A stretch of DNA of 64,000 nucleotides from Ferrimonas kyonanensis DSM 18153 (GTDB lineage: Bacteria; Pseudomonadota; Gammaproteobacteria; Enterobacterales; Shewanellaceae), in NCBI RefSeq assembly GCF_000425405.1, contig NZ_AUDJ01000002.1, positions 248,001-312,000 of the forward strand, in the 5' to 3' direction. A model generated the notes under the pieces. The model saw only the letters and a program-made list of their open reading frames with translations, was not told the origin of the DNA and searched no databases. This document shows positions 1 through 64,000 of this stretch, piece after piece (positions within the stretch are counted from its first letter, which is position 1; each line of letters begins with the position of its first letter). A program made the translations under genes and the position numbers.

Positions 1-377
1 AGCTTCAGATCATGACCATCGATGGCATTGGCATCGAACAGATCCAGATCCGTTCCCCAGTGATGGCGGGAGGCGCCGGGCAAGGCCGACCAGACTAAAA
101 TGGCGTTCAGGCACTCATCATCGCTGAGGTCGGCGACGCACAGGGGCTGGTTGACGCTGTCCAGCAGCGGTCGCTGGCCTCGGGCTTTGCCGTTGAAGAT
201 CGCCAGTTGGCGCTCGAAACTGCGCCAGCCTGAGGCGATCTGAACGTCGAAGCCAGCGCCGTGAGCGGCTTCTTGCAACTGGCGCAGGGCGATGGCGGTG
301 CGACTCTCCACACGCTGGCCATCCAGAGCCACCAGGTGGCCCTGGTCCAGCCCGAGCAGTTGCGATTGGCTCAACAC
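1..377 (-). CDS. M15-family D-alanyl-D-alanine carboxypeptidase (3' part outside window)
   Basis: This gene runs off the left edge; about 125 codons are visible. The reading frame on the minus strand contains SGWRSFERQ followed about 50 residues later by [13 protein letters not shown]. These match the substrate-binding SxYRSxxxQ and metal-binding SxHxxGxAxD motifs of VanY/DdcY-type M15 peptidases, which trim the D-Ala-D-Ala end of peptidoglycan stems. I chose the GTG at 377 as start; the in-frame TTG at 374 is equally possible. Both lie inside the last codons of dapE, so translation is probably coupled. No signal peptide is evident at this start. The family call is firm, but the substrate cannot be fixed from a fragment. 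Confidence 0.8.
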
Positions 378-1510
378 AGTAGCCGCTCCATGATTTCCTC
401 GTAGCACAAGGCCAGCTGCTCCAGATCTTCGATACTGACACACTCATTGACCTTGTGGATGGTGGCATTAAGCGGGCCCAGCTCGATGACTTGCGCGCCG
501 GTGGGAGCGATAAAACGGCCGTCGGAGGTGCCGCCACTGGTCTGTGGATCGGTGGGACGTCCGGTGACCGCCTGGATGGCGTCGCAGGTGGCACTGAGCA
601 ACTCGCCGTCCTCGGTTAGGAAGGGCGAGCCGTTGTGAACCCAGTCGATGCGGTAATCCAGGCCGTATTTGTCAAACAGGTTGTGCACCCGATCTTTCAG
701 GTCCGCCGCGTGGGTCTCGGTGCAGTAGCGGAAATTAAACTGCACATGCAGTTCGCCGGGGACCACATTGGGGGCACCGGTGCCGGCATGGATGTTGGCG
801 ATCTGAAAACTGGTGGGCGGGAAAAAGTCGTTGCCGTTGTCCCACTTCATGGCACTGAGTTCGGCCAACGCCGGCGCCGCCCGATGAATGGGGTTGTCAG
901 CCAGGTGCGGGTAGGCGACGTGGCCTTGCACTCCCTGCACCCACAGATCGCCGGTGAGACTGCCGCGACGACCGTTTTTGATGACGTCACCGAGTCGGGC
1001 GCTGCTGGAGGGTTCACCGACGATGCACCAGGTGATCTTTTCCTGGCGGGCTTCGAGGGTATCGATCACCCGGGTGGTTCCGTTGATAAACGGTCCCTCT
1101 TCGTCGGAGGTGATCAGGTAGGCGATGCTGCCTCGATGCTGCGGATGCTTGCGGACAAAGCGCTTGGTGGCTACCAGCATGGCGGCCAGGCTGCCTTTCA
1201 TGTCGGCGGCACCGCGACCGTGCAGCACACCGTCTATGATGGTGGGCTCAAACGGTGGCGTATGCCAGTCACTGAGCTTACCCGCAGGTACCACGTCGGT
1301 ATGGCCGGCGAAGCAGAACAGCGGGCCCTCGTTGCCTTTGCGGGCCCACAGATTGGTGGTGTCTTCAAACACCATGGATTCAATCTCAAAGCCAAGGTCG
1401 GCCAGGTACCCGGCCATCATCGGCTGACAGCCGGCATCTTCGGGAGTGACCGATTCACGGCCAATCAGATCCATGGCCAGGGTCAATACCTCGGAGCGGG
1501 CATCAGTCAT
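371..1510 (-). CDS. dapE: Succinyl-diaminopimelate desuccinylase
   Basis: This enzyme hydrolyses N-succinyl-LL-2,6-diaminopimelate to LL-diaminopimelate and succinate in the cytoplasmic lysine / meso-DAP pathway. The 379-residue protein is of normal length for DapE. The di-zinc catalytic set is visible: H70 in [11 protein letters not shown], the bridging D103 in GAADMKG, the catalytic and metal-binding pair E137-E138 in SDEEGP, and H352 in NATIHKVNE near the end. It overlaps the upstream YffB-like gene by 8 nt and the downstream M15 peptidase by a few nt, so the three look like one translationally coupled operon. The yffB-dapE-peptidase order is common in related gammaproteobacteria (established knowledge). 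Confidence 0.96.
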
Positions 1511-1853
1511 GGTTGGCCACCAGCGCGTCGTACTCGGCGGCCTTAAAGCCGACGGTCACAGTCTGGCCACTGACCAGTACCGGTCGCTTCACCAGGGTGG
1601 GATTGGCCAGCATCAGTGTCACCGCCTTGGCCTGCGTCATGTCGGCCTTATCGTCGGCACTCAGTTGACGCCAACTGGTGGAGCGGGTGTTGAGCAACTG
1701 TGTCCATTCCACCTTGTCCAGCCATTGTTCGAGCGTTTCCGCGCTCAGACCCTGCTCTCGAAAGTCATGGAAGTCGAATGAGGTGTTGTGGGACTCGAGG
1801 TGCTTACGGGCTTTTTTTACGGTGTCGCAGTTTTTTATGCCAAACAGGATCAT
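1503..1853 (-). CDS. ArsC/Spx-family protein, YffB type
   Basis: A small thioredoxin-fold protein of 116 residues that starts [15 protein letters not shown], the usual opening of YffB/ArsC-like proteins. It has a single N-terminal Cys followed by DT rather than a CxxC pair. An in-frame extension to 1913 exists, but the family begins at this methionine. YffB has a glutathione-dependent reductase-like fold, yet its physiological role is not established and true arsenate reductase activity should not be assumed. It is the first gene of the dapE operon and overlaps dapE by 8 nt. Confidence 0.85.
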
Positions 1854-2105
1854 CCATGGCTCTCCGATACAGATAGGGTCGATCATTGTGACATCGGCCA
1901 CATAGGGGAGCAAGCCGAAGTTGTTATGCTAGTTAACGAGTAACCACGATGGCCTGAACCCGGCTGAACCGACGCCTGAACCGCCATCGCCACCGGGGTC
2001 AACTAAGGTGGGGTCACAATGGAATTTCAGTCGATTTTCCTGTGACGATGCCTAGTATAGTAAGTCGTAATCAGCTGTTACTCTTGATTAAAAGAGATTA
2101 AAAAC

Positions 2106-2129
2106 GGTATCTGTCGGCAAGCCGATACC
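2106..2129 (+). promoter_or_regulatory. Leader hairpin upstream of the 2152 gene
   Basis: The segment GGTAT-ctgt-CGGC-aa-GCCG-ATACC can fold into a bulged stem shortly before the start codon of the next gene. There is no T-run, so it is not a terminator. It may affect translation or mRNA stability, or it may be chance. Confidence 0.25.
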
Positions 2130-2151
2130 AATACCCTCATTGGAACGCCCT

Positions 2152-2802
2152 ATGGAAATTGAGAACACCGTTGAGTCCATGCAGCAGGCGCTGTTGGATG
2201 TCCGCCGGGCGCAGCGATTACTGGTGGCGTACCATCAGCGCCTTCTGCCAATCATCGACCACCTGGCTAAAGCGCTGCAGTGCCGGTTCCTGTCCTGGGA
2301 GCCGACCTATCATGGCCTCGCCGGGCACAACCCTTTTGATTGCTGGTGCTGGGAACATTCGCCCATGAACGATGCCCGGTTTCTGTTTTTGAGTGATACG
2401 GTACGGGATTGTGAGCGGGCCACGCCGGAGGACTGGATGCTGTCGGTGCGACTGGTGACCGACTCCGGCCTGGAAACGTCGATGCTCAGGCAGCACAAAA
2501 ACTGGGACGCCACCGAGATTCAACCGGATCCCGACGACAGCCATACGCGGCTGACGTTCGTGGCCTACCACCCGTTGAGTGAGTTGAACCAGGTCGGCGT
2601 ATGGCAATCCCTGGTCAATGACAACCCCACGCCCCCCGCCGATGGCCGTCCGGTGCCGCTGACTCAGGACGGTGAGATGTTCGCCATGGAGGTGGATCTG
2701 GCCCAGCTCGCCGAGGACAACGGCATCTGCGAACTCATCGATCAGCTGCGCTGCCGCTTGCTGGCCAATGGCTACCCCTACAGCGGTTTGTCTTCCACCT
2801 GA
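2152..2802 (+). CDS. Conserved-looking protein of unknown function (216 aa)
   Basis: I do not recognise a family. The ATG at 2152 is preferred over a TTG at 2140 because GGAA lies about 7 nt before it. The protein is soluble and acidic. Its N-terminal 40 residues look helical, followed by a Trp/His/Cys-rich stretch (FDCWCWEH) and several aromatic beta-like segments. There is no signal peptide or membrane segment. It stands alone between the divergent yffB-dapE operon and a small membrane protein gene. Its codon use resembles its neighbours and the antisense frames are shadows, so it is very likely a real gene. Confidence 0.7.
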   Translation: MEIENTVESMQQALLDVRRAQRLLVAYHQRLLPIIDHLAKALQCRFLSWEPTYHGLAGHNPFDCWCWEHSPMNDARFLFLSDTVRDCERATPEDWMLSVRLVTDSGLETSMLRQHKNWDATEIQPDPDDSHTRLTFVAYHPLSELNQVGVWQSLVNDNPTPPADGRPVPLTQDGEMFAMEVDLAQLAEDNGICELIDQLRCRLLANGYPYSGLSST

Positions 2803-2910
2803 GCATCGCCGTTTTGCGTGATGTTTCTCCCCTGCATACACTTAGGTGAGATCCTGAGGTAGTCAAGGTCGCCGTCGATGCTGGGTGTCAGAGGCGACTA
2901 GGGGGGAGAG

Positions 2911-3372
2911 ATGATCTACAGGCATACTCAACATGGTGTGGCGGTGCTGCTGATTGTGGCGGCCGCCGCCTTGCTGCTGTCACTGGCGGCCAGCGCACCG
3001 GCAGGGCAGATGATGTGGCTGTCCTTTCTGATTCTGGCCGTAGTGGCGGTGCTGTTTTCCTCTTTGACCATCGAAGTCAATCGCCTCCGTATCAGCTGGT
3101 TTTTCGGCCCCTGGTTTTGGAAGCGTACTCTGCCGGTGTCCGAAGTGAAATCGGTTCGGGTGGTGCACAACCAATGGTACGAAGGCCTAGGCATACGACT
3201 GATTCCCAAGGGCTGGCTGTATAACGTCTCGGGCACCGAAGCGGTGGAGCTAACCTGTAAGAATGGCAAGGTGGTGAGGCTGGGTACCAATGACCCTGGC
3301 AACCTGCTCAGAACCATTAAGGCTCAACTGGAAGAGTTGGAATCGTCACCACCTCCTCACTCGAAAGCCTGA
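2911..3372 (+). CDS. Small membrane protein with PH-like domain
   Basis: A 153-residue protein with two closely spaced N-terminal transmembrane helices (about residues 9-28 and 33-52). A cytoplasmic beta-rich domain follows, in which EVNRLRISWFFGPWFWKRTLP and a later GTEAVELTCKNGKVVRLGT resemble bacterial PH-like domains attached to membrane hairpins. A purine-rich ribosome site (GGGGGAGAG) directly precedes the ATG. It has no obvious operon partner. The function is unknown, and the PH-like assignment rests on the pattern of strands, not on catalytic residues. Confidence 0.65.
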   Translation: MIYRHTQHGVAVLLIVAAAALLLSLAASAPAGQMMWLSFLILAVVAVLFSSLTIEVNRLRISWFFGPWFWKRTLPVSEVKSVRVVHNQWYEGLGIRLIPKGWLYNVSGTEAVELTCKNGKVVRLGTNDPGNLLRTIKAQLEELESSPPPHSKA

Positions 3373-3762
3373 ACCTATCCAGAGGCGCCAGCTCATCGTC
3401 ATGATGATCTGGCGTCTGCTGGATTAAATCAATGCACCTTAATATTGATATAACCCTGTATTTCAAATCGGGAATAATTCCTGACTATTACGCTTCTTTA
3501 TATTTATCATTACGTTTTTTTATTACTCCCATCTTGAGCTTAACCTATTGATTAATAGGGCCTATATTCCTGTTCGTCATTTCATTTTTAGTTTTTCGTT
3601 TATATTATAAGGGTTATTTGCCGATTGAATATCTGGGTTGTGAGTCATATTTGAAAAATAGTTTGGGGGTTGTGTCACATAATTTTCAGAGTGGTGTTGT
3701 TGAGCGATAATTAAAATCTGTAACTTATAAAAACGAAATGTGGAATAAAGATTAACCATTTT
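3373..3762. other. AT-rich intergenic stretch before apbE
   Basis: A 390-bp gene-free region. It opens with an imperfect inverted repeat (about 3382-3396 against 3403-3417, arms aggcgccagctcatc and gatgatctggcgtct) that may end the upstream transcript. From about 3420 to 3760 the base composition drops sharply to AT-rich, unlike the genes on both sides. I see no convincing ORF in it; a 60-codon minus-strand frame is low-complexity. It probably holds the promoter region of apbE, but I cannot name a specific operator. Confidence 0.5.
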
Positions 3763-4788
3763 ATGGCTGCGATCCGTATTATTGCTCTGGTTTTGCTGAC
3801 CTTGTTTTCTATTTCTAATTCGGTGGCTTCAGAATCGAATCAAAACAAACTGCATCATATTTATGGCACCACCATGGGCAATAAATATCAGGTCAGTTGG
3901 CGCGCCCCGGTTGCCACTGCGGCTCAGGTATTCGCCTTGCGCCAGACCATTGAGCAACAACTGGATGCGGTCAACGCCAGCATGTCGGTGTGGCAGCCGC
4001 AATCGGAGCTGTCACGGTTTAATGCTCTGGCTGCTGGTAAGCCAATGACCCTGTCTCCTCAGCTTAACCAGGTGTTGACGCTGGCCCTGAAGATTGGCGA
4101 GCGCAGTGGCGGGGCACTGGACATTACCGTCGGTCCGTTGGTGAAGCTGTGGGGCTTTGGTCCCGGTAAACAGAGTCGTGCCGTTCCGAACGATGAAGCC
4201 ATCGCGTCGGTGCGCACCTACACCGGCCTGAACACGCTCCTTTTGGAATCCGGTCGCCTGACTAAGAGTGATGGTCGAACCGAGATCGACCTCGGGGCCA
4301 TTGCCAAAGGGTACGGTGTCGATGTCATCGCCGAGGTAATGCGGGCCAGCGGCCACCGGAACTTCCTGATCGACATCGGCGGTGAGCTGTACGCCAGCGG
4401 CCAGCGGCAACCGGGCACGCCGTGGAAGGTGGGCATCGATAAGCCGTTTATCTACAGCAGCGGTCAGGTGGAGACGTTACAGCTATCGAATCAGGCCGTG
4501 GCGACTTCGGGGGATTATCGCAATTTCTTTGAACAGGCCGGCAGCCGCTATTCCCATGTTGTCGACCCCAGAACCGGACGGGCGGTGCAGACCCAGGTGG
4601 TTTCGGCCACTGTGGTGGCCGACCGCTGCGCCGAAGCGGACGGGCTGGCGACGGCGGCGATGGTGATGGGGGTGGAGGCTGCCATGGCCATGGCCGAGCG
4701 CGACGGCATTGCCATGATGCTGATCGAAGATCACTTCGGCCGGGTCAGGTTGCACCACAGCACCGAATTTCAACAGTTTCTCCGGTAA
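3763..4788 (+). CDS. apbE: FAD:protein FMN transferase, ApbE family
   Basis: ApbE proteins transfer FMN from FAD to a Ser/Thr of target proteins outside the cytoplasmic membrane. The 341-residue protein has a Sec-type signal (hydrophobic residues about 5-22, cleavage near SVAS-ES) and no lipobox Cys. Family motifs are present: IDLGAIAKGYGVD, FLIDIGGELYASG, ATSGDYRNFF, SHVVDPRTGRAV and, near the end, EADGLATAAMVMG, which carries the Mg2+-binding Asp/Thr. The ribosome site before the ATG is weak. The next gene starts about 60 nt downstream on the same strand and encodes a diheme lipoprotein with a flavinylation-like motif, its most likely client. NqrB/NqrC- or RnfG-type clients elsewhere in the genome remain possible. 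Confidence 0.93.
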   Translation: MAAIRIIALVLLTLFSISNSVASESNQNKLHHIYGTTMGNKYQVSWRAPVATAAQVFALRQTIEQQLDAVNASMSVWQPQSELSRFNALAAGKPMTLSPQLNQVLTLALKIGERSGGALDITVGPLVKLWGFGPGKQSRAVPNDEAIASVRTYTGLNTLLLESGRLTKSDGRTEIDLGAIAKGYGVDVIAEVMRASGHRNFLIDIGGELYASGQRQPGTPWKVGIDKPFIYSSGQVETLQLSNQAVATSGDYRNFFEQAGSRYSHVVDPRTGRAVQTQVVSATVVADRCAEADGLATAAMVMGVEAAMAMAERDGIAMMLIEDHFGRVRLHHSTEFQQFLR

Positions 4789-4848
4789 TTCAGCCGGAGA
4801 CGATGATGAGCACAAGGGCTCAATTTCAATCCTTGTAGGGAAATGATG

Positions 4849-6045
4849 ATGAAGAAAAAACAACTGGCTCTCTCTTTAGTGTGCGCCTCAATGGTCATGT
4901 TGACCGGTTGCAACGACGATGAAACCGTGTATGAAACCAGCCCGGAGATGTGGGACAAGCTGGAGCAGCTTGAAACCGAAAACGAGGCGCTGGAGCAGCA
5001 AAATGAGCAGTTGGCGGAACAGAATACCGCCCTGGTGGCAGAGGTGAACTACTGGAAGCACAATGGCAGTACGGTGGCGCCTCATGACTTCACCAGCCAG
5101 TGCGCGGCCATCGGTATTGAGTTCGATTATGTCGACCCCAATACTCCGGAAGCCGCCCGGGTGATGGCCGTCTCAGCCGTCGCCGGTGGCGATGATTGCC
5201 TGTCTTGTCATACTTACGACGGCTCTGGCGATACCGGGGTGACACCGCCTCATGGGGACTACGGCGATTGCGCCGGCTGCCATGAAGGCCACGATGGCGG
5301 TACCGATCCTGGTGGTCCAAGCGGCGAGCCTACGGATCCCACCTACACACAGCCGAGTTTTGCCGCTGGCGCGGTGGATGGTAAGACCGGCGCATCGGGA
5401 GCGTCCTACTACGGCAGCGGTTCCTACCTGAATGCGCAATGGCTGCAGGCGCAACTGGATGCCCAGGTACACAACTACCGCTGGAGTGAAGCCGCCGATG
5501 GCGATACTGGCGTCAGCACGCTGGCCGCCGCCTGTGCCCTGGACAATCGTCAGCACATGACCCAGATGTTCCCTGAAGATGGCAAGGCCTATGTGATCGA
5601 ATCTAAAGAGAACGCCATCGGCGCCAAACTGGTGGCCACGGTTAACAAGTTTGATGATAACGGCACCCAGGTGGAAACACCGAACATTGCCACCTTCGGC
5701 TTTGGTCTGAAAGAGATTGAGGGCGAGTACTACACCAGCATGTTTATCGGTAAGAACAACACCTGCTATAACGCCATCATGAACGGTGAAGCGCGGTTGT
5801 CTTACTATGAGTACGACCCGACTCAATTTGCCAAGACCGGCCTGGAAGAGGAGAGTCGTAACCGTGGTGCCCGCATCATTGTCAGCACCGACTATACTCG
5901 TACCGGTTTGTTCGCGCCGGATTGGGCCACTCCGGTACCCGGTCTGGGCGCCGGTGAAACTTTCAAGCCTGAAGATGTGGACTGGAATGCTGTCGGCGCC
6001 TGTAATCTGACCTTTAAAGTGGAGAGCATTATTCCTTTGGGGTAA
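4849..6045 (+). CDS. Diheme c-type lipoprotein with coiled coil and candidate flavinylation motif
   Basis: Of three consecutive ATGs the third was chosen because AGGGA sits 7 nt before it, giving 398 residues. The N-terminus is a lipoprotein signal ending LTGC (Cys21). Residues about 33-68 form a heptad-rich, Glu/Gln/Leu coiled coil. Two covalent heme motifs follow, CLSCH (117-121) and CAGCH (141-145), then a Gly/Pro/Asp-rich linker. Within the linker DGKTGAS (177-183, followed by GAS) resembles the Dxx(S/T)GA(S/T) acceptor sequence used by ApbE. The C-terminal ~150 residues are a separate domain (PNIATFGFGLKEIEGEYY, GEARLSYYEYDP) with weak resemblance to split-barrel flavin-binding (PNPOx-like) proteins. 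Position right after apbE suggests a membrane-anchored periplasmic or surface electron carrier. Heme content is secure from motifs; flavin content is inference. Confidence 0.8.
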   Translation: MKKKQLALSLVCASMVMLTGCNDDETVYETSPEMWDKLEQLETENEALEQQNEQLAEQNTALVAEVNYWKHNGSTVAPHDFTSQCAAIGIEFDYVDPNTPEAARVMAVSAVAGGDDCLSCHTYDGSGDTGVTPPHGDYGDCAGCHEGHDGGTDPGGPSGEPTDPTYTQPSFAAGAVDGKTGASGASYYGSGSYLNAQWLQAQLDAQVHNYRWSEAADGDTGVSTLAAACALDNRQHMTQMFPEDGKAYVIESKENAIGAKLVATVNKFDDNGTQVETPNIATFGFGLKEIEGEYYTSMFIGKNNTCYNAIMNGEARLSYYEYDPTQFAKTGLEEESRNRGARIIVSTDYTRTGLFAPDWATPVPGLGAGETFKPEDVDWNAVGACNLTFKVESIIPLG

Positions 6046-6071
6046 TCCGCGGCGACTGAAAAATGGACAGC

Positions 6072-6107
6072 CGGGGCCTGCAATGACGTTGCAGGCCCCG
6101 TTTTATT
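6072..6107 (+). terminator. Rho-independent terminator after the diheme lipoprotein gene
   Basis: A perfect 12-bp stem (cggggcctgcaa / ttgcaggccccg) with a 5-nt loop, followed by TTTTATTT. It closes the apbE-lipoprotein unit. Confidence 0.9.
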
Positions 6108-6347
6108 TCATCATGGTGACGGACGAATATTGTGCTTGCTAAAAGGGGGCAAAATAAGCTCGGGGCGTCAGCAGTCGCAACTTCACCAATAACCCGTTGT
6201 TAGGCCAGTGATGATGCTTATTTGACAGAAATCGAAAAAGCGCAGATGATATTTTTGCATCATTATATCCGGCCTTTGTGACTCGAACCTCAGATTTCGA
6301 ACCCCGTTCGAATAAACTCTCAAGACCCGTTCTGTTGAATTTTCTTT

Positions 6348-7310
6348 ATGCTGAAAGACATTAATCGTCTCGATTATTTCGCTCTTACCGTGCTGGTGGC
6401 ACTGTATGAGCAAAAAAGTGCCACCGTCGTGGCCGCCAGCCTCAATACCTCCCAGCCCAGGATCAGCCGTGCTCTGGTGATCCTTCGCGAGGTGTTTGAT
6501 GACCCGTTGTTCATACGGCAAAAATACGGATTGGAACCCAATGCCATGGCCGAAACCCTGTATCCCCTGGCCAAGGCGGTGCTGGAGAGGTACCAGGCCC
6601 TGGCCGATGCGGTCACCGATCATGGTGTGGGCAAGACAGAGCTGAACATTGCTGCTCAGGAGCACCTGTGTCCGTTGTTGATGGAGTGCCTGCACCTCGC
6701 CCGGAAAGAGGCCGGACTGGCATTGACCTTTAACTTGCACCCCTGGACGGCTGAGGTGCAAAAACAGATGAGTCAGTCGGTGTTGGATCTCAGTATCTCC
6801 ATTAATCCCTCGGCCTGTGATGGCATCGATAGCCACGAGATTGGTCAGATTAAGCGCTTCTACCTGGTGGCAAGCCGGGATCATCCGATCTTTGAGCAGC
6901 CGCTGACCCTGGATACGGTGTTTGCTTACCCGGTGGCGTTGTTCAACTACTCCATGAGTGGCCCTCGAACCCATCGGCTTGAGGCAGTAGCCCGGCAGTT
7001 GAAACTGCCGCTGCAGGTGTCACTGAAAACGGCCAGCCTGAATCTGTTGCTGGATCATGTGCAAAAGAGTAACAGCGTTGGTTTTCTGGCTTCGGCGCTG
7101 GTGTTGGAATCGATTAAGCAGCGGTCGGACCTGCACTACCTGGATATGACCGGCTTCTGGCAGCAGCGAGTGAAATTGGCGACAGACACTGGGTCAAAGC
7201 CCAGTTACGGGTTTTATCTGCAAAGCCACCAGCAGCTGGATCGAGTGTTCGTTGAGGCGTTAGTCGCCAACCTGCGCAAGCGCATCGCCGCCACCCAGTC
7301 ACAGGCCTGA
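6348..7310 (+). CDS. LysR-family transcriptional regulator
   Basis: The 320-residue protein opens with a LysR-type winged helix: RLDYFALTVLVALYEQKS, then SLNTSQPRISRALVILR as recognition helix and DDPLFIRQ as wing. A periplasmic-binding-like effector domain of normal length follows. The ligand cannot be deduced. It is not divergent from an obvious target: upstream is the terminator of the diheme lipoprotein gene, and downstream is an unknown protein on the same strand about 175 bp away. The ribosome site before the ATG is weak. Confidence 0.88.
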   Translation: MLKDINRLDYFALTVLVALYEQKSATVVAASLNTSQPRISRALVILREVFDDPLFIRQKYGLEPNAMAETLYPLAKAVLERYQALADAVTDHGVGKTELNIAAQEHLCPLLMECLHLARKEAGLALTFNLHPWTAEVQKQMSQSVLDLSISINPSACDGIDSHEIGQIKRFYLVASRDHPIFEQPLTLDTVFAYPVALFNYSMSGPRTHRLEAVARQLKLPLQVSLKTASLNLLLDHVQKSNSVGFLASALVLESIKQRSDLHYLDMTGFWQQRVKLATDTGSKPSYGFYLQSHQQLDRVFVEALVANLRKRIAATQSQA

Positions 7311-7486
7311 GTTTGCGTTCATCAAAGCAAAAAGTTGCACAAAACCCTTGGGTTTTTGCCCCTAAACCCTAATTATAACCCTCAGGTGAATAACGATTTT
7401 TTGATTGCTGCGGCTCAGGCTACTGGGCGGCGGTGATCGTGGCGGTGCCCATTTGGCCGGCCCTAGCCAAGGAGTGAACGACCCCG

Positions 7487-8896
7487 ATGTTAAAGTTCTA
7501 TACCCAATTCTCTGTCGATCATGGTCATGAGCCGGAGGCGATTCTGGCGGTGGCCAAGACCTGGCTAGATGGCAGCCCCCACTCCAGCTTCAATCGCGAT
7601 AATCTGGAGGCGTTAACGCTGCAGACGCCAGGGCCACTGCAGCAGGGGAACGAGAAGATTCAGCTGGCGCACTGTTATGAGTCTGACTATCAAGGGCTGG
7701 GCGTTCGCCACGAAAACCTGGACAACAAGCAGGTACGCTGGGTCACCGAGATTGTCGGTGCCAAGATCGGCGGCCGTTTCTGGATCTCGGTGCTGCTGTC
7801 CTGCGATTCCGATACGCCGTTGACCCATTCGCCTCAAGCGAAAAAGCCCTACATTGTCCGCCTGATCCTGGAGCATTTCGGCGGCGGCCAGGACGCCAAC
7901 CTGACGCTAACCGATGAGCCGACCCGGTTGCAGGACAACGAGGCGGATTTTTCGGTCATCAGCCACATCATCAACGGCGACTCGGACAACATGTTGCCGG
8001 TGGTGTATTGCAGTGCCGATGAATATAACCGCTGTAGCGTTGACCCGGACGATCTGGCCAAGTGGCTGTCTGGCATGGCCCACGTGCTGGTTGAGCCGCA
8101 CCGGCGGTTCTCTTTCGACCTTAAGGAGGCAACCGGGGGTAAGAACGTGTATCTGGGGGCCGTGGGAATCTACTGGCCAAATGGCGGGTTAACCCGGGTT
8201 CTGCCCGGCGATCGTTTTGCCAGCGCCAATGACCTGGCGGTGGAGGTGGCGCGGACCATTCGAGACTCACTGGTGACCCAACGCAGCATCAAGGGTTGCA
8301 GCTGGTCGCAGCTGCGTGAACGGGTGTCGCGATCCAAAATTCGTGCCCTTAAGCAACAGGACTCCGCCGAGCTGGAGCAGTTTGTGGCGGCCTTCGATGA
8401 TGAACTCAAGGCCAAGGAGGAGCAGTTGGCGGCGGCGGAGTTGACCATCAACTCTCTTCGTTCCGAGCTGATGAACCTGCGGGCCATCAAGGATCACTCC
8501 GGCAGCAGCCTGGTGTGCGAAGGCCAGGAGCAGGATCTGTACCCGGGCGAGCGCAAAGATCTGGTGCAGGAGGTCCTGCAGGCGGCACTGAAAAACGCTC
8601 AGCCGAACACGCGCATGTTCGATCTTATCGACGACCTGATTCAGGCCAATACCCCGGTGGGTGAGCGGGCCCGTTTGCTGGCGGCAGTCAAACAGACCCT
8701 GAGTCAGTATCAGAGCATGGATAAGAAAACCCGCTCCGAGATTGAGAAGATGGGCTTCAGCTTTGAGGAGGAAAATCGCCACTATAAGCTGATGTTTAAA
8801 GGCGATCCCCGTTATAAAATCAATCTGGCCAAAACCAGCAGCGACCACCGCTCCGGCAAAAACCTGGTGTCCCAGATCCGCAAAGAGTTTTTCTAG
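7487..8896 (+). CDS. Unknown 469-residue protein with coiled coil and HicA-like C-terminus
   Basis: I do not recognise this protein. Three parts can be seen. The N-terminal ~270 residues are globular, with FSFDLKEATGG and VGIYWPNGG near their end. A charged helical or coiled-coil stretch follows (about 290-330, rich in Glu/Lys/Ala). The C-terminal ~60 residues (411-469) have the layout KMGFSFEEENRHYKLMF ... INLAKTSSDHRSGKNL ... IRKEFF. That last part loosely resembles the small dsRBD-like fold of HicA-type RNA-binding toxins: a GF opening, a His in the second strand and a basic/Ser-Asp loop. There is no signal peptide or membrane segment. AAGGAG lies 12 nt before the ATG, rather far. It stands alone between LysR and an alcohol dehydrogenase. 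A role in RNA handling or defence is speculation. Confidence 0.7.
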   Translation: MLKFYTQFSVDHGHEPEAILAVAKTWLDGSPHSSFNRDNLEALTLQTPGPLQQGNEKIQLAHCYESDYQGLGVRHENLDNKQVRWVTEIVGAKIGGRFWISVLLSCDSDTPLTHSPQAKKPYIVRLILEHFGGGQDANLTLTDEPTRLQDNEADFSVISHIINGDSDNMLPVVYCSADEYNRCSVDPDDLAKWLSGMAHVLVEPHRRFSFDLKEATGGKNVYLGAVGIYWPNGGLTRVLPGDRFASANDLAVEVARTIRDSLVTQRSIKGCSWSQLRERVSRSKIRALKQQDSAELEQFVAAFDDELKAKEEQLAAAELTINSLRSELMNLRAIKDHSGSSLVCEGQEQDLYPGERKDLVQEVLQAALKNAQPNTRMFDLIDDLIQANTPVGERARLLAAVKQTLSQYQSMDKKTRSEIEKMGFSFEEENRHYKLMFKGDPRYKINLAKTSSDHRSGKNLVSQIRKEFF

Positions 8897-8909
8897 CGTC
8901 TGAATCGGT

Positions 8910-8932
8910 AAGGGGCACAGGTTGTGCCCCTT
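8910..8932. terminator. Stem-loop between convergent genes
   Basis: A perfect 10-bp stem (aaggggcaca / tgtgcccctt) with a 3-nt loop, lying between the convergent 469-residue gene and the alcohol dehydrogenase gene. T-runs on both strands are short, so termination is likely but may be weak. Confidence 0.6.
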
Positions 8933-8957
8933 GGTCGGTCGGCGGGACTCGTGGGCC

Positions 8958-10196
8958 TCAGGCCATCATGCCGCGCAGAAATTGCTGCAGTTGCCCCTGT
9001 GAATCGAAGTAACCGGGAACCGGGTAGGGGCTGCGGTAGGTTTCACTGATGATGTTGTCACTCATGCTCTCCAGATCCGCCTCCTTGAGCATGGTCAGTT
9101 CCGGAGTGATGGCCAGAGTCTGACACAATTCATTGACCGCGGTTACCAGCGCTTCGGCCTTGTGCTGGTCGCTGTCGCCCTCGATGCCGATGGCGTCGGC
9201 CATCTGGGCCATGCGGGCACTGGCAAAAGGCAGGTAGAACGCCAGCACGTGGGGCAGCACCATGGCATTGGCCAGTCCGTGGGGGACGCCGTAGCGAGCG
9301 CCCAGTTGATGGGCAATGGCGTGGACCCAGCCGACGCTGGTTCGAGTGAAGGTGACGCCGGCCTGATGAGACGCCAACGCCATCTCCTGGCGGGCTTCGA
9401 CGTCATGCTGTCCCTGGGAGAACGCCCGTGGCAGGTAGGTAAAAATCCGTTTAATGCTGGCCAGGTTCATGGCGTCGGTTTCAGCAGTCGCAAACCGGCT
9501 CAGGTATGACTCCATGGCATGGGTCAGCGCATCCATGCCGGTGGCGGCGGTGATTGCCGGCGGCAACCCCATCATCAGCGAGGCGTCCAGCACCGCCAGA
9601 TCCGGCACCACACTCAGGCTCACCACCACCTTCTTCTGATGGCTGTGTTCATCGGTGATCACCGCGGCAGCGGTGGCTTCCGAGCCGGTGCCGGCGGTGG
9701 TGGGGATGGCCACGAAGAAGGCGCCTTTCTTTCTCAATTTCAGCAGGCCGACGATTTTGCGCGGGTCGATGTGGTTGTGGGCGCAGCCGTTGATCACCTT
9801 GGTGGCATCGATGGAAGAGCCGCCGCCGATGGCGATGACGCTGTCGAATTGATGCTGTCGGCAGTGGCTGATCCCGGCCTCGATCAGGGTGAAGTCCGGG
9901 TCCGGCACAATGTCGCTGAATACCGAATAGGTGAGCTGGTGCCGTTCCAGCGCTTCGGTCAGGCGACCAAACACGGGCAGGGTCACAAACACGTTATCGG
10001 TGATCACCACCGGACGCCGGTAGCCGGATTCGGCCAGGCGGGCGATGGCGTTATCCAGAGACTGATCACCGCTGAGTACCTCGGGGGTGGCGATGGGCAG
10101 GCGCTGAAAAATCGGTCTGGCGATGGCGGCCCAGAGACGATAGAGGCGCTGTCGAAGGGCGAACATCGGGCTGGACGAAGCGTGGGTCTGAGTCAT
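8958..10196 (-). CDS. Iron-containing (group III) alcohol dehydrogenase
   Basis: A cytoplasmic NAD(P)-dependent, metal-dependent alcohol dehydrogenase of 412 residues. The nucleotide-binding motif AIGGGSSIDATK lies at about 122-133 and IPTTAGTGSEAT follows. Metal ligands are supplied by the PDLAVLDASL / GMDALTHAMESY region and by the His residues in WVHAIAHQLG and GVPHGLANAM. An N-terminal extension of about 35 residues precedes the Rossmann-like domain, as in YiaY/EutG-like members with leaders. The physiological alcohol or aldehyde is not deducible. It is single-gene, with a possible operator upstream. Confidence 0.92.
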   Translation of the reverse strand: MTQTHASSSPMFALRQRLYRLWAAIARPIFQRLPIATPEVLSGDQSLDNAIARLAESGYRRPVVITDNVFVTLPVFGRLTEALERHQLTYSVFSDIVPDPDFTLIEAGISHCRQHQFDSVIAIGGGSSIDATKVINGCAHNHIDPRKIVGLLKLRKKGAFFVAIPTTAGTGSEATAAAVITDEHSHQKKVVVSLSVVPDLAVLDASLMMGLPPAITAATGMDALTHAMESYLSRFATAETDAMNLASIKRIFTYLPRAFSQGQHDVEARQEMALASHQAGVTFTRTSVGWVHAIAHQLGARYGVPHGLANAMVLPHVLAFYLPFASARMAQMADAIGIEGDSDQHKAEALVTAVNELCQTLAITPELTMLKEADLESMSDNIISETYRSPYPVPGYFDSQGQLQQFLRGMMA

Positions 10197-10281
10197 AGTC
10201 GGGTTTCCTTACTGGGGCCGCTCCTTGGCTGACGGTGGTTGCAGGCGATGTGGCAGCGGCTGAGGGCGCGCCATTGCCTGC

Positions 10282-10297
10282 TACCGACCAGTCAGTC
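10282..10297. promoter_or_regulatory. Inverted repeat upstream of the alcohol dehydrogenase gene
   Basis: CCGAC-cagtca-GTCGG lies about 90 bp upstream of the dehydrogenase start, in an otherwise gene-free 275-bp stretch. It has the look of a TetR-family operator, but no regulator gene is adjacent. Confidence 0.3.
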
Positions 10298-10471
10298 GGC
10301 TTTAGGTCTAGGCTAGGGCAAACGTCAAGGGAGTGTCAACTGTGGCGAAGAATTTGACCGATTGCAGGGGCGGTGGCCTCCAGGCCGACAGATTTCACCA
10401 CGGGAGGGGAGGTGGACCACCGCAGAATGCGGCGGTGCCGAAGGGGCGCAGCATTTGCTGCCCGGTGGGAC

Positions 10472-11146
10472 TCAGTGGTCGTGACCGTGGTGGTGATTGA
10501 TGGTGTTGGCCTGGCGGCGACTGAAACCTTGAATGATCATCTTCGACAACAGTGGATCCTGCTCGTTGTCGCCGACATCGGCATAATCGGTGGCGGCAAA
10601 CTGATCCCAGTGCTGCATGCGCTGCTGCACATCGATGTCACTGTGGTTGAGCTGCAGCAGGGTCAGAGTCTGTGACGGTGAGCTCAGGGATTGCACTAGT
10701 TGCAGATCCGGTAGCCACACTAGTTCGGTGCCGGCGCCGCTGCGGTGCTGGTGGTGCTCACAGCCGTCGCCCGAGGTGGTGGTCACTGTCAGCGCATTCA
10801 GGGCCACAGGATCCAGCAGTTGCCATTGCCGCTTCCAGGCGCGCTCGCTGTTCAGCGCCTTGAGATCTTCCGGTTGGTATTCGATGGCGCGCTGGTATTG
10901 ATCGAACAGCCGTTCTAAGCGCAGTTGTCCGCCGGCCAGCCGGGTCCAGCGTTCAGTCAGTCCGTCATCGGCCCAGTGCAGGGCGACCTGATTGTCCAGG
11001 CGCACCAGCTCCAGGGAGCGAACCGCCTTACCGGGTTGTTCAAGGCTGTAGTGGGCGATCAGGCGTTGTGGCTGGGCGTCGCACTGGGCCTGGGCCCCCA
11101 GGCTCATCACTAGGGTCAGAGCAAAGAGTATGTGAGTCAGTGTCAT
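10472..11146 (-). CDS. Periplasmic protein with His-rich tail, downstream of alkaline phosphatases
   Basis: The ATG at 11146 is preceded by AGGAG at good spacing, giving 224 residues; an upstream in-frame start to 11167 is less likely. A Sec signal ends near GAQAQ. The mature protein has beta-like segments with Trp/Arg-rich strands, an internal CEHHQHR cluster and a C-terminal NHHHGHDH tail, both typical of metal binding. I do not recognise the family. It lies 51 nt downstream of the lipoprotein alkaline phosphatase on the same strand, separated by a strong stem-loop. A metal-handling role serving the zinc-dependent phosphatases is inference. Confidence 0.75.
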   Translation of the reverse strand: MTLTHILFALTLVMSLGAQAQCDAQPQRLIAHYSLEQPGKAVRSLELVRLDNQVALHWADDGLTERWTRLAGGQLRLERLFDQYQRAIEYQPEDLKALNSERAWKRQWQLLDPVALNALTVTTTSGDGCEHHQHRSGAGTELVWLPDLQLVQSLSSPSQTLTLLQLNHSDIDVQQRMQHWDQFAATDYADVGDNEQDPLLSKMIIQGFSRRQANTINHHHGHDH

Positions 11147-11156
11147 GGGAACTCCT

Positions 11157-11182
11157 AAGGGGAGCACCTTTGTGCTCCCCTT
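11157..11182 (-). terminator. Stem-loop between alkaline phosphatase and His-rich protein genes
   Basis: A perfect 11-bp stem (aaggggagcac / gtgctcccctt). On the transcribed minus strand it lies after the phosphatase stop codon and just before the ribosome site of the next gene. With little T-run it could attenuate or protect the upstream message, lowering expression of the His-rich protein. Confidence 0.6.
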
Positions 11183-11197
11183 GTTGACAGTGGGGGG

Positions 11198-12865
11198 TTA
11201 GTCCAGGGCAGCCTGGGCACGGCCGCTGAGATCCGCCGCGTATTCCATTACGTGGAACAGGTAGTTTTGCTCGTTGGTGCCGGTGACCAGGTGGGCTCCG
11301 GGGCCAGACGCATACACGCCGACGTCTTCGGCGGCATGGGTTTCAGAGCTTCGCGGTACCAGCACCTCCTGGTGGTAACCGGCGGCGGTGGTATCGACCT
11401 CGGTCAGGTCGTGGCGGCCGGTGGCGATGGGCTGGTCATAACCGGCATCGGCGTCGGTTTCATTACCCAGATCCATAAAGCCTCGGCCATTGGTATAGCC
11501 CAGGGTGGTGTAGGGCTTGCCATCGGCGGCGGTGGCCTGTTTGCCGTCGACGCCCACCACTTTGCCCAGAATGGGGTTGCCGCGACGGGGGTAGCCGGCA
11601 ATGGTGAACACATGGCTGTGGTCGGCGGTGACCATCACCAGGGTGTCGTCGGACGAGGTCAGGGCCATCGCCTGCTCAACGGCTTTGGACAGTTCGATGG
11701 TATCGGTGAGGGCGCCGTAGGCGGAGCCGGCGTGGTGGCCGTGGTCGATGCGCCCCGCTTCGACCACCAATAGGTAGCCGTTGTCATTGTTGTCGAGAAT
11801 GTCGATGGCCTTGGCGGTCATCTGGCTCAGAGACGGCTCACCGGCCACGTCGTTGCCGCGATTGGCTTCGTATTGCATGTGCGATTCGTTGAACAGACCG
11901 AAAACCCGGCTGGTGGTGGCGGCATCGATGCCGTCAAATCCGTTCTGGTCGAACACATAGGTGCCGCTTGGGTATTTGGCCTGCCATTCGGCGGTCAGGT
12001 CGCGGCCGTCGGTGCGATCGCCCTCTTTGCTGCTGACGGCATCGGGGCTGTTGTAGGCGGCATCCTTTGGCAGGAAGTGGCGGCGGCCGCCGCCCATGAC
12101 CACGTCCAGACCATCGACATCCAGGCCGTCAATGCGGCTTTCCAGGTAGGTCTCAAAGTGGACCAGTTGATCGGCAATGTCTGCGGTGCCGGCGGCCACC
12201 GCCTCGTCGGGCAGGTCGGAGACGTCTTCCCAGTTACGATCTGCCGACTTGGCGTAGGTGGCGGCGGGGGTGGCGTGAGTAATTCGGGCGGTGGAGATCA
12301 CTCCGGTGGCCATGCCGGCGATCTCTGCCATCTCGATGGCTGTCATCAGTTCATTGCCCGCCACGGTGCGATAATCACCGCGAATCACGTCTTCATCGAC
12401 GCCAATGACGCCGACGTCGGTTTTGACGCCGCTGATGAGGGCGGTCATGGTGCCGGCGGAATCCGGCGTTTGGGCATCGACGTTGTAAGTCTTTACCAAT
12501 CCGGCGTAGGGGAAGGCATCAAAACTGAGGCTGTTTTCCTCACCGCTGCCGCCCTTGAGCTGGCCATCGAGGATTCGGGCGGCGGTTACGGTGGACACGC
12601 CCATGCCGTCGCCGACAAACAGAATCACGTTTTTGGCGCCGCCGCGTTTGGCGTTGTTTGGCCGGTCAATGGTGGATTGTAATGCCTGTTCGGCATCGGC
12701 GTACCAAGGGCTGTCGGTGTTGGTGGCGATGTCGGCCTTGGTGATTTCAACGGCGCCCGTCGGAGGGGTACCGCCGCCGGTCTGGCTGTTGTCATCGTCG
12801 TCGCTGCAGGCCGTCAGTGAGGAGGTGATGGCCAGGGCCAGCAGAGTCTTAGTCAGGGTTTTCAT
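11198..12865 (-). CDS. Alkaline phosphatase, lipoprotein form
   Basis: A PhoA-superfamily metallo-phosphomonoesterase of 555 residues. The ATG at 12865 is chosen because AAGGA lies 9 nt upstream; an ATG 9 nt earlier abuts that site. The signal ends SLTAC (Cys20), so the protein is lipid-anchored, followed by an acidic, Gly-rich spacer. Visible active-site elements are FVGDGMGVST (metal Asp), the nucleophile Ser in PDSAGTMTA, GRIDHGHHAGSAY and ADHSHVF, plus SSETHAAEDVGVYASGPGAH near the end. It is a close paralogue of the gene 12 nt upstream, sharing long near-identical stretches. It lacks two Cys residues that the paralogue carries. Confidence 0.93.
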   Translation of the reverse strand: MKTLTKTLLALAITSSLTACSDDDDNSQTGGGTPPTGAVEITKADIATNTDSPWYADAEQALQSTIDRPNNAKRGGAKNVILFVGDGMGVSTVTAARILDGQLKGGSGEENSLSFDAFPYAGLVKTYNVDAQTPDSAGTMTALISGVKTDVGVIGVDEDVIRGDYRTVAGNELMTAIEMAEIAGMATGVISTARITHATPAATYAKSADRNWEDVSDLPDEAVAAGTADIADQLVHFETYLESRIDGLDVDGLDVVMGGGRRHFLPKDAAYNSPDAVSSKEGDRTDGRDLTAEWQAKYPSGTYVFDQNGFDGIDAATTSRVFGLFNESHMQYEANRGNDVAGEPSLSQMTAKAIDILDNNDNGYLLVVEAGRIDHGHHAGSAYGALTDTIELSKAVEQAMALTSSDDTLVMVTADHSHVFTIAGYPRRGNPILGKVVGVDGKQATAADGKPYTTLGYTNGRGFMDLGNETDADAGYDQPIATGRHDLTEVDTTAAGYHQEVLVPRSSETHAAEDVGVYASGPGAHLVTGTNEQNYLFHVMEYAADLSGRAQAALD

Positions 12866-12877
12866 TGTCGGCATTCC

Positions 12878-14455
12878 TTACTTAGCGACCAGGGTGAGGG
12901 CATTGTCGATGAGGTGGAAAATCTGGTTCTGTTCCATCACCCCTTGGGCGAACTGAGCCCCAGGCCCGTTGGCGTGCAGGCTGATGTCTTCCCCGGCGTG
13001 GGTTTCAGAACTCAGCGGAATCAGCGCTTCCTGATGGTAGCCGCTGGCGGTAGTGTCGATGGCGCTGATGTCGATGCGGCCATTGGCTGCGGCTTCGCCA
13101 TAGCCGGCGTCGGCGTCGGTTTCATCGCCCAGATCGCGGAATCCCAGGCCATTGGTGTAGCCAGCGGTGGTGTAGGGCAGACCATTGGCATCGGTGGAGA
13201 GGTTGCCTGAGGTGTCCACCACCTTGCCCAGAATCGGGTTGCCGCGGCGGGGATAGCCCGCCAGGGTGAATACATGGCTGTGGTCGGCGGTAACCAGAAT
13301 CAGGGTGTCGTCACTGGCGTGTTGGCGGGCCAGTTCGACGGCATTGGAGAACTCAATGGTGTCGGTGAGGGCGTTGTAGGCAGAGCCGGCATGGTGACCG
13401 TGGTCGATGCGACCGGACTCGACCACCAGCAGATAGCCATTGTCGTTGTTGTCGAGTATGTCGATGGCCTTGGCGGTCATCTCACTCAGGGACGGTTCAC
13501 CGCCGAGATCGTTAGTGCGATCGGCCTCGTAACGCATGTGCGACTCGTTGAACAGGCCAAGTACCTGAGTGGCGGTGGTCGCATCGATGGCGTCAAAGCC
13601 GGCCTGGTTGTAGACGTAGTTGCCTTGAGGGTACTTGGCCTGCCACTCGGCGGTCAGGTCGCGGCCGTCGGTGCGATCGCCCTCGATGGCGCTGACGGCG
13701 TCGTCGGTGTTGTAGGCTTCGTCTTTGGGTAGGAAGTGGCGGCGGCCGCCGCCCATGACCACGTCGATGCCATCGACGTCGGCGCCGTCGAAGCGGGCCT
13801 CAAGCAGCGTTTCAAAGTTGATCAGCTGGTCGGCAATGTCCTGACAGCCGCCATTGACCGCCGCTTCTGGCATGTCAGAGATGTCCTCCCAGTTGCGGTC
13901 AGCAGATTTGGCGTAGGTGGCGGCGGGCGTAGCATGGGTGATGCGGGCAGTGGAGATCACCCCGGTGGCCAGGCCTTTCAGCTCTGCCAGTTCCAGGGCG
14001 GTGGTCAGTTCATTGCCGGCCACGGTGCTGCAGTCGCCCCGGCTGATGTCCTCATCGATACTGATGACGCCAACGTCGGTCTTAACGCCGGTGATCATCG
14101 CCGTCATGGTGCCGGCGGAGTCCGGAGTCTGGGCATCGACGTTGTAGGTCTTCACCAACGCGGTGTGGTCGAATTTCTCAAAGCTGAGGGCGTTATCTTC
14201 GCCCTGCAACCCCTGCTGCTGGCCTTCCAGAATGCGGGCGGCAGTGAGAGTAGAAACTCCCATGCCATCGCCGACAAACAGGATGACGTTCTTGGCCTTG
14301 GTGCGAGTTTCCGGCGCCAGTTTATTGTTCAGAGTTTGTTGGCTTTGCTGATACCAAGGGTTGCTGGCCTGGTAGTTTGGCAGAACCTGGCTGACAGCGC
14401 TGTGGCTGATGGCCAGTGCCACGGCAGTGGCGACGGTGCCCCATACGTGTTTCAT
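12878..14455 (-). CDS. Alkaline phosphatase, secreted soluble form
   Basis: A 525-residue PhoA-superfamily phosphatase. The ATG at 14455 has AGGAAG about 6 nt upstream. A Sec signal (AVALAISHSAVSQ) without lipobox predicts a soluble periplasmic or exported enzyme. It has the same catalytic set as its paralogue: FVGDGMGVST, PDSAGTMTA, GRIDHGHHAGSAY, ADHSHVF, SSETHAGEDISLHANGPGAQ. Two Cys (in RGDCSTVAG and NGGCQDIAD) are replaced by Tyr and Thr in the lipoprotein copy and may form a disulfide. It is first in the three-gene unit. I see no clear Pho box, and phosphate regulation is only an expectation from the enzyme type. Confidence 0.93.
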   Translation of the reverse strand: MKHVWGTVATAVALAISHSAVSQVLPNYQASNPWYQQSQQTLNNKLAPETRTKAKNVILFVGDGMGVSTLTAARILEGQQQGLQGEDNALSFEKFDHTALVKTYNVDAQTPDSAGTMTAMITGVKTDVGVISIDEDISRGDCSTVAGNELTTALELAELKGLATGVISTARITHATPAATYAKSADRNWEDISDMPEAAVNGGCQDIADQLINFETLLEARFDGADVDGIDVVMGGGRRHFLPKDEAYNTDDAVSAIEGDRTDGRDLTAEWQAKYPQGNYVYNQAGFDAIDATTATQVLGLFNESHMRYEADRTNDLGGEPSLSEMTAKAIDILDNNDNGYLLVVESGRIDHGHHAGSAYNALTDTIEFSNAVELARQHASDDTLILVTADHSHVFTLAGYPRRGNPILGKVVDTSGNLSTDANGLPYTTAGYTNGLGFRDLGDETDADAGYGEAAANGRIDISAIDTTASGYHQEALIPLSSETHAGEDISLHANGPGAQFAQGVMEQNQIFHLIDNALTLVAK

Positions 14456-14555
14456 AACGGCTTCCTGTAGGTAGTTGTCCTTAATGTGTAAGCGCAAGCA
14501 GGTTAGCCGTGGTGTGTGTCGAATGGGTTAAGCTCAGGTGTCAGAATTGTGAATC

Positions 14556-14587
14556 AAAAAAGGCCGCAACAGCGGCCTTTTTTAGAT
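14556..14587. terminator. Bidirectional-looking terminator between crr and alkaline phosphatase region
   Basis: aaaaaaggccgc-aaca-gcggccttttttt is a perfect stem flanked by A and T runs. It lies just after the crr stop codon and serves the pts operon, which is transcribed leftward. Confidence 0.88.
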
Positions 14588-14598
14588 AATTGCGTAGC

Positions 14599-15105
14599 TT
14601 ACAGGAAGACTTGCAGGGCCGGAGTCTCCCCCCCGACCGCTTCGCCTTCGGCCTTGTGAAGGTCTTTAACGTCTTCCATATTGGCGATCACCAGCGGAGT
14701 TAATACGCTCTTGGCGTGCTGGCGCAGGTAGTCGAGATCGAACTTGAGCACCGGATCGCCGGCCTTGACTCGCTGACCCTCTTGGGCGATGCGCTCGAAG
14801 CCGTTGCCTCGCAGTTCCACCGTATCGATGCCGAAGTGGACAAACAACTCCAGTCCCAGGGGCGATTCGATAGAAAAGGCGTGATTGGATTCGAAAATCT
14901 TGCCAATGGTGCCATCGATGGGCGCGTAGATGGTGTCACCGTCAGGATCGATGGCGATGCCATCTCCGATGATTTTGCGTGAGAACACCACATCAGGGAC
15001 TTTTTCGATATCCACCACTTCGCCGGACACCGGGGCGATGACCTCGATGCCACCGGTGGGGGAAGCGCTTTTCATCATTCTTTGCATGCGGCTGAAAAAT
15101 CCCAT
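14599..15105 (-). CDS. crr: PTS glucose-type phosphocarrier IIA
   Basis: A 168-residue cytoplasmic EIIA-Glc that accepts phosphate from HPr and, in enteric bacteria, also signals carbon status. The phosphorylated and assisting histidines are both present and fall at the same numbers as in E. coli: H75 in SNHAFSIES and H90 in ELFVHFGIDTVEL. The ATG at 15105 is preferred over a GTG two codons upstream. It is the last gene of ptsH-ptsI-crr, about 60 nt after ptsI, and is followed by a strong terminator. No EIIBC transporter lies in this window. Confidence 0.95.
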   Translation of the reverse strand: MGFFSRMQRMMKSASPTGGIEVIAPVSGEVVDIEKVPDVVFSRKIIGDGIAIDPDGDTIYAPIDGTIGKIFESNHAFSIESPLGLELFVHFGIDTVELRGNGFERIAQEGQRVKAGDPVLKFDLDYLRQHAKSVLTPLVIANMEDVKDLHKAEGEAVGGETPALQVFL

Positions 15106-15163
15106 GGCCACCTCTTTTCCTTTATCCCTGTTATCGTTGATATTATCGGATTTTTATTTTAAA

Positions 15164-16852
15164 TCACAGCGAGTTAAGTATAGAGCCTAATTCCCGGGTA
15201 GTTTGGGTCTTCAGGGCTCGGTCGAGCAGTTGCTGACATTGGCTGACTTTGAGCCGTGCCAACACCGATTTAATCAGTGGTCGCTGGGTCGGCACCAGCG
15301 ACAGGCCATCGATGCCCATGGCCAGCAACAGAGGCAACGCCTTGGGGTCAGAGGCCATCTCTCCACACAGGGTGATGTTCAGGCCGTGGGTTTTGGCACG
15401 GCTGCAGCAGTAGGCCAGAGCCCGTATCATGGCCGGTGACACCGGCCGGTACCATTTCGACAGCGTCGGGTCATTGCGGTCGGCCGCGTACAGGTATTGG
15501 GTCAAATCGTTGGTACCGATGCTGATGAAATCCAGCAGTGGCGCCATGGCATCGATGTTCATTACGGCCGCCGGAGTCTCGACCATCACTCCCAACTGCG
15601 GTTGTCGGCTATGGGGCCCCAGTGGCAGATCCGCTGCCGCCTGCTGGTACAGTTCGCTCAGTTGTTGCAGCTCTTCCACCTGGTTGACCATTGGCACCAG
15701 CATCTTGATCTCAAACTCCTGGCTCAATCGAGCGATGGCCTTGAGCTGAGGTAACAGCAGTTGCGGCTGTTCCAATCCCAGGCGAATTCCCCGGTGGCCC
15801 AGGGCCGGATTGGCTTCATCCGGCATCTCGTCCAGCATCTTGTCGGCGCCAAAGTCGAACAGGCGGATGGTCATAGAGTGGGGGGCTATCGCTTCGGCGA
15901 TGGTGCGGTAGGTCTGGTACTGCTCCTGGGCGTTGGGCAGGCTGAGCCGATCCATAAACAGCAGTTCGGTTCTAAGCAGACCGATCTCCCGGCAACCGTA
16001 ACGGGCCACCTGGGGCAGCTCGGCCAGGGTCGAGACGTTGGCACCGATGCTGAATTCGTTGCCGTCGGCATCGGTGGCGGCAGACAGGGCGTCGGCTTCA
16101 ATGGCTTGTTGGCGCTCCTGCCATTGCTCGAAGCGGACCTCGAACGCTTCGGACTGGACTCGGGAGGGGTTGATGGTGACCGTGCCCTGTTCGCCATCAA
16201 GCAGAATCTCTTGGTGGTGAGGCAGACCCGCCAGCTGTTCCGGTGTCACCACCATCAACGGAATCTGCATGCCCCGAGCCAGGATGGCCAGGTGGTCCTG
16301 ATAGGTCGCCTGGCTGACCACCAGCCCAGCAATGTCTGGATAACGCAGGAATTCCGCTGGCGACAGGTAATCCACTACCAGCACCTGTTTTTCATTGAGA
16401 CTGGTGGGCAGCGGACAGCGGTGGCCGAGGGCATGCTGAATGAGGCGCTGTTTTAGCTGAGCCAGTTCGACGCCGCGCTTGCACAGGTTGGCGTCTTCAA
16501 TCGCGCTGATTTCATCCACCATCGGCGACAGTACCCGCTCGATGGCACTGGCGGCATTGCAGTGGTGCAGCTCGACATGGTGGCACATATCCTGGGCCAG
16601 CTCGTCGTCCATCAACATCAGCCGGTCGGCTTCCATTAACTGACGTTCGTCGTCGGACAAGGCTTGGGACAACAGGGCATCCAGGGCCGCGACTTCGGCT
16701 TGCAGGGCCTGATGAATGTGGGCGATTTCGCCGGCGACTTCGTTTTCATCGACTCGAGAGTGATCCACCGGTGTAATGCGGCGGTGACATCGGTAGCTGC
16801 TGCCCCGGATCAGTCCGGTAGAGAGTACCTGTGCAACGATGGTCTGTGACAC
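15164..16852 (-). CDS. ptsI: PTS enzyme I, divergent
   Basis: Enzyme I passes phosphate from PEP to HPr. The GTG start at 16852 has AGGAGG 7 nt upstream. The 562-residue protein keeps the C-terminal PEP domain: GLLRTELLFMDR, LFDFGADK, GVMVETPAAV, ISIGTNDLTQYL and the catalytic Cys496 in LCGEMASD. The N-terminal phosphohistidine domain is unusual. The canonical GGxTSHxxIxAR around the active His reads TYQDHLAILAR here (His187 retained, TS lost), and the usual N-terminal SPGIAxG motif is STGLIRG. Operon position between ptsH and crr supports the call. The unusual flank may reflect co-evolution with a divergent HPr. Confidence 0.92.
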   Translation of the reverse strand: MSQTIVAQVLSTGLIRGSSYRCHRRITPVDHSRVDENEVAGEIAHIHQALQAEVAALDALLSQALSDDERQLMEADRLMLMDDELAQDMCHHVELHHCNAASAIERVLSPMVDEISAIEDANLCKRGVELAQLKQRLIQHALGHRCPLPTSLNEKQVLVVDYLSPAEFLRYPDIAGLVVSQATYQDHLAILARGMQIPLMVVTPEQLAGLPHHQEILLDGEQGTVTINPSRVQSEAFEVRFEQWQERQQAIEADALSAATDADGNEFSIGANVSTLAELPQVARYGCREIGLLRTELLFMDRLSLPNAQEQYQTYRTIAEAIAPHSMTIRLFDFGADKMLDEMPDEANPALGHRGIRLGLEQPQLLLPQLKAIARLSQEFEIKMLVPMVNQVEELQQLSELYQQAAADLPLGPHSRQPQLGVMVETPAAVMNIDAMAPLLDFISIGTNDLTQYLYAADRNDPTLSKWYRPVSPAMIRALAYCCSRAKTHGLNITLCGEMASDPKALPLLLAMGIDGLSLVPTQRPLIKSVLARLKVSQCQQLLDRALKTQTTRELGSILNSL

Positions 16853-16950
16853 TCCGTGTCCTCCTGCGGCGATGCCGCACTGTGCAATGTCGGGTGGTGC
16901 GAACCGCTCGGCTGGGCGAGGGTCGGTATTCGGTTGCTGTTAAGGCGACG

Positions 16951-17208
16951 TCATTCCAAGGTGGCGATAAAGCGGCACAGGCTATCGACGGCCTGCTCTG
17001 CCTGATCACCGCTGGCGGTGACTTCGATTTCGGTACCGCTGACCAGGCTCAGGGTTTGCAGCCGATATAAGCTTTTGGCGCTGGCCTGCTTGCCGTTACA
17101 AAACACGATGATATCGCAGGGAAACTGTTTGGCCTGCTGGACCAACAGGGCCGCAGGACGGGTATGAATGCCTTGCTTGGCGGCAATGGTGACGGACTGA
17201 CGATACAT
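16951..17208 (-). CDS. ptsH: PTS phosphocarrier HPr
   Basis: An 85-residue HPr with the phosphorylated His15 in KQGIHTRPAALLV and the conserved Ser46 in QASAKSLYRLQTL. It carries phosphate from enzyme I to EIIA. The first gene of ptsH-ptsI-crr, it is separated from ptsI by 98 nt, longer than usual. Two Cys (FPCDIIVFCNG) lie in a strand where most HPr proteins have none. Confidence 0.94.
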   Translation of the reverse strand: MYRQSVTIAAKQGIHTRPAALLVQQAKQFPCDIIVFCNGKQASAKSLYRLQTLSLVSGTEIEVTASGDQAEQAVDSLCRFIATLE

Positions 17209-17333
17209 GCTTGGCCTTGGTGCTGGAACGACGGGCTCAGGATACTGTTACACAAGGTTTCGGTCAATATTATCGCCGCCATAGCGGCACTTTGGTGGCA
17301 GGGAATCGGGTCGGGGAGTGGCGCCGGAGTCAG

Positions 17334-17359
17334 CACGGCTGCCCGCGGGGGCAGCCGTG
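17334..17359. terminator. GC-rich stem-loop after the chemoreceptor gene
   Basis: A perfect 11-bp stem (cacggctgccc / gggcagccgtg) just past the chemoreceptor stop codon on the minus strand. It has no T-run, so it may be a weak terminator or an mRNA-stabilising hairpin. Confidence 0.45.
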
Positions 17360-17368
17360 AGTCGAGGG

Positions 17369-18913
17369 TCAGACTCGGAACTGACCCAGTTGCACTGACA
17401 ACTCGTCGGTGACGCTCTGCACCGCCTGGCTGGCGTTGGCATTGCTTTGGTTGGCTTTGACGCTGGCTTCGGCCAGATCGGCAATGTTGTTGATGTTCTG
17501 ATTGATTTCGCTGGTGACCTGGGACTGCTGCCGAGTGGCGGCGGCAATTTGAGTGCTCATGTCGCCGATGGTGGCGATGCGGGCAAACACCTGATCCAGC
17601 GTCTCTCCAGCGTCGTCAGACTGCTTGGCCAGCAACTGGAACTGCTCCAGAGCCGAACTGGCGGAGTCGGTCACGTGGGCTACGCCTGACTGAATGTTGT
17701 CGATGATGGTGGCAATCTCATCGGTGGAGCTTTGAGTCCGTGACGCCAGGGCGCGGACCTCGTCGGCCACCACCGCAAAGCCGCGGCCGTGTTCGCCGGC
17801 CCGTGCGGCTTCGATGGCGGCGTTGAGCGCCAACAGGTTGGTCTGTTCGGCGATGCCACGAATGACGTCGAGAATGCCGCCGATCTGGGCCGAATCCTGG
17901 GCCAGGGTGTCGGCGGTGGAGCCGGTCTGAGTGATGCCTTCGGCCACTTCATTGAGGTAGGCACGGTTACTCTGCATGGCGTCGCGGCACAGCCCGACCT
18001 GCTCCTGGGTGGCGGCGGCGGTTTCGGAGGCCTGACCGGTATTGTTGGCCACCTCTTCGGTGGCCGCCAGCATCTCGGTGACCGCCGAGGCCACCGACTG
18101 GGCTTCCTGGTTCATCAGGCCGGCGGTTTGGTTGGACTCGGCCACGGTGGTGTCCAGTTGAGTGGCACTGCCGCCGAGATCCTGGACGTCTTTGTTGACC
18201 ACTCGAATCAGGTCGGCAATCTTGGCGGTGAACTCGTTGAAACTTTCAGAGAAACGGGTGACCTCGTCGTTGCCCTCGGTGTCCAGGCGCTGAGTCAGGT
18301 CGCCGTCACCATGGGCAATGGCCTTCATGGTGGCGATGGCGTGCTGCAGTGGCTGGGTGATGGACAGGTTAAGCAGCAGGAAGATCCCCATGACCGGGCC
18401 AGCCAGCAGGGCCAGGAAGATGCCATAGTCCCACAGCACGTCGGTCATCTGCTGTGCCACCAGGTGCGAGTCGCTCAGGATCACCAGGGTGTTGGTGGCG
18501 GTAGGAATGCCATACAGCCAGTAGGTCATGCCGTCGATAACCAGAGTGCGGGCTCCGCCCTGTGCGGCCAGCTGGCGCAGCGGCGCCCGGGCGTCGGCGG
18601 CGGCCATCAGTCGGCTCAGATCGTCGTCACGTTGACGCTGGTTAAGCAGTTGTCCCTGCTCATCCAGTACCAGCAGGTTGGTGTTGTCGCCCAGTTTCAG
18701 GCTCTGCAGCAACTGTTCGGCCGTGGTATCGCCCTGGTCGAGAGAGGCGATGGCCTGGCCCAGGTGACGATTTTCGGTTTCGGCGGCGCTGAGCAGTTGT
18801 GAGTACTGGCCGCTCAGGCTGAAGTAGGTGTAGAGCAAGGTGGCACTGCCGGCCATGGCTAACAAGATAAGCAAGCGCAACGAGATCGACAGCCTGCGCA
18901 ATAATTTCAACAT
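17369..18913 (-). CDS. Methyl-accepting chemotaxis protein
   Basis: An inner-membrane chemoreceptor of 514 residues. TM1 spans about 12-32 and a periplasmic sensor of about 130 residues follows. TM2 is at about 165-187, then comes a HAMP domain ([19 protein letters not shown]) and a methyl-accepting signalling domain. The conserved hairpin tip reads [22 protein letters not shown] and [13 protein letters not shown]. The C-terminus (QLGQFRV) lacks a CheR-docking NWxxF pentapeptide. The ligand is unknown. It lies between cysK and ptsH in the same orientation, interrupting an order known from enteric bacteria as cysK-ptsHI-crr. Confidence 0.95.
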
Positions 18914-19043
18914 GACATTTCCCTGATGTGTCTGTTTTTATTAAAAGTTGTTCTTTCCATATACTAGGTGACTGGCGCCATCAAAAAATGACGAGATGGT
19001 GAATTCATGCGGTGCCTCACACTCAGTGACAGGCACCATAACA

Positions 19044-19073
19044 AAAAAAGGCGACCCTGAGGCCGCCTTTCTT
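19044..19073. terminator. Terminator after cysK
   Basis: An A-run, then aaaggcg ... cgccttt with a partly paired interior, then TTTC. It sits directly downstream of the cysK stop codon and can act for leftward transcription. Confidence 0.8.
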
Positions 19074-19086
19074 GAATTGCAATCAG

Positions 19087-20058
19087 TTATTGCTGGTTTT
19101 CCGCTTCGGTAAAGACACCCTGGAACAGGGCCGAAGACAGGTAGCGCTCGGCGGAAGAGGGCAGTACCACGACAATGGTCTTCTCTTTCAGCTCAGGTTG
19201 CTCTGCCAGCAGTTTGTTGACCGCCACGACCGCGGCACCGGAACTGATCCCCGCCAGAATCCCTTCCTCTTCCATCAGGCGGCGGGCCATCTCCATGGAC
19301 TCGTCATTGCTGACGCTGATGACCTTGTCCACCATCTCCAGGTCCAGGTTGCCGGGAATGAATCCGGCACCGATCCCCTGAATCTTGTGTGGACCGGGCT
19401 TGAGATCTTCGCCGGCCTTGGCTTGAGCGATCACCGGTGAATCTTCTGGTTCCACTGCCACCGACAGCACGTCTTTGCCCTTGGCCAGCTTCAGGTAACG
19501 ACTGGTGCCGGTGATGGTACCACCGGTGCCGACGCCGGCCACAAACACATCCACTTCGCCATCGGTGTCTTCCCAGATTTCCGGGCCGGTGGTCTGTTCG
19601 TGGATGGCCGGGTTGGCCGGGTTATCGAACTGTTGCAGCAGTACGTACTTGTCAGGGTCGCTGGCTTGAATCTCTTCGGCCTTGGCCACGGCGCCTTTCA
19701 TACCCTTGGCGCCTTCGGTCAGTACCACGGTGGCACCCAGCGCTTTCAGCAGCTTACGACGTTCCAGACTCATGGTCTCTGGCATGGTCAGGGTCAGCCC
19801 GTAGCCACGGGAAGCGGCGACAAAGGCCAGGGCGATACCGGTATTGCCGGAGGTTGGCTCGATGATCTCTTTGCCTTTGGTCAGGGTGCCGCTCTTTTCG
19901 GCGTCCCAGATCATGTTGGCACCGATGCGGCACTTAACACTGAAGCTGGGGTTGCGGGCTTCAATCTTGGCCAGCACATTGCCTTCGGTAACCCGATTGA
20001 GTTTCACCAAAGGGGTATTGCCAATGGTCAGGGAGTTATCTTGATAAATTTTCGCCAT
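19087..20058 (-). CDS. cysK: Cysteine synthase A (O-acetylserine sulfhydrylase)
   Basis: A PLP enzyme that makes cysteine from O-acetylserine and sulfide in the cytoplasm. The start is set at [13 protein letters not shown] (323 residues, the family norm); a longer frame to 20136 adds an unrelated basic leader. The PLP lysine is K42 in [14 protein letters not shown], the substrate loop is [10 protein letters not shown], and the phosphate-binding loop is [11 protein letters not shown] terminator follows immediately. The distance to ptsHI-crr is bridged by a chemoreceptor gene. Confidence 0.96.
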
Positions 20059-20278
20059 CTGTCGCTGCTCCGTTGCTGATTCGGTTCGATAGGTATCAAA
20101 GCAATAATAGCAGCCAGCATAGCGTTTTCGGGCCACACTGGAAGTGTCGGTTCGTTATCCTATATTCCTGAATGGAATAACCGCTGTGCTTTTTATTTAT
20201 ATGAAGCGGAAATGGATGCAAACCAGCGGTTTGTGTTAACGTTCGGTTACATTCTTCTCCTTCGGCACAAGGACTGTT

Positions 20279-21343
20279 GTGGCTCGTTTACCGGATCCCC
20301 GTACCATCATTACTCCTACCGCTTTTGAAGTTGCCCCCAAACTGCTGAATCGCCCGCTGGCCAGCCCCTGGCGCCGGGGACTGGCATTGATGCTGGATCT
20401 GTTGATGGTGGTGATGCTGGCGGAGTTACCCCTGGAGTTGCTATGGGCCATCTTGCTGGCGGTGGTGTGGATTCGCTGGCGCGGCATTAAGGTCAAGGCC
20501 AAGATGCAGACCGGCATCTATTTAGCTATGGGATTGTGGTTGCTGTTTACCATGGTGTTTAACGCCGGTAGCGACAATCCGCCGAAAAGCCCGCCGCCAA
20601 GAATCGAAATTCAGACGGATAACGACGTGTTGGCGCGAATCTGTGATGCCGAGGATCAGGCGCTGTGTACCCTGAAGCTGGCCTCGGATCTGATGGCCAA
20701 GGTGGTCACCGGTGAGCTGAGCACGGAGCAGGAGATGACCGCGTACCTGATCATGACCTACGGCCTGCCAGACGATGCCGCCGCCGAAGTGGCGGCGGAT
20801 CTGCTCGATGGCTATCAGGGCTCGTTGGACGAAGTGGGCGTGACGGTCAGTTCGCCAGAGTCGAAAGTGCAGTCCGTTGAAGACCCCGAGAATGCCCAGA
20901 CTCCGGTATCGCGGCCCCAGATCACGCCGCTGGATGAGTCAACGCCCCTCGAGCCGGCACAAGAGACGGGCTGGCTGGCGGGGTTGAAGACCATTGAAGA
21001 CCTGATTAATGGCTTTGTGGCCGAGTTAGGTTGGGCCTCGGTCTATTTCACTGTGCTAACGGCCTGGTTCCATGGCCAGACCCTGGGCAAGAAAGTGTTT
21101 GGCATTCGAGTGATTCAATTGGATAACACCCCCATCTCCCTGTGGGAGGCGTTTGGCCGTTATGGTGGCTATGGTGCCGGCATTGCCACCGGGATGATGG
21201 GGTTTATGCAGATGTTCTGGGATCCCAATCGACAGGCGATTCAGGATAAAATTTCCTCCACCGTGGTGGTGGATTTACGGGCCAAGGCCCGACGGCGTGC
21301 CCGAGCGGTGCGCAAGCAGATGGCGACCAATCATAAGGAATAA
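20279..21343 (+). CDS. RDD-family membrane protein
   Basis: The GTG start has AAGGA 5 nt upstream. The 354-residue protein begins with an Arg/Asp-containing RDD helix (SPWRRGLALMLDLLMVVML) and two further hydrophobic segments up to about residue 95. A long, polar insert of about 150 residues follows, then the C-terminal RDD signature GQTLGKKVFGIRVIQLDN ... WDPNRQAIQDKISSTVVV. The family is associated with ion or proton antiport in some members, but the function here is unknown. The stop codon overlaps the start of the downstream diguanylate cyclase gene (TAATG), implying translational coupling. Confidence 0.85.
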   Translation: MARLPDPRTIITPTAFEVAPKLLNRPLASPWRRGLALMLDLLMVVMLAELPLELLWAILLAVVWIRWRGIKVKAKMQTGIYLAMGLWLLFTMVFNAGSDNPPKSPPPRIEIQTDNDVLARICDAEDQALCTLKLASDLMAKVVTGELSTEQEMTAYLIMTYGLPDDAAAEVAADLLDGYQGSLDEVGVTVSSPESKVQSVEDPENAQTPVSRPQITPLDESTPLEPAQETGWLAGLKTIEDLINGFVAELGWASVYFTVLTAWFHGQTLGKKVFGIRVIQLDNTPISLWEAFGRYGGYGAGIATGMMGFMQMFWDPNRQAIQDKISSTVVVDLRAKARRRARAVRKQMATNHKE

Positions 21344-22590
21344 TGATGATAAAAGTCCTGGTTGTAGAAGACAGTGTCACCGTTTGTAAGGTGCTGTTTC
21401 ACTTGTTTCAGCAGGAAGTTGGCATTGAGGTGGAGTTTGCCAAGGACTTTAAGACCGCCAAGGCGCTGATGGAGAAAACCGATTACTTTGCGGCCTTGTG
21501 CGATCGTTGCCTGCCGGATGCGCCCAACGGTGAGGTGATTGAGTGGACCCTGGCTAAAGGGATTCCCGCCATTGTGCTGACTGCCCGTATGGATGAGGAT
21601 GAACGCACTCGGCTGCAGGGACTGGGGGTGGTGGATTATGTGCTGAAGGAGAACCGTTTTTCCTACCAATACGCGGTGGGGTTGGTGAAGCGACTGGCGC
21701 GCAATGGCGACTATCGGGTGCTGGTGGTGGATGACTCTCAGGTGGCGCGCAAACAGGTGAAGGATCTGTTGGAGCGGCATCAGTTTCAGGTGGCCGAGGC
21801 CGACAGCGCCGAAGCGGCGCTGATTCAACTGGCCACCGGTGAATTCAAATTGATGATCACCGACTATGAGATGCCCGCCATCAACGGCGTTGAGCTTATT
21901 TGCAAGGTGCGGGAGCAGGTTGACCGGGATGAACTGATCATCGTCGGCTTGTCGGGCCGGGAAGAGGTGTCGGCCCGGTTTATTAAGTACGGTGCCAACG
22001 ACTTTTTGCGTAAGCCGTTTTTTGCCGAAGAGTTTTACTGTCGCATCAATAACCTGATTCAAGCTCAGGAGCTGAACCAGAAGCTGTGGCAGCGGGCGCA
22101 TCTGGATTATCTGACCGGGGTCGCCAATCGCCGCTACCTGATGAATCAATTACACGATCTCTGGGGCCAGGCGGTGGCCGCGGAGCAGCCCCTGTGTCTG
22201 GCGATGCTGGATGTGGATATGTTCAAACAGGTCAACGATCGGCATGGCCACCAGGTCGGGGACCGGGTGTTGCAATTCCTGGCCCGGGAACTGAGCCAGA
22301 GCCTGGAGCGGTTCGTGGTCGGTCGGGTCGGTGGCGAGGAGTTTGCTGTGGTGATGCCCGGGCTCAACGGTGAGCAGGCATGGCGGTTGATTGAAGCGGT
22401 GCGGCGCAAGGTGACCGGTCAGCCGTTGCAACTGGAGGCGTTGTCGCTGGCGGTCAGCTTTTCGGCAGGGATCTGTCAGGGGCAGCAAGGCGATAGCATC
22501 GACACCATGCTGCGACGGGCCGACGAGGTGATGTATCAGGCCAAAGAGGCCGGTAGGAACCTGGTGTTGTTGGAAGAGGAATCCGGGTGA
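21343..22590 (+). CDS. Response regulator diguanylate cyclase (REC-REC-GGDEF)
   Basis: A cytoplasmic protein of 415 residues with two receiver domains and a diguanylate cyclase domain that makes c-di-GMP from GTP. REC1 has D54 (CDRCLPD) and K102. REC2 has D174 (ITDYEMPAINGVE) and FLRKP. The GGDEF domain has LDYLTGVANRR, DMFKQVNDRHGH and an intact GGEEF at 330-334. No RxxD inhibitory site precedes GGEEF, so product inhibition is not expected. Two ATGs compete (21343, 21346); AAGGA at 21335 favours the second. It overlaps the RDD gene. The partner histidine kinase is not in the window. Confidence 0.94.
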   Translation: MMIKVLVVEDSVTVCKVLFHLFQQEVGIEVEFAKDFKTAKALMEKTDYFAALCDRCLPDAPNGEVIEWTLAKGIPAIVLTARMDEDERTRLQGLGVVDYVLKENRFSYQYAVGLVKRLARNGDYRVLVVDDSQVARKQVKDLLERHQFQVAEADSAEAALIQLATGEFKLMITDYEMPAINGVELICKVREQVDRDELIIVGLSGREEVSARFIKYGANDFLRKPFFAEEFYCRINNLIQAQELNQKLWQRAHLDYLTGVANRRYLMNQLHDLWGQAVAAEQPLCLAMLDVDMFKQVNDRHGHQVGDRVLQFLARELSQSLERFVVGRVGGEEFAVVMPGLNGEQAWRLIEAVRRKVTGQPLQLEALSLAVSFSAGICQGQQGDSIDTMLRRADEVMYQAKEAGRNLVLLEEESG

Positions 22591-22650
22591 ACCCGCCCTT
22601 GAAGCCGAACCGGGCTTCGGGGTATAACCTCGTGTTTTAGAGGGGGCCGA

Positions 22651-23217
22651 ATGGAGCAAGGGTTTGTCGTCGCGTTGACGCAGTTGGAAGTGCCCATTGC
22701 AGAAGCCGAGGCGCTGTTTTTGCAATCGAGTCAGCGCCGCTGCGCACCAGGAGAGGTTCTGGTGACTCAGCGCAGTCATCAAGGAGAACTGTTTTTTGTC
22801 GAGCAGGGACTGTGCCACGCCAGTTATCTGACCTCACAGGGCAAGCAGTTCAGTAAGGAGTTTTATTGGGAGCGGGACTGGATCATCGGTTTTGAAGCCT
22901 GGCTGGCCGGCACGCCGTCGCCGTTTCAACTTCAGGCACTGAGCGAGGTGCAACTTCGCTGCCTGCCAATGTCGGTGCTGCAGCAGTGGCGCACCGAACG
23001 TCATCCGGCCCACGTCACCCTGCTGGAGCAACAGTTGATCTACAAAGAGCGCAAGGAGCGGCTGATGTTACTGCATTCGCCTTCCCAGCGCTACGCCTTG
23101 TTTTGTCAGGACTATCCTCATCTTCTGCAACGATTAAATGACTACCAGATCGCCGCCTACCTGGGCATTACTCATGTCAGCCTCAGTCGAATCAAAGCCC
23201 GAATGCGCCAAAATTAA
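22651..23217 (+). CDS. Crp/Fnr-family regulator, short
   Basis: A 188-residue protein with an N-terminal cyclic-nucleotide-binding-type beta roll (APGEVLVTQRSHQGELFFVEQG) and a short C-terminal winged helix with recognition helix DYQIAAYLGITHVSLSRIKARM. It lacks an Fnr-type N-terminal Cys cluster. The cAMP-contacting Arg/Glu pattern of Crp is not evident, so the effector is unknown. It lies 60 nt after the diguanylate cyclase gene and before elaA on the same strand. Confidence 0.85.
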   Translation: MEQGFVVALTQLEVPIAEAEALFLQSSQRRCAPGEVLVTQRSHQGELFFVEQGLCHASYLTSQGKQFSKEFYWERDWIIGFEAWLAGTPSPFQLQALSEVQLRCLPMSVLQQWRTERHPAHVTLLEQQLIYKERKERLMLLHSPSQRYALFCQDYPHLLQRLNDYQIAAYLGITHVSLSRIKARMRQN

Positions 23218-23289
23218 CAAAGGATAACGACTGAGATTCAATGAGCAGATACAGTGGCGGAAATTCCTGATAACGAGAACACGACCTCT

Positions 23290-23745
23290 ATGTTGACCTG
23301 GCAATTATGTAACTTTGATGCTCTTTCCGCCCGCCATTGGCACGATATCGTTCGCCTGCGAATGGAGGTGTTTGTGGTCGAGCAAAATTGCGTCTACCAG
23401 GATGTGGATGGCCATGACGTGATGCACGGTGTTCGCCATTTGATGGGGACCGAAAACGGACAACTGGTGGCCTACGCCAGATTGCTACCGCCGGGGCTGA
23501 CTTATGACAATGTCAGCATTGGTCGTATTGTTACCAAGAGCAGCATTCGTGGCCGCGGCTTGGGGCACCAACTGGTGGGCCAGGCTCTGAGCCTTTGTGA
23601 AGACCTCTGGCCTGGGGTCAACGTCGAGATTGGCGCCCAGGAGCACCTTCAGGACTTTTACGCCAGTCATGGCTTTGTGGCGTTCTCCGAACCCTATCTG
23701 GAGGATGGCATTCCTCACGTTGACATGCGACTGGATAAAGCCTGA
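23290..23745 (+). CDS. elaA: GNAT acetyltransferase, ElaA type
   Basis: A 151-residue member of the ElaA subgroup of GNAT N-acetyltransferases. The start at MLTWQL matches the family opening; a GTG at 23254 would add 12 residues. Visible features are RLRMEVFVVEQNCVYQDVDG, typical of ElaA, the acetyl-CoA loop SSIRGRGLGHQL, and EIGAQEHLQDFYASHGF. The substrate is unknown. It abuts the DMT transporter gene (stop TGA, then GTG), so the two are probably cotranslated. Confidence 0.9.
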   Translation: MLTWQLCNFDALSARHWHDIVRLRMEVFVVEQNCVYQDVDGHDVMHGVRHLMGTENGQLVAYARLLPPGLTYDNVSIGRIVTKSSIRGRGLGHQLVGQALSLCEDLWPGVNVEIGAQEHLQDFYASHGFVAFSEPYLEDGIPHVDMRLDKA

Positions 23746-24618
23746 GTGTCCGGCGCTGCAGTGATACCTTTGGCTCTGGGCCTGCTGGTTCTGGGCAACC
23801 TGCTGGCGTCGGTGTCCGATGTGGCAGTCAAGCTTCTTGAAGGCGGCATCTCGCCGTTTCAGTACATCTTTATTCGCCAGGGGATGGCCACCTTGCTGGT
23901 GCTGCCGTGGTTACTGAGGTTGCCCAAAGCCGGTCGCCGCCTCCATGCCCCCGGCGTCACCCTGATTCGGGCGCACTTGGTATTGGTGGGCAGCGGTTGC
24001 ATGATGGTGGCGGTCACCTACCTGCCTCTGGCCACCGCCAATGCACTGTTTTATGCCGCGCCGCTACTGATGTTGCCGCTGTCACTGTGGTTGCTCAAGG
24101 AGCGACCGCCCTGGACGCGGGTGCTGGCCACCGGTGTGGGGTTTATCGGTGTTCTGGTGGTGCTGCGGCCACAGCATTTCCACTGGGCGGCGTTGTTCGC
24201 GCTGGGCACTGCCACCACCCTGGCACTGTTCCACGTATTGGTTCGGCGCTTGCCTCAGCGACAGCCGGTGGCCAATACCGTGTTCTGGACCAATCTGCTG
24301 TGTCTGCCGCTGGCGGCACCCTTAGCGCTGTTTCATTGGCAGCCGCTCAGCATGACCGAGTTGGGCTGGGTGGCCGTCAGTGCAGTGTGCATCAGTGGTT
24401 ACAATGGGCTGGCGGTATTGGCTTACCAGAAAGCACCGTCGGCGCAGATCGCCCTGGCGGAGTACAGTGGGCTGCTGTTCGTTACCCTGTTTGGGGTCTG
24501 GTGGTTTGCCGAGGTGCCGGATCGACTGACAGTGTTCGGCATTGCCCTGATCTTACTGCCAATGCTGCCGTTACCTCGGCTCTCCGGCTTGCATCGACTG
24601 GTGCCGGTACGGAAGTAA
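23746..24618 (+). CDS. EamA/DMT-family transporter
   Basis: A 290-residue inner-membrane protein with about ten hydrophobic helices in two EamA repeats, e.g. ATANALFYAAPLLMLPLS near the end of repeat one. This is the drug/metabolite exporter layout. The GTG start directly follows the elaA stop codon. Substrate unknown. A possible link between ElaA acetylation and export is inference from adjacency only. Confidence 0.85.
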   Translation: MSGAAVIPLALGLLVLGNLLASVSDVAVKLLEGGISPFQYIFIRQGMATLLVLPWLLRLPKAGRRLHAPGVTLIRAHLVLVGSGCMMVAVTYLPLATANALFYAAPLLMLPLSLWLLKERPPWTRVLATGVGFIGVLVVLRPQHFHWAALFALGTATTLALFHVLVRRLPQRQPVANTVFWTNLLCLPLAAPLALFHWQPLSMTELGWVAVSAVCISGYNGLAVLAYQKAPSAQIALAEYSGLLFVTLFGVWWFAEVPDRLTVFGIALILLPMLPLPRLSGLHRLVPVRK

Positions 24619-24891
24619 TTCCGAGGCTTGAACGGTGGTCACGAGAGTGACAGAAAAGCCGTTACTTCCATTGTATTCACTTCGTGACTCGGCATGGAAT
24701 TTACCGTGCCGCCCTCCTTGCTAATCGAGTCGAATGAGCGCTAAACTCGGCTTCGGCTTCATTATAAGCTAATGAAATATATCACTAAAACATTCGAAAT
24801 TGGCCATATGCAAAAACAGGCATAAGGACGAGTTCAGAATTGCATCATACCCTCACAAGTGACTGTGGTGTTTTTAATTAAGGGATTCATT

Positions 24892-25911
24892 TTGAAACTA
24901 GGTAAGTTGTTGTCTAAATCTGTCGGCCTGAGTCTGGCGGCGATGGTGTTGTTATTATCGGGCTGTGCCACCAGCTATAAGGTGGACCCGGAACTGGTTA
25001 GTCAATTTAAGCCAGAAGCCACGCCCACCGAAGAGCAGACGTTTGTGTATGTGATTCGTGGGTCTAACTTTGCCGGTGCGGCCAGGGGCCTATGGGTCGC
25101 GGCCAACGAGAATGTGGTGGCGGATCTGTCTAATGGCTCCCACGCATTGCTGAAGTTAGATTCTGGTATCAATTCGGTGCATCTGGTACAGGGACTGGCG
25201 GGCATCGGCTTTGCCAAGGTCGATAATCGCCCCGGTGAAACCGTCTATCTGGCCATTGACTACGTCAAGGGCGAAACCAAAGAGGTAGAGCATGACCTGG
25301 GAGCCACCATGGTGATGAAGACCTCCAAAGCCAAAGACATTGGTGCACCTCGGAAAAATGACGCCTACGATAACCTCTTGGTGAACCCGTCGTTGCTGGG
25401 CTTCCCGGTAATGAAAGAATCGAATCAACCCATGAAGGCGGATGATGACAGTGCGGTGATTAACTTCTATCGCATGGAAACACTGATCGGCCAAGTTCCA
25501 TTCGACATCTGGTCGGAACAAGGTTATGTCGGCAGCACCACCTCCGGCACCTATTTCCAGGTTCGGGTTAAGCCGGGCAAACACACTTTCGTGGCATTGT
25601 CTGAGCGTTACTCAGTGCTTGAAGCCGACGTCGAAGCCGGAAAAGAGTACGTGGTCGAGTTTGATGTGGACATGGGCTGGAACCAGGCCCACGTGCAGTT
25701 GCTGCCTATGGATGCCGCTGAATCAGCGAAAACCATCAGCAAGTGGCAGGCCAAAGCCAAGTTGATGGCGGTGGATCCTCAAGTTCTGGAACAGGATGCG
25801 TTTAAGCAGCGTCTGCAGATGGGCAAAGCCTACCTGAAACAACAGTACCAGAAGATTGAGAAAGGAGAGCTGGCCAGTCGCGAACTGGTGAGCAGCAACG
25901 GCGTGTTGTAA
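24892..25911 (+). CDS. Lipoprotein with two DUF2846-like domains
   Basis: A TTG start at 24892 is favoured: AAGGGA lies 6 nt before it and it gives a standard 25-residue lipoprotein signal ending LLLSGC. A GTG at 24859 is the alternative. The mature part holds two related beta domains. Domain one has TFVYVIRGSNFAGAARGLWVAANENVVADL; domain two has AVINFYRMETLIGQVPFDIWSEQGYVGST. Each is followed by a strand of the 'pGkHtfva' or 'sGinsvhl' type, as in DUF2846 proteins. The C-terminal ~70 residues are helical and charged. Function unknown; likely outer-membrane anchored. A terminator follows. Confidence 0.75.
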   Translation: MKLGKLLSKSVGLSLAAMVLLLSGCATSYKVDPELVSQFKPEATPTEEQTFVYVIRGSNFAGAARGLWVAANENVVADLSNGSHALLKLDSGINSVHLVQGLAGIGFAKVDNRPGETVYLAIDYVKGETKEVEHDLGATMVMKTSKAKDIGAPRKNDAYDNLLVNPSLLGFPVMKESNQPMKADDDSAVINFYRMETLIGQVPFDIWSEQGYVGSTTSGTYFQVRVKPGKHTFVALSERYSVLEADVEAGKEYVVEFDVDMGWNQAHVQLLPMDAAESAKTISKWQAKAKLMAVDPQVLEQDAFKQRLQMGKAYLKQQYQKIEKGELASRELVSSNGVL

Positions 25912-25934
25912 CAACCTGCTCATCGAGACGGTCG

Positions 25935-25957
25935 AGGCGCCCTGTGGGCGCCTTTTG
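25935..25957 (+). terminator. Terminator after the two-domain lipoprotein gene
   Basis: aggcgccc-tgt-gggcgcct followed by TTTT, a compact rho-independent terminator. Confidence 0.85.
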
Positions 25958-26092
25958 TGTATCTTGAATCAGCGTCGCCGTGCTGAGTCGCGGAGGACCG
26001 TGCTCTGAGCGCATCTGGGTGGGGGGCATTGTCTGCCTCTGTGGCCGGGGTTACACTGCCAAGCCACTGAATTATTGATTGAGAGACTATCG

Positions 26093-26533
26093 ATGTCTGA
26101 GTTGTCCATGCCCAGAGTGGCCGTTCTGGCCGTCACCTACCATCAGGAGCGGCTGATACTGGTGAAGCGCGCCAATGAGCCGCAAGCACTGGGGTGGGGG
26201 TTTCCCGGTGGCTCGGTGGACGCAGGGGAGCCGTTGATGGATGCCGCCGTGCGTGAGTTGCTGGAGGAAACCGGTGCCCGCGCCGAGCCGCAGGCGCTGC
26301 TGACGGTGGTGGAGGTCAACGAATTTGATGGCAGCGGTCGCCACCATCACTTTATCCTGGTGCCGGTACTGTGCCGTTATCTTGGTGGTGAACTGCAGGC
26401 CGACGACGATGCCTTGGCGTGTGACTGGCTTAGCTTCGATGAGATTCATCACCAGCGCTCGGCCTTGATCGAAGGGGTGGCCGATACCGCCGCAGAGGCT
26501 CGCCGTTACCTGGCACAGCAGACCAAGGGCTAA
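26093..26533 (+). CDS. Nudix hydrolase
   Basis: A 146-residue Nudix enzyme that hydrolyses nucleoside-diphosphate-linked compounds. The Nudix box is complete: GGSVDAGEPLMDAA then VRELLEETGA. The opening AVLAVTYHQERLILVKRANEP and the strand GWGFPGG resemble ADP-ribose / NADH-type members, but the substrate is not predictable. The ATG at 26093 is chosen over a TTG six codons earlier. Confidence 0.9.
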   Translation: MSELSMPRVAVLAVTYHQERLILVKRANEPQALGWGFPGGSVDAGEPLMDAAVRELLEETGARAEPQALLTVVEVNEFDGSGRHHHFILVPVLCRYLGGELQADDDALACDWLSFDEIHHQRSALIEGVADTAAEARRYLAQQTKG

Positions 26534-26601
26534 ACCAACGAGTTGAAACCTGAGTCCGCTGAGGTCAGGATAGGGGGCGTCATGACCAAGGAGTCTCCCC
26601 T

Positions 26602-27132
26602 ATGAAAGCCCTGTTTTTTGCCGCCGCGTTGCTGAGTGTCAGTGCCCAGGCGGCCATTTCGCCACAGCCTCTGGCGGACATCAAAGACGTACAGTTCAAC
26701 AGCGAACGGGTCATTACTGCCGGTTTGCCCACCGAAGCCCAATTTCCCCAATTGAAGGCTGCCGGGGTTGATCTGGTGATCAACCTGATCCCCGTTGACA
26801 ATCGCAGCGGCCATGCGGATGAGGCGTCACTGGCCGCTTCCGCCGGTCTGGATTACATCAACATCGAAGTGGATTGGAAACAGCCAACCCAGGCCAACCT
26901 GCAGCGCTTTTTTGAAGTGATGGACGCCAATACAGACCGGGACGTGTTGGTGCACTGCGCCGCCAACTGGCGGGCCTCGGCGTTTTACTACCTGTACCTG
27001 CTTCACAGCGGCAGCGCCGACAGCAATGAGTTGCAGCACCAGGTAATGATGCCCTGGGGAGACCTCAAAGCCAGCCTCGGAAAATACCCGCAATGGCAAC
27101 GGTTGATCACCGAGGCCAGAGCCGGCCTCTGA
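26602..27132 (+). CDS. Periplasmic phosphatase-like protein (DSP/DUF442 type)
   Basis: A 176-residue protein with a Sec signal ending SAQAA. It resembles the dual-specificity-phosphatase-like DUF442 group: NSERVITAGLPTEAQFPQLKAAG at the start and a catalytic loop VHCAANWRAS (His118, Cys119, Arg124). The loop is C-x4-R rather than the classical C-x5-R, as in other DUF442 proteins (established knowledge). Export to the periplasm is notable. The substrate is unknown. An inverted repeat lies downstream. Confidence 0.78.
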   Translation: MKALFFAAALLSVSAQAAISPQPLADIKDVQFNSERVITAGLPTEAQFPQLKAAGVDLVINLIPVDNRSGHADEASLAASAGLDYINIEVDWKQPTQANLQRFFEVMDANTDRDVLVHCAANWRASAFYYLYLLHSGSADSNELQHQVMMPWGDLKASLGKYPQWQRLITEARAGL

Positions 27133-27479
27133 CCCCGAATGAAGCCGGCACGGCCATGCACTGGCCGCGCCGTGTTGTTGCCGTTTGTTTAACGACACCG
27201 AACTCAGCTCGGTCCGTACCGACAACTTGATTAGACCTCTAATAATTCCTCTTGGCCGCCTTGTTTGGGCACTTCGTTTTAGCCCAAATAAATTTCAACG
27301 CTAATCTTCAGAGTTTTCGGGGCTTTTACCCTGCTTGAAGCCCAGTTTTGTATGGACTGTGATCCCGTTAATGGGTGGGTTCGTTTGAGTTCAAGCCATT
27401 GAAACTGTTAACATGCGCCCAACTCCGGATTCAAACACGGAGAATGACAGCTTGATGTGTAAGCTTTTTGAGAGGGAAG
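27133..27479. other. Intergenic region before the BCCT gene
   Basis: About 345 bp without a gene. At 27147-27171 a GC-rich hairpin (ggcacggcca / tggccgcgcc, one mismatch) may end the upstream transcript. At 27264-27288 a 7-bp inverted repeat (tttgggc ... gcccaaa, 11-nt loop) lies about 190 bp before the transporter start and may be a regulatory site. Nothing else is recognised. Confidence 0.45.
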
Positions 27480-29057
27480 ATGTCTAAGACAGTGGATAAA
27501 TACAGTATTGAAAATACCGACTACACCGTCGGTCAGGATAACGTTCAGAAGTGGGGCTTTGATGTTCACAACCCGGTCTTTGGGATCAGCGCCAGCTTGG
27601 TGTTGCTGTTTCTGGCGGCCATTCTAATCAGTGATGCGGCCACCGCCAAAGCGGCGCTGGATGGCATTAAGTGGAAAATCATAAACAACTTCGATGCCCT
27701 GTTTATGTGGTCGGCGAATTTGTTCCTGATTTTCTGCTTATGGCTGATGGTGAGCCCATACGGCCGCATCCGCCTCGGCGGTGCCGATGCCCGTCCTGAG
27801 CACTCCAACTTGTCGTGGATGGCGATGCTGTTCGCCGCCGGCATGGGCATCGGCCTGATGTTCTGGGGCGTTGCCGAACCCGTTGCCTACTTCACCGGCT
27901 GGTATGAGACGCCATTGGGCGTCGAAGCCAACTCTCCGGAAGCGGTCAAGGTCGCCATGGGCGCCACCATTTTCCATTGGGGCCTGCATCCTTGGGCCAT
28001 GTACGCAGTGGTGGCACTGTCTCTGGCGTTCTTTGCCTTCAACAAGGGACTGCCGCTGTCGATCCGCTCCATCTTCTACCCCATTCTGGGGGACAAGACC
28101 TGGGGCTGGTTTGGCCATGTCATCGACATTATGGCGGTTCTGGCGACCCTGTTTGGTCTGGCGACTTCGCTGGGCCTGGGTGCCCAGCAGGCCACCAGCG
28201 GCATCAACCATGTGTTCGGCACCGAAGGCGGCATCGGCATGCAGGTCGGTGTTATCGCCTTTGTTACCGGCCTGGCGGTCGTCTCTGTGGTTCGAGGCAT
28301 TGAGGGCGGCGTCAAGGTACTGAGTAACGTCAATATGCTGGTTGCCCTGGCACTGCTGGTATTCGTCACCCTGGTGGGCGCCGCCGTCGCCTTCGGAAAC
28401 CTGGGGCAAACCCTGCTGGGCTACGCCGAGAACCTGATCCCTCTGAGCAATCCCCATGGTCGAGAAGATGAAGCCTGGATGCACGGCTGGACCGTCTTCT
28501 ACTGGGCCTGGTGGATCTCCTGGTCACCTTTCGTGGGTATGTTCATTGCCCGGGTTTCCAAGGGTCGTACCGTTCGTGAGTTCCTGATTGCGGTAATGTT
28601 CATCCCCACGTCGGTGTGCATCATCTGGATGTCGGTATTTGGTGGCATCGCCATCGACCAGATCATCAACAAGGTGGGCGAACTGGGTACCAATGGCCTG
28701 TCGGACATCACCCTGGCCCTGTTCTACACCTACGATGCCCTGCCTTGGAGCACCTTCTTATCGGTGATCTCTATCGTGCTGATCATGGTGTTCTTTATCA
28801 CCTCGTCCGATTCCGGCTCTCTGGTGATCGACAGCATCACCGCCGGCGGAAAGGTGGATGCGCCGGTACCTCAACGCATCTTCTGGGCCAGCATCGAGGG
28901 CGCCATTGCCGCCGTATTGTTGTGGGTCGGTGGAACCGAAGCGATTCAGGCGCTGCAGGCGGGCACCATCTCCACCGCCCTGCCGTTCACCTTCATCCTG
29001 TTGATGATGTGCGTCAGTCTGGTGAAAGGGATGAAGACCGAGCCCCTGGGCCGGTAA
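27480..29057 (+). CDS. BCCT-family transporter (betaine/carnitine/choline type)
   Basis: A 525-residue inner-membrane secondary transporter with about 12 transmembrane helices. Family signatures are clear: GMGIGLMFWGVAEPV in the region that forms the substrate and Na+ site of BetP, FHWGLHPWAMYAVV, and WAWWISWSPFVGMFIARVSKGRT. The GMGIGL glycine pattern suggests Na+-coupled betaine-type uptake. A long osmosensing C-terminal tail is absent. The ATG at 27480 (AGAGGG just upstream) is preferred to a TTG four codons earlier. The substrate class is inferred; osmoprotectant uptake would fit a marine host. Confidence 0.93.
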   Translation: MSKTVDKYSIENTDYTVGQDNVQKWGFDVHNPVFGISASLVLLFLAAILISDAATAKAALDGIKWKIINNFDALFMWSANLFLIFCLWLMVSPYGRIRLGGADARPEHSNLSWMAMLFAAGMGIGLMFWGVAEPVAYFTGWYETPLGVEANSPEAVKVAMGATIFHWGLHPWAMYAVVALSLAFFAFNKGLPLSIRSIFYPILGDKTWGWFGHVIDIMAVLATLFGLATSLGLGAQQATSGINHVFGTEGGIGMQVGVIAFVTGLAVVSVVRGIEGGVKVLSNVNMLVALALLVFVTLVGAAVAFGNLGQTLLGYAENLIPLSNPHGREDEAWMHGWTVFYWAWWISWSPFVGMFIARVSKGRTVREFLIAVMFIPTSVCIIWMSVFGGIAIDQIINKVGELGTNGLSDITLALFYTYDALPWSTFLSVISIVLIMVFFITSSDSGSLVIDSITAGGKVDAPVPQRIFWASIEGAIAAVLLWVGGTEAIQALQAGTISTALPFTFILLMMCVSLVKGMKTEPLGR

Positions 29058-29107
29058 AGGACCGCGTATGGGCTGCGGCCCAGCGCCGTAGCCTGTGTTC
29101 CTGATGG

Positions 29108-29144
29108 ATGCCCGTCGGCCCTGCTGGCGGGCATTGTTGTTTCC
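29108..29144 (+). terminator. Probable terminator after the BCCT gene
   Basis: atgcccg ... cgggcat hairpin followed by TTGTTGTTT, about 50 nt after the stop codon. The rest of 29058-29384 (327 bp) shows no gene; the last 100 bp are AT-richer and probably carry the promoter of the next gene. Confidence 0.6.
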
Positions 29145-29384
29145 AGGCCGGGAAGATGGTCCGGTGACCTTCGCAAACGGCCAGGGCGTGCTTCGGTTAA
29201 CCAGGGCATCCCCTGGCGCCAGGGGATGTCTCTCTCCGGTAAGATTCGTTTGAACTTCTTGAAGCCATTGATTTAGCGCCAGCCGAGAGCGGTCGCCCTC
29301 TTAACAAGCGATAAAAGTTAACGAACACAAAGTGCTACAATAAACTGATAGCTGATGGATGTTGTTCATAAACCTTGAGGTACC

Positions 29385-30854
29385 GTGTCAAAAATAGTGG
29401 TTAAGCAGGAGGAGTCGCAGTCTTTTAAAGTCCTCCACCAGATGAAGAACGGCGATCATCGTCGAATCGATCTCTATTTCATGTTGCCCAAAGACATGGG
29501 CGTCAACCCGCAAAATATGGATGCCGGGGCCTACTGCCACAGTGCGGTTATCGGGCGACGCTCCTACTATTCGACCGGATTGCACCTGCCGCTGGTGCAG
29601 GGGCGTTTCGTCAGCCTGAATAAACGCACGGTGGAGGAGTTTCGCCTCTATCTGAACCTGTTTGCCTACCAGTTCTCCATCGCCATCGAAACCGACAGCA
29701 AAGAGTTGGCGCAGATCAAAGACGTCGATCAGTTTTATCAGTCCCTGAACGAGTTGTGTGACATCGTTGCCCAGCTGCTTAAGAAGTTTCGTCGCAACGA
29801 GCCAAGCGAACCGAAGTGGAAGCATTACTTCGAAAATGCCGATAACTATTTGTCCTGGTTCTGTGAGCAGCGATTCCTTAAGTTGGTGTCCCATGCGCCG
29901 CGAAGCAGCGAATACAACAGCGTTGTTGAGCAGGCCATCGGCCTTTGTCGGGCCGAGAGCGCCTACCGTGATGGCAGAAAATACAACTCGGAACAAACCA
30001 AGAGCGATCCCAACCGGGTTTCCAACAAAATGCTGTTGCTGCGTCGATTGATCCAGCAGGGGGTGGTACTCAAAGAGGAGCTGAAAACCCTGGGTGTGGG
30101 GTTAAAAAAACTGACGTCGGGCATTGCCACCGGGGTAATCATGGTGATTGTGTCGACCCTGATCATCAAGGCGCAGGGGGCACTGAGCGGCCTGACTCTG
30201 GCTCTGGTGCTGACCCTGGCGGTGATCTACGCGTTTCGTGAAATTTTTAAAGATGACCTGAGAAACGCGCTGTGGCGACGGATTCAAAAGGGGCGCCCCA
30301 GGTGGAGTCGCACCCTGAGGGACACCACCAGTCAGAGTGCCATTGGGCGACAGTTAATCTGGGCCGATTTCATCAACAAAAAAGACCTGCCGGAAGAGGT
30401 ACGAAGCATCCTGAGTCGGCGTCACAGCCAAAACAAGGTCGATGCGGAAATATTGCATTACGGCATCAGCTCCAGAATTGCGCAAAAGGAGTTTTTGTCC
30501 GGTTACTCGACTATCCAGGAGCAGATCAACTTCAGTCTGGCGCCGTTTGCCCGCTATCTTGAGCGGGGTAAAGCCAAGATCTATCGGGAGTCCGACGGCA
30601 AAGTCAGCAGCGAATCGGTGGAGCGCCGTTACCAGATCAATCTGGTGTTGATGCTGAAGGAGAATCGTCAGCCGCCCACCTTTGCCCGTTATAAGATCAC
30701 CATGAACCGGTCTCAGATTATCGACATTTCCGAGAGTAAGCTGCCGGATGATATCGCTCCGATTCTGGCTGAACCTAAACCGGAGTCTGAGCCAGACTCA
30801 CAACCAATATCTGAGCAGACGGCCAACGACACCCTGACCAAGTTGCCATCATGA
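29385..30854 (+). CDS. Unknown 489-residue membrane protein
   Basis: I do not recognise the family. The GTG start has GAGG 5 nt upstream. The N-terminal ~240 residues are soluble-looking and mixed alpha/beta. A hydrophobic hairpin follows (about 246-262 and 267-284, joined by AQGA), then a basic stretch RNALWRRIQKGRPRWSRTL and a further 200 residues that look globular (RYQINLVLMLKENRQPP, ARYKITMNRSQIIDIS). The C-terminus is an acidic Pro/Glu/Ser tail. This suggests two large cytoplasmic domains joined by a short membrane hairpin. It is a single-gene unit with normal codon use. Confidence 0.68.
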   Translation: MSKIVVKQEESQSFKVLHQMKNGDHRRIDLYFMLPKDMGVNPQNMDAGAYCHSAVIGRRSYYSTGLHLPLVQGRFVSLNKRTVEEFRLYLNLFAYQFSIAIETDSKELAQIKDVDQFYQSLNELCDIVAQLLKKFRRNEPSEPKWKHYFENADNYLSWFCEQRFLKLVSHAPRSSEYNSVVEQAIGLCRAESAYRDGRKYNSEQTKSDPNRVSNKMLLLRRLIQQGVVLKEELKTLGVGLKKLTSGIATGVIMVIVSTLIIKAQGALSGLTLALVLTLAVIYAFREIFKDDLRNALWRRIQKGRPRWSRTLRDTTSQSAIGRQLIWADFINKKDLPEEVRSILSRRHSQNKVDAEILHYGISSRIAQKEFLSGYSTIQEQINFSLAPFARYLERGKAKIYRESDGKVSSESVERRYQINLVLMLKENRQPPTFARYKITMNRSQIIDISESKLPDDIAPILAEPKPESEPDSQPISEQTANDTLTKLPS

Positions 30855-31092
30855 TTAGTCGCTTTAAAGCATCATGACGTTTCGGTGTCAGGGGGGCAAG
30901 AGTGCAATATTGTTTTGCTGGCTTAATAGCAGGCTCAGTAAATACAAAATCGTGTTGGCTTGAGTCGTCGACGGCCATTGTTGGGACCGATGAATTAAGA
31001 TAACGCCGTGTAAATTATAGGAAATTGGACTTGTTTGATAATGAGGATACTATTGTAAGTATTGAAATCGACCGTGGCATGAGTGTCAGCTT

Positions 31093-31635
31093 ATGATAAA
31101 TCAAACACGCAATTCATCTAAACGTCGCTCAGGCTTTACTTTGATTGAGCTGATCGTCGTTATCATCGTGCTGGCTGTGTTGGCCGTTATTGTTGCACCG
31201 AAATTCATTGGCCTTCAGGGTGACGCAAACCGAGCGGCTATTGATGGTGCCGTGGGTTCCATTAAATCTGCGGTACAACTGTTTAAAGCAAAGACGCTGA
31301 CGTCCGGCAATGAAATGGCCACTCAAGTGGAATTTGAGGGCATTAAAGGCAGTCATTACCAGCCCTGGGCGGCGGGGGCAACCGGCAGCAGTTTTACTGC
31401 TGGATACAGCTCAGACCCGGAGATCTTTGAAGCTGCGGGCATCGATGTCGCAGAGTGGTCCCATCGCATCTATGTGGAAGCCGGCAGTTACGCCGTGGCC
31501 GCAGCACCAAAATCTGTGCTGGATAAAGCAGAGCCGACGATCAACGAAGTCAGAGCCACCAATTGCTACTTCAGTTATCACTGGAAAGTTTCCGGTGAGC
31601 CGGTTATCAGCACAGTCAAAACCGGTTGCGAGTGA
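31093..31635 (+). CDS. MshA-like type IV pilin
   Basis: A 180-residue prepilin. The leader is basic (NSSKRRSG), with the PilD cleavage site at G14-F15. FTLIELIVVIIVLAVLAVIVAPKF gives Glu5 of the mature protein and the hydrophobic assembly helix. APKFIGLQGDANRAAIDG continues as in MSHA-type pilins. Two Cys near the end (C158 and C179) likely form the D-region disulfide loop. It is isolated from any pilus assembly operon in this window, so it depends on machinery encoded elsewhere. The ribosome site is poor. A strong terminator follows. Confidence 0.88.
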   Translation: MINQTRNSSKRRSGFTLIELIVVIIVLAVLAVIVAPKFIGLQGDANRAAIDGAVGSIKSAVQLFKAKTLTSGNEMATQVEFEGIKGSHYQPWAAGATGSSFTAGYSSDPEIFEAAGIDVAEWSHRIYVEAGSYAVAAAPKSVLDKAEPTINEVRATNCYFSYHWKVSGEPVISTVKTGCE

Positions 31636-31714
31636 TGGCTCAACAGTCAGTCTGGTTGTTCAAAGCGACCATTGAATTATTCTTACGGTAGTATTGATGC
31701 TGTGCTTTTTGCTG

Positions 31715-31746
31715 AAAAGGCCCGCCGATTCAGGCGGGCCTTTTCA
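31715..31746. terminator. Bidirectional terminator between pilin and dsbI
   Basis: aaaaggcccgcc-gattca-ggcgggcctttt, a perfect 12-bp stem with A and T runs on either side, lying between convergent genes. Confidence 0.9.
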
Positions 31747-31765
31747 GGCGTAATCCTAAGGTTGG

Positions 31766-32380
31766 TTAGGAGGTGATTGCGGAGCCGATTTTACCTTTAA
31801 CGATGTTCTTGATAAACCCGTAGGTTAGCGGAGCGAGGCACAAGCCGAACGCCGCAAAGATCACGATGCAGTAGTCGGCCATGCCAAAGCCGAGCAGACT
31901 CCACTCAAATTCGCCGCAGATCCCGCCTGGCTTGAACTCCGTCGGCCACCACTGATCCAGCGGCAGACCGGTCAGGAACTTGGGCTCCAAAGAGCAGGCA
32001 TTGGCGCCGGCGCCGCTGGCGAACAGATCGCCACCTTCGTTCAGCTTCTGCATCGCCTTTTCGATTCCGGCCAGCTTCACAGAGCACACCATCCCGTAAA
32101 TGACCCCGACCCAGGCGCCAGTCAGCCCGGCCAGTTTCAGGCCAACCTGCTTTGGATTTACCAGAATCAGGGCGCCGGCGATCAGGATGAAGAACTGGGC
32201 CTCCCGAATGTAGACGCATTGTTCGCAGGGCTCGCCTTCAAGCCACCACTGGAAATAGAGGCTGGCGCACACCAGGGCTGAGAAGGCGATACCGGTCATT
32301 ACCCACCAGGGCAGGCGTGTGTCCTGAAGATCCGTCGGGTTGGTAAACAGGTCCCGGAAAAATTGAATAATCTGGTTCAT
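31766..32380 (-). CDS. dsbI: DsbI, DsbB-like quinone-linked thiol oxidase
   Basis: A 204-residue inner-membrane protein that reoxidises DsbL and passes electrons to quinone. It has four hydrophobic helices. The first periplasmic loop carries C52-EQ-C55 (GEPCEQCVYIRE); the second carries C129 and C155. This is the DsbB arrangement. It starts 9 nt after dsbL and ends the sulfotransferase operon, the same partnership known from uropathogenic E. coli (assT-dsbL-dsbI). Confidence 0.9.
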   Translation of the reverse strand: MNQIIQFFRDLFTNPTDLQDTRLPWWVMTGIAFSALVCASLYFQWWLEGEPCEQCVYIREAQFFILIAGALILVNPKQVGLKLAGLTGAWVGVIYGMVCSVKLAGIEKAMQKLNEGGDLFASGAGANACSLEPKFLTGLPLDQWWPTEFKPGGICGEFEWSLLGFGMADYCIVIFAAFGLCLAPLTYGFIKNIVKGKIGSAITS

Positions 32381-32389
32381 CTTATCTCC

Positions 32390-32992
32390 TTACAGGTTGG
32401 CGGCGATGGTGTCGTCAAGATCCTTTAAGGAGCCCACCGTGGCGGTGTTCACCAGTTTATTGCCATTGATGACAATGGCTGGAATGCCTCTCTCCAGCGC
32501 AATCGTTTTGGCAATGGTACGGTCGTAGGCCAGCTTTTCTTGAGCCTGGGGAGTATTCAGAGCAGTTTCAAACGCTTCTTTTGAGACGCCAGCAGCTTTC
32601 AGTCCGATATCACGCAGAGTGCCCTCAACCGCGGTCTTTCCCTTTACCGAGGCCAGTTTTTTGTCATGCACGGCACTGTACATGGCGAGTTTGGCTTTTT
32701 TGTATTGCATTTCACCAATGGTCGCCGTGGCCGCCAAAACCTGACACGCTTCTATACCCAGTTCGCCTTTACTCTCAAGGCAGATGGCCTGAAAGGTCGT
32801 CCCGGTAGGAAGGTGCTTGATCATGTTGGGAGTAACCGCTTTTTCGTATTTGTAGCAGAAGGGGCAGTAGACGCTGTAGACTTTTTGGACGGTACTATCC
32901 AGCTCCGGGGTGTCAATGCGAATAACCTCGGCAGCATGAATTCCAAAGGATAACGTGACTGTTGCCAGTAATGTAGCCAGAGATTTTTTCAT
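32390..32992 (-). CDS. dsbL: DsbL, AssT-dedicated thiol oxidase
   Basis: A 200-residue periplasmic DsbA-like protein. The signal peptide is cleaved near GIHA-AE. The active site is CPFC (Cys43-Cys46) in VYCPFCYKYE, the variant associated with DsbL rather than the CPHC of general DsbA. The cis-Pro loop reads RGIPAIVING. Two further Cys (71 and 83) could pair. The substrate is predicted to be the AssT of the same operon. It is followed by dsbI after 9 nt. Confidence 0.91.
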   Translation of the reverse strand: MKKSLATLLATVTLSFGIHAAEVIRIDTPELDSTVQKVYSVYCPFCYKYEKAVTPNMIKHLPTGTTFQAICLESKGELGIEACQVLAATATIGEMQYKKAKLAMYSAVHDKKLASVKGKTAVEGTLRDIGLKAAGVSKEAFETALNTPQAQEKLAYDRTIAKTIALERGIPAIVINGNKLVNTATVGSLKDLDDTIAANL

Positions 32993-33083
32993 AATTATGA
33001 CCTCTCAGTGAGAAAGAAATAGAGATAATTTATCTAATGCAGTTAATTGAGTTATTAGTGCTTGTTTTTGACTGACCTATCTA

Positions 33084-33866
33084 TTAGAAGGCGTATTGTG
33101 CCCCCATGTATAAGATATTGGCCGTGTTCTTATATCCATACCAAGCATGAAGTTGACGCAATGCCAGAGTGGTTTGAATTTTGTTGGAAAAGCGATAGGA
33201 AAGGCTAATGTCAGCACAGTAGCCATTTTTGTTGCCGTCGGTTTCCGATATTCCACCGTACATGATATCTGCGTGCTGTTGAGTTCGGTCATGCATGCCA
33301 ATATATCGAACGCCAATGGATGTATGGTCGGTAATTGGCTTATCCATTTTGAGCTCGAGGTGGTAACCTCCCCAATCACCTTGAAAATCAGTTCCCCAGG
33401 CGTTAGATCCCGTAGAATACATATAACCGCCGCTAAAATACCAGCTGGCGTCCAGGGCTTTAATATCGTATGACAAGCCAAGGGCTAGATTATTCTCATA
33501 GCCATTAACATTGTAATAGGAGACATTTTTGAACATTGTGTTCAAGCCCTTGATACCGGTTTTAAAATCACCGGTAAATGCCAATTTGTAGGTGGACCAA
33601 TCTTCTCCTCCATTGGCCGGTCCGTTGTAGCTAGCGGACTTTTCGAGGTTATCGACGATACCTACGGTAACGATTCTTCCCCAGTCATCGGCATTGATGT
33701 TAGCCAGAGAGAGGGTAGTACGGTCAAACTGGTTGAGGTTATCGTCCAGCGACTGACTTTCGTGAAGCAGGTATCCTAACGAGATAACCGTTTTCCCGGC
33801 TGCGGCAGGCCCGCAAAGGCTCACCAGTGCGCAAGCCAGGGTGAGTCTGGATAGCGTTTTCATCAT
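33084..33866 (-). CDS. Outer-membrane beta-barrel protein (Tsx/OmpK-like) in the assT operon
   Basis: A 260-residue protein with a Sec signal ending GPAAA. Alternating amphipathic strands run throughout (FDRTTLSLANINADDWGRIV, YKLAFTGDF, NNLALGLSYDI, SIGVRYIGMH) and the C-terminus is aromatic (MGAQYAF), as for BAM substrates. The pattern and size suggest a nucleoside-channel (Tsx/OmpK)-like 12-strand barrel, with moderate certainty. It sits 42 nt after assT and 91 nt before dsbL, so it is part of the operon. A role as entry pore for sulfate donors or acceptors is inference. Confidence 0.72.
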   Translation of the reverse strand: MMKTLSRLTLACALVSLCGPAAAGKTVISLGYLLHESQSLDDNLNQFDRTTLSLANINADDWGRIVTVGIVDNLEKSASYNGPANGGEDWSTYKLAFTGDFKTGIKGLNTMFKNVSYYNVNGYENNLALGLSYDIKALDASWYFSGGYMYSTGSNAWGTDFQGDWGGYHLELKMDKPITDHTSIGVRYIGMHDRTQQHADIMYGGISETDGNKNGYCADISLSYRFSNKIQTTLALRQLHAWYGYKNTANILYMGAQYAF

Positions 33867-33908
33867 GTATTCCCCATAGAGGGGTACCTGGGTACCCCGT
33901 ATTTGATG

Positions 33909-35699
33909 TTACTTACCGAACTGGCTGGCCGGGTTGATCAGAACGGCCCGATAGTGGGGAGTGTTGTTCTTTTCAGACAGCACATCGATCTCCACCTTGA
34001 CCTCTTTGGTGTCGTAGTCGATCTCATTGATTTTGCCGATGGTGGGAACGCCGGGCTTGGTCAGGTGGACAGAGCCTCCGAAGCCAAACATGGTGTTGCG
34101 GTCTGCCATGTACTCGACGTTCGAGGTGATGGGGGAGTACCAATCGAAGCCGCGTTGTTTGCCATACTCCCAGGTCTGCTGAACAGTCATTTTCTCTTCG
34201 TCGATCTTGTACTCCACGAAGCGGGTGTACTTCATCTCCTGCAGGGCCGGTTGGTCATAGCCGCGGCCGTCACCGTTATCCAGCACGGTGAGGCGGTTTT
34301 TATCGTCATTTAGCCAAGCGGTATGCTGGGTATAGGTGAAATCGAACTCGCCGTCACATACGCCCTTTTCGCTGCAGCTAATCTTGCGCCCCTTAGCGTC
34401 TACAGGTTGCAACACCTTGGTGGCAAGCTCGCCTTTCCAGCCCGCTTTGGGGGCCAGGATCCATTTTACTTTTTTGTCGCGAGTAACCTTGGCAACGCCC
34501 TGATGGCGGAAAGAGAGTATGATGGAGTCATCCTTGGGGTCGTAGTCGATGGAGTTGATGTGCGCCCAGTTTCGGCCAGCACCAATTCCAGGAATGTCGC
34601 CGTACGGGGCGTCAATGGCCAATTCGCCTGCTTTTTCTCCCATGTGGTCCATATCGACGTTCAGGCACACAGCCCCCATATCCAGTGCTTCCAGCAGCGC
34701 ATCCCGATAGGGGTCCATGATCTCCGCCAGATTCCAGACATCGACGAGGTTGCCATCCTTGTCCAATTCGAGGATATGGTCGCGAACGGTATGCACGATG
34801 TCTCCTCGGTCGTTGATGTAGTTGCTTTTCGCCGCTCGGACCAGGGAGTGGCCGTTGGGCATGATGTTGTGCTCGTGGGAGGCGTCCTGGTAGCCGCGGG
34901 GAAGGCGTTTGGTGTCGATTTGGCCGAGCAGGTTGAACGTGCCGTAACGCTGGCCAGAGACGAAGGTCAGATCACCATTGCCGGTATCATGAATGCCCAT
35001 GAAGTAGCCGCGTTTATTGATATCAATGTCGGTGGCATCATAGGTGGCATCCTGGTCGAGCCACCAACGGATCTCGCCCTGTGTATCGACGATGTAGTTG
35101 ATGGGAGGCATCTCGAACGGCAACGAGCCTAGCGCGGGTGACGACTCAAAGATACCGGCATCTTTGGTTTTTTGCCCTGACCAGTGCAGGTCCGAACCCT
35201 GGTGATTGTAGGTACTGGAGTTAACCAGGTAGAGGCGGTCCTCGAAGCCTTTAGCTACGGTCTTAACCTGGATTTGTTGCATCAGTGAGATGTTGCGGTT
35301 GTCGACGTATTTATTGGTGATGGTTCCAGTCAGGACTTTATAATCTTCCGTGATTTTTTTGCCATCGAGCGTGTATTCAACGGTAACCTTGTTTGTGTGA
35401 TTCGCATAAAGGCCAAACAGGGGAATGCCGTCGTGGGTATTGATGGTTTGTTGGCCGACGGGATAGCTGATTTCTACGCCTTTCTTTCCTTTACCATGGA
35501 CGGTAACCACAACATCTTTCGGGTGTTTGCTGTTAAGGTCGATCAGCGCGGTTAGTGGCGAGGTCCCATAGGGATCAACCAGAACGGCGCCTAAATTTCC
35601 AGCGGCGGGAGCCGGTTTGAAGCCCGCGGCGATAGCGGTTGCAGAACCTAGGCATAGAGCGGTAACTAATGCTATTTTCGAAATTTTATTCATCATCAT
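33909..35699 (-). CDS. assT: Arylsulfate sulfotransferase (PAPS-independent)
   Basis: A 596-residue periplasmic enzyme that moves a sulfuryl group from one aryl sulfate to another phenol through a sulfo-histidine. A signal ending near AIAAG is present; three ATGs open the frame and the third is a possible start. Active-site positions recalled from the uropathogenic E. coli enzyme have counterparts: His in SHEHN (275-277), H380 in WAHINS, R398 in SFRHQ and the catalytic His459 in YTQHTAWL. The Cys442/Cys448 pair has the same spacing as the disulfide formed by DsbL. An extra Cys345 is present. It is first in assT-barrel-dsbL-dsbI, divergent from a TetR gene. Confidence 0.95.
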   Translation of the reverse strand: MMMNKISKIALVTALCLGSATAIAAGFKPAPAAGNLGAVLVDPYGTSPLTALIDLNSKHPKDVVVTVHGKGKKGVEISYPVGQQTINTHDGIPLFGLYANHTNKVTVEYTLDGKKITEDYKVLTGTITNKYVDNRNISLMQQIQVKTVAKGFEDRLYLVNSSTYNHQGSDLHWSGQKTKDAGIFESSPALGSLPFEMPPINYIVDTQGEIRWWLDQDATYDATDIDINKRGYFMGIHDTGNGDLTFVSGQRYGTFNLLGQIDTKRLPRGYQDASHEHNIMPNGHSLVRAAKSNYINDRGDIVHTVRDHILELDKDGNLVDVWNLAEIMDPYRDALLEALDMGAVCLNVDMDHMGEKAGELAIDAPYGDIPGIGAGRNWAHINSIDYDPKDDSIILSFRHQGVAKVTRDKKVKWILAPKAGWKGELATKVLQPVDAKGRKISCSEKGVCDGEFDFTYTQHTAWLNDDKNRLTVLDNGDGRGYDQPALQEMKYTRFVEYKIDEEKMTVQQTWEYGKQRGFDWYSPITSNVEYMADRNTMFGFGGSVHLTKPGVPTIGKINEIDYDTKEVKVEIDVLSEKNNTPHYRAVLINPASQFGK

Positions 35700-36048
35700 T
35701 TTCTCGTAGTTGTAAATCAGCTTTGATTACTGTTCGTGCTGCTATTTGGCCATCAATGTACGATTGGTTATTACTGTCTCGATAGGCCAAAAATACGATA
35801 TCCGTATTTTGTTGAAAAAAATGATAACGGTGTTAATACAAACAGGAAGCCTGTCCGGATTGAATTGATGGTTGTCGCAAAATTCCAAAATGATTAGAGG
35901 CTGGTCAATAAAAACTGGAATGGTTTTTTTGATATTCTTTCTTTTATGTGACAAAGGTAGCGATCTTTTTATTCGCTAAAAGCTCTTGTTAGTGTGGGCC
36001 ACCTAGTGTAATAATCTTGGATACGAATTAATTTCAGGGAATATTGAA
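35700..36048. other. Divergent control region of assT and the TetR gene
   Basis: A 349-bp AT-rich region between divergent genes, without a credible ORF (a 70-codon minus-strand frame looks random). It should hold both promoters. It contains a perfect 8-bp inverted repeat and an imperfect direct repeat built on GGCCA..AAT..ACGAT (about 35748 and 35785). AGGGA precedes the TetR ATG by about 9 nt. Confidence 0.6.
35790..35810. promoter_or_regulatory. Inverted repeat, candidate TetR operator
   Basis: aaaatacg-atatc-cgtatttt is an 8+8 bp perfect inverted repeat with a 5-nt spacer. It lies about 90 bp upstream of assT and 240 bp upstream of the TetR gene. Its location fits a shared operator. Confidence 0.45.
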
Positions 36049-36708
36049 ATGAGGGCGAATGTGATCAGGGAAGCTAAACTTGAGATATCGAGGTGTGGAC
36101 CTGGTGCTATCTCTATTCTTGCGCTCTCAAAAACATTAGGGGTTTCCAAGAACTGTCTATATTCAGAGTTTAAGAACAGGGAAGGCATTGTTGCCTCTGT
36201 ACTGATAGATTTATTTTATGGGTTGTATAACACCGGAGTGTCGGTCAATAATGCAGAGTGCTTTAATGCAGCCGAAAAAATAGCTGCCTACTATTCGTTG
36301 TGTGTAATAAAACCTTTAAACAACAAGGATGACATTGGTGTCCACTTCTTGTTGCACAACAAGCCATTTTGGCTCGGTTTGGATAAAGATAAGTACGAGG
36401 AGATGAAAACAGCGTTTAAGCTGCACTTCGACTTTATTGAAAGGGTAATGGCACGGCACGAAACAGAGCACTCTTCAGAGTTGATAGAAATGGCTAAGGT
36501 AAAACTCAACGCTTTAGAACGAGGTTTACTGCTGACGATGATGAATACTTTAGAGCCATGTCACAAACTACAAAGCAGAGACATTATTGATATTATTTCT
36601 CATGAGGTTTATGGGATATTTCCAGACTTTCAAGAAACGATCGACAAAGATAAGGTTTTTGTTTGGGTTGAAGACTTTGTGAACTCTTTGCCGCAGTGGG
36701 CAGGTTGA
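36049..36708 (+). CDS. TetR-family regulator divergent from assT
   Basis: A 219-residue protein with an N-terminal TetR HTH (GAISILALSKTLGVSKNCLYSEFKNREGIV) and a helical ligand domain without recognisable specificity. Its base composition is clearly lower in GC than neighbouring genes, with many AAA/ATT-type codons, which suggests separate ancestry. The position divergent from assT makes it the probable controller of the sulfotransferase operon, possibly responding to a phenol or aryl sulfate (inference). Confidence 0.85.
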   Translation: MRANVIREAKLEISRCGPGAISILALSKTLGVSKNCLYSEFKNREGIVASVLIDLFYGLYNTGVSVNNAECFNAAEKIAAYYSLCVIKPLNNKDDIGVHFLLHNKPFWLGLDKDKYEEMKTAFKLHFDFIERVMARHETEHSSELIEMAKVKLNALERGLLLTMMNTLEPCHKLQSRDIIDIISHEVYGIFPDFQETIDKDKVFVWVEDFVNSLPQWAG

Positions 36709-37244
36709 TGCGAAAACACATTGTGTAGGTTGATGGTATTGCTTGTGAACAACATTTTTGTTGGTGGTTGTTTGCATTAGATTGGATCAAATTCATATAG
36801 GGCCGCAGTGTTTCAAAGATGTCGTTGGGTTGGAACAGTTTGCCAGTGGCTTCTGCTATTAGCGATAGTGGATTGGAAATCCGTTGTCTTTTGAATTCAA
36901 TTAGAGCATCGCCGATTAGATGTTTTTGGAGATGAAGGTGACTGGAACTCAGTGGATTAATTTGGTGATGTTTCTATCAATAAAAACCAGTTGTCTGGTT
37001 AAGATTGCCTTTAAACTTTTTTTGAAGCTGCGCGCCTTTGTTCCTAGTGTACCTTTATCCCCTACCTAGGCAGTTAGGCTCTGACTCCTATCGTGGTAGG
37101 AACCTTCACTGGTTAGTGGTTATAGCACTCCCTCTATGAATTGCTTGACTGGTTAAATTACAGCATACTATTCAGTCGCTTATCAGGATGATAGGTCCCC
37201 AGCATTGGGTAATGTGTTTTGCAGTACAGTATTAGGGATGAACG
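36709..37244. other. Gene-poor AT-rich stretch
   Basis: 536 bp between the TetR gene and the FG-GAP lipoprotein gene. I find no convincing ORF, RNA or IS end. A short hairpin (tccta-tcgtgg-tagga, 37086-37101) and the ribosome-site region of the next gene are the only structures noted. The low GC continues from the TetR gene, consistent with a degraded or acquired segment. Confidence 0.5.
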
Positions 37245-39926
37245 ATGTCGATAAAGCATGGAGTACTTCCATTGGTGGTTCTGTTAGCCGCTTGTGGTGG
37301 TAGCGGTGGCGGCGGTGACAGTGGCAGTGACACAAGCAACGTCAGCAATGATATTCGCGGGCTTTGGTATTACCCGGTCAACGCAGAGTGTACGGAAACC
37401 ATCCAGTTTGCCGATGACGGTACGTTTCGGGTTGAGTCCGGAGAGTTTTGGAGCCAAGGTTCCTATGCCTTTACCGGCACTGTTCCGTCTGGCAGCGCCC
37501 ACAGCCTGTTGTTGACCTTAACCGATTGGTCCAATGCGGTTGATTGCAGCGGCGATTATTCCGAGTTGTCGGGAGGCAGTGGCGAGGTCTTCGTTAAGTT
37601 CCCAAGCAGCCTGAAGATGGACTGGTACGGGACCGCATCCGCCACTGCGGCCATTGGCAGTTATCAGCGCGATAATCCGCTGCAATTGGGGCAGACTCAG
37701 TTTTCCTATGTTCCGGGTCAAACGCTGACGATAGAATTAGGCGGCCGTTACTCCGGGGCCCAAAATGCTCGGGTGGCGTATGGCCCCGAAGGGCTAACGG
37801 TAAACGATCAAGGCCAACTGGTTTGGGACCTGAAAACCCCGATGTTCAGTAGCTCCCTTACCGTCGACGTGGGCATTGAAAGCGATGACAGCCTTGCCGT
37901 CGGCGAGTTTTCATTAACGGTGGTTGCCGCAGATGCCGCCATGCCCGTGACCCGCGGCAACCTTCAATTCCTCCAGCGCCGTGAGCAATCGATGTTTGTT
38001 GCCGATTTCGATGGTGATGAGCGTAATGAATTGTTGATTACCGGTACCAACCGATTGATGAGCATCCTGACTCACACCGAGCAGGGGTACAAACAATCCT
38101 GGGCCTACCCATTTGAGCTCGATGGTGTGAAAGACGGCGATAGCCTTGCCGTTCGAGTACACGATATTAACGGTGATGGCCGTACCGACATCATTGCGCT
38201 GACCTCGACAGGCCTGTACCAGATAACGGATCTGACTCAACCCGCAAGGCTATTGCTCTCCCTTGGCGACTTTTCTGCCGTCGATTTTGCTATTGCCGAC
38301 AACGATGCCGACGGTGACATGGAGTTGCTGTTGCTGGGGGCCCATGGAGTGCAGATTCGGGATCTGTCGTCTGGCGAATTGCAGACTGAATTTCCGGTTC
38401 AGTGGTCGACCCAAAGTCGGCTCAATTACGGCAACATCGATGACGATCCCCAACTGGAACTGGTGCTGGTAAACGGGACGGTTTACGACAGCCTTGATGG
38501 CAGTCTGCAGTGGCAGCATACCGCTGAGTTTGGTTATTACACGCTGGTGGCCGATGTCGATGGCGATGGTCGGGATGAAATCATTGCCAGCCCGAGAGGC
38601 CGATCGGTGCAGGTGTTTGATGCCGAGTTGAAACAGTTGCAGCAACTGGTTCGTGACGATGGCAGCTTTTGCCAGATTGCTGCGGCCAACCTGGATGATG
38701 ATGCGGCATCGGAACTGCTGTTGGGGCCATGTCAATGGGGCGAGGTCCAGGCTTACGACATTGACGCAGGCAGCAGCGAACTGATGTGGTCGGTAAACCA
38801 CGATGGCGGCGGTCGCAATATTAGCGTGCTTGCCACCGGCGATGTGGATAACGATCAGCAACTCGAGTTGATCTGGAGTTCAGGGCGTTCGGAGATGGCC
38901 ATTGCCGATATTCAGCCGGTCGCCGCTGTTCTGTGGGATAACAGTGAGTTGGCCCGCGTTGAAAGGCACCTGGCAACCGGCTGGGGCCAGATTCGACCTG
39001 GTGTGGAGGCTGGGGTGTTTCTCAGTGCCAGAAATCAACACACTCGAGAGGGGCTGAGTTATGTTCAGATGGACAGCAACGGCGACCTGACTCAAAGCCC
39101 GGAGATTGACAACAACTGGGAAGATATCGAGGTTGGCAAACTCACCGATGTTAATAACGACGGTTTTGCCGATTTGCTGTTTGGCAGTGCTAACTATTAC
39201 GACGGCTATTTTGCTGTCCATGAAGTGGACTCCGGCCAGCTGTTGTATGGCGGTGTGCCGGTACCGCAGGGTGATGTGGATCTGATCGAAGTTCATGATC
39301 TTAATAATGACGGCAACGACGATGCCATTGTTGTCGAGGGACGTGAGCTTCAATTTATTGATCTGTTCAATCAGGCCGAACTGGGCCGTTTTGTGGCGCC
39401 AGGCTTTGTAAAGGCGCTGGCGCTGCAGACCGATGACGACGGCAGCACCTTGGTCGCCATGACCTATTCGGATTACAGCACCTCTACCACAGGGATTGTC
39501 TTGTTGCGGGGATCTGGCGGTAACTACAGCCAATTGTCCAGTCATACCAACGTCAGTTGCCGGCAAATGGCCTTCGATGGGGCTGAGCTGTTGTGCAGCC
39601 ATTATCAGGGCATTAGTCGCTATGATAAGCAACTGAGTTTGGTTCGAAGTACGGCCCTTAGAACGGCGGAGTTTGGCTGGATCGGTGATATCAATCAATT
39701 GATACCACTGGAGAACGGCAACGTTGTGATCGCCGCATCGGATTTGGTGGCAGACGGCAAAGCCAGCCGCATCATCGAGCTGAACGAGGCCCACAATAAG
39801 GTCATTTGGCGTAGTCCGGCATTGATGGGTACCGTGTTACCCGAGTCCCTGCACCTGATTCAGCGACCGCAGGGCCGACATCGATTGCTGTTTGGTTCCG
39901 ATACCGCCATGTTCCTTACCCGCTAG
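37245..39926 (+). CDS. Large FG-GAP-repeat lipoprotein
   Basis: An 893-residue lipoprotein with a signal ending LLAAC (Cys17) and then a Gly/Ser/Asp-rich spacer. An N-terminal domain of about 200 residues contains a cadherin/Ig-like strand pattern. It is followed by at least eight FG-GAP/VCBS-type loops with calcium-ligand spacing: DFDGDERNE, DINGDGRTD, DNDADGDME, DVDGDGRDE, DVDNDQQLE, DVNNDGFAD, DLNNDGNDD. These repeats form beta-propellers that bind Ca2+ and usually mediate adhesion or polysaccharide contact. No catalytic domain is seen. It is a single-gene unit, probably surface-located. Confidence 0.82.
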   Translation: MSIKHGVLPLVVLLAACGGSGGGGDSGSDTSNVSNDIRGLWYYPVNAECTETIQFADDGTFRVESGEFWSQGSYAFTGTVPSGSAHSLLLTLTDWSNAVDCSGDYSELSGGSGEVFVKFPSSLKMDWYGTASATAAIGSYQRDNPLQLGQTQFSYVPGQTLTIELGGRYSGAQNARVAYGPEGLTVNDQGQLVWDLKTPMFSSSLTVDVGIESDDSLAVGEFSLTVVAADAAMPVTRGNLQFLQRREQSMFVADFDGDERNELLITGTNRLMSILTHTEQGYKQSWAYPFELDGVKDGDSLAVRVHDINGDGRTDIIALTSTGLYQITDLTQPARLLLSLGDFSAVDFAIADNDADGDMELLLLGAHGVQIRDLSSGELQTEFPVQWSTQSRLNYGNIDDDPQLELVLVNGTVYDSLDGSLQWQHTAEFGYYTLVADVDGDGRDEIIASPRGRSVQVFDAELKQLQQLVRDDGSFCQIAAANLDDDAASELLLGPCQWGEVQAYDIDAGSSELMWSVNHDGGGRNISVLATGDVDNDQQLELIWSSGRSEMAIADIQPVAAVLWDNSELARVERHLATGWGQIRPGVEAGVFLSARNQHTREGLSYVQMDSNGDLTQSPEIDNNWEDIEVGKLTDVNNDGFADLLFGSANYYDGYFAVHEVDSGQLLYGGVPVPQGDVDLIEVHDLNNDGNDDAIVVEGRELQFIDLFNQAELGRFVAPGFVKALALQTDDDGSTLVAMTYSDYSTSTTGIVLLRGSGGNYSQLSSHTNVSCRQMAFDGAELLCSHYQGISRYDKQLSLVRSTALRTAEFGWIGDINQLIPLENGNVVIAASDLVADGKASRIIELNEAHNKVIWRSPALMGTVLPESLHLIQRPQGRHRLLFGSDTAMFLTR

Positions 39927-39932
39927 TGACGC

Positions 39933-39960
39933 AAATCCCGGTGCCTCAGCACCGGGATTT
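39933..39960 (+). terminator. Terminator after the FG-GAP lipoprotein gene
   Basis: aaatcccggtgc-ctca-gcaccgggattt, a perfect 12-bp stem just after the stop codon; the trailing T-run is short. Confidence 0.75.
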
Positions 39961-40121
39961 GGTCCCCTTTCGAGGATCGAACCTGAGGATTAGCGATTGT
40001 GCCGACGCTGACCGAGACTGGGCGGCGGCGCAGGCGGTTCCAGCAAAGGCGCCATCGTAGACGGCTGGACAGGTAGCGCTACTTGCCTGCTTCGAAGGTA
40101 CAGGCACTGCCTGCCACCGGG

Positions 40122-41381
40122 CTATCGGGTGCCAAAGCGTTGCATGAACTCCTGACGAATTTTCACTCGTTGCTCGTATTCCTTGTCCCATTGACCCTGT
40201 GGAGCGCCTTCCCAGATTTGTTGATAAACCCGCATTTTATTGCCGGCATAGATTTTTGCTAATTGGGCATCGGTGTAGCCGCGTTTCCACAGTTCATCGG
40301 TGATGGCGGGCAGAATTCGCGCCAACATGGCGGCATCGTCTGCACCACGCTCAAAGGCGTCGATCATATAGCCATCATCCTGATACATGGTGGCGTTTTT
40401 CTTGGCGAAATCGACCACTAGGGAAACGTCGAACATGTCGTCGGTTGCCAAGCCTACGTGGTCTTCTCCTAACAGCTTTACATAATAATCAATCATGTCA
40501 GCAGCTTGAGTTGGGGTGATGTCGTCAGGCCAGATCCCATCCATCATCCACTCTGTAAAGGTCGGTGAGACGTAGCCGCCAGATTTCACCACTCGCAGGG
40601 CTTCTTCATCGGTGATGTTGCGGTAACAACCGCGGGGAGAGGCTTTGGCTTCATCGCGGTACAGGCCGGCGGGAATTGAGTGGGTAAAGACATAGGGCAC
40701 ACCGGGATAGTGAGCGTCCATGTGGTCCATGGCGTCCATGGCCGTTTGTTTACCGGTATGGCTGAGATCGAGAATAATGCCGTATCGCACCATTTCGTCA
40801 ATGATGGCCCGGCCCCAAGCCGTTAAACCGTCATCCATGCCGTTGTAGGCGGCCAGTGAGCCGGAACCGGCGCGGAATCGATCGTTGTAGGTAAGAATCA
40901 TGCTGACAATGCCCATTTCCCGAATGGCCGCCATTCGACTTAAGTCCTCTTCGAGAATTGTGGCGGTCTGCGAGTTCCAAAGTACGGCGGTTTGTCCCTT
41001 CAGGTGGGCTGACTCGATGTCTCTTATGGAGCGTGCAAACACGTAATTTCCGGGTTCCTTGGCCATAGCTCTGCGAAATGCTTTGTGTTGACGCATCAGT
41101 TCGTCCCAGTTTTGCGATGCGGCCGCGAGAGTGAGTTCATGGCCGGTGATGCCGACAGCGCGTGACTCTCGATAGTATTCCAGCAGTTGTTCTGGTTTGG
41201 TCCAGCCGGTGCCATATGGGCTGGCCATCATGCCAATCACGATGTTGTCTTTAACAAAGGCTTTGGCTTTGTTGGATGCGGGCCACAGCTTGGCTTTCAG
41301 ACTTGCCGGTACGGGTGAACTGAATACGACACTCAGTATTGATGTCACAAACAAAATGGCTATCGTGCGGCTTCGCATCAT
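40122..41381 (-). CDS. M19 membrane-dipeptidase homologue lacking some metal ligands
   Basis: A 419-residue protein with a signal sequence (about 1-26). The M19 (renal dipeptidase) scaffold is clear in its second half: LTYNDRFRAGSG, YGIILDLSHTG (His208), YVFTHSIP (His234), YRNITDEEALRVV (Arg254) and DHVGLATDD (Asp314/315). The N-terminal HxD metal pair is missing: the equivalent stretch reads NIVIGMMASPYG. The bridging Glu region reads LWNSQTA instead of GxEG. It therefore probably cannot bind the normal two-zinc centre and may have a changed reaction or none. It is monocistronic. Confidence 0.82.
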   Translation of the reverse strand: MMRSRTIAILFVTSILSVVFSSPVPASLKAKLWPASNKAKAFVKDNIVIGMMASPYGTGWTKPEQLLEYYRESRAVGITGHELTLAAASQNWDELMRQHKAFRRAMAKEPGNYVFARSIRDIESAHLKGQTAVLWNSQTATILEEDLSRMAAIREMGIVSMILTYNDRFRAGSGSLAAYNGMDDGLTAWGRAIIDEMVRYGIILDLSHTGKQTAMDAMDHMDAHYPGVPYVFTHSIPAGLYRDEAKASPRGCYRNITDEEALRVVKSGGYVSPTFTEWMMDGIWPDDITPTQAADMIDYYVKLLGEDHVGLATDDMFDVSLVVDFAKKNATMYQDDGYMIDAFERGADDAAMLARILPAITDELWKRGYTDAQLAKIYAGNKMRVYQQIWEGAPQGQWDKEYEQRVKIRQEFMQRFGTR

Positions 41382-41678
41382 TACCCCCTTTAAAGGTATT
41401 GTTATCCCGAATGATTACACTCCGGTAACACTATAGACGCAGGTCAGTCTCGCCGACAGAAAACACAGCTCACGCAGGCCGTGTTGGCGGTTTCATGGCT
41501 AATCGTCAACGCCATTTCACTTCGCGGGTACTTTGTAAAGTGGTTGAGTCGTGGCCCGTCAGGGCAGGATCTGGGCTGGCATCGGGTGATTGATTGATAC
41601 TTGTCGCAGCGACCGTGGTGGCGAGGCTGGTTGTTGCTTTGTGCCCTAGTGAATTGACCCGTGCTTTGAGGAAGGGGA
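41382..41678. other. Intergenic region between M19 and thioesterase genes
   Basis: About 297 bp. An 87-codon minus-strand frame overlaps it but has Pro/Arg/Ser-rich, shadow-like composition and no start signal. No terminator or RNA gene is recognised. Confidence 0.4.
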
Positions 41679-42107
41679 TCAGACCGGAGTGGTCCGCCGA
41701 ATAACAAACTTGCCTTCGGATCTGGCCATCGGCTTGCCTGCCATTCGAATCTCAGCCTGCACTCGATACAGCCCTTTTCGTTGAGTTACCAGCCTGGCGA
41801 TCAACTTCAGCTCGGCATCGCATGGTATCTCATGGAGGTAGCGGACTTTCATCTCCGCGGTGACCGCTTCTATGCCCTGGTTGAACAAGCAGTGAGTCAT
41901 GGCCGAATCCAATAAGGCGCCGATCACGCCGCCATGAAGAATCCCGTGGTAGCCCTGCAGTGCCGACTTTCCTTTGAAGGAGGTGCTGATCTCAGTGTTT
42001 TCTCCGGCTCGGAACTGCAGTCCCAACGACAACGGGTTCTGATCACCACACAACACACAAAACTGATGGTGTACTCGGGTTCTGTCCAGGCGATCGAGCG
42101 GATTCAT
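41679..42107 (-). CDS. Hotdog-fold thioesterase (PaaI/YigI-like)
   Basis: A 142-residue protein with the hotdog helix motif YHGILHGGVIGALLDSAM, typical of PaaI/4HBT acyl-CoA thioesterases, where the HGG segment binds the thioester. Near the N-terminus, FCVLCGDQNPLSLGL is a Cys-containing opening shared by a subgroup that begins with a C-x2-CG element. The substrate is unknown. A perfect palindrome lies about 100 bp upstream of its start. Confidence 0.87.
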   Translation of the reverse strand: MNPLDRLDRTRVHHQFCVLCGDQNPLSLGLQFRAGENTEISTSFKGKSALQGYHGILHGGVIGALLDSAMTHCLFNQGIEAVTAEMKVRYLHEIPCDAELKLIARLVTQRKGLYRVQAEIRMAGKPMARSEGKFVIRRTTPV

Positions 42108-42208
42108 TGTCTGTCCTCACTATCATTGGATTACTCCAGCGGGCTTGCAGTACACCGTAAACGGGGGCGGTGCTGCCAGTGCCTTGGTGTTAGTGATCAG
42201 GATTATAC

Positions 42209-42222
42209 TTGGCATATGCCAA
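42209..42222. promoter_or_regulatory. Perfect 14-bp palindrome upstream of the thioesterase gene
   Basis: TTGGCATATGCCAA is a perfect palindrome in the 187-bp gap between the MFS stop codon and the thioesterase start. TATACT immediately precedes it on the plus strand. It looks like a dimeric regulator site; the regulator is unknown. Confidence 0.4.
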
Positions 42223-42294
42223 AAACGCCATTGCCATTGGAAGGCACGAATTGCCTGCACTGTGCCCGGGTTCAGTGATTCAGCTGTGGCAGGC

Positions 42295-43482
42295 TCAATA
42301 GGACATTTGTGCTTCCGGGCTGTTGAAACCCCGCAGAATGTTGCCCAGGGTGATGATGGCGAAGATGGCGATTACCAGCGACAGATGCCATGCCTGGTTT
42401 AGCCCCAGTGACACTAAAGCCATGCTGATTATGGAAGAGGCGATCATCTGTCCGCCTCCGGACATGGCTGCCGCCGCGCCGGCTTGCTGGCGGTAGGGCT
42501 GCATCACCATTGCCAGAGCACAGGGCAGGGCAATGGCGTTACCGATCACCATCAACAGCTGGCCTATCATCAGATACAGTGGCTCCACCGGGCAAAAGAA
42601 CAGCCACAGCGCTGAGCAAAGATGAATGACAGGGGTGGAAAGCAACATCTTTTTGCTGCCGAAACGCGGCCGATATTGGTTGCACAAACTGGCACCGGCG
42701 ATCATTCCCAGCGCGGGGATCAGCGCCCACAGCGAGTATTCGTCCGAGGTCATGCCCACTTGATTTTGCATGATAAACGGCATGGTCGATACCGTGGTGA
42801 TCATCAGGCTGAAGTTGAGCCAGCCGATGCTGGCAAAGCTGATAAAGTGGCGTGAGGCCAGCAGGTCCCGGTATTGTCGCAGCATCTTGGCCGCAGAGGG
42901 GATCGGCGAGCGCTCGGTCAGGGTTTCTTGAAACCTAAGCGCGATGACCAACCAGGCCAGGGAGACATAGCCCAGCAGCGAGACAAACACCATGCTCCAG
43001 CCGAAGTGGAAGTTGATGAAGCCACCGATCACCGGGGCGATCACCGGTGTAATGGCGGCCACCATGGCGATGTACGACATCGCAGTCGGCAACTCGCCGC
43101 CGCTGAATCGGTCACTGACGGAGGCCCGGGCCAGTACCGCACAACAACCGGTGCCCAGCCCCTGCAGGAAACGGCCGAGGACCATGCCGGAGAAGGCGTC
43201 GCCGAATAGGATGATCAGCCCGAGTCCTAGCATGGCAATTAGCAGTCCGGTGAGCAAAACCTTTTTTCGACCCAGGGCATCGGAGACGGGGCCGTAGATA
43301 AACTGGGAGGGCCCAAATCCGAGCAGATAGACACTGATCAGCAACTGGGCTTGATCCATCGAGATGCCAAAGTCTTTGGCAATCCAAGGCAGTGAAGGGA
43401 ACACCAGCCCCATGCTGAGTTGACCGATGCTGACGATCAGGCACACCAGTAAGATGGATCTGATTAGGAAAGGGCGACTCAT
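42295..43482 (-). CDS. EmrD/Bcr-type MFS multidrug exporter
   Basis: A 395-residue inner-membrane transporter with 12 hydrophobic helices of the DHA1 group. The loop 2-3 motif reads GPVSDALGRKKVLLTG and the antiporter motif in TM5 reads AAITPVIAPVIGGFI. The overall pattern (VSIGQLSMGLVFPSLPWIAKDF) resembles EmrD/Bcr. Its start overlaps the stop of the recombinase-like gene by 4 nt (ATGA), so its translation is probably coupled to that gene. Confidence 0.9.
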   Translation of the reverse strand: MSRPFLIRSILLVCLIVSIGQLSMGLVFPSLPWIAKDFGISMDQAQLLISVYLLGFGPSQFIYGPVSDALGRKKVLLTGLLIAMLGLGLIILFGDAFSGMVLGRFLQGLGTGCCAVLARASVSDRFSGGELPTAMSYIAMVAAITPVIAPVIGGFINFHFGWSMVFVSLLGYVSLAWLVIALRFQETLTERSPIPSAAKMLRQYRDLLASRHFISFASIGWLNFSLMITTVSTMPFIMQNQVGMTSDEYSLWALIPALGMIAGASLCNQYRPRFGSKKMLLSTPVIHLCSALWLFFCPVEPLYLMIGQLLMVIGNAIALPCALAMVMQPYRQQAGAAAAMSGGGQMIASSIISMALVSLGLNQAWHLSLVIAIFAIITLGNILRGFNSPEAQMSY

Positions 43483-44123
43483 AAGGCGTCACTCCCTGCG
43501 GCGGGCATGTCGCCCCGGCGTCGCAAACTGCCCTCGTCATCGACTTCGTTTAGCCTGGCCTTTACCCGTTTGACCGTCGATAGGCTGACATCACACCGTT
43601 CAGCCACGCTTTGAAGGGTATGGCCATCCAGCAGCAGCGAGGCGATGCGTTGGTGCTTGGCTTTGTCGGCCGGGCGGCCGCGAAATTTTTTCTTCCACAG
43701 CTCCGGCTGATCTTTAAGGGCATTTCGTCCCTGCTCGGCGGCATACAGGCGGTGCTGGGTTTGAACCTTATCGTAGCCGGACAGCAGCAACAGCAGGGTG
43801 TTGGTTTGTTCGTGGTCCGGATCGAACCGAAGAGGTTCGCAGATCAGCTGCAGCGACACGCCTTTGCCCAACAACCGGTTGACGGTCGCCAGTACCTGGT
43901 TGAAGTCCCGGCCAAAGGCCGTGAGCCACCAGATAACCAGGGTGTCGCCGGACTCCAGAGCGTCAAACAAACGGCTGAATTGCGGACGTTCCAGCGGTGG
44001 CACCTGACCATGAATCGAGTCTTCTACATGCACGGCAGCGGGGAATGCCGCAGTCATGCTTGCCAGGTGTTGTTGATAGGCCCGATTCTTGGGCGAATAG
44101 CGGGTGTAGAGGTAATGGGTCAT
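43479..44123 (-). CDS. Degenerate serine recombinase-like DNA-binding protein
   Basis: A 214-residue protein with a resolvase N-terminal fold. Comparison with gamma-delta resolvase gives R8 and S10 (YTRYSPKN) and R46 (LERPQF) retained. The D67-R68 pair is replaced by T68-A69 (WLTAFGRD), with R72 kept. Loss of R68 should abolish or strongly impair strand exchange (known for gamma-delta/Hin enzymes). The C-terminal helix-turn-helix is intact: FRGRPADK, then IASLLLDGHTLQSVAERCDVS and TVKRVKARL. It overlaps the exporter gene by 4 nt and has four short direct repeats at and upstream of its start. A regulatory role is inferred. Confidence 0.83.
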   Translation of the reverse strand: MTHYLYTRYSPKNRAYQQHLASMTAAFPAAVHVEDSIHGQVPPLERPQFSRLFDALESGDTLVIWWLTAFGRDFNQVLATVNRLLGKGVSLQLICEPLRFDPDHEQTNTLLLLLSGYDKVQTQHRLYAAEQGRNALKDQPELWKKKFRGRPADKAKHQRIASLLLDGHTLQSVAERCDVSLSTVKRVKARLNEVDDEGSLRRRGDMPAAGSDAL

Positions 44124-44180
44124 GGCTTTCTGAATGGTTCATTAGCTGTGATGGGTCATAAATATACATGGGTTCATTAA
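44115..44180. repeat. Four iterated ATGGGTTCATTAA-like direct repeats
   Basis: The copies are ATGGGTCAT (44115), ATGGTTCATTAG (44134), ATGGGTCATAA (44151) and ATGGGTTCATTAA (44168), with start-to-start distances of 19, 17 and 17 bp. The first contains the start codon of the recombinase-like gene (minus strand). They resemble an iterated operator, possibly autoregulatory. Confidence 0.6.
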
Positions 44181-44322
44181 TTCGATCAACACCAAATGAG
44201 CCAATGAGGACGGGGAGGGAGTCATGTCTATGAATCTATGAAGGTTATTTTTCAGTAGCAACGGTGGGGTAAACATCGCTGAGCAGGCTGTTCTGAGCGT
44301 GGGCGTTCCTCATTTAATTTCG

Positions 44323-44359
44323 AAAAGCCCGACCCCACAGGTTGTGGCGTCGGGCTTTC
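44323..44359 (-). terminator. Terminator of the porin gene
   Basis: A long stem (aaagcccgac / gtcgggcttt with inner ccaca / tgtgg) followed on the minus strand by TTTT, about 40 nt beyond the porin stop codon. Confidence 0.9.
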
Positions 44360-44398
44360 TGCGTACAGGCTGATGCATCGGCCTGGGGCGTCTACGGC

Positions 44399-45604
44399 TT
44401 AGAAGTAGTAACCAAAGTTGATGTTCAGGCGCTGATTGGTGCCGCCGTCACCCACCAGGGTACCACCGATGAAGGGCTGATTTTCCGCCACCACAAAGTC
44501 CACATAGGTGAACAGGCCGCCGGCGGTGATGGAGACACCGGTGACGTTCATAAAGGTGTCATCCAGAGACTGAGGCTTGTCGGTCATCAGGGTGTAGTCG
44601 TTGTAGAACGTCAGGTTACTGATGGGACCCAAAGAGACCGGCAGGTTATAGGAGACGTTGGCGGTGTAGCTCAGGGCTTCGGCTGGAATCGAGTCGTAGA
44701 AGGCGTAGGCACCCACCACCATCTGGTCGACGTCCATGCCATCGACGTCGTATTCATAGCCGGTGACCTGCAGCTGTACGTTCCAGGCGTTGTAGTTGAT
44801 AACGCCGTGCACGGCTGCGGCCTGGTGGTCGCCGTCCATGTTGTTGTCGATCTCCAGCTGGCCGTACTGACCGGAAGCACCCAGCTCCAGCTGCACGCCA
44901 CTCAGGTCGAAGGTGTGGGCGTAACGCAGGTTAAAGGTGTTGGTTTCACCGGCTTCCAGGCTGGGTGCGTCGAAGGTGCCCTCGTCGGCCAGACGGACAC
45001 CGACGATGTCGTAGGAGTAACGGGCACTGCGATCCGACACATAGCCGTCGAGGCCACCCTGTTCGTCGTTCTTGTAGAAGGCGATGTCCAGCTGGTTATT
45101 GCTGTTTTTAAACTGGTAATTCAGACCCATGTCGTAGTCGTCTTCCAGCCCGGTGTAGAAGTTGGAGCTGAAAAAGAAGCTGTGCGAGGCGTAGGGCAGG
45201 ATACCGAAGGGCACCTGAGTCACACCCACTTTACCGTTGTGCTGGTCGTTAAAGTCATAGCCGACCCAGGCGTGGTGCAGTACGTCCATGTATTGGTACC
45301 AGCGGTACTGGGCCGACAGGGTCAGATCGCCGATGCTGCCATTGGCATCCAACCGGAAGGTGTCAAAGTCGAAATCCCCGCCACGGTCTTGGTTGTCGTC
45401 ATCGTACTCTTCGTAGCTGTACTGGAATCGCACTGCGCCACCCAGAGTAATGCCGTTGTCGTCTGCCGCTTCGGCTTGTTGCTGTTGCTGCTGCTCTTTT
45501 TCCAGGGCGTCAATGCGCGCCTTCAGCGCTTCAATGTCGGCATCGTTGGCCAGGGCAGGGGCAGAGAGCAGCAGTCCCAGGGCAATGGCGATAGGGGATT
45601 TCAT
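44399..45604 (-). CDS. Outer-membrane porin with N-terminal coiled coil
   Basis: A 401-residue porin. A Sec signal ends PALA-ND. It is followed by a short Glu/Gln coiled coil (IEALKARIDALEKEQQQQQQ) that could trimerise or contact peptidoglycan. Alternating beta strands then run to an aromatic C-terminus (NINFGYYF). The aspect resembles phosphate-selective (OprO/OprP) or related general porins, but the pore specificity is unknown. AAGGAAG lies 8 nt before the ATG. A strong terminator follows, so it is a single-gene unit. Confidence 0.85.
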   Translation of the reverse strand: MKSPIAIALGLLLSAPALANDADIEALKARIDALEKEQQQQQQAEAADDNGITLGGAVRFQYSYEEYDDDNQDRGGDFDFDTFRLDANGSIGDLTLSAQYRWYQYMDVLHHAWVGYDFNDQHNGKVGVTQVPFGILPYASHSFFFSSNFYTGLEDDYDMGLNYQFKNSNNQLDIAFYKNDEQGGLDGYVSDRSARYSYDIVGVRLADEGTFDAPSLEAGETNTFNLRYAHTFDLSGVQLELGASGQYGQLEIDNNMDGDHQAAAVHGVINYNAWNVQLQVTGYEYDVDGMDVDQMVVGAYAFYDSIPAEALSYTANVSYNLPVSLGPISNLTFYNDYTLMTDKPQSLDDTFMNVTGVSITAGGLFTYVDFVVAENQPFIGGTLVGDGGTNQRLNINFGYYF

Positions 45605-45740
45605 CGTTGTACTTCCTTAACGAATTGAGTAGGAGGGGTGTGTGATGGGTGTAATGCAACCGTAGTCAAAATGTTGCGTGTGCGGGTATGCTACTGAATT
45701 AATGGTTAGAACTCAAATTAGTTTCTGACCAAGGGGCAAT

Positions 45741-45765
45741 AAAAAAGGCGGCCTGGGCCGCCTTT
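45741..45765 (-). terminator. Terminator of the MarR gene
   Basis: aaaggcggc-ctgg-gccgccttt with an A-run on the plus strand (T-run for the leftward transcript), 15 nt after the MarR stop codon. Confidence 0.88.
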
Positions 45766-45779
45766 AAATGATCAGAGTT

Positions 45780-46265
45780 CTACTTTTCCAGATTCGGAGA
45801 TTGAATGTCCAGCAGCGGCGCCGCATCCAGGTTTTCGGCGTCCATCATATATGCAACACGTTGTAATGATGAAAGAATTTGTGTTTTCTCCCACTCTTTG
45901 AGGTTTTCAAATCGGTCGATGAATTTTTCGTGAAGCAGTGGGGGGGCCGAGGCCAACACGTCGGTGCCGGACGGGGTCAGCCTGGCGTTGACGATGCGTT
46001 TATCGGTTTGACTTCTAACCCTTTCAATAAAGCCGCGATCCTGCAGTCGGTTCAGGATGGTGGTCACTGTGGCGGCACTCAGGGACACCTCATTGGAGAG
46101 GCGCCGAACGGTCACGTCTCCGAGCGTGTCGATGGAGCGCAGCACCATCACCTGAGGGATGGTCAGGCCACAGGCCTTGATCATTCGTTTGGATTGCAGG
46201 TCGGTGGCGCGAATGATACGGCGCAGTTCAACCAGGACTTCAGGCCAGTATTGTGAGTCAGACAT
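45780..46265 (-). CDS. MarR-family regulator
   Basis: A 161-residue winged-helix regulator. The DNA-binding part reads VTVRRLSNEVSLSAATVTTILNRLQDRGFIERV, and the wing contains SQTDKRIVNARLTPSG with the usual D-x-R pair. Helical dimerisation ends frame it. The targets are unknown: it is neither divergent from nor overlapping another gene. A 200-bp gap separates it from nfsB upstream, with both on the minus strand. Confidence 0.9.
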   Translation of the reverse strand: MSDSQYWPEVLVELRRIIRATDLQSKRMIKACGLTIPQVMVLRSIDTLGDVTVRRLSNEVSLSAATVTTILNRLQDRGFIERVRSQTDKRIVNARLTPSGTDVLASAPPLLHEKFIDRFENLKEWEKTQILSSLQRVAYMMDAENLDAAPLLDIQSPNLEK

Positions 46266-46466
46266 AGCGGTAGTTAGTAAAAAAACGGTGTTATCGGCCG
46301 AGTATATCTGTCACTCACCAGAACACAATTGATAACTCATTGCAGACAGGGGAAAGAGCGGAAAAAACCACGGTGGCTCGGTGTTTTACGGTTAAAACGG
46401 GGTGCTGAGAGGTCGTGTGTGGCAGCGGCGCTGAGTCAGCGCCGCCTGGTTCAATGCCGTGTCGGA

Positions 46467-47123
46467 TTAGGGCAATAGCGTAAAGATCTCGGTTTCCGGT
46501 AAGCGTGATTTTGGCAACTCGGCATTAAAATCCGAGTCGTTGCGATAGCCCAGTGCAACCATCGCCACCGCCGAATAGCCTTGTTCCAGCAACCCCAACT
46601 CCTGGTTCAGTACCTTGGTATCCACGCCTTCGATAGGCAGAGCGTCCACGCCCAGAGCCGCCGCGCCCAACAGTACGGTGCCCATGTTCAGGTATACCTG
46701 CTTTTCCATCCAGTGCTGGGCATCCTTAAGGTCGAAGCGGTGCATGTTGATGAACATGGTGCGGCCCATGTTGACCGTCTCCTTGAAGGCCGGCTCGGCA
46801 AAACGGCCGTCCTGATCTTCGGTTTCCAGCAAGTGTTGAATGTAGTCGTCATCGATTCCGGTTTTGGCGCAGAACAGGATCACGTGGGAGGCGTTCAGAA
46901 CCTTGGCCTCATTGAAGCTGTACAGCCCCTGGGTCCCCTTGCTCAGGGTGGCGCGGGCCTCATCGGAGTGGGCAATCACAAAGTGCCACGGCTGAGAGTT
47001 TACGCTGGACGGGCTGTAACGCAGCAGCGCCTTGATCTGCTGGAACAGTTCATCGGGAATTTTCTTATTGGCATCAAACTCTTTGGTTGAGTAGCGAGTC
47101 TGTACAACGTCGATAAGGTTCAT
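46467..47123 (-). CDS. nfsB: Oxygen-insensitive NAD(P)H nitroreductase
   Basis: A 218-residue FMN flavoprotein that reduces nitroaromatics and quinones by two electrons. NfsB-type motifs are seen: RYSTKEFDANKKIPDE, YSPSSVNSQPWHFVIA (FMN binding) and LPIEGVDTKVLNQELGL. The ATG is preceded by CAGGAG. It is divergent from an HxlR regulator, a common arrangement for redox-inducible reductases. Promoter-like boxes are seen upstream. Confidence 0.94.
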   Translation of the reverse strand: MNLIDVVQTRYSTKEFDANKKIPDELFQQIKALLRYSPSSVNSQPWHFVIAHSDEARATLSKGTQGLYSFNEAKVLNASHVILFCAKTGIDDDYIQHLLETEDQDGRFAEPAFKETVNMGRTMFINMHRFDLKDAQHWMEKQVYLNMGTVLLGAAALGVDALPIEGVDTKVLNQELGLLEQGYSAVAMVALGYRNDSDFNAELPKSRLPETEIFTLLP

Positions 47124-47168
47124 GGGTTCGATCTCCTGATGATCGGTTTAACTGATGCTGGTGGAGGT

Positions 47169-47196
47169 ATAATAGGTGTGCCAACGTTTAAAGCAA
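47169..47196 (-). promoter_or_regulatory. Putative sigma-70 promoter of nfsB
   Basis: On the minus strand TTGCTT (47196-47191), a 16-nt spacer and TATTAT (47174-47169) lie about 45 bp before the nfsB start codon. Confidence 0.5.
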
Positions 47197-47215
47197 GTAC
47201 GCACAACTGTGATAC
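47197..47215. promoter_or_regulatory. Candidate HxlR operator
   Basis: GTAC-g-CACA-ac-TGTG-a-TAC is an interrupted palindrome next to the nfsB -35 box and 11 nt before the HxlR start codon, a fitting place for a shared operator. Confidence 0.4.
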
Positions 47216-47226
47216 ATAGGTACAAA

Positions 47227-47598
47227 ATGGATACTGTTAAAAAGCGCCGCAGCAAAATCTATACCGGAGAAGGCTGTCCGGTAGAAGCGAGTCTGGAGTT
47301 GTTCAGTGGCAAAGGTAAGGGGATGATTTTGTATCATCTGCTCGGTGGGACACTGCGTTTTAATGAGTTGAAACGACGCTTAGGCTCGGTGACACAGCGA
47401 ATGCTGACCAAGCAACTGCGGGAGTTGGAGGCGGCGGGCTTGGTGCATCGACAGGTGTACGCGGTGGTACCACCAAAGGTGGAGTATCGTCTGACCGCCA
47501 CCGGGGCGTCGCTAGAGCCAATCCTGCTGGCGTTAAAGCAGTGGGGCGAGGAGCATGCCTTGCCCATATTGCGCCAGCAGGCGAACGCTCCGGCCTAG
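47227..47598 (+). CDS. HxlR-family regulator divergent from nfsB
   Basis: A 123-residue winged-helix protein. CPVEASLELFSGKGKGMILYHLL opens it, with the single conserved Cys used for redox or electrophile sensing in this family. LRFNELKRRLGSVTQRMLTKQLRELEAAGLV is the HTH and VEYRLTATG the wing. The ATG at 47227 is chosen over a GTG at 47176. It probably controls nfsB, 103 bp away on the other strand. Confidence 0.9.
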   Translation: MDTVKKRRSKIYTGEGCPVEASLELFSGKGKGMILYHLLGGTLRFNELKRRLGSVTQRMLTKQLRELEAAGLVHRQVYAVVPPKVEYRLTATGASLEPILLALKQWGEEHALPILRQQANAPA

Positions 47599-47617
47599 CT
47601 TATGGCCGTGACTGCGG

Positions 47618-48397
47618 TTAAAACCCAAGACCCATGGAATTGCTGCTGAAGTGGGTCACCCCTTCGCCTATCTCTTTGCTGAGATGGTCTTGAATGCGCA
47701 CCCTGAGCAGGTGTTTTCCCGGGGCCAGCTTGGGTTTGTGGAACTGGGCGATGATCATCGGCATGTAGCAGGGCTCATTTTCCGAAAACGGCGAATCTTT
47801 GCCGGCGCTGCACTGCCCGGTATGTTCGTAACTCCAATGAAAATCGATCAGGGCCACGGGTTCTCCGTCAATGCTGGCCTGAATGTCGCCTTTGGTCAGC
47901 GTGGGTGAGATGTCCATTATCGCCTTAGGGGTGCCGTCGACGTTTTTGTAGTAGAGGCGGGGCAGTTTGGCGGCGGCCAGGTGCATCGGCCTGAAGGCAG
48001 CAAACAACGATTGGGAACCGCCATTGCTGGCCCATACCGCCAACGAATACACTTCGATGGTGTCGAAGGCAATGTCGATGGTCTGGTTTTCCGTTAGTTG
48101 CAGGTTCCAGCCCCAGAACTCCAGTTGAGTTTTGGCATACTGGGGCAGGTCGAGGCTGTACAGCGAGTTGTAGTGCCCAGCCGGAATCTCGGCCCGGTAG
48201 CGGCCGTTGGCATCGCATTTAAAGTACAGCGAGTCGTCAGCGATAAAGCCACTGGGATTAAAGATTACGTCGCACAGAGGTACCGCTTTGCCGTGACGGT
48301 CGGTCACGGTTCCGTCGATGACGACAGTGTCTTGGGCGTAGAGGTGGGCACTGCTGGTAAGCAGTGCCATGGCCATAACCATGGCGTGTGTATTCAT
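47618..48397 (-). CDS. Secreted protein with carboxypeptidase-regulatory-like domain
   Basis: A 259-residue exported protein with a signal ending LYAQ. The first ~100 residues form a carboxypeptidase-regulatory-like (transthyretin-type) beta sandwich: VVIDGTVTDRHGKAVPLCDVIF and CDANGRYRAEIPAGHY. A second beta domain follows, with Cys residues (GQCSAGKDS, NEPCYMP) that could form a disulfide. No enzyme motif is present. The function is unknown. It lies downstream of the DUF5916 outer-membrane protein gene in the same orientation, 108 bp away, and could be its partner. Confidence 0.72.
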   Translation of the reverse strand: MNTHAMVMAMALLTSSAHLYAQDTVVIDGTVTDRHGKAVPLCDVIFNPSGFIADDSLYFKCDANGRYRAEIPAGHYNSLYSLDLPQYAKTQLEFWGWNLQLTENQTIDIAFDTIEVYSLAVWASNGGSQSLFAAFRPMHLAAAKLPRLYYKNVDGTPKAIMDISPTLTKGDIQASIDGEPVALIDFHWSYEHTGQCSAGKDSPFSENEPCYMPMIIAQFHKPKLAPGKHLLRVRIQDHLSKEIGEGVTHFSSNSMGLGF

Positions 48398-48505
48398 CGA
48401 TAGTCCTTTATCAATAGGGGAGTGTTCGTCCGTGAGCGATCAGCCTACTCTATGCATTTTTCCTAAGTTATATCAAGCTTATGTTGGCCCGCTATTGAGT
48501 TCGGG

Positions 48506-50758
48506 CTACAGCAACCAGGCGTAACTGAACTTGGCAAAGACACTGCGATCCAGTTGCTCAATGCTGTCGTCGATGCCGTCGTTAAAGCGGCCATCGGCGT
48601 AGCCGGCGTAAAACACCGTTTGCGGGTTGAGTTTGTAGCCGTACAGCAGTTCGGTGGACAGCTTACGGGTGTTTGGATCCACCTGATCGTATTGATATAG
48701 GCTGGGATCGCGCTCGATGTCGCGATAGATGGCGGTCAGGCGCAGGAAGTTACGCACATTGAATTGCCAGCTCAGGCGAAGATCCGACAGGTTGGCGGTA
48801 AACAGGGTGCCGCCGTCCACCGCTAATTGCCGCCACAGATGGTCCAGTTCCACCACCAGTTGCGGCAGCGGTTGCCATTTGAAGTAAGGGTTAACTTGGG
48901 TGCGGGTCCCCAGCTGATTATTGGCAAAATCGATGTCGTCGCCGTAGGTCAGGTGCAGCTCCAACTCCAGATCGCCGCGGGGAACAAATTCGATGTCCAC
49001 TCCGGCAAAGGTCTCATCGAACATCGGTGCGTTGCCTTCCACCGCCAGATCCTCCTCCCGTTCGCGGCGGCCGCGACGCTCGCGAGAGACGCCCCACAGG
49101 GCCAGGTAGCTCTGATACAGTCCTTCACCGCTGAGACGGAATTCGTTCTCCTGTTCCAGCCGCTCGCCGTTATTGTTGCGGGTTTCATCCACGTCGCCAC
49201 CGAGACGCACTTTATGGAAGAAGCCGTGTTGCGGGTACCAGGTGTGTCCGCCACCGGCTACCCCTTTGCCCCAGTCGGTGTTCTCCACGAACCCCAGGTC
49301 TGCACGAAACTCATCGTCGATGTAGCGATACAGGGCAAATCCGTCCCAATTGCGGGATTGGTGTTGAATCTCCGCCACCCAATGGTAACCGCGCAGTTCA
49401 CCCTGGCGACTGCGGCTGGCCTGTTCGCCCTCGGTTTGATCCGCTAAATCATCCGGATAGCGGGTGTCTGACCCTACCAACAGCAGTTCGGCGTACGTCT
49501 GGCTGCTAAAGTCGTAGCGGCCATCCACGCCGAAGGTGTAGTTGTGGTAGTCATCGCTTTGTCGACCGGTGGAGATGGCGCCGATGCTGAGTTGATCGCT
49601 GTGGTTATAGCGGTAACGCAGGGCCAGGTTATCGGATCGCTGGTCCAGTCCGGCGATGTCGGAACTGAGGTTGCCCGGCAGCAGGAAGTTGGTCTGTTCA
49701 TCGCGGGTTTGCAGTAGGGCGAAGCTGTGGTCACCGCGGCCGCCGGTGAGCTTGGTACCGAACTCCGGTTCGGCCAGGTTACGGGTGTGGATCAGGGTGC
49801 TGTAGGTGTCAAACAGGTCGGAGTTATCCAGATAAAACGGCCGTTTTTCCGGAAAGAACAAGGCAAAAGTGGTGTTAACGTCCAGCTGGCCGGCATCGGC
49901 TTCCACCTGAGAGAAATCGGGATTGATGGTCAGGTTAAACAGGGTGTCGGGAGTCAGGTTCCAGCGCAGGTCGCCGCCCAGATCGACCTTGTCGGTCTGC
50001 TCCCATGGTTGATGTGGGCTGGCGCGCTCCTCGTCCCGCCTCAGGGTCAGTGACGGGGTGATCTGTAACTGGCGGCTGGCGGTCAGGTTGCTCAGGCCGG
50101 TCATTTCGCTCATCTGGCACAGGGTGCAGGCGACGTTGCGATCCAGCTCGGTGTTGGACAGGCGGTAGGTCTTGTCTCTGGGCCAGAAACGGACCAGCTC
50201 GATGCCCCAGGTTTGCTGTTGATGACTGTCGTCGAAATTGAACATCCGCAGTGGCAGTGCCACTTCAACCACATAGCCGCGCTCATTTTGCAGGCCGGCG
50301 CTGTACCAGATGCCATCCCAGGCATCGCTCTCCTCGCCGGTGAGCTCGTTTTCGATGGAGTCCTGTTGAACGCCATAGGGGTTGATAAAAAACTGGTAGG
50401 CCAATCGGCCCTGATTCCAGGTGTCCAGTTTGATCCCCACCATGTCGTCACCCCAGGCCTTGTCGCGATCGCTGAGGTTGGCACGGATGGCGGAGGGATC
50501 GGGGTCCAGGGCTTCAAAGGCCACGTACAAGGTGTCTTGATCGGCGGTCAGCCAGGCCTGGGTGGTGACGGGCGCCGGGGTGTTTTCTCCCGGCCGGGTT
50601 TCGATAGTGAGTTCGACCTGGCGGGCATGGGCCCATGCCGGCTCATCCAGTTTACCGTCGATTTGGATCGGCCCCTGGTGGTTAGGAACTTCGATGGCGG
50701 CGAGGGCGGAATGGGTGCAGCTTATTAGTATTATCAGTGCTGCCAAGCGGATGGGCAT
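48506..50758 (-). CDS. Outer-membrane protein with CBM9-like and DUF5916 domains
   Basis: A 750-residue exported protein. The ATG at 50758 precedes a Sec signal ending HSALA; a TTG seven codons upstream is less likely. Residues about 25-200 look like a family-9 carbohydrate-binding-like sandwich (IQIDGKLDEPAWAHA, TLYVAFEALDPDPSAIRANL). The remainder is a DUF5916-type beta barrel: FNLTINPDFSQVEADAGQ and FFPEKRPFYLDNSDLFD are characteristic. A CxxC (VACTLCQM) lies between. These proteins occur in marine gammaproteobacteria and Bacteroidetes; the function is not established. Confidence 0.85.
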   Translation of the reverse strand: MPIRLAALIILISCTHSALAAIEVPNHQGPIQIDGKLDEPAWAHARQVELTIETRPGENTPAPVTTQAWLTADQDTLYVAFEALDPDPSAIRANLSDRDKAWGDDMVGIKLDTWNQGRLAYQFFINPYGVQQDSIENELTGEESDAWDGIWYSAGLQNERGYVVEVALPLRMFNFDDSHQQQTWGIELVRFWPRDKTYRLSNTELDRNVACTLCQMSEMTGLSNLTASRQLQITPSLTLRRDEERASPHQPWEQTDKVDLGGDLRWNLTPDTLFNLTINPDFSQVEADAGQLDVNTTFALFFPEKRPFYLDNSDLFDTYSTLIHTRNLAEPEFGTKLTGGRGDHSFALLQTRDEQTNFLLPGNLSSDIAGLDQRSDNLALRYRYNHSDQLSIGAISTGRQSDDYHNYTFGVDGRYDFSSQTYAELLLVGSDTRYPDDLADQTEGEQASRSRQGELRGYHWVAEIQHQSRNWDGFALYRYIDDEFRADLGFVENTDWGKGVAGGGHTWYPQHGFFHKVRLGGDVDETRNNNGERLEQENEFRLSGEGLYQSYLALWGVSRERRGRREREEDLAVEGNAPMFDETFAGVDIEFVPRGDLELELHLTYGDDIDFANNQLGTRTQVNPYFKWQPLPQLVVELDHLWRQLAVDGGTLFTANLSDLRLSWQFNVRNFLRLTAIYRDIERDPSLYQYDQVDPNTRKLSTELLYGYKLNPQTVFYAGYADGRFNDGIDDSIEQLDRSVFAKFSYAWLL

Positions 50759-50885
50759 TGTGTTGATTCCATGTAACAAGAAGGCTGCGCCATGTTGCCA
50801 TAGCGCGCTGAATTCCTCGAGTTACCCTGGTAAGGAATTGTTACTTTTGCGTTATTGAACAGCCGGTCGTAACGGGACGGCGTAT

Positions 50886-52007
50886 CTAGATCAAGCTCTG
50901 CTTTAGTTGTTGATGATAATCCGGGTAGTCGGTATAGCCTTTATGGTTGCCGCCAAACAGGGTCGACGGGTCGCCGATGTCGGCCAATGGCAGATTCCGC
51001 TGCATTCGAAATGGCAGATCCGGATTGGCGATAAAGGCACGGCCAAAGGCGACTGCGTCCACCAATCCCTCGTTTATCAAGGCTTCTGCGGAGGCCTTGT
51101 GGTAGTTACCCGCCACCACAATCGCGCCGCTGAAGGCCGCTCGAAGATCGCGTCGGAACCCGAGGCTAACGGTGGGGGCGTCGTCCCAGTCGGCTTCGGC
51201 CAGGTGTAGGTAGGCGATGCCAATACGGTTAAATTCGCCGGCGGCCAACAAGATGGTGTCGATGGCTTCGCTGTCATCCATGCCCCGTTGAGTAATAAAG
51301 GGCGCTAGTCGCACTCCGACCTTGTCGGCGCCGATGGCGTCGCTGATGGACTCGGTTACCTCGGTCACAAAGCGGATGCGGTTGGCCTGACTGCCGCCAT
51401 AGGCATCGGTCCGTTGGTTGGCGCTGCGGCGCAGGAACTGGTCAATAAGGTAGCCATTGCCGCCATGAATCTCGACGCCATCAAACCCTGCGGCCATGGC
51501 GTTGAGGGCGGCTTGGCGGTAATCCTCGACGGTGGCGTGGATCTCGTCGGTGGTCAGCGCGCGGGGAACCGGGCAGTCGAGCATGCGGCCGATGCCATCG
51601 TCACCGACAATCCAGACCTGGGCATCGGGGGCCAGAGCGGATGGCGCCAGCGGTTGACCGTCGGCATGCAGCGATGGGTGGGACATGCGGCCAACGTGCC
51701 ACAGCTGCAGAAAGATGCGACCGCCGTTGTGGTGTACGGCATCGGTGACCTGTTTCCAGCCGTCGATCTGTGCCTGGGAGTAAATTCCGGGAGTAAAGGA
51801 GTAGCCCTTGCCTTGCGGCGATATCTGGGTGGCTTCGCTGATGATCAGTCCGGCCCCGGCACGCTGGCCGTAATACTCCGCCATCATTGGCGTAGGAACG
51901 TCGCCGGGCTGTGCGGTGCGGGAGCGGGTCATTGGCGCCATCACCACCCGCTGGGGCAGGGTCAATTCGCCGAGGGACAGAGGGTGAAACAGGGGGGAAG
52001 TGGACAT
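50886..52007 (-). CDS. Old yellow enzyme family ene-reductase
   Basis: A 373-residue FMN-dependent NAD(P)H oxidoreductase of the NemA/OYE group, reducing activated alkenes, N-ethylmaleimide or nitro esters. Motifs: VVMAPMTRSRT, GLIISEATQISPQGKGY, FLQLWHVGRMSHP, GVEIHGGNGYLIDQF (His/Asn substrate-binding pair), RRSANQRTDAYGGS and FGRAFIANPDLP. The GG between the His and Asn is a small variant of HGAxGYL. It is monocistronic; no TetR (NemR) gene is adjacent. Confidence 0.92.
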   Translation of the reverse strand: MSTSPLFHPLSLGELTLPQRVVMAPMTRSRTAQPGDVPTPMMAEYYGQRAGAGLIISEATQISPQGKGYSFTPGIYSQAQIDGWKQVTDAVHHNGGRIFLQLWHVGRMSHPSLHADGQPLAPSALAPDAQVWIVGDDGIGRMLDCPVPRALTTDEIHATVEDYRQAALNAMAAGFDGVEIHGGNGYLIDQFLRRSANQRTDAYGGSQANRIRFVTEVTESISDAIGADKVGVRLAPFITQRGMDDSEAIDTILLAAGEFNRIGIAYLHLAEADWDDAPTVSLGFRRDLRAAFSGAIVVAGNYHKASAEALINEGLVDAVAFGRAFIANPDLPFRMQRNLPLADIGDPSTLFGGNHKGYTDYPDYHQQLKQSLI

Positions 52008-52237
52008 GGTGTTCTCCGGTATCAGGGGGCCTATGAGGCAATGACGCCAGTATAGGTTTATGCTGAAATTAAATAATTGGCGCCATATCTAAATCACTTT
52101 TTACTCAGGCTGAATAAATGGCGATTTCCCCGACTGCCTTCAGGCTTGCCTCTTGGGCGACGGAGTGACAAGCTGGCGAATAATTGAGCCATTAGGCGGT
52201 TGGCTTGCAGAGGGGAAACGGCGCGCAGGAGGCGAAG

Positions 52238-52786
52238 ATGCTGGAGTTGAATCAGACTGGTCTGGTGTTGGTGGATGTGCAGGGGCGACTGGCTCAAAAG
52301 GTTCATGACAGTGAAGCGGTGCTGGCGCGGCTGAGGGTGTTGCTGCAGGCGATGCGGCTTTTAAACCGGCCGGTGCTGTGGCTGGAGCAAAACCCCGTCG
52401 GCCTGGGGCCGACCCATCCGATGTTGGCAGCGGAGTTGCTGCACAGCCATCCGGTGATTAAACACAGTTTTAATGGCTGCCGCGAACCGGCGGTGCTCAG
52501 TGCCCTGGCGGGGCACGATTGCCGCCAATGGCTGGTGTGTGGCATCGAGGCCCACATTTGTGTCTATCAGACGGCTCGAGGCATGCAGCAGGCCGGCTAT
52601 GAGGTGGAGGTGGTCAGCGATGCGGTCTCAAGTCGAGATCCGGCTAATCTGGCACTGGCGCTGGCGCGATTGTCGGCATCAAAGGTGGCATTGACCAGCG
52701 TGGAGATGGCGCTGTATGAGCTGATGCAGGATGCCAACCATGAGGCGTTTGGCGCCATTCTGCCGCTGGTAAAATCTCTGCCTTGA
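52238..52786 (+). CDS. Isochorismatase-like (cysteine) hydrolase, YcaC type
   Basis: A 182-residue hydrolase of the isochorismatase superfamily. AGGAGG lies before the ATG at 52238. The catalytic triad is visible: Asp in LVLVDVQGRL, Lys in PVIKHSFNG and Cys in CGIEAHICVYQTA, preceded by a cis-peptide-type G-I-E segment. The substrate is unknown; several members act on amides such as nicotinamide or ureido compounds. It is convergent with cysZ, 30 bp away. Confidence 0.88.
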   Translation: MLELNQTGLVLVDVQGRLAQKVHDSEAVLARLRVLLQAMRLLNRPVLWLEQNPVGLGPTHPMLAAELLHSHPVIKHSFNGCREPAVLSALAGHDCRQWLVCGIEAHICVYQTARGMQQAGYEVEVVSDAVSSRDPANLALALARLSASKVALTSVEMALYELMQDANHEAFGAILPLVKSLP

Positions 52787-52816
52787 GTCAACGAAAAGGG
52801 CCTGACGGCCCCTTGG

Positions 52817-53572
52817 TTAACGAATGATGTCGTTGCGGAACTTGTCCACCCACATGGCGGTGGCTCCACAGATGGCCACCGGCATTACCACCAGGTTGAC
52901 GATGGGGATCATGGCAAACGCCGCCACGGCGGCACCAAAGGTGAAGGAGGGGCCTTTTCTGGCACCGATGGCGGTGCGCATCTCCCCAAAGTGAATCTTG
53001 TGGTTGTCGAACGGATAATCCAGGTACTGAATGGCCATCATCCAGGCGCTGAACATAAACCACACCACCGGCGCTACGGTCTGGCCGATTCCGGGCACCA
53101 CGAACAGTAGCAACAGCACCAGCGCCCGCGGCAGGTAGTATTTCAGTTTCTGCCACTCACGCCCCAACACCCGCGGAATGTCCTTGATGACGTCTACAAA
53201 ACCATCGTCGTTGACGCTCTTCCCGGTGAGTCGCCGTTCTACCTGCTCTGCCAGAATGCCGTTGAATGGCGCTGCTAGCCAGTTCATGGCGGAACTGAAG
53301 ATAAACGAGAACACCACCAGCACCGTCACCACCGCCAGGGGCCACAGGGCCCAGTCCAGCCAGTCAAGCCAGCTCGGCAGGCTGGCCATCAGTTGGGTCA
53401 TCCAACCGGACAGTTGCTGGAACAGCCAGTAGAAGGCGGCAGCAAACAACACCAGGTTGATGCTAAGCGGGACCAGAACAAAGCGTCGCAGGCCCTTGGT
53501 GCGGATGAGCTCAAAGCCTTTGATGAAGTAACTGGCGCCGCTGGCGCTCTCTGGCATAACAGATTGATTCAT
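52817..53572 (-). CDS. cysZ: Sulfate permease CysZ
   Basis: A 251-residue inner-membrane protein with four hydrophobic stretches that brings sulfate in for cysteine synthesis. CysZ landmarks: FIKGFELIRTKGLRRFVLVP near the start, NWLAAPFNGILAEQVE and YLDYPFDNH. It is divergent from smc (160 bp). In enteric bacteria cysZ sits next to cysK; here the two are more than 30 kb apart. Confidence 0.93.
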   Translation of the reverse strand: MNQSVMPESASGASYFIKGFELIRTKGLRRFVLVPLSINLVLFAAAFYWLFQQLSGWMTQLMASLPSWLDWLDWALWPLAVVTVLVVFSFIFSSAMNWLAAPFNGILAEQVERRLTGKSVNDDGFVDVIKDIPRVLGREWQKLKYYLPRALVLLLLFVVPGIGQTVAPVVWFMFSAWMMAIQYLDYPFDNHKIHFGEMRTAIGARKGPSFTFGAAVAAFAMIPIVNLVVMPVAICGATAMWVDKFRNDIIR

Positions 53573-53731
53573 AAACTCTGCTGAAATAATCGATAGTTAC
53601 CCCCATTTTGAGTGCTAAATGCGTAAAAGGTCAACAACCGGGTTGTTGCTGGCTGTTACAAAAGCGGGCGGCATTTGATACAGTGCCCTATTGAGCTTTT
53701 CCCTTGAAATTGTTGAGAATTTAATCGCCGC

Positions 53732-56700
53732 ATGCGACTCAAGCAGATAAAACTGGCGGGTTTTAAGTCATTTGCCGATCCCACCAGAGTCCCTTTCCCG
53801 TCTCAGATGACCGCCATTGTCGGTCCCAACGGCTGTGGCAAGTCCAATGTCATTGACGCCGTTCGCTGGGTACTGGGGGAGAGCAGCGCTAAAAATCTGC
53901 GTGGCGATGCCATGACCGACGTGATTTTTAATGGCTCCGGATCCCGACCTGCCAGTTCGCTGGCCAGTGTTGAGCTGGTGTTTGACAACGAGCAGGGGCG
54001 CCTGGGAGGCCAGTTTGCCATCTTTAAAGAGGTGGCCATCAAGCGTCAGGTCAATCGTGATGCTCAATCCAGCTATTTTCTTAACGGCAACAAATGTCGC
54101 CGCCGTGATATTACCGACATCTTCATGGGCACCGGCCTGGGGCCACGTAGCTATGCCATCATCGAACAGGGGATGATCTCCCGCTTGATTGAGTCGCGGC
54201 CACAGGAGCTGCGGGTGTTCATCGAAGAGGCGGCGGGGATCTCCAAGTACAAGGAGCGGCGGCGGGAGACGGAAAACCGCATCAAGCATACCCGGGAAAA
54301 CCTGGAGCGACTGGCAGACGTGCGCATCGAGCTGGGCCAGCAACTGGAACGGCTGCAGCGCCAGGCCGATGCCGCCCGTCGTTACCGCAATCACAAAGCC
54401 AACGAGCACACCCTGCAGAATCAGTTGCTGGCGCTGCGCTGGCGCGATGTCAGTGATCGCATGACGGTGCTGGAAACCCAGTTGGCACAGAAGCAGACCG
54501 AACATCGTCAGTGTCAGGAGACGCAGCAGGGCGACCTGAGCGCGTTGATGACGTTGGAGCAGTCTCAGAGTGATCTCAAGGCCAAACTGGAGCAACAGCA
54601 GCAGGGACTGTATCGCATCAGCAGTGATGTCACCCGGCTGGAGCAACAGATCCTTCACGGTAAGCAGCGGCATCAGCAGTTGCAGCAAGAGCGCGAACGC
54701 ACCGCCGAACAACTGGCGGGGGATGCCCAGCAGCGCGCTCGACTGAGCGCAGAACGCGATGATCTGGACCAGCAAACCGAAGGGTTGGAGCCGGAGCTGG
54801 AGATGGCCAGCGAAGCGCTGCAGTCGCTGCAGCAGCAGCTGGAGAGTTGTCAGGAACAGGCGCTGGTTCAGCAGCAACAGCAACAACTGCAGCAGCAGAA
54901 GGTCTCGGAGCTGACTCGGCAACACGACGTTATCGGCGAGCGTCGTCTGGCGCTGGGCCGTGAGCAGACCCAGCTACAGCAACAGCAGGCACGGATTCAG
55001 GCTCGCATGCCCGCCTCAGACGGAGAGCTGCAGAGTCAGCTGCAGCAGGCGCTGGAACGACAAGAGCAACTGACGTCGGAGCAGGCTCAGGCAGAAGAAG
55101 ATAAACGCCAGCGTCAGCAATGGCTGGCCGAGTGCGAGCAGAGCGTGGTGCAAGGCCGACAACAGCTGCTGTCTTCGCAGCAGCAACTGGGCGAACGCCA
55201 GGCCCGCCGTCATGGTATCGAGACCTTGCTGACTGGCCTCAAACAGTCGTTACCGGTGCCCTATGATGGGCTGCCACGGCTGTGGCAGCAGCTGGAGATA
55301 GACAGCCAGTGGCAGGGAGCGCTGGAGTTGGTGTTGTCGTCGCTGCTGCAGGCGGTGGTGGCCGAAGACGGCAGCGACCTGACCGGTATTCCTGCTGCGG
55401 TGACCGCGCTGCAGCCCAGTGAATCCATGGCCGCGGTGGCGCCAGACAGCCTACTGGCCAAGGTGGTGTCGCCACTGAATCTGTCTCCTTGGCTGGCCAG
55501 GGTTCATTGTGCCGGTTCTGTGGCCGAGGCCAGGCAGCGCCTGACTCAGCTGGACAGTGACCACAGTGTGGTGACGCCAGATGGCCTTTGGATGGGGCAT
55601 GGCTTTTGTCGCCGCGCCGGAGACAGCCAACCGTCGGTGTTGAACCTGGCGGAGGAGCTGCAGGCGCTGACCGAGTTGGTGTCTGAAGCGGAGCAACAGC
55701 AACAGCGCCAGCAGCGGCTGTTGACCGACGCCGAGCAGCAGCACAGCCAGGCTAAGCAACAATTGGCTGACGCCGAGCTGCAGTGGCGACAGGGCCAGAG
55801 TGACCTGGTGCAGGCGCAGATGCGTCAGCAGCAATTGCAGCACCAATGCGAGCATCAGCAGCAACAACGCCAACAGGCCCAAGAGCAGCTGATGGAGCTG
55901 CAGGAAACCGCTGAAACCCTGGTGGAGCAAGGCCTGGAGCTGGAGCAGCAGCAAGCGCTGGTGGCGGAGCAGTTGCAGGAGCAGCGGGCGCAATCGGAAC
56001 GTGACGGAGATCGTTGCAGCCGCGCCTCTGCCGAAGTCAGCCAGTTGCGTCAGCAGTTGCAGCAGCGCCAGCAACAGTTGCAGACGATGACGCTGGAGCA
56101 GCAGACGTTAATGACCCGTCGCCAGGGCATCGAGGCGCAGCTGGCTCAGCAGCAGGAGAATGCCGGCATCTGGCAGAGTCGCCTGGAAGAGGCCGAGGAG
56201 GCTCAGCAGGCGTTGCTGGAGCCCTTGGGTGAATGGCAGATGGCGTTGGAACTGGGGCTGGAGCAGCGTCACCAACAGGAACAGCAGATCGCCGCGGTCA
56301 ATGAACAACTGGCAGAGGTCGAGCAACGTCTTGCCCGCATCAATGACGCCAACCGTGGCCAGATTGAACGGCTGACGGCGCTGGCGGACACCATTACCGA
56401 GCTGAAGATGGAGCACGAAGGCCTGCGGGTTCAGGCTCAGGGCCAATTGGATCTGTTGGCTGAAGCCGAGGTGTCCCTGCAGCAGGTACTGCAGCAACTG
56501 CCGGCGGATACGGCGGTGGAGCAGTGCCAGCAGGAGCTGGCCCGAGTGCGGGAACGAATCAAGCGACTGGGCGCCATCAACCTGGCGGCCATCGAAGAGT
56601 TTGAGCAACAGTCACAGCGAAAAACCTACCTGGATGAACAGGATAAGGATCTAACCGAGGCGCTGGAGACGTTAGAGACGGCGATCCGCAAGATCGATCG

Positions 56701-57181
56701 TGAGACCCGTCAGCGCTTTAAGGCCACTTTTGATGAGGTCAATGGCGGCTTGGGCGAGTTATTTCCCAAGGTGTTTGGTGGCGGCAGTGCCTATCTGGCA
56801 CTGACCGACGATGACCTGTTGGAGACCGGGGTGACCATCATGGCTCGGCCGCCAGGAAAGAAAAATGCCACGATTCACCTGTTGTCCGGTGGTGAAAAGG
56901 CGCTGACCGCTTTATCATTGGTGTTTGCGATTTTCCGTCTGAATCCGGCGCCGTTCTGTATGCTGGATGAAGTCGATGCACCACTGGACGACGCCAACGT
57001 CGGCCGTTTCTGTCGTTTGGTAAAAGAGATGTCGGAGACGGTGCAATTTATTTATATTAGTCACAACAAAGTCAGTATGGAGATGGCTGACCAGCTGACC
57101 GGGGTAACCATGCATGAGCCAGGCGCGTCACGCATCGTTGCCGTTAACGTAGAAGAAGCCGCTGCAATGGCTCAATTGTAA
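53732..57181 (+). CDS. smc: Chromosome segregation ATPase SMC
   Basis: A 1149-residue condensin subunit that compacts and segregates the chromosome with ScpA/ScpB. Walker A GPNGCGKSN is at 31-39 and the ABC signature LLSGGEKALTAL at about 1049-1060. Walker B FCMLDEVDAPLDD is at about 1074-1086. A hinge domain occupies roughly 505-640 between two long coiled coils. The arms are exceptionally Gln-rich (QQQQQLQQQK-type runs), encoded by CAG/CAA tracts. Use of SMC rather than MukB fits the Shewanella-like group. zipA and ligA follow on the same strand, a known synteny. Confidence 0.97.
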   Translation: MRLKQIKLAGFKSFADPTRVPFPSQMTAIVGPNGCGKSNVIDAVRWVLGESSAKNLRGDAMTDVIFNGSGSRPASSLASVELVFDNEQGRLGGQFAIFKEVAIKRQVNRDAQSSYFLNGNKCRRRDITDIFMGTGLGPRSYAIIEQGMISRLIESRPQELRVFIEEAAGISKYKERRRETENRIKHTRENLERLADVRIELGQQLERLQRQADAARRYRNHKANEHTLQNQLLALRWRDVSDRMTVLETQLAQKQTEHRQCQETQQGDLSALMTLEQSQSDLKAKLEQQQQGLYRISSDVTRLEQQILHGKQRHQQLQQERERTAEQLAGDAQQRARLSAERDDLDQQTEGLEPELEMASEALQSLQQQLESCQEQALVQQQQQQLQQQKVSELTRQHDVIGERRLALGREQTQLQQQQARIQARMPASDGELQSQLQQALERQEQLTSEQAQAEEDKRQRQQWLAECEQSVVQGRQQLLSSQQQLGERQARRHGIETLLTGLKQSLPVPYDGLPRLWQQLEIDSQWQGALELVLSSLLQAVVAEDGSDLTGIPAAVTALQPSESMAAVAPDSLLAKVVSPLNLSPWLARVHCAGSVAEARQRLTQLDSDHSVVTPDGLWMGHGFCRRAGDSQPSVLNLAEELQALTELVSEAEQQQQRQQRLLTDAEQQHSQAKQQLADAELQWRQGQSDLVQAQMRQQQLQHQCEHQQQQRQQAQEQLMELQETAETLVEQGLELEQQQALVAEQLQEQRAQSERDGDRCSRASAEVSQLRQQLQQRQQQLQTMTLEQQTLMTRRQGIEAQLAQQQENAGIWQSRLEEAEEAQQALLEPLGEWQMALELGLEQRHQQEQQIAAVNEQLAEVEQRLARINDANRGQIERLTALADTITELKMEHEGLRVQAQGQLDLLAEAEVSLQQVLQQLPADTAVEQCQQELARVRERIKRLGAINLAAIEEFEQQSQRKTYLDEQDKDLTEALETLETAIRKIDRETRQRFKATFDEVNGGLGELFPKVFGGGSAYLALTDDDLLETGVTIMARPPGKKNATIHLLSGGEKALTALSLVFAIFRLNPAPFCMLDEVDAPLDDANVGRFCRLVKEMSETVQFIYISHNKVSMEMADQLTGVTMHEPGASRIVAVNVEEAAAMAQL

Positions 57182-57204
57182 TAACAACAAGGTTTAGCAT
57201 CAGT

Positions 57205-58170
57205 ATGGATGATTTTCGGATTATTTTAATTGTCGTTGGATTGCTGTCGATTGTCGGCTTGCTGGCCCATGGTCTGTGGTCGATTCGAAGGCAACAGCCA
57301 CGCAAGATGAAGGCTCGTCCAATGTCCTCCATAGACGCCGAGCGCAGTGTCGATGCCCAGGGGTTTGATGCCGATGGCGTTGGCCGGGTGCGCACCATCA
57401 GCACTCACGAAGGCCCGGCCGAGCCAACGGTGAAACCGCAGGAGCGGGAACCGACCCTGTCCATGGAGCCGGTGGTCAATACCTGTGCCGACCGGGTGGA
57501 ACCGGATCTGTTTGCCGATCAGGAGTTGCAACAACCTGAGCCGGAGCCGGAAGCCCCCAAGGCGACACGCAAGCCAGTGACCAAGGCGGAGCCTCAGGGT
57601 GAGCAGATAGAGCTGGGACTGGCCGCGGAGTCGCCCGATGCGGATGCGAAGGAGGCCGTGGCTGAGTCCGATGAGATGGCGCCGCTGCTCAGTGCCGAAG
57701 AGCTGAAACAGCCGGAGCCCGAGCCGGAGCCTGTTGCCGTGGCACACGCTCCGGAAGATGTGTTGGTGATGCATGTGGTTGCCGCCGAAGGCGAGCTGCT
57801 TCAGGGCGCCGAATTGCTGCATAATTTCCTGACTCTGGGGATGAAGTTTGGCGAAATGAACATCTTCCATCGCCACCAGGACAGCGCCGGGCGTGGCCCG
57901 GTGATGTACTCCCTGGCCAACATGGTCAATCCGGGCACCTTTGAACCCGACACCATGGAGCAGTTTGAGACCGAAGGGGTGTCGCTGTTTATGACCCTGC
58001 CAAATCAATGTGACGAGACCGTCGGATTCTCGATGATGCTGGGCGCCGCCCAAGCGTTGGCAGACATGCACAATGGCCAGGTACTGAACGACTCCCACCA
58101 ACCCTGGGACGAGCTGAGCAAAGATCGATACATGGATCGGATTCAGAAGTTCGACAGCCAGCCGGCCTGA
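57205..58170 (+). CDS. zipA: Cell division protein ZipA
   Basis: A 321-residue inner-membrane anchor for FtsZ at the septum. An N-out hydrophobic helix (about 4-22) is followed by a basic patch and a long Pro/Glu-rich linker with repeated PEPE elements. The C-terminal FtsZ-binding domain (about 190-315) contains EDVLVMHVVAAEGELLQGAELL, GMKFGEMNIFHRH and NMVNPGTFEPD. It starts 23 nt after smc. A small inverted repeat lies between it and ligA. Confidence 0.96.
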   Translation: MDDFRIILIVVGLLSIVGLLAHGLWSIRRQQPRKMKARPMSSIDAERSVDAQGFDADGVGRVRTISTHEGPAEPTVKPQEREPTLSMEPVVNTCADRVEPDLFADQELQQPEPEPEAPKATRKPVTKAEPQGEQIELGLAAESPDADAKEAVAESDEMAPLLSAEELKQPEPEPEPVAVAHAPEDVLVMHVVAAEGELLQGAELLHNFLTLGMKFGEMNIFHRHQDSAGRGPVMYSLANMVNPGTFEPDTMEQFETEGVSLFMTLPNQCDETVGFSMMLGAAQALADMHNGQVLNDSHQPWDELSKDRYMDRIQKFDSQPA

Positions 58171-58223
58171 CCCCGCTTTTTTACTGGTGCGGCCCCTGGC
58201 CGCGTCACCGCCAATTCAGATAA

Positions 58224-58242
58224 AGGCCGCGTCATGCGGCCT
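58224..58242 (+). terminator. Small stem-loop between zipA and ligA
   Basis: aggccgc-gtcat-gcggcct just before the ligA start codon, without a T-run. It is more likely an mRNA hairpin than a full terminator. Confidence 0.3.
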
Positions 58243-58244
58243 GA

Positions 58245-60275
<2,031 letters not shown>

Positions 60276-60296
60276 TGTCTGACCTTGAATCGATAC

Positions 60297-60323
60297 AAAA
60301 GCCCGCTACTGCGGGTTTTTTTA
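60297..60323 (+). terminator. Terminator after ligA
   Basis: aaaagcccgc-tact-gcgggttttttt, a short GC stem with a seven-T tail about 20 nt after the stop codon. Confidence 0.88.
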
Positions 60324-60560
60324 TGCCATAAGACTCGTTGCACTGGCGCACCGCGCCGGTGAGGCCCAGTGGCACTGCTGCTGGATTTGAACCAGGCGAA
60401 ACAAGTCACCGTCGACGTTCGGCGACCCATGGTCAGTGCCGAGCTCGTGGGGGCAAAGATGTGAAATTTCTGTTAATGGTTGCCGGGCTAAGATAATGTA
60501 GAAGCAGCCCGAATAGGGAGCGGGCGGAATGGATTAAAAAGAGAAGGAAAAGAATAGCCT

Positions 60561-60983
60561 ATGAAAACCATCGAACAGTGGTTTGCGGAGTATGGTGAAA
60601 GCCACCGCAATCCGACCAACAAAACGATTCATTGGATCTGTGTGCCGTTAATCACTTTCAGCGTGCTTGGGGCGTTGTGGGCGCTGTCGCCGCTGCTGAC
60701 TTGGGCGCTGGTGGCCGTCGCGCTGGTGTTCTATCTCAACCTGTCTCGCAATATTGCAATAGCTATGGCCTTAGTGACTGGGTTTATGTTATTAATTATC
60801 AGTAACTTGAATAACCTGTTTATGATCTGTGCGGTGATCTTTGTGCTGGCATGGATAGGGCAGTTTTACGGGCACCATGTGGAAGGCAAGAAACCCAGCT
60901 TCTTTAAGGATGTGCAGTTTCTGCTGATTGGGCCCATCTGGTTGCTGGGTTTCGTGTTCAGAAAACGCGGCTGGCACTATTAG
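60561..60983 (+). CDS. Mpo1-like (DUF962) membrane protein
   Basis: A 140-residue protein with about four hydrophobic segments. The DUF962/Mpo1 histidine motifs are present: ESHRNPTNKTIHWICVP near the start and FYGHHVEGKKPSFFKDVQ in the second half, ending LLGFVFRKRGWHY. The yeast homologue is an iron-dependent 2-hydroxy-fatty-acid dioxygenase; whether the bacterial protein does the same is not established. AAGGAAAAG precedes the ATG. The HD-GYP gene follows 38 nt later. Confidence 0.85.
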   Translation: MKTIEQWFAEYGESHRNPTNKTIHWICVPLITFSVLGALWALSPLLTWALVAVALVFYLNLSRNIAIAMALVTGFMLLIISNLNNLFMICAVIFVLAWIGQFYGHHVEGKKPSFFKDVQFLLIGPIWLLGFVFRKRGWHY

Positions 60984-61021
60984 TCCTCCCCAGTTGTCGG
61001 GAGTGAAGGTGCGGAGTAGGT

Positions 61022-62254
61022 ATGGCAGTAAAGGAGATACGGGTACCCATAGGGCAATTGGCGGTGGGACAGTCGGTGCGTTTGCCGCTGGCCTGGAAAG
61101 AGCACCCGTTTCTGTTTAGCAAGTTTACCATCAAGGATCCGCAGCAGATTGCCCTGATCGCCAACCTGGGCCTGGAGTACGTGTTTGTCCAGAGTCGCAG
61201 TGGCACCGAGGCCAGCGTCCTGGCGACACCCTTGTCCAAAACTCAGGCGCAAAAAGTGCCGCCGCCGCCGAAGCCCACCGAGGCGCAGTTGCAGCAACAG
61301 CGCCAGCGTCAGGCCAGCATCGAGTATCACCGCCAGATCCGTAAGGTAGAACAGGCCTATGTGAAAGCCTTGGATCTGCTTCGCAGTGCCTATGCGCACC
61401 TGAACTCCTCGCCAGATCGCGCCTTTGCCGAGGCCAGCTCGGCGGTAGAGCTGCTGCTGGAACAACTGGACACCCATGGCCAGGAGCCGGTGCTGCAACT
61501 GCTGGCCGCCAATCAGGGCAACGGCGGGCTGCAATTCCATGCCATCAACGTCTGTATTCTGTCCATGGTACTGGCCCGGGCGGCGGGCATCGACACCGCC
61601 GAGATTCGGTTGCTGGCCCTGGCGGCGCTGTTTCATGATGTGGGCAAGCGGCGGGTACCAGACAGCATTCTCAACAAGCGCCTGGCGCTGACCAAGGCGG
61701 AGCAGAGCTTCGTGGATGCCCACCCCAAGTTGGCCTTAGAGATGCTTAAGGGGGCGGCGCTGGGTCACCGCCGCATTCGGGAGATGGTGGCCAATCACCA
61801 TGAGATGCTCGATGGCAGTGGTTATCCCCAAGGGCTCAAGGGCGACCAGATCTGCCCGCTGACGCAGATGCTGATCATCGCCAACGAATACGATGCCCTG
61901 GTTAACGGCAGTCACAAACAGTTGTTACCGAACCAGGCGCTGGCCTTCTTATTTAAATTCAAAAAAGATAAACTCAACCCCGATTACCTGCAGCTGCTGG
62001 TGAAAACTCTGGGGATCTATCCGCCAGGAACCCTGGTGCGCCTCAGCGACGGCACATTGGCAAAGATCATGGGCACCGACACCGGTGGCGCGCTGAGTTA
62101 CCGGGTGATGCTGTTTGACCAGACAGTACCGAGGCGGGAGGCGCCGGTGGTGACCTTAGAAGCACTGAAGTTGCAGGTTGAAGAAGCGGTAAAACCGCAG
62201 GATCTGGAGACGTCGGTTCTCGACTATCTGGGCATCAGTTCATTGACAGGATAG
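61022..62254 (+). CDS. HD-GYP c-di-GMP phosphodiesterase with DUF3391 N-terminus
   Basis: A 410-residue cytoplasmic protein. The N-terminal DUF3391 (about 5-90) is followed by a charged linker (PPPPKPTEAQ and a Gln/Arg run). The HD-GYP domain has its metal and signature residues: H173 (QFHAINVC), HDVGK at 205-209, ANHHEMLDGSGYPQGLKG with GYP at 267-269, and the DxxVN element in NEYDALVNGS. It should degrade c-di-GMP, opposing diguanylate cyclases such as the REC-REC-GGDEF protein. An SDR gene follows 7 nt downstream. Confidence 0.94.
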   Translation: MAVKEIRVPIGQLAVGQSVRLPLAWKEHPFLFSKFTIKDPQQIALIANLGLEYVFVQSRSGTEASVLATPLSKTQAQKVPPPPKPTEAQLQQQRQRQASIEYHRQIRKVEQAYVKALDLLRSAYAHLNSSPDRAFAEASSAVELLLEQLDTHGQEPVLQLLAANQGNGGLQFHAINVCILSMVLARAAGIDTAEIRLLALAALFHDVGKRRVPDSILNKRLALTKAEQSFVDAHPKLALEMLKGAALGHRRIREMVANHHEMLDGSGYPQGLKGDQICPLTQMLIIANEYDALVNGSHKQLLPNQALAFLFKFKKDKLNPDYLQLLVKTLGIYPPGTLVRLSDGTLAKIMGTDTGGALSYRVMLFDQTVPRREAPVVTLEALKLQVEEAVKPQDLETSVLDYLGISSLTG

Positions 62255-62261
62255 ACACAGC

Positions 62262-63077
62262 TTGAACAAACAATCCATTTTTGTCGCCGGTGGCGGTTGG
62301 TTGGGGGCGCCTTTGGCGGCCCATTTGGTTGCGCGTGGCCATCGCGTGGTGGCAACGGCCCGTCGGCCCGAGGCGTTACACGAGTTGACCGCACAGGGCG
62401 CCATTGCCCAGCCGTTGGAGCTGGACGGCGGTGAGGTAAGCGCCGAGTTGTTGTCCGGTATCGAGGTGCTGGTGGTGTGCGTACCGCCGGGCCGGGGCGA
62501 GCAGTCAATGCCATTCTGGCAGCGGCTTCAGCCGCTTCTGATTGCGGCTCGAGCGGCCGGAGTTCAACAGGCACTCTTTACCAGTGCCACCAGTGTCTAT
62601 GGCGGCCAGGTTGGTTGGGTGGATGAAGGCAGTGATACCGATGATTCCAACCGGTCCCTGATCATGCTGGATGCCGAGCGTCTGTTCCGGCAACAGTTTG
62701 ACGGCCAGGCGACCGTGCTGCGCCTCAGCGGGCTGGTGGGCGGTGCCCGCCACCCCGGCCGCTTCCTGGCGGGCAAGCAGCAGCTTGCCGGCGGCCTGGA
62801 GCCGGTGAACCTGGTGCACCGCCATGATGTGATAGCCGCCATCTACGCGGTGATCGATCAACGAGCCTGGGGACGGACTTACAACCTGGCCAGTCCCCAT
62901 CACCCCAGCCGCGCCGACTATTACCGCTTTTGTGCCCGGGCTTTAGGGCTGCAACAACCGCAGTTTGTGATGAGTCAGGACTCTCCGCGCTGGTGCAATG
63001 GCAACCGAATCTGCCGTGAGCTGAACTGGCAGTATCGCTACGACGACCTCTATCAACTGCCGGAACTGATGCGATAG
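62262..63077 (+). CDS. SDR-family NAD(P)-dependent epimerase-like protein (YeeZ type)
   Basis: A 271-residue Rossmann protein with nucleotide motif FVAGGGWLGAPLAAHL, TSATSVYGG in the usual Ser-Thr-x-Tyr position (the Lys of YxxxK is not obvious), and RLSGLVGGARHPGRFLAG. This matches YeeZ-like atypical SDRs of unknown substrate. The start is a TTG at 62262, 7 nt after the HD-GYP stop; no better start is seen. Its 3' end overlaps the convergent regulator gene by 25 bp. Confidence 0.83.
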   Translation: MNKQSIFVAGGGWLGAPLAAHLVARGHRVVATARRPEALHELTAQGAIAQPLELDGGEVSAELLSGIEVLVVCVPPGRGEQSMPFWQRLQPLLIAARAAGVQQALFTSATSVYGGQVGWVDEGSDTDDSNRSLIMLDAERLFRQQFDGQATVLRLSGLVGGARHPGRFLAGKQQLAGGLEPVNLVHRHDVIAAIYAVIDQRAWGRTYNLASPHHPSRADYYRFCARALGLQQPQFVMSQDSPRWCNGNRICRELNWQYRYDDLYQLPELMR

Positions 63078-63673
63078 CAGCAACGGGGCTGGTGCTCGAG
63101 AATATGCTGGGTTCGAATGACCCGGGCCGGTGCCAGCAGCGCTTGGAACAGTTCCAGCTCCATTTGGCACACCCCCTGGCAGGCCTTGGCGGCGCTACAG
63201 ATGGGGCAGTGGTCTTCGATGAGCAACCATTGATCGCCGTCCGGCTCGATGCGGGCCATGTAGCCCTCTTCACAGCGCAGGCGCGCCAGCTGCTCCAGTC
63301 GCTGCGGCAGCGCTTCGTCCATACTCAGTTTCTGGCGGTAGAGTTCCAGTTGCTGATCGTTACGATGGCGCAACAACTCGGTCATGGCTGCCTCACCTTG
63401 CAGCGCGATCAGGCCGGTAATCAGTTGAATTGCCATGTCATTATGCCGATCTCCGAAACTTTGATGGCCTTTTTCGGTCAAATGCCAGTGTCGAGTAGGA
63501 CGACCTTTGCCCTGCTGCTTATCGAAATGGCTGATCAGCGCTTGTCGTTCCAGCTTGTCCAGATGCTGGCGGACTCCCATGGTGGTCATCGACACCGCTT
63601 TGGCCAGAGGTGCGATGGCACTGGGTCCCAGGCGTTTGAGCAGTGATAGCAGTTGCTGTTGAGATGAGGACAT
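63053..63673 (-). CDS. SufR-like winged-helix regulator with Cys cluster
   Basis: A 206-residue regulator. The N-terminal winged helix (SAIAPLAKAVSMTTMGVRQHLDKLE, then GRPTRHWHLTEKG) is followed by a helical domain and a Cys-rich C-terminus: C134, HCPIC (156/159), C165, C169 and CC at 198-199. The arrangement resembles SufR-type iron-sulfur-sensing repressors. Whether it binds a cluster and controls suf/isc genes is inference, since none are in the window. It is divergent from the SIMPL gene and may control it. Confidence 0.82.
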   Translation of the reverse strand: MSSSQQQLLSLLKRLGPSAIAPLAKAVSMTTMGVRQHLDKLERQALISHFDKQQGKGRPTRHWHLTEKGHQSFGDRHNDMAIQLITGLIALQGEAAMTELLRHRNDQQLELYRQKLSMDEALPQRLEQLARLRCEEGYMARIEPDGDQWLLIEDHCPICSAAKACQGVCQMELELFQALLAPARVIRTQHILEHQPRCCYRISSGS

Positions 63674-63754
63674 GGCGGACTCCCTGACGGTGAAGTCTTA
63701 TGGTACTCGTTGCCGTTAAATAGTTAAATGATTGCTTTATAAAAGGAGAGCACG

Positions 63755-64000
63755 ATGAAACCATGGTTTTGGCTGCTGTTGGCCCTGCCGTTGACGGCGG
63801 TGGCCGGGGAACGCTGGGTCGAGGTCACGGGCAGCGCCCAGGCATCGGTCCAGGTAGACAAGGTGCATCTGCAATCGAGAGTGGAGGAGGTGGCCAGTGA
63901 TCCGGTCGAGGCCAAGCGCCTGGTGGATGAGAAAGTGGCCGCGCTGCTGACCTTGTTCCGTAACGAGAACATCACCAAGGAGCAGGTGGACGCCGGCTCA
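63755..64000 (+). CDS. SIMPL-domain (DUF541) periplasmic protein, 5' part
   Basis: The first 82 codons are in the window; the gene continues past the right edge. AAGGAGAG precedes the ATG. A Sec signal (MKPWFWLLLALPLTAVAG) is followed by RWVEVTGSAQASVQVDKVHL, the first strands of a SIMPL domain. E. coli YggE is the best-known member, linked to oxidative stress. The role is unknown. Confidence 0.8.
   Translation, partial: MKPWFWLLLALPLTAVAGERWVEVTGSAQASVQVDKVHLQSRVEEVASDPVEAKRLVDEKVAALLTLFRNENITKEQVDAGS

Follow-up and report, generated by a model that had tools for sequence, protein, structure and literature searches.

An apbE-linked diheme lipoprotein with a flavinylation motif and a split-barrel-like domain in Ferrimonas kyonanensis: a candidate flavocytochrome of the cell envelope

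Ferrimonas kyonanensis carries a compact two-gene unit in which apbE, the gene for an FAD:protein FMN transferase, is directly followed by the gene for a diheme lipoprotein that is a candidate ApbE substrate. The unit lies in a stretch of 64,000 nucleotides from strain DSM 18153, which is called the window here and provides all positions given below. It is quite probable, in our estimate, that the lipoprotein works in the envelope as a compact flavocytochrome, either an electron carrier or a small terminal reductase, in which a diheme module and a split-barrel-like domain are combined with FMN bound covalently to a flexible tether. A flavo-cytochrome electron-transfer unit had been proposed in a preliminary description of the pair, and this prediction is supported by the pairing with apbE at all 14 loci, the conservation of an exact acceptor motif, the heme motifs, and the split-barrel-like fold match. 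The lipoprotein also carries a lipobox, and heme-free relatives of it are linked to apbE and rnf genes in a distant group of bacteria.

All features described here are on the plus strand. The first gene (positions 3763–4788) encodes a protein of 341 residues that matches the ApbE profile (Pfam PF02424, E = 8e-90). The lipoprotein gene (4843–6045) follows after a gap of 54 bases, and the two open reading frames agree with the coordinates and order previously assigned to the pair. The length of 398 residues given at that time matches the third of three Met codons; counted from the first, the protein has 400 residues. The unit is closed by an intrinsic terminator-like site at 6072–6100, with a 13-pair stem that includes 9 G-C pairs and is followed by TTTTATTT. 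Because this site is strong and no terminator-like site is found between the genes on the plus strand, apbE and the lipoprotein gene likely form a two-gene operon. CRP-type sites were considered and rejected (12 matches in the window versus 28 expected), and no RNA families were found in the window.

The same pairing recurs in the Shewanellaceae. Homologues of the lipoprotein were found in 10 of 97 near genomes, the F. kyonanensis genome included, with 11 homologues in total that make up the alignment used below; 3 more Shewanella proteins were added from named genomes. An alignment scan of the named genomes gave 10 loci, of which 6 had already been found and 4 were new (3 from Shewanella and 1 from Bacilli), while a single-sequence scan of the contigs of these genomes gave no homologue. 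In all 14 Shewanellaceae homologues, which come from Ferrimonas, Shewanella, and Paraferrimonas, apbE is directly upstream, verified by profile in each case; the conserved co-occurrence for which a search had been suggested is therefore present. Full-length relatives occur in 5 of 394 genomes across the order and relatives in 2 of 398 across the phylum. A further 20 genomes of the order matched over no more than the N-terminal 86 residues, where the signal peptide and coiled coil lie, and were dropped. A search of plasmids for the lipoprotein gave no match, and none of 54 candidate stretches in viral contigs was confirmed.

Judged by its sequence, the first gene product is unambiguously an ApbE. 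The protein contains TMG, AKGY, DIGGE, SGDY, HVVDPRTG, and EADGLAT, which we take to be elements of active ApbEs, and by eye its N terminus is signal-peptide-like and without an evident lipobox. Pairwise distances between the ApbEs and between the lipoproteins correlate (r = 0.77 over 14 pairs, with 0 of 5000 permutations as high), a correlation for which species history may largely account. The pair-linked ApbEs were not recovered as one clade (3 changes, with 141 of 500 shuffles as low). In 13 comparisons with the window, conservation of ApbE is below that of the lipoprotein in 11, equal in 1, and above it in 1.

The F. kyonanensis genome has five apbE genes. The other four adjoin, respectively, an NqrF-type protein (domains Fer2, FAD_binding_6, and NAD_binding_1), a reductase-like protein with FMN_bind and FAD_binding_2 domains, an FMN_bind protein, and a DUF3570 protein. 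In the available text of PMC8238504 and PMC11334425, FMN_bind and DUF3570 are ApbE substrates and NqrB/RnfD is a flavinylated domain. Because the other four genes each adjoin a recognized substrate or complex, the lipoprotein is, by parity, the obvious substrate of the fifth. It is very unlikely that this apbE serves NQR/RNF or some other flavoprotein instead, which would leave the lipoprotein as a linked cytochrome only and its motif as incidental. The pair is found beside nqrF at two Shewanella loci (by eye), yet the neighborhood beyond the pair is otherwise variable (also by eye). Moreover, 17 relatives have two to five apbE genes per genome, and all 9 pair-bearing genomes among them have at least one further apbE.

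Near its N terminus the lipoprotein has the lipobox LTGC (residues 20–23; 4900–4911), in which Cys23 would be the lipid-anchor cysteine. A lipobox-like pattern is present in 14 of 14 homologues, and the protein is for this reason predicted to be exported from the cytosol. The anchor is followed by a coiled-coil stalk (residues 34–74; 4942–5064) that forms a 41-residue single helix in the AlphaFold model and has weak coiled-coil Pfam matches. Both the lipid anchor and the coiled coil originally claimed for the protein thus hold. Four further cysteines (87, 231, 308, and 387) are invariant in 11 of 11 homologues and may form disulfides.

The putative ApbE acceptor motif, DGKTGAS, occupies residues 179–185 (5377–5397), with the predicted FMN-bearing Ser185 at 5395–5397. 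The preliminary description had termed it flavinylation-like; it is an exact match to D-x-x-[ST]-G-A-[ST] and the one such motif in the lipoprotein. When the 400 residues of the protein are permuted at random, the pattern turns up in 547 of 100,000 cases (P about 0.005), and the motif gains its weight because it is conserved across homologues, not from this P value alone. D-x-x-[ST]-G-A-S is kept in 13 of 14 Shewanellaceae homologues, as DGKTGAS, DGFTGAS, DAETGAS, or DAISGAS. Residues 179–186 tie with residues 339–346 as the most conserved of 370 eight-residue segments, with a mean top-residue fraction of 0.90, compared with 0.54 in the linker before the motif (151–178) and 0.73 in residues 187–196. 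This degree of conservation also argues against an incidental motif.

An apbE-linked homologue without the motif, the case that had been named as counting against flavinylation, arises once, and then only in part; it is absent among the other 13. The exception, from Paraferrimonas, reads GDITFASG, with the Thr, Ala, Ser, and next Gly kept. The significance of the Asp differs between sources: in the available text of the review PMC12052999 its replacement had only minor effects and a change of Gly to Ala about halved flavinylation, whereas the portion available of PMC10722498 calls the Asp essential. The segment bearing the motif (residues 164–186) has a pLDDT below 50 in a model of the core of the protein and lies outside the barrel, suggesting that the acceptor site is probably a flexible, exposed segment before the barrel.

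The domain that follows (residues about 208–400; 5464–6042) is split-barrel-like, with an AlphaFold pLDDT mostly above 90. The full-length model has a mean pLDDT of 66; the core model, which covers residues 164–400 and was built on 25 sequences, reaches 84.9, with the barrel mostly above 90. The main Foldseek matches of both models are 3f7e (probability 1.00), LnzB, PaiB, SMOB, and NimA, and the core model alone also matches Anf3 and YviC. Most of the matches (e.g., MSMEG_3380, 3f7e; the flavin reductase SMOB, 4f07; and the flavocytochrome Anf3, 6rk0) are presumably split barrels. The best E values for the two models are 6e-4 and 1.4e-3, with 1 and 0 matches at E < 0.001, and the matches have target-normalized TM-scores of about 0.2–0.54 and an rmsd of 7 or more. 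Many split barrels are found among the best 30 matches, with phage neck proteins interspersed, one at rank 2. The models lean toward a divergent split barrel, with modest fold scores.

Profile searches point in the same direction at lower strength. Weak PNPOx_N matches were obtained for 3 of 25 core sequences (L060, L061, and L084), all from Bacilli, with a best E of 0.022 and 12.5–15.6 bits, below the cut-off of 28.1; two of them span nearly the whole profile. The faint likeness to split barrels noticed at the outset is therefore backed both by Foldseek and by sub-cut-off matches in three distant relatives. No flavin-family profile scored above its curated cut-off in the lipoprotein, the full-length homologues, or the core sequences. 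Membership in FMN_bind (PF04205) was rejected, with no match in the window protein (threshold E of 1), in 10 full-length homologues scanned singly (threshold 0.05), or among the 8 families in total that the 25 core sequences matched (threshold 10). Membership in Flavodoxin_4, FMN_red, DUF2271, and DUF3570 was likewise rejected, with no Pfam match in the same three sets. Two flavodoxin-type NCBIfam models each appeared in 1 of 25 members (E of 0.058 and 0.17). When solved structures were searched by sequence alone, the core profile gave 0 matches, and with the full-length profile none of the 60 matches listed, from a total of 87, extended past residue 171 or touched the barrel.

The fold evidence also bears on where the flavin would sit. 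The lipoprotein could be flavinylated while the barrel provides no FMN site, in which case the FMN would be a free electron-relay arm and the barrel would bind another ligand or mediate dimerization or docking. This is a tentative possibility, to which we give appreciably less than an even chance. It is consistent with the position of the motif in a low-confidence segment outside the barrel, and, by their titles, the fold matches include the heme-binding protein PaiB and the F420/deazaflavin proteins 3f7e and Ddn. However, FMN or FAD is a common ligand of split barrels. A further point against a free arm is that two other classes of ApbE substrate bear the motif on folds known for noncovalent flavin, according to the accessible text of PMC11334425.

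The heme module lies upstream of the acceptor motif. Its two CxxCH sites, recognized already in the preliminary description, are CLSCH (residues 119–123; 5197–5211) and CAGCH (residues 143–147; 5269–5283), in which C119, C122, H123, C143, C146, and H147 are invariant in 11 of 11 homologues; the 3 further homologues each have two CxxCH motifs as well. His137 (5251–5253) is a candidate distal heme ligand in an invariant column (11 of 11), and His150 is nearly invariant among the 11. Together with His137 and His150, the CxxCH pair would fit bis-histidine ligation. In the alignment scan, 10 of 11 members gave a Pfam Cytochrome_C7 match with E no higher than 1; when full-length members were scanned singly, none exceeded the curated cut-off for this family (best 20.8 bits versus 24.8, L017). 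The diheme region, found only in the Shewanellaceae form, is inserted after a conserved N-terminal element and before the flavin motif.

Relatives that lack the hemes are found in Bacilli. The first of these is a 277-residue lipoprotein from an uncultured Bacilli bacterium, in which an FDYVDPN-like element, DVISGAS, and the barrel are all retained. Heme-free relatives occur in 7 of 392 genomes of that phylum and in 11 of 245 genomes of the order (those 7 included), and the host genomes are small. All 11 genomes with a relative have apbE; among 30 genomes of the phylum in which no homologue was detected, 8 have it, or 9 when one sub-cut-off match is included. For the first 7 genomes against the 30, the hypergeometric value is 6e-4, which ignores shared ancestry and uses the first 30 genomes of a list as opposed to a random draw. 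In 4 of the 11 (G604, G638, G656, and G675), the relative and apbE share a contig and strand and are 2–3.2 kb apart; in G940 they are 1.1 kb apart on opposite strands, and in the other six they lie on different contigs.

The four genes that share contig and strand with apbE lie in an rnf-type cluster. At the one locus profiled gene by gene (L071), the cluster comprises an RnfC-type protein, RnfD, a large protein in the RnfG position, two Rnf-Nqr membrane subunits, and an FeS/RnfB-type protein, continuing with ApbE, NusG_II, Hpre_diP_synt_I, and DegV, and then the heme-free relative. Profiles also cover the apbE-to-DegV half and the large protein at L095 and RnfD alone at L072; the rest was assigned by eye. 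One RnfG-position protein in the Bacilli clusters carries DVDTGAS. Among the 10 Bacilli relatives that cover the acceptor site, 2 are canonical (DVISGAS and DCQTGAS), 4 vary at position 4 only, 2 have GGS, and 2 are without GAS, with the Asp kept in all 10. Because 8 of these 10 motifs are noncanonical and 13 of 14 are kept in the Shewanellaceae, the comparison of sequences indicates that the acceptor site is under strong constraint in the latter and is not essential to the family in Bacilli. The degenerate motifs, the rnf-type setting, and the RnfG-position DVDTGAS count in favor of apbE serving another flavoprotein, the very unlikely explanation weighed above.

With the lipoprotein taken as an ApbE substrate, a broader scenario is plausible, though it falls a little short of an even chance. 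ApbE-dependent covalent flavin would have been reached independently once more, through split-barrel flavoproteins. The heme-free lipoprotein would serve RNF-linked electron export in small-genome Bacilli, whereas in the Shewanellaceae the same protein would have acquired two hemes as an insert, linking it to cytochromes of the periplasm or outer membrane and making a single polypeptide into a flavin/heme wire of the envelope.

A neighbor outside the core unit offers a hint about regulation. The gene after the pair in the window (6348–7310) encodes a LysR-type regulator by Pfam, and the same type of LysR is directly after the pair in 6 of 14 loci, the other five being 41–58% identical to that of the window. 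This recurrence may be a sign that the pair is induced for a particular acceptor and is not a general wire. On a narrower reading, which is compatible with the envelope flavocytochrome favored here and which we consider rather unlikely, the pair would be induced via LysR and would be the dedicated terminal reductase of one specific soluble acceptor in the periplasm. This reading gains from a distant relative (30% identity) in the same genome, located beside the FMN_bind/FAD_binding_2 reductase, its apbE, and a cytochrome with ten CxxCH motifs, and is weakened by the 8 of 14 loci at which this LysR type does not directly follow the pair.

In the favored mechanism, ApbE would attach FMN by a phosphoester bond to Ser185, and the tethered FMN would probably sit in or near a flavin site of the barrel. 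The lipoprotein would be held by its lipid anchor and raised on the coiled coil, and it may dimerize. Two c-type hemes, probably bis-histidine, would be inserted beside the flavin. Electrons could then pass between periplasmic or outer-membrane cytochromes, through the heme pair, and an acceptor or donor site at the flavin. A role in metal reduction or extracellular electron transfer at the surface is conceivable, but the protein could equally be a carrier or reductase of the periplasm.

If this assignment is correct, a split-barrel-like diheme substrate would be a new fold among ApbE substrates, and covalent flavin and c-type heme, the two main extracytosolic electron carriers, would be joined in one small lipoprotein. 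Shewanella is a standard subject of work on metal and extracellular respiration, and the pair occurs there as well as in Ferrimonas. Extracytosolic ApbE is found in about half of bacteria, and 4% of apbE-bearing genomes are without a predicted substrate, according to the available part of PMC8238504. No covalently bound FMN on a split barrel was found in the literature searched, and no split-barrel or diheme ApbE substrate was found described in the text available there. Split-barrel, pyridoxamine, and PNPOx are unmentioned in the available text of PMC8238504, as are split, barrel, and pyridoxamine in that of PMC11334425 (main text), PMC12052999, and PMC10722498. The earlier impression that no protein of this architecture had been described is thus in keeping with the families and papers searched, within which the combination looks undescribed, as a variant of ApbE-flavinylated electron-transfer proteins.

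The closest counterparts in biological setting are PplA and Cad, which are FMN_bind-type lipoproteins. They share with the Ferrimonas protein a lipid anchor, an ApbE motif, linkage to an apbE gene, and envelope electron transfer; the Ferrimonas protein differs in having no FMN_bind match, another fold match, and heme sites. The Cad lipoprotein and an nqr-linked apbE are the subject of PMC7074142, as far as its available text goes. In the text available of PMC11334425, Flavodoxin_4 and FMN_red are noncovalent flavoprotein folds with an added motif and represent 2 of six ApbE substrate classes named. The lipoprotein would add a further case of a motif on a fold otherwise known for noncovalent flavin, although it matches neither family and hemes are not described for them in that text. 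The DUF2271 and DUF3570 substrates, in the accessible portion of PMC8238504, are similarly non-FMN_bind proteins found via apbE linkage and the motif; the lipoprotein differs from them in having no Pfam match, and DUF3570 is at another apbE of the same genome. Its heme module resembles cytochrome c7/c3-type modules in the closely spaced CxxCH pair, the conserved extra histidines, and the sub-cut-off Cytochrome_C7 matches, but it has two hemes only, carried as an insert that Bacilli relatives lack. Finally, the split-barrel flavoproteins (3f7e, 4f07, and 6rk0) are the main fold matches of the C-terminal domain, and the lipoprotein is set apart from them by its predicted export, its lipid anchor, its ApbE motif, and its c-type heme sites.

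Upstream of apbE in the window lies the heptamer TGTCACA (3673-3679), possibly a regulator site. The aligned upstream stretches of loci L008 and L018 also contain it, and in the same comparison it is absent from L009 and L019. Elsewhere in the window, the alkaline phosphatase lipoprotein (11198-12874, minus strand) has its anchor sequence, Cys-Ser-Asp-Asp, in common with 5 of the 14 homologues of the diheme lipoprotein.

The source genome carries a second apbE locus (L091, C5:121000-136000), where apbE adjoins an FMN_bind/FAD_binding_2 reductase-like protein bearing DGISGAT. This locus also encodes an MtrC/OmcA-like lipoprotein with ten CxxCH sites and two LysR proteins that are distant kin (30% and 26%) of the LysR beside the window's pair. 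In Ferrimonas marina (G006), the apbE–lipoprotein pair itself occurs twice, on separate contigs (L013 and L017), with the acceptor motif reading DGKTGAS in one copy and DAISGAS in the other. In one Shewanella genome (G036, locus L094), the pair adjoins, and is convergent with, what by eye is an apparently complete nqr operon; on the same inspection, no apbE of its own was seen directly after nqrF.

In Bacilli, the rnf–apbE clusters of four contigs (L070-L073), profiled in part, are extended by NusG_II, Hpre_diP_synt_I, DegV, and the heme-free relative of the lipoprotein. The NusG_II and Hpre_diP_synt_I genes are reminiscent of the Listeria flavin-based EET locus. The proteins in the RnfG position of two Bacilli clusters (L071:10949-14419 and L095:5144-8167) differ from an ordinary RnfG: They lack an FMN_bind match and are large, with open frames of >1000 codons and a Cache-type Pfam match.
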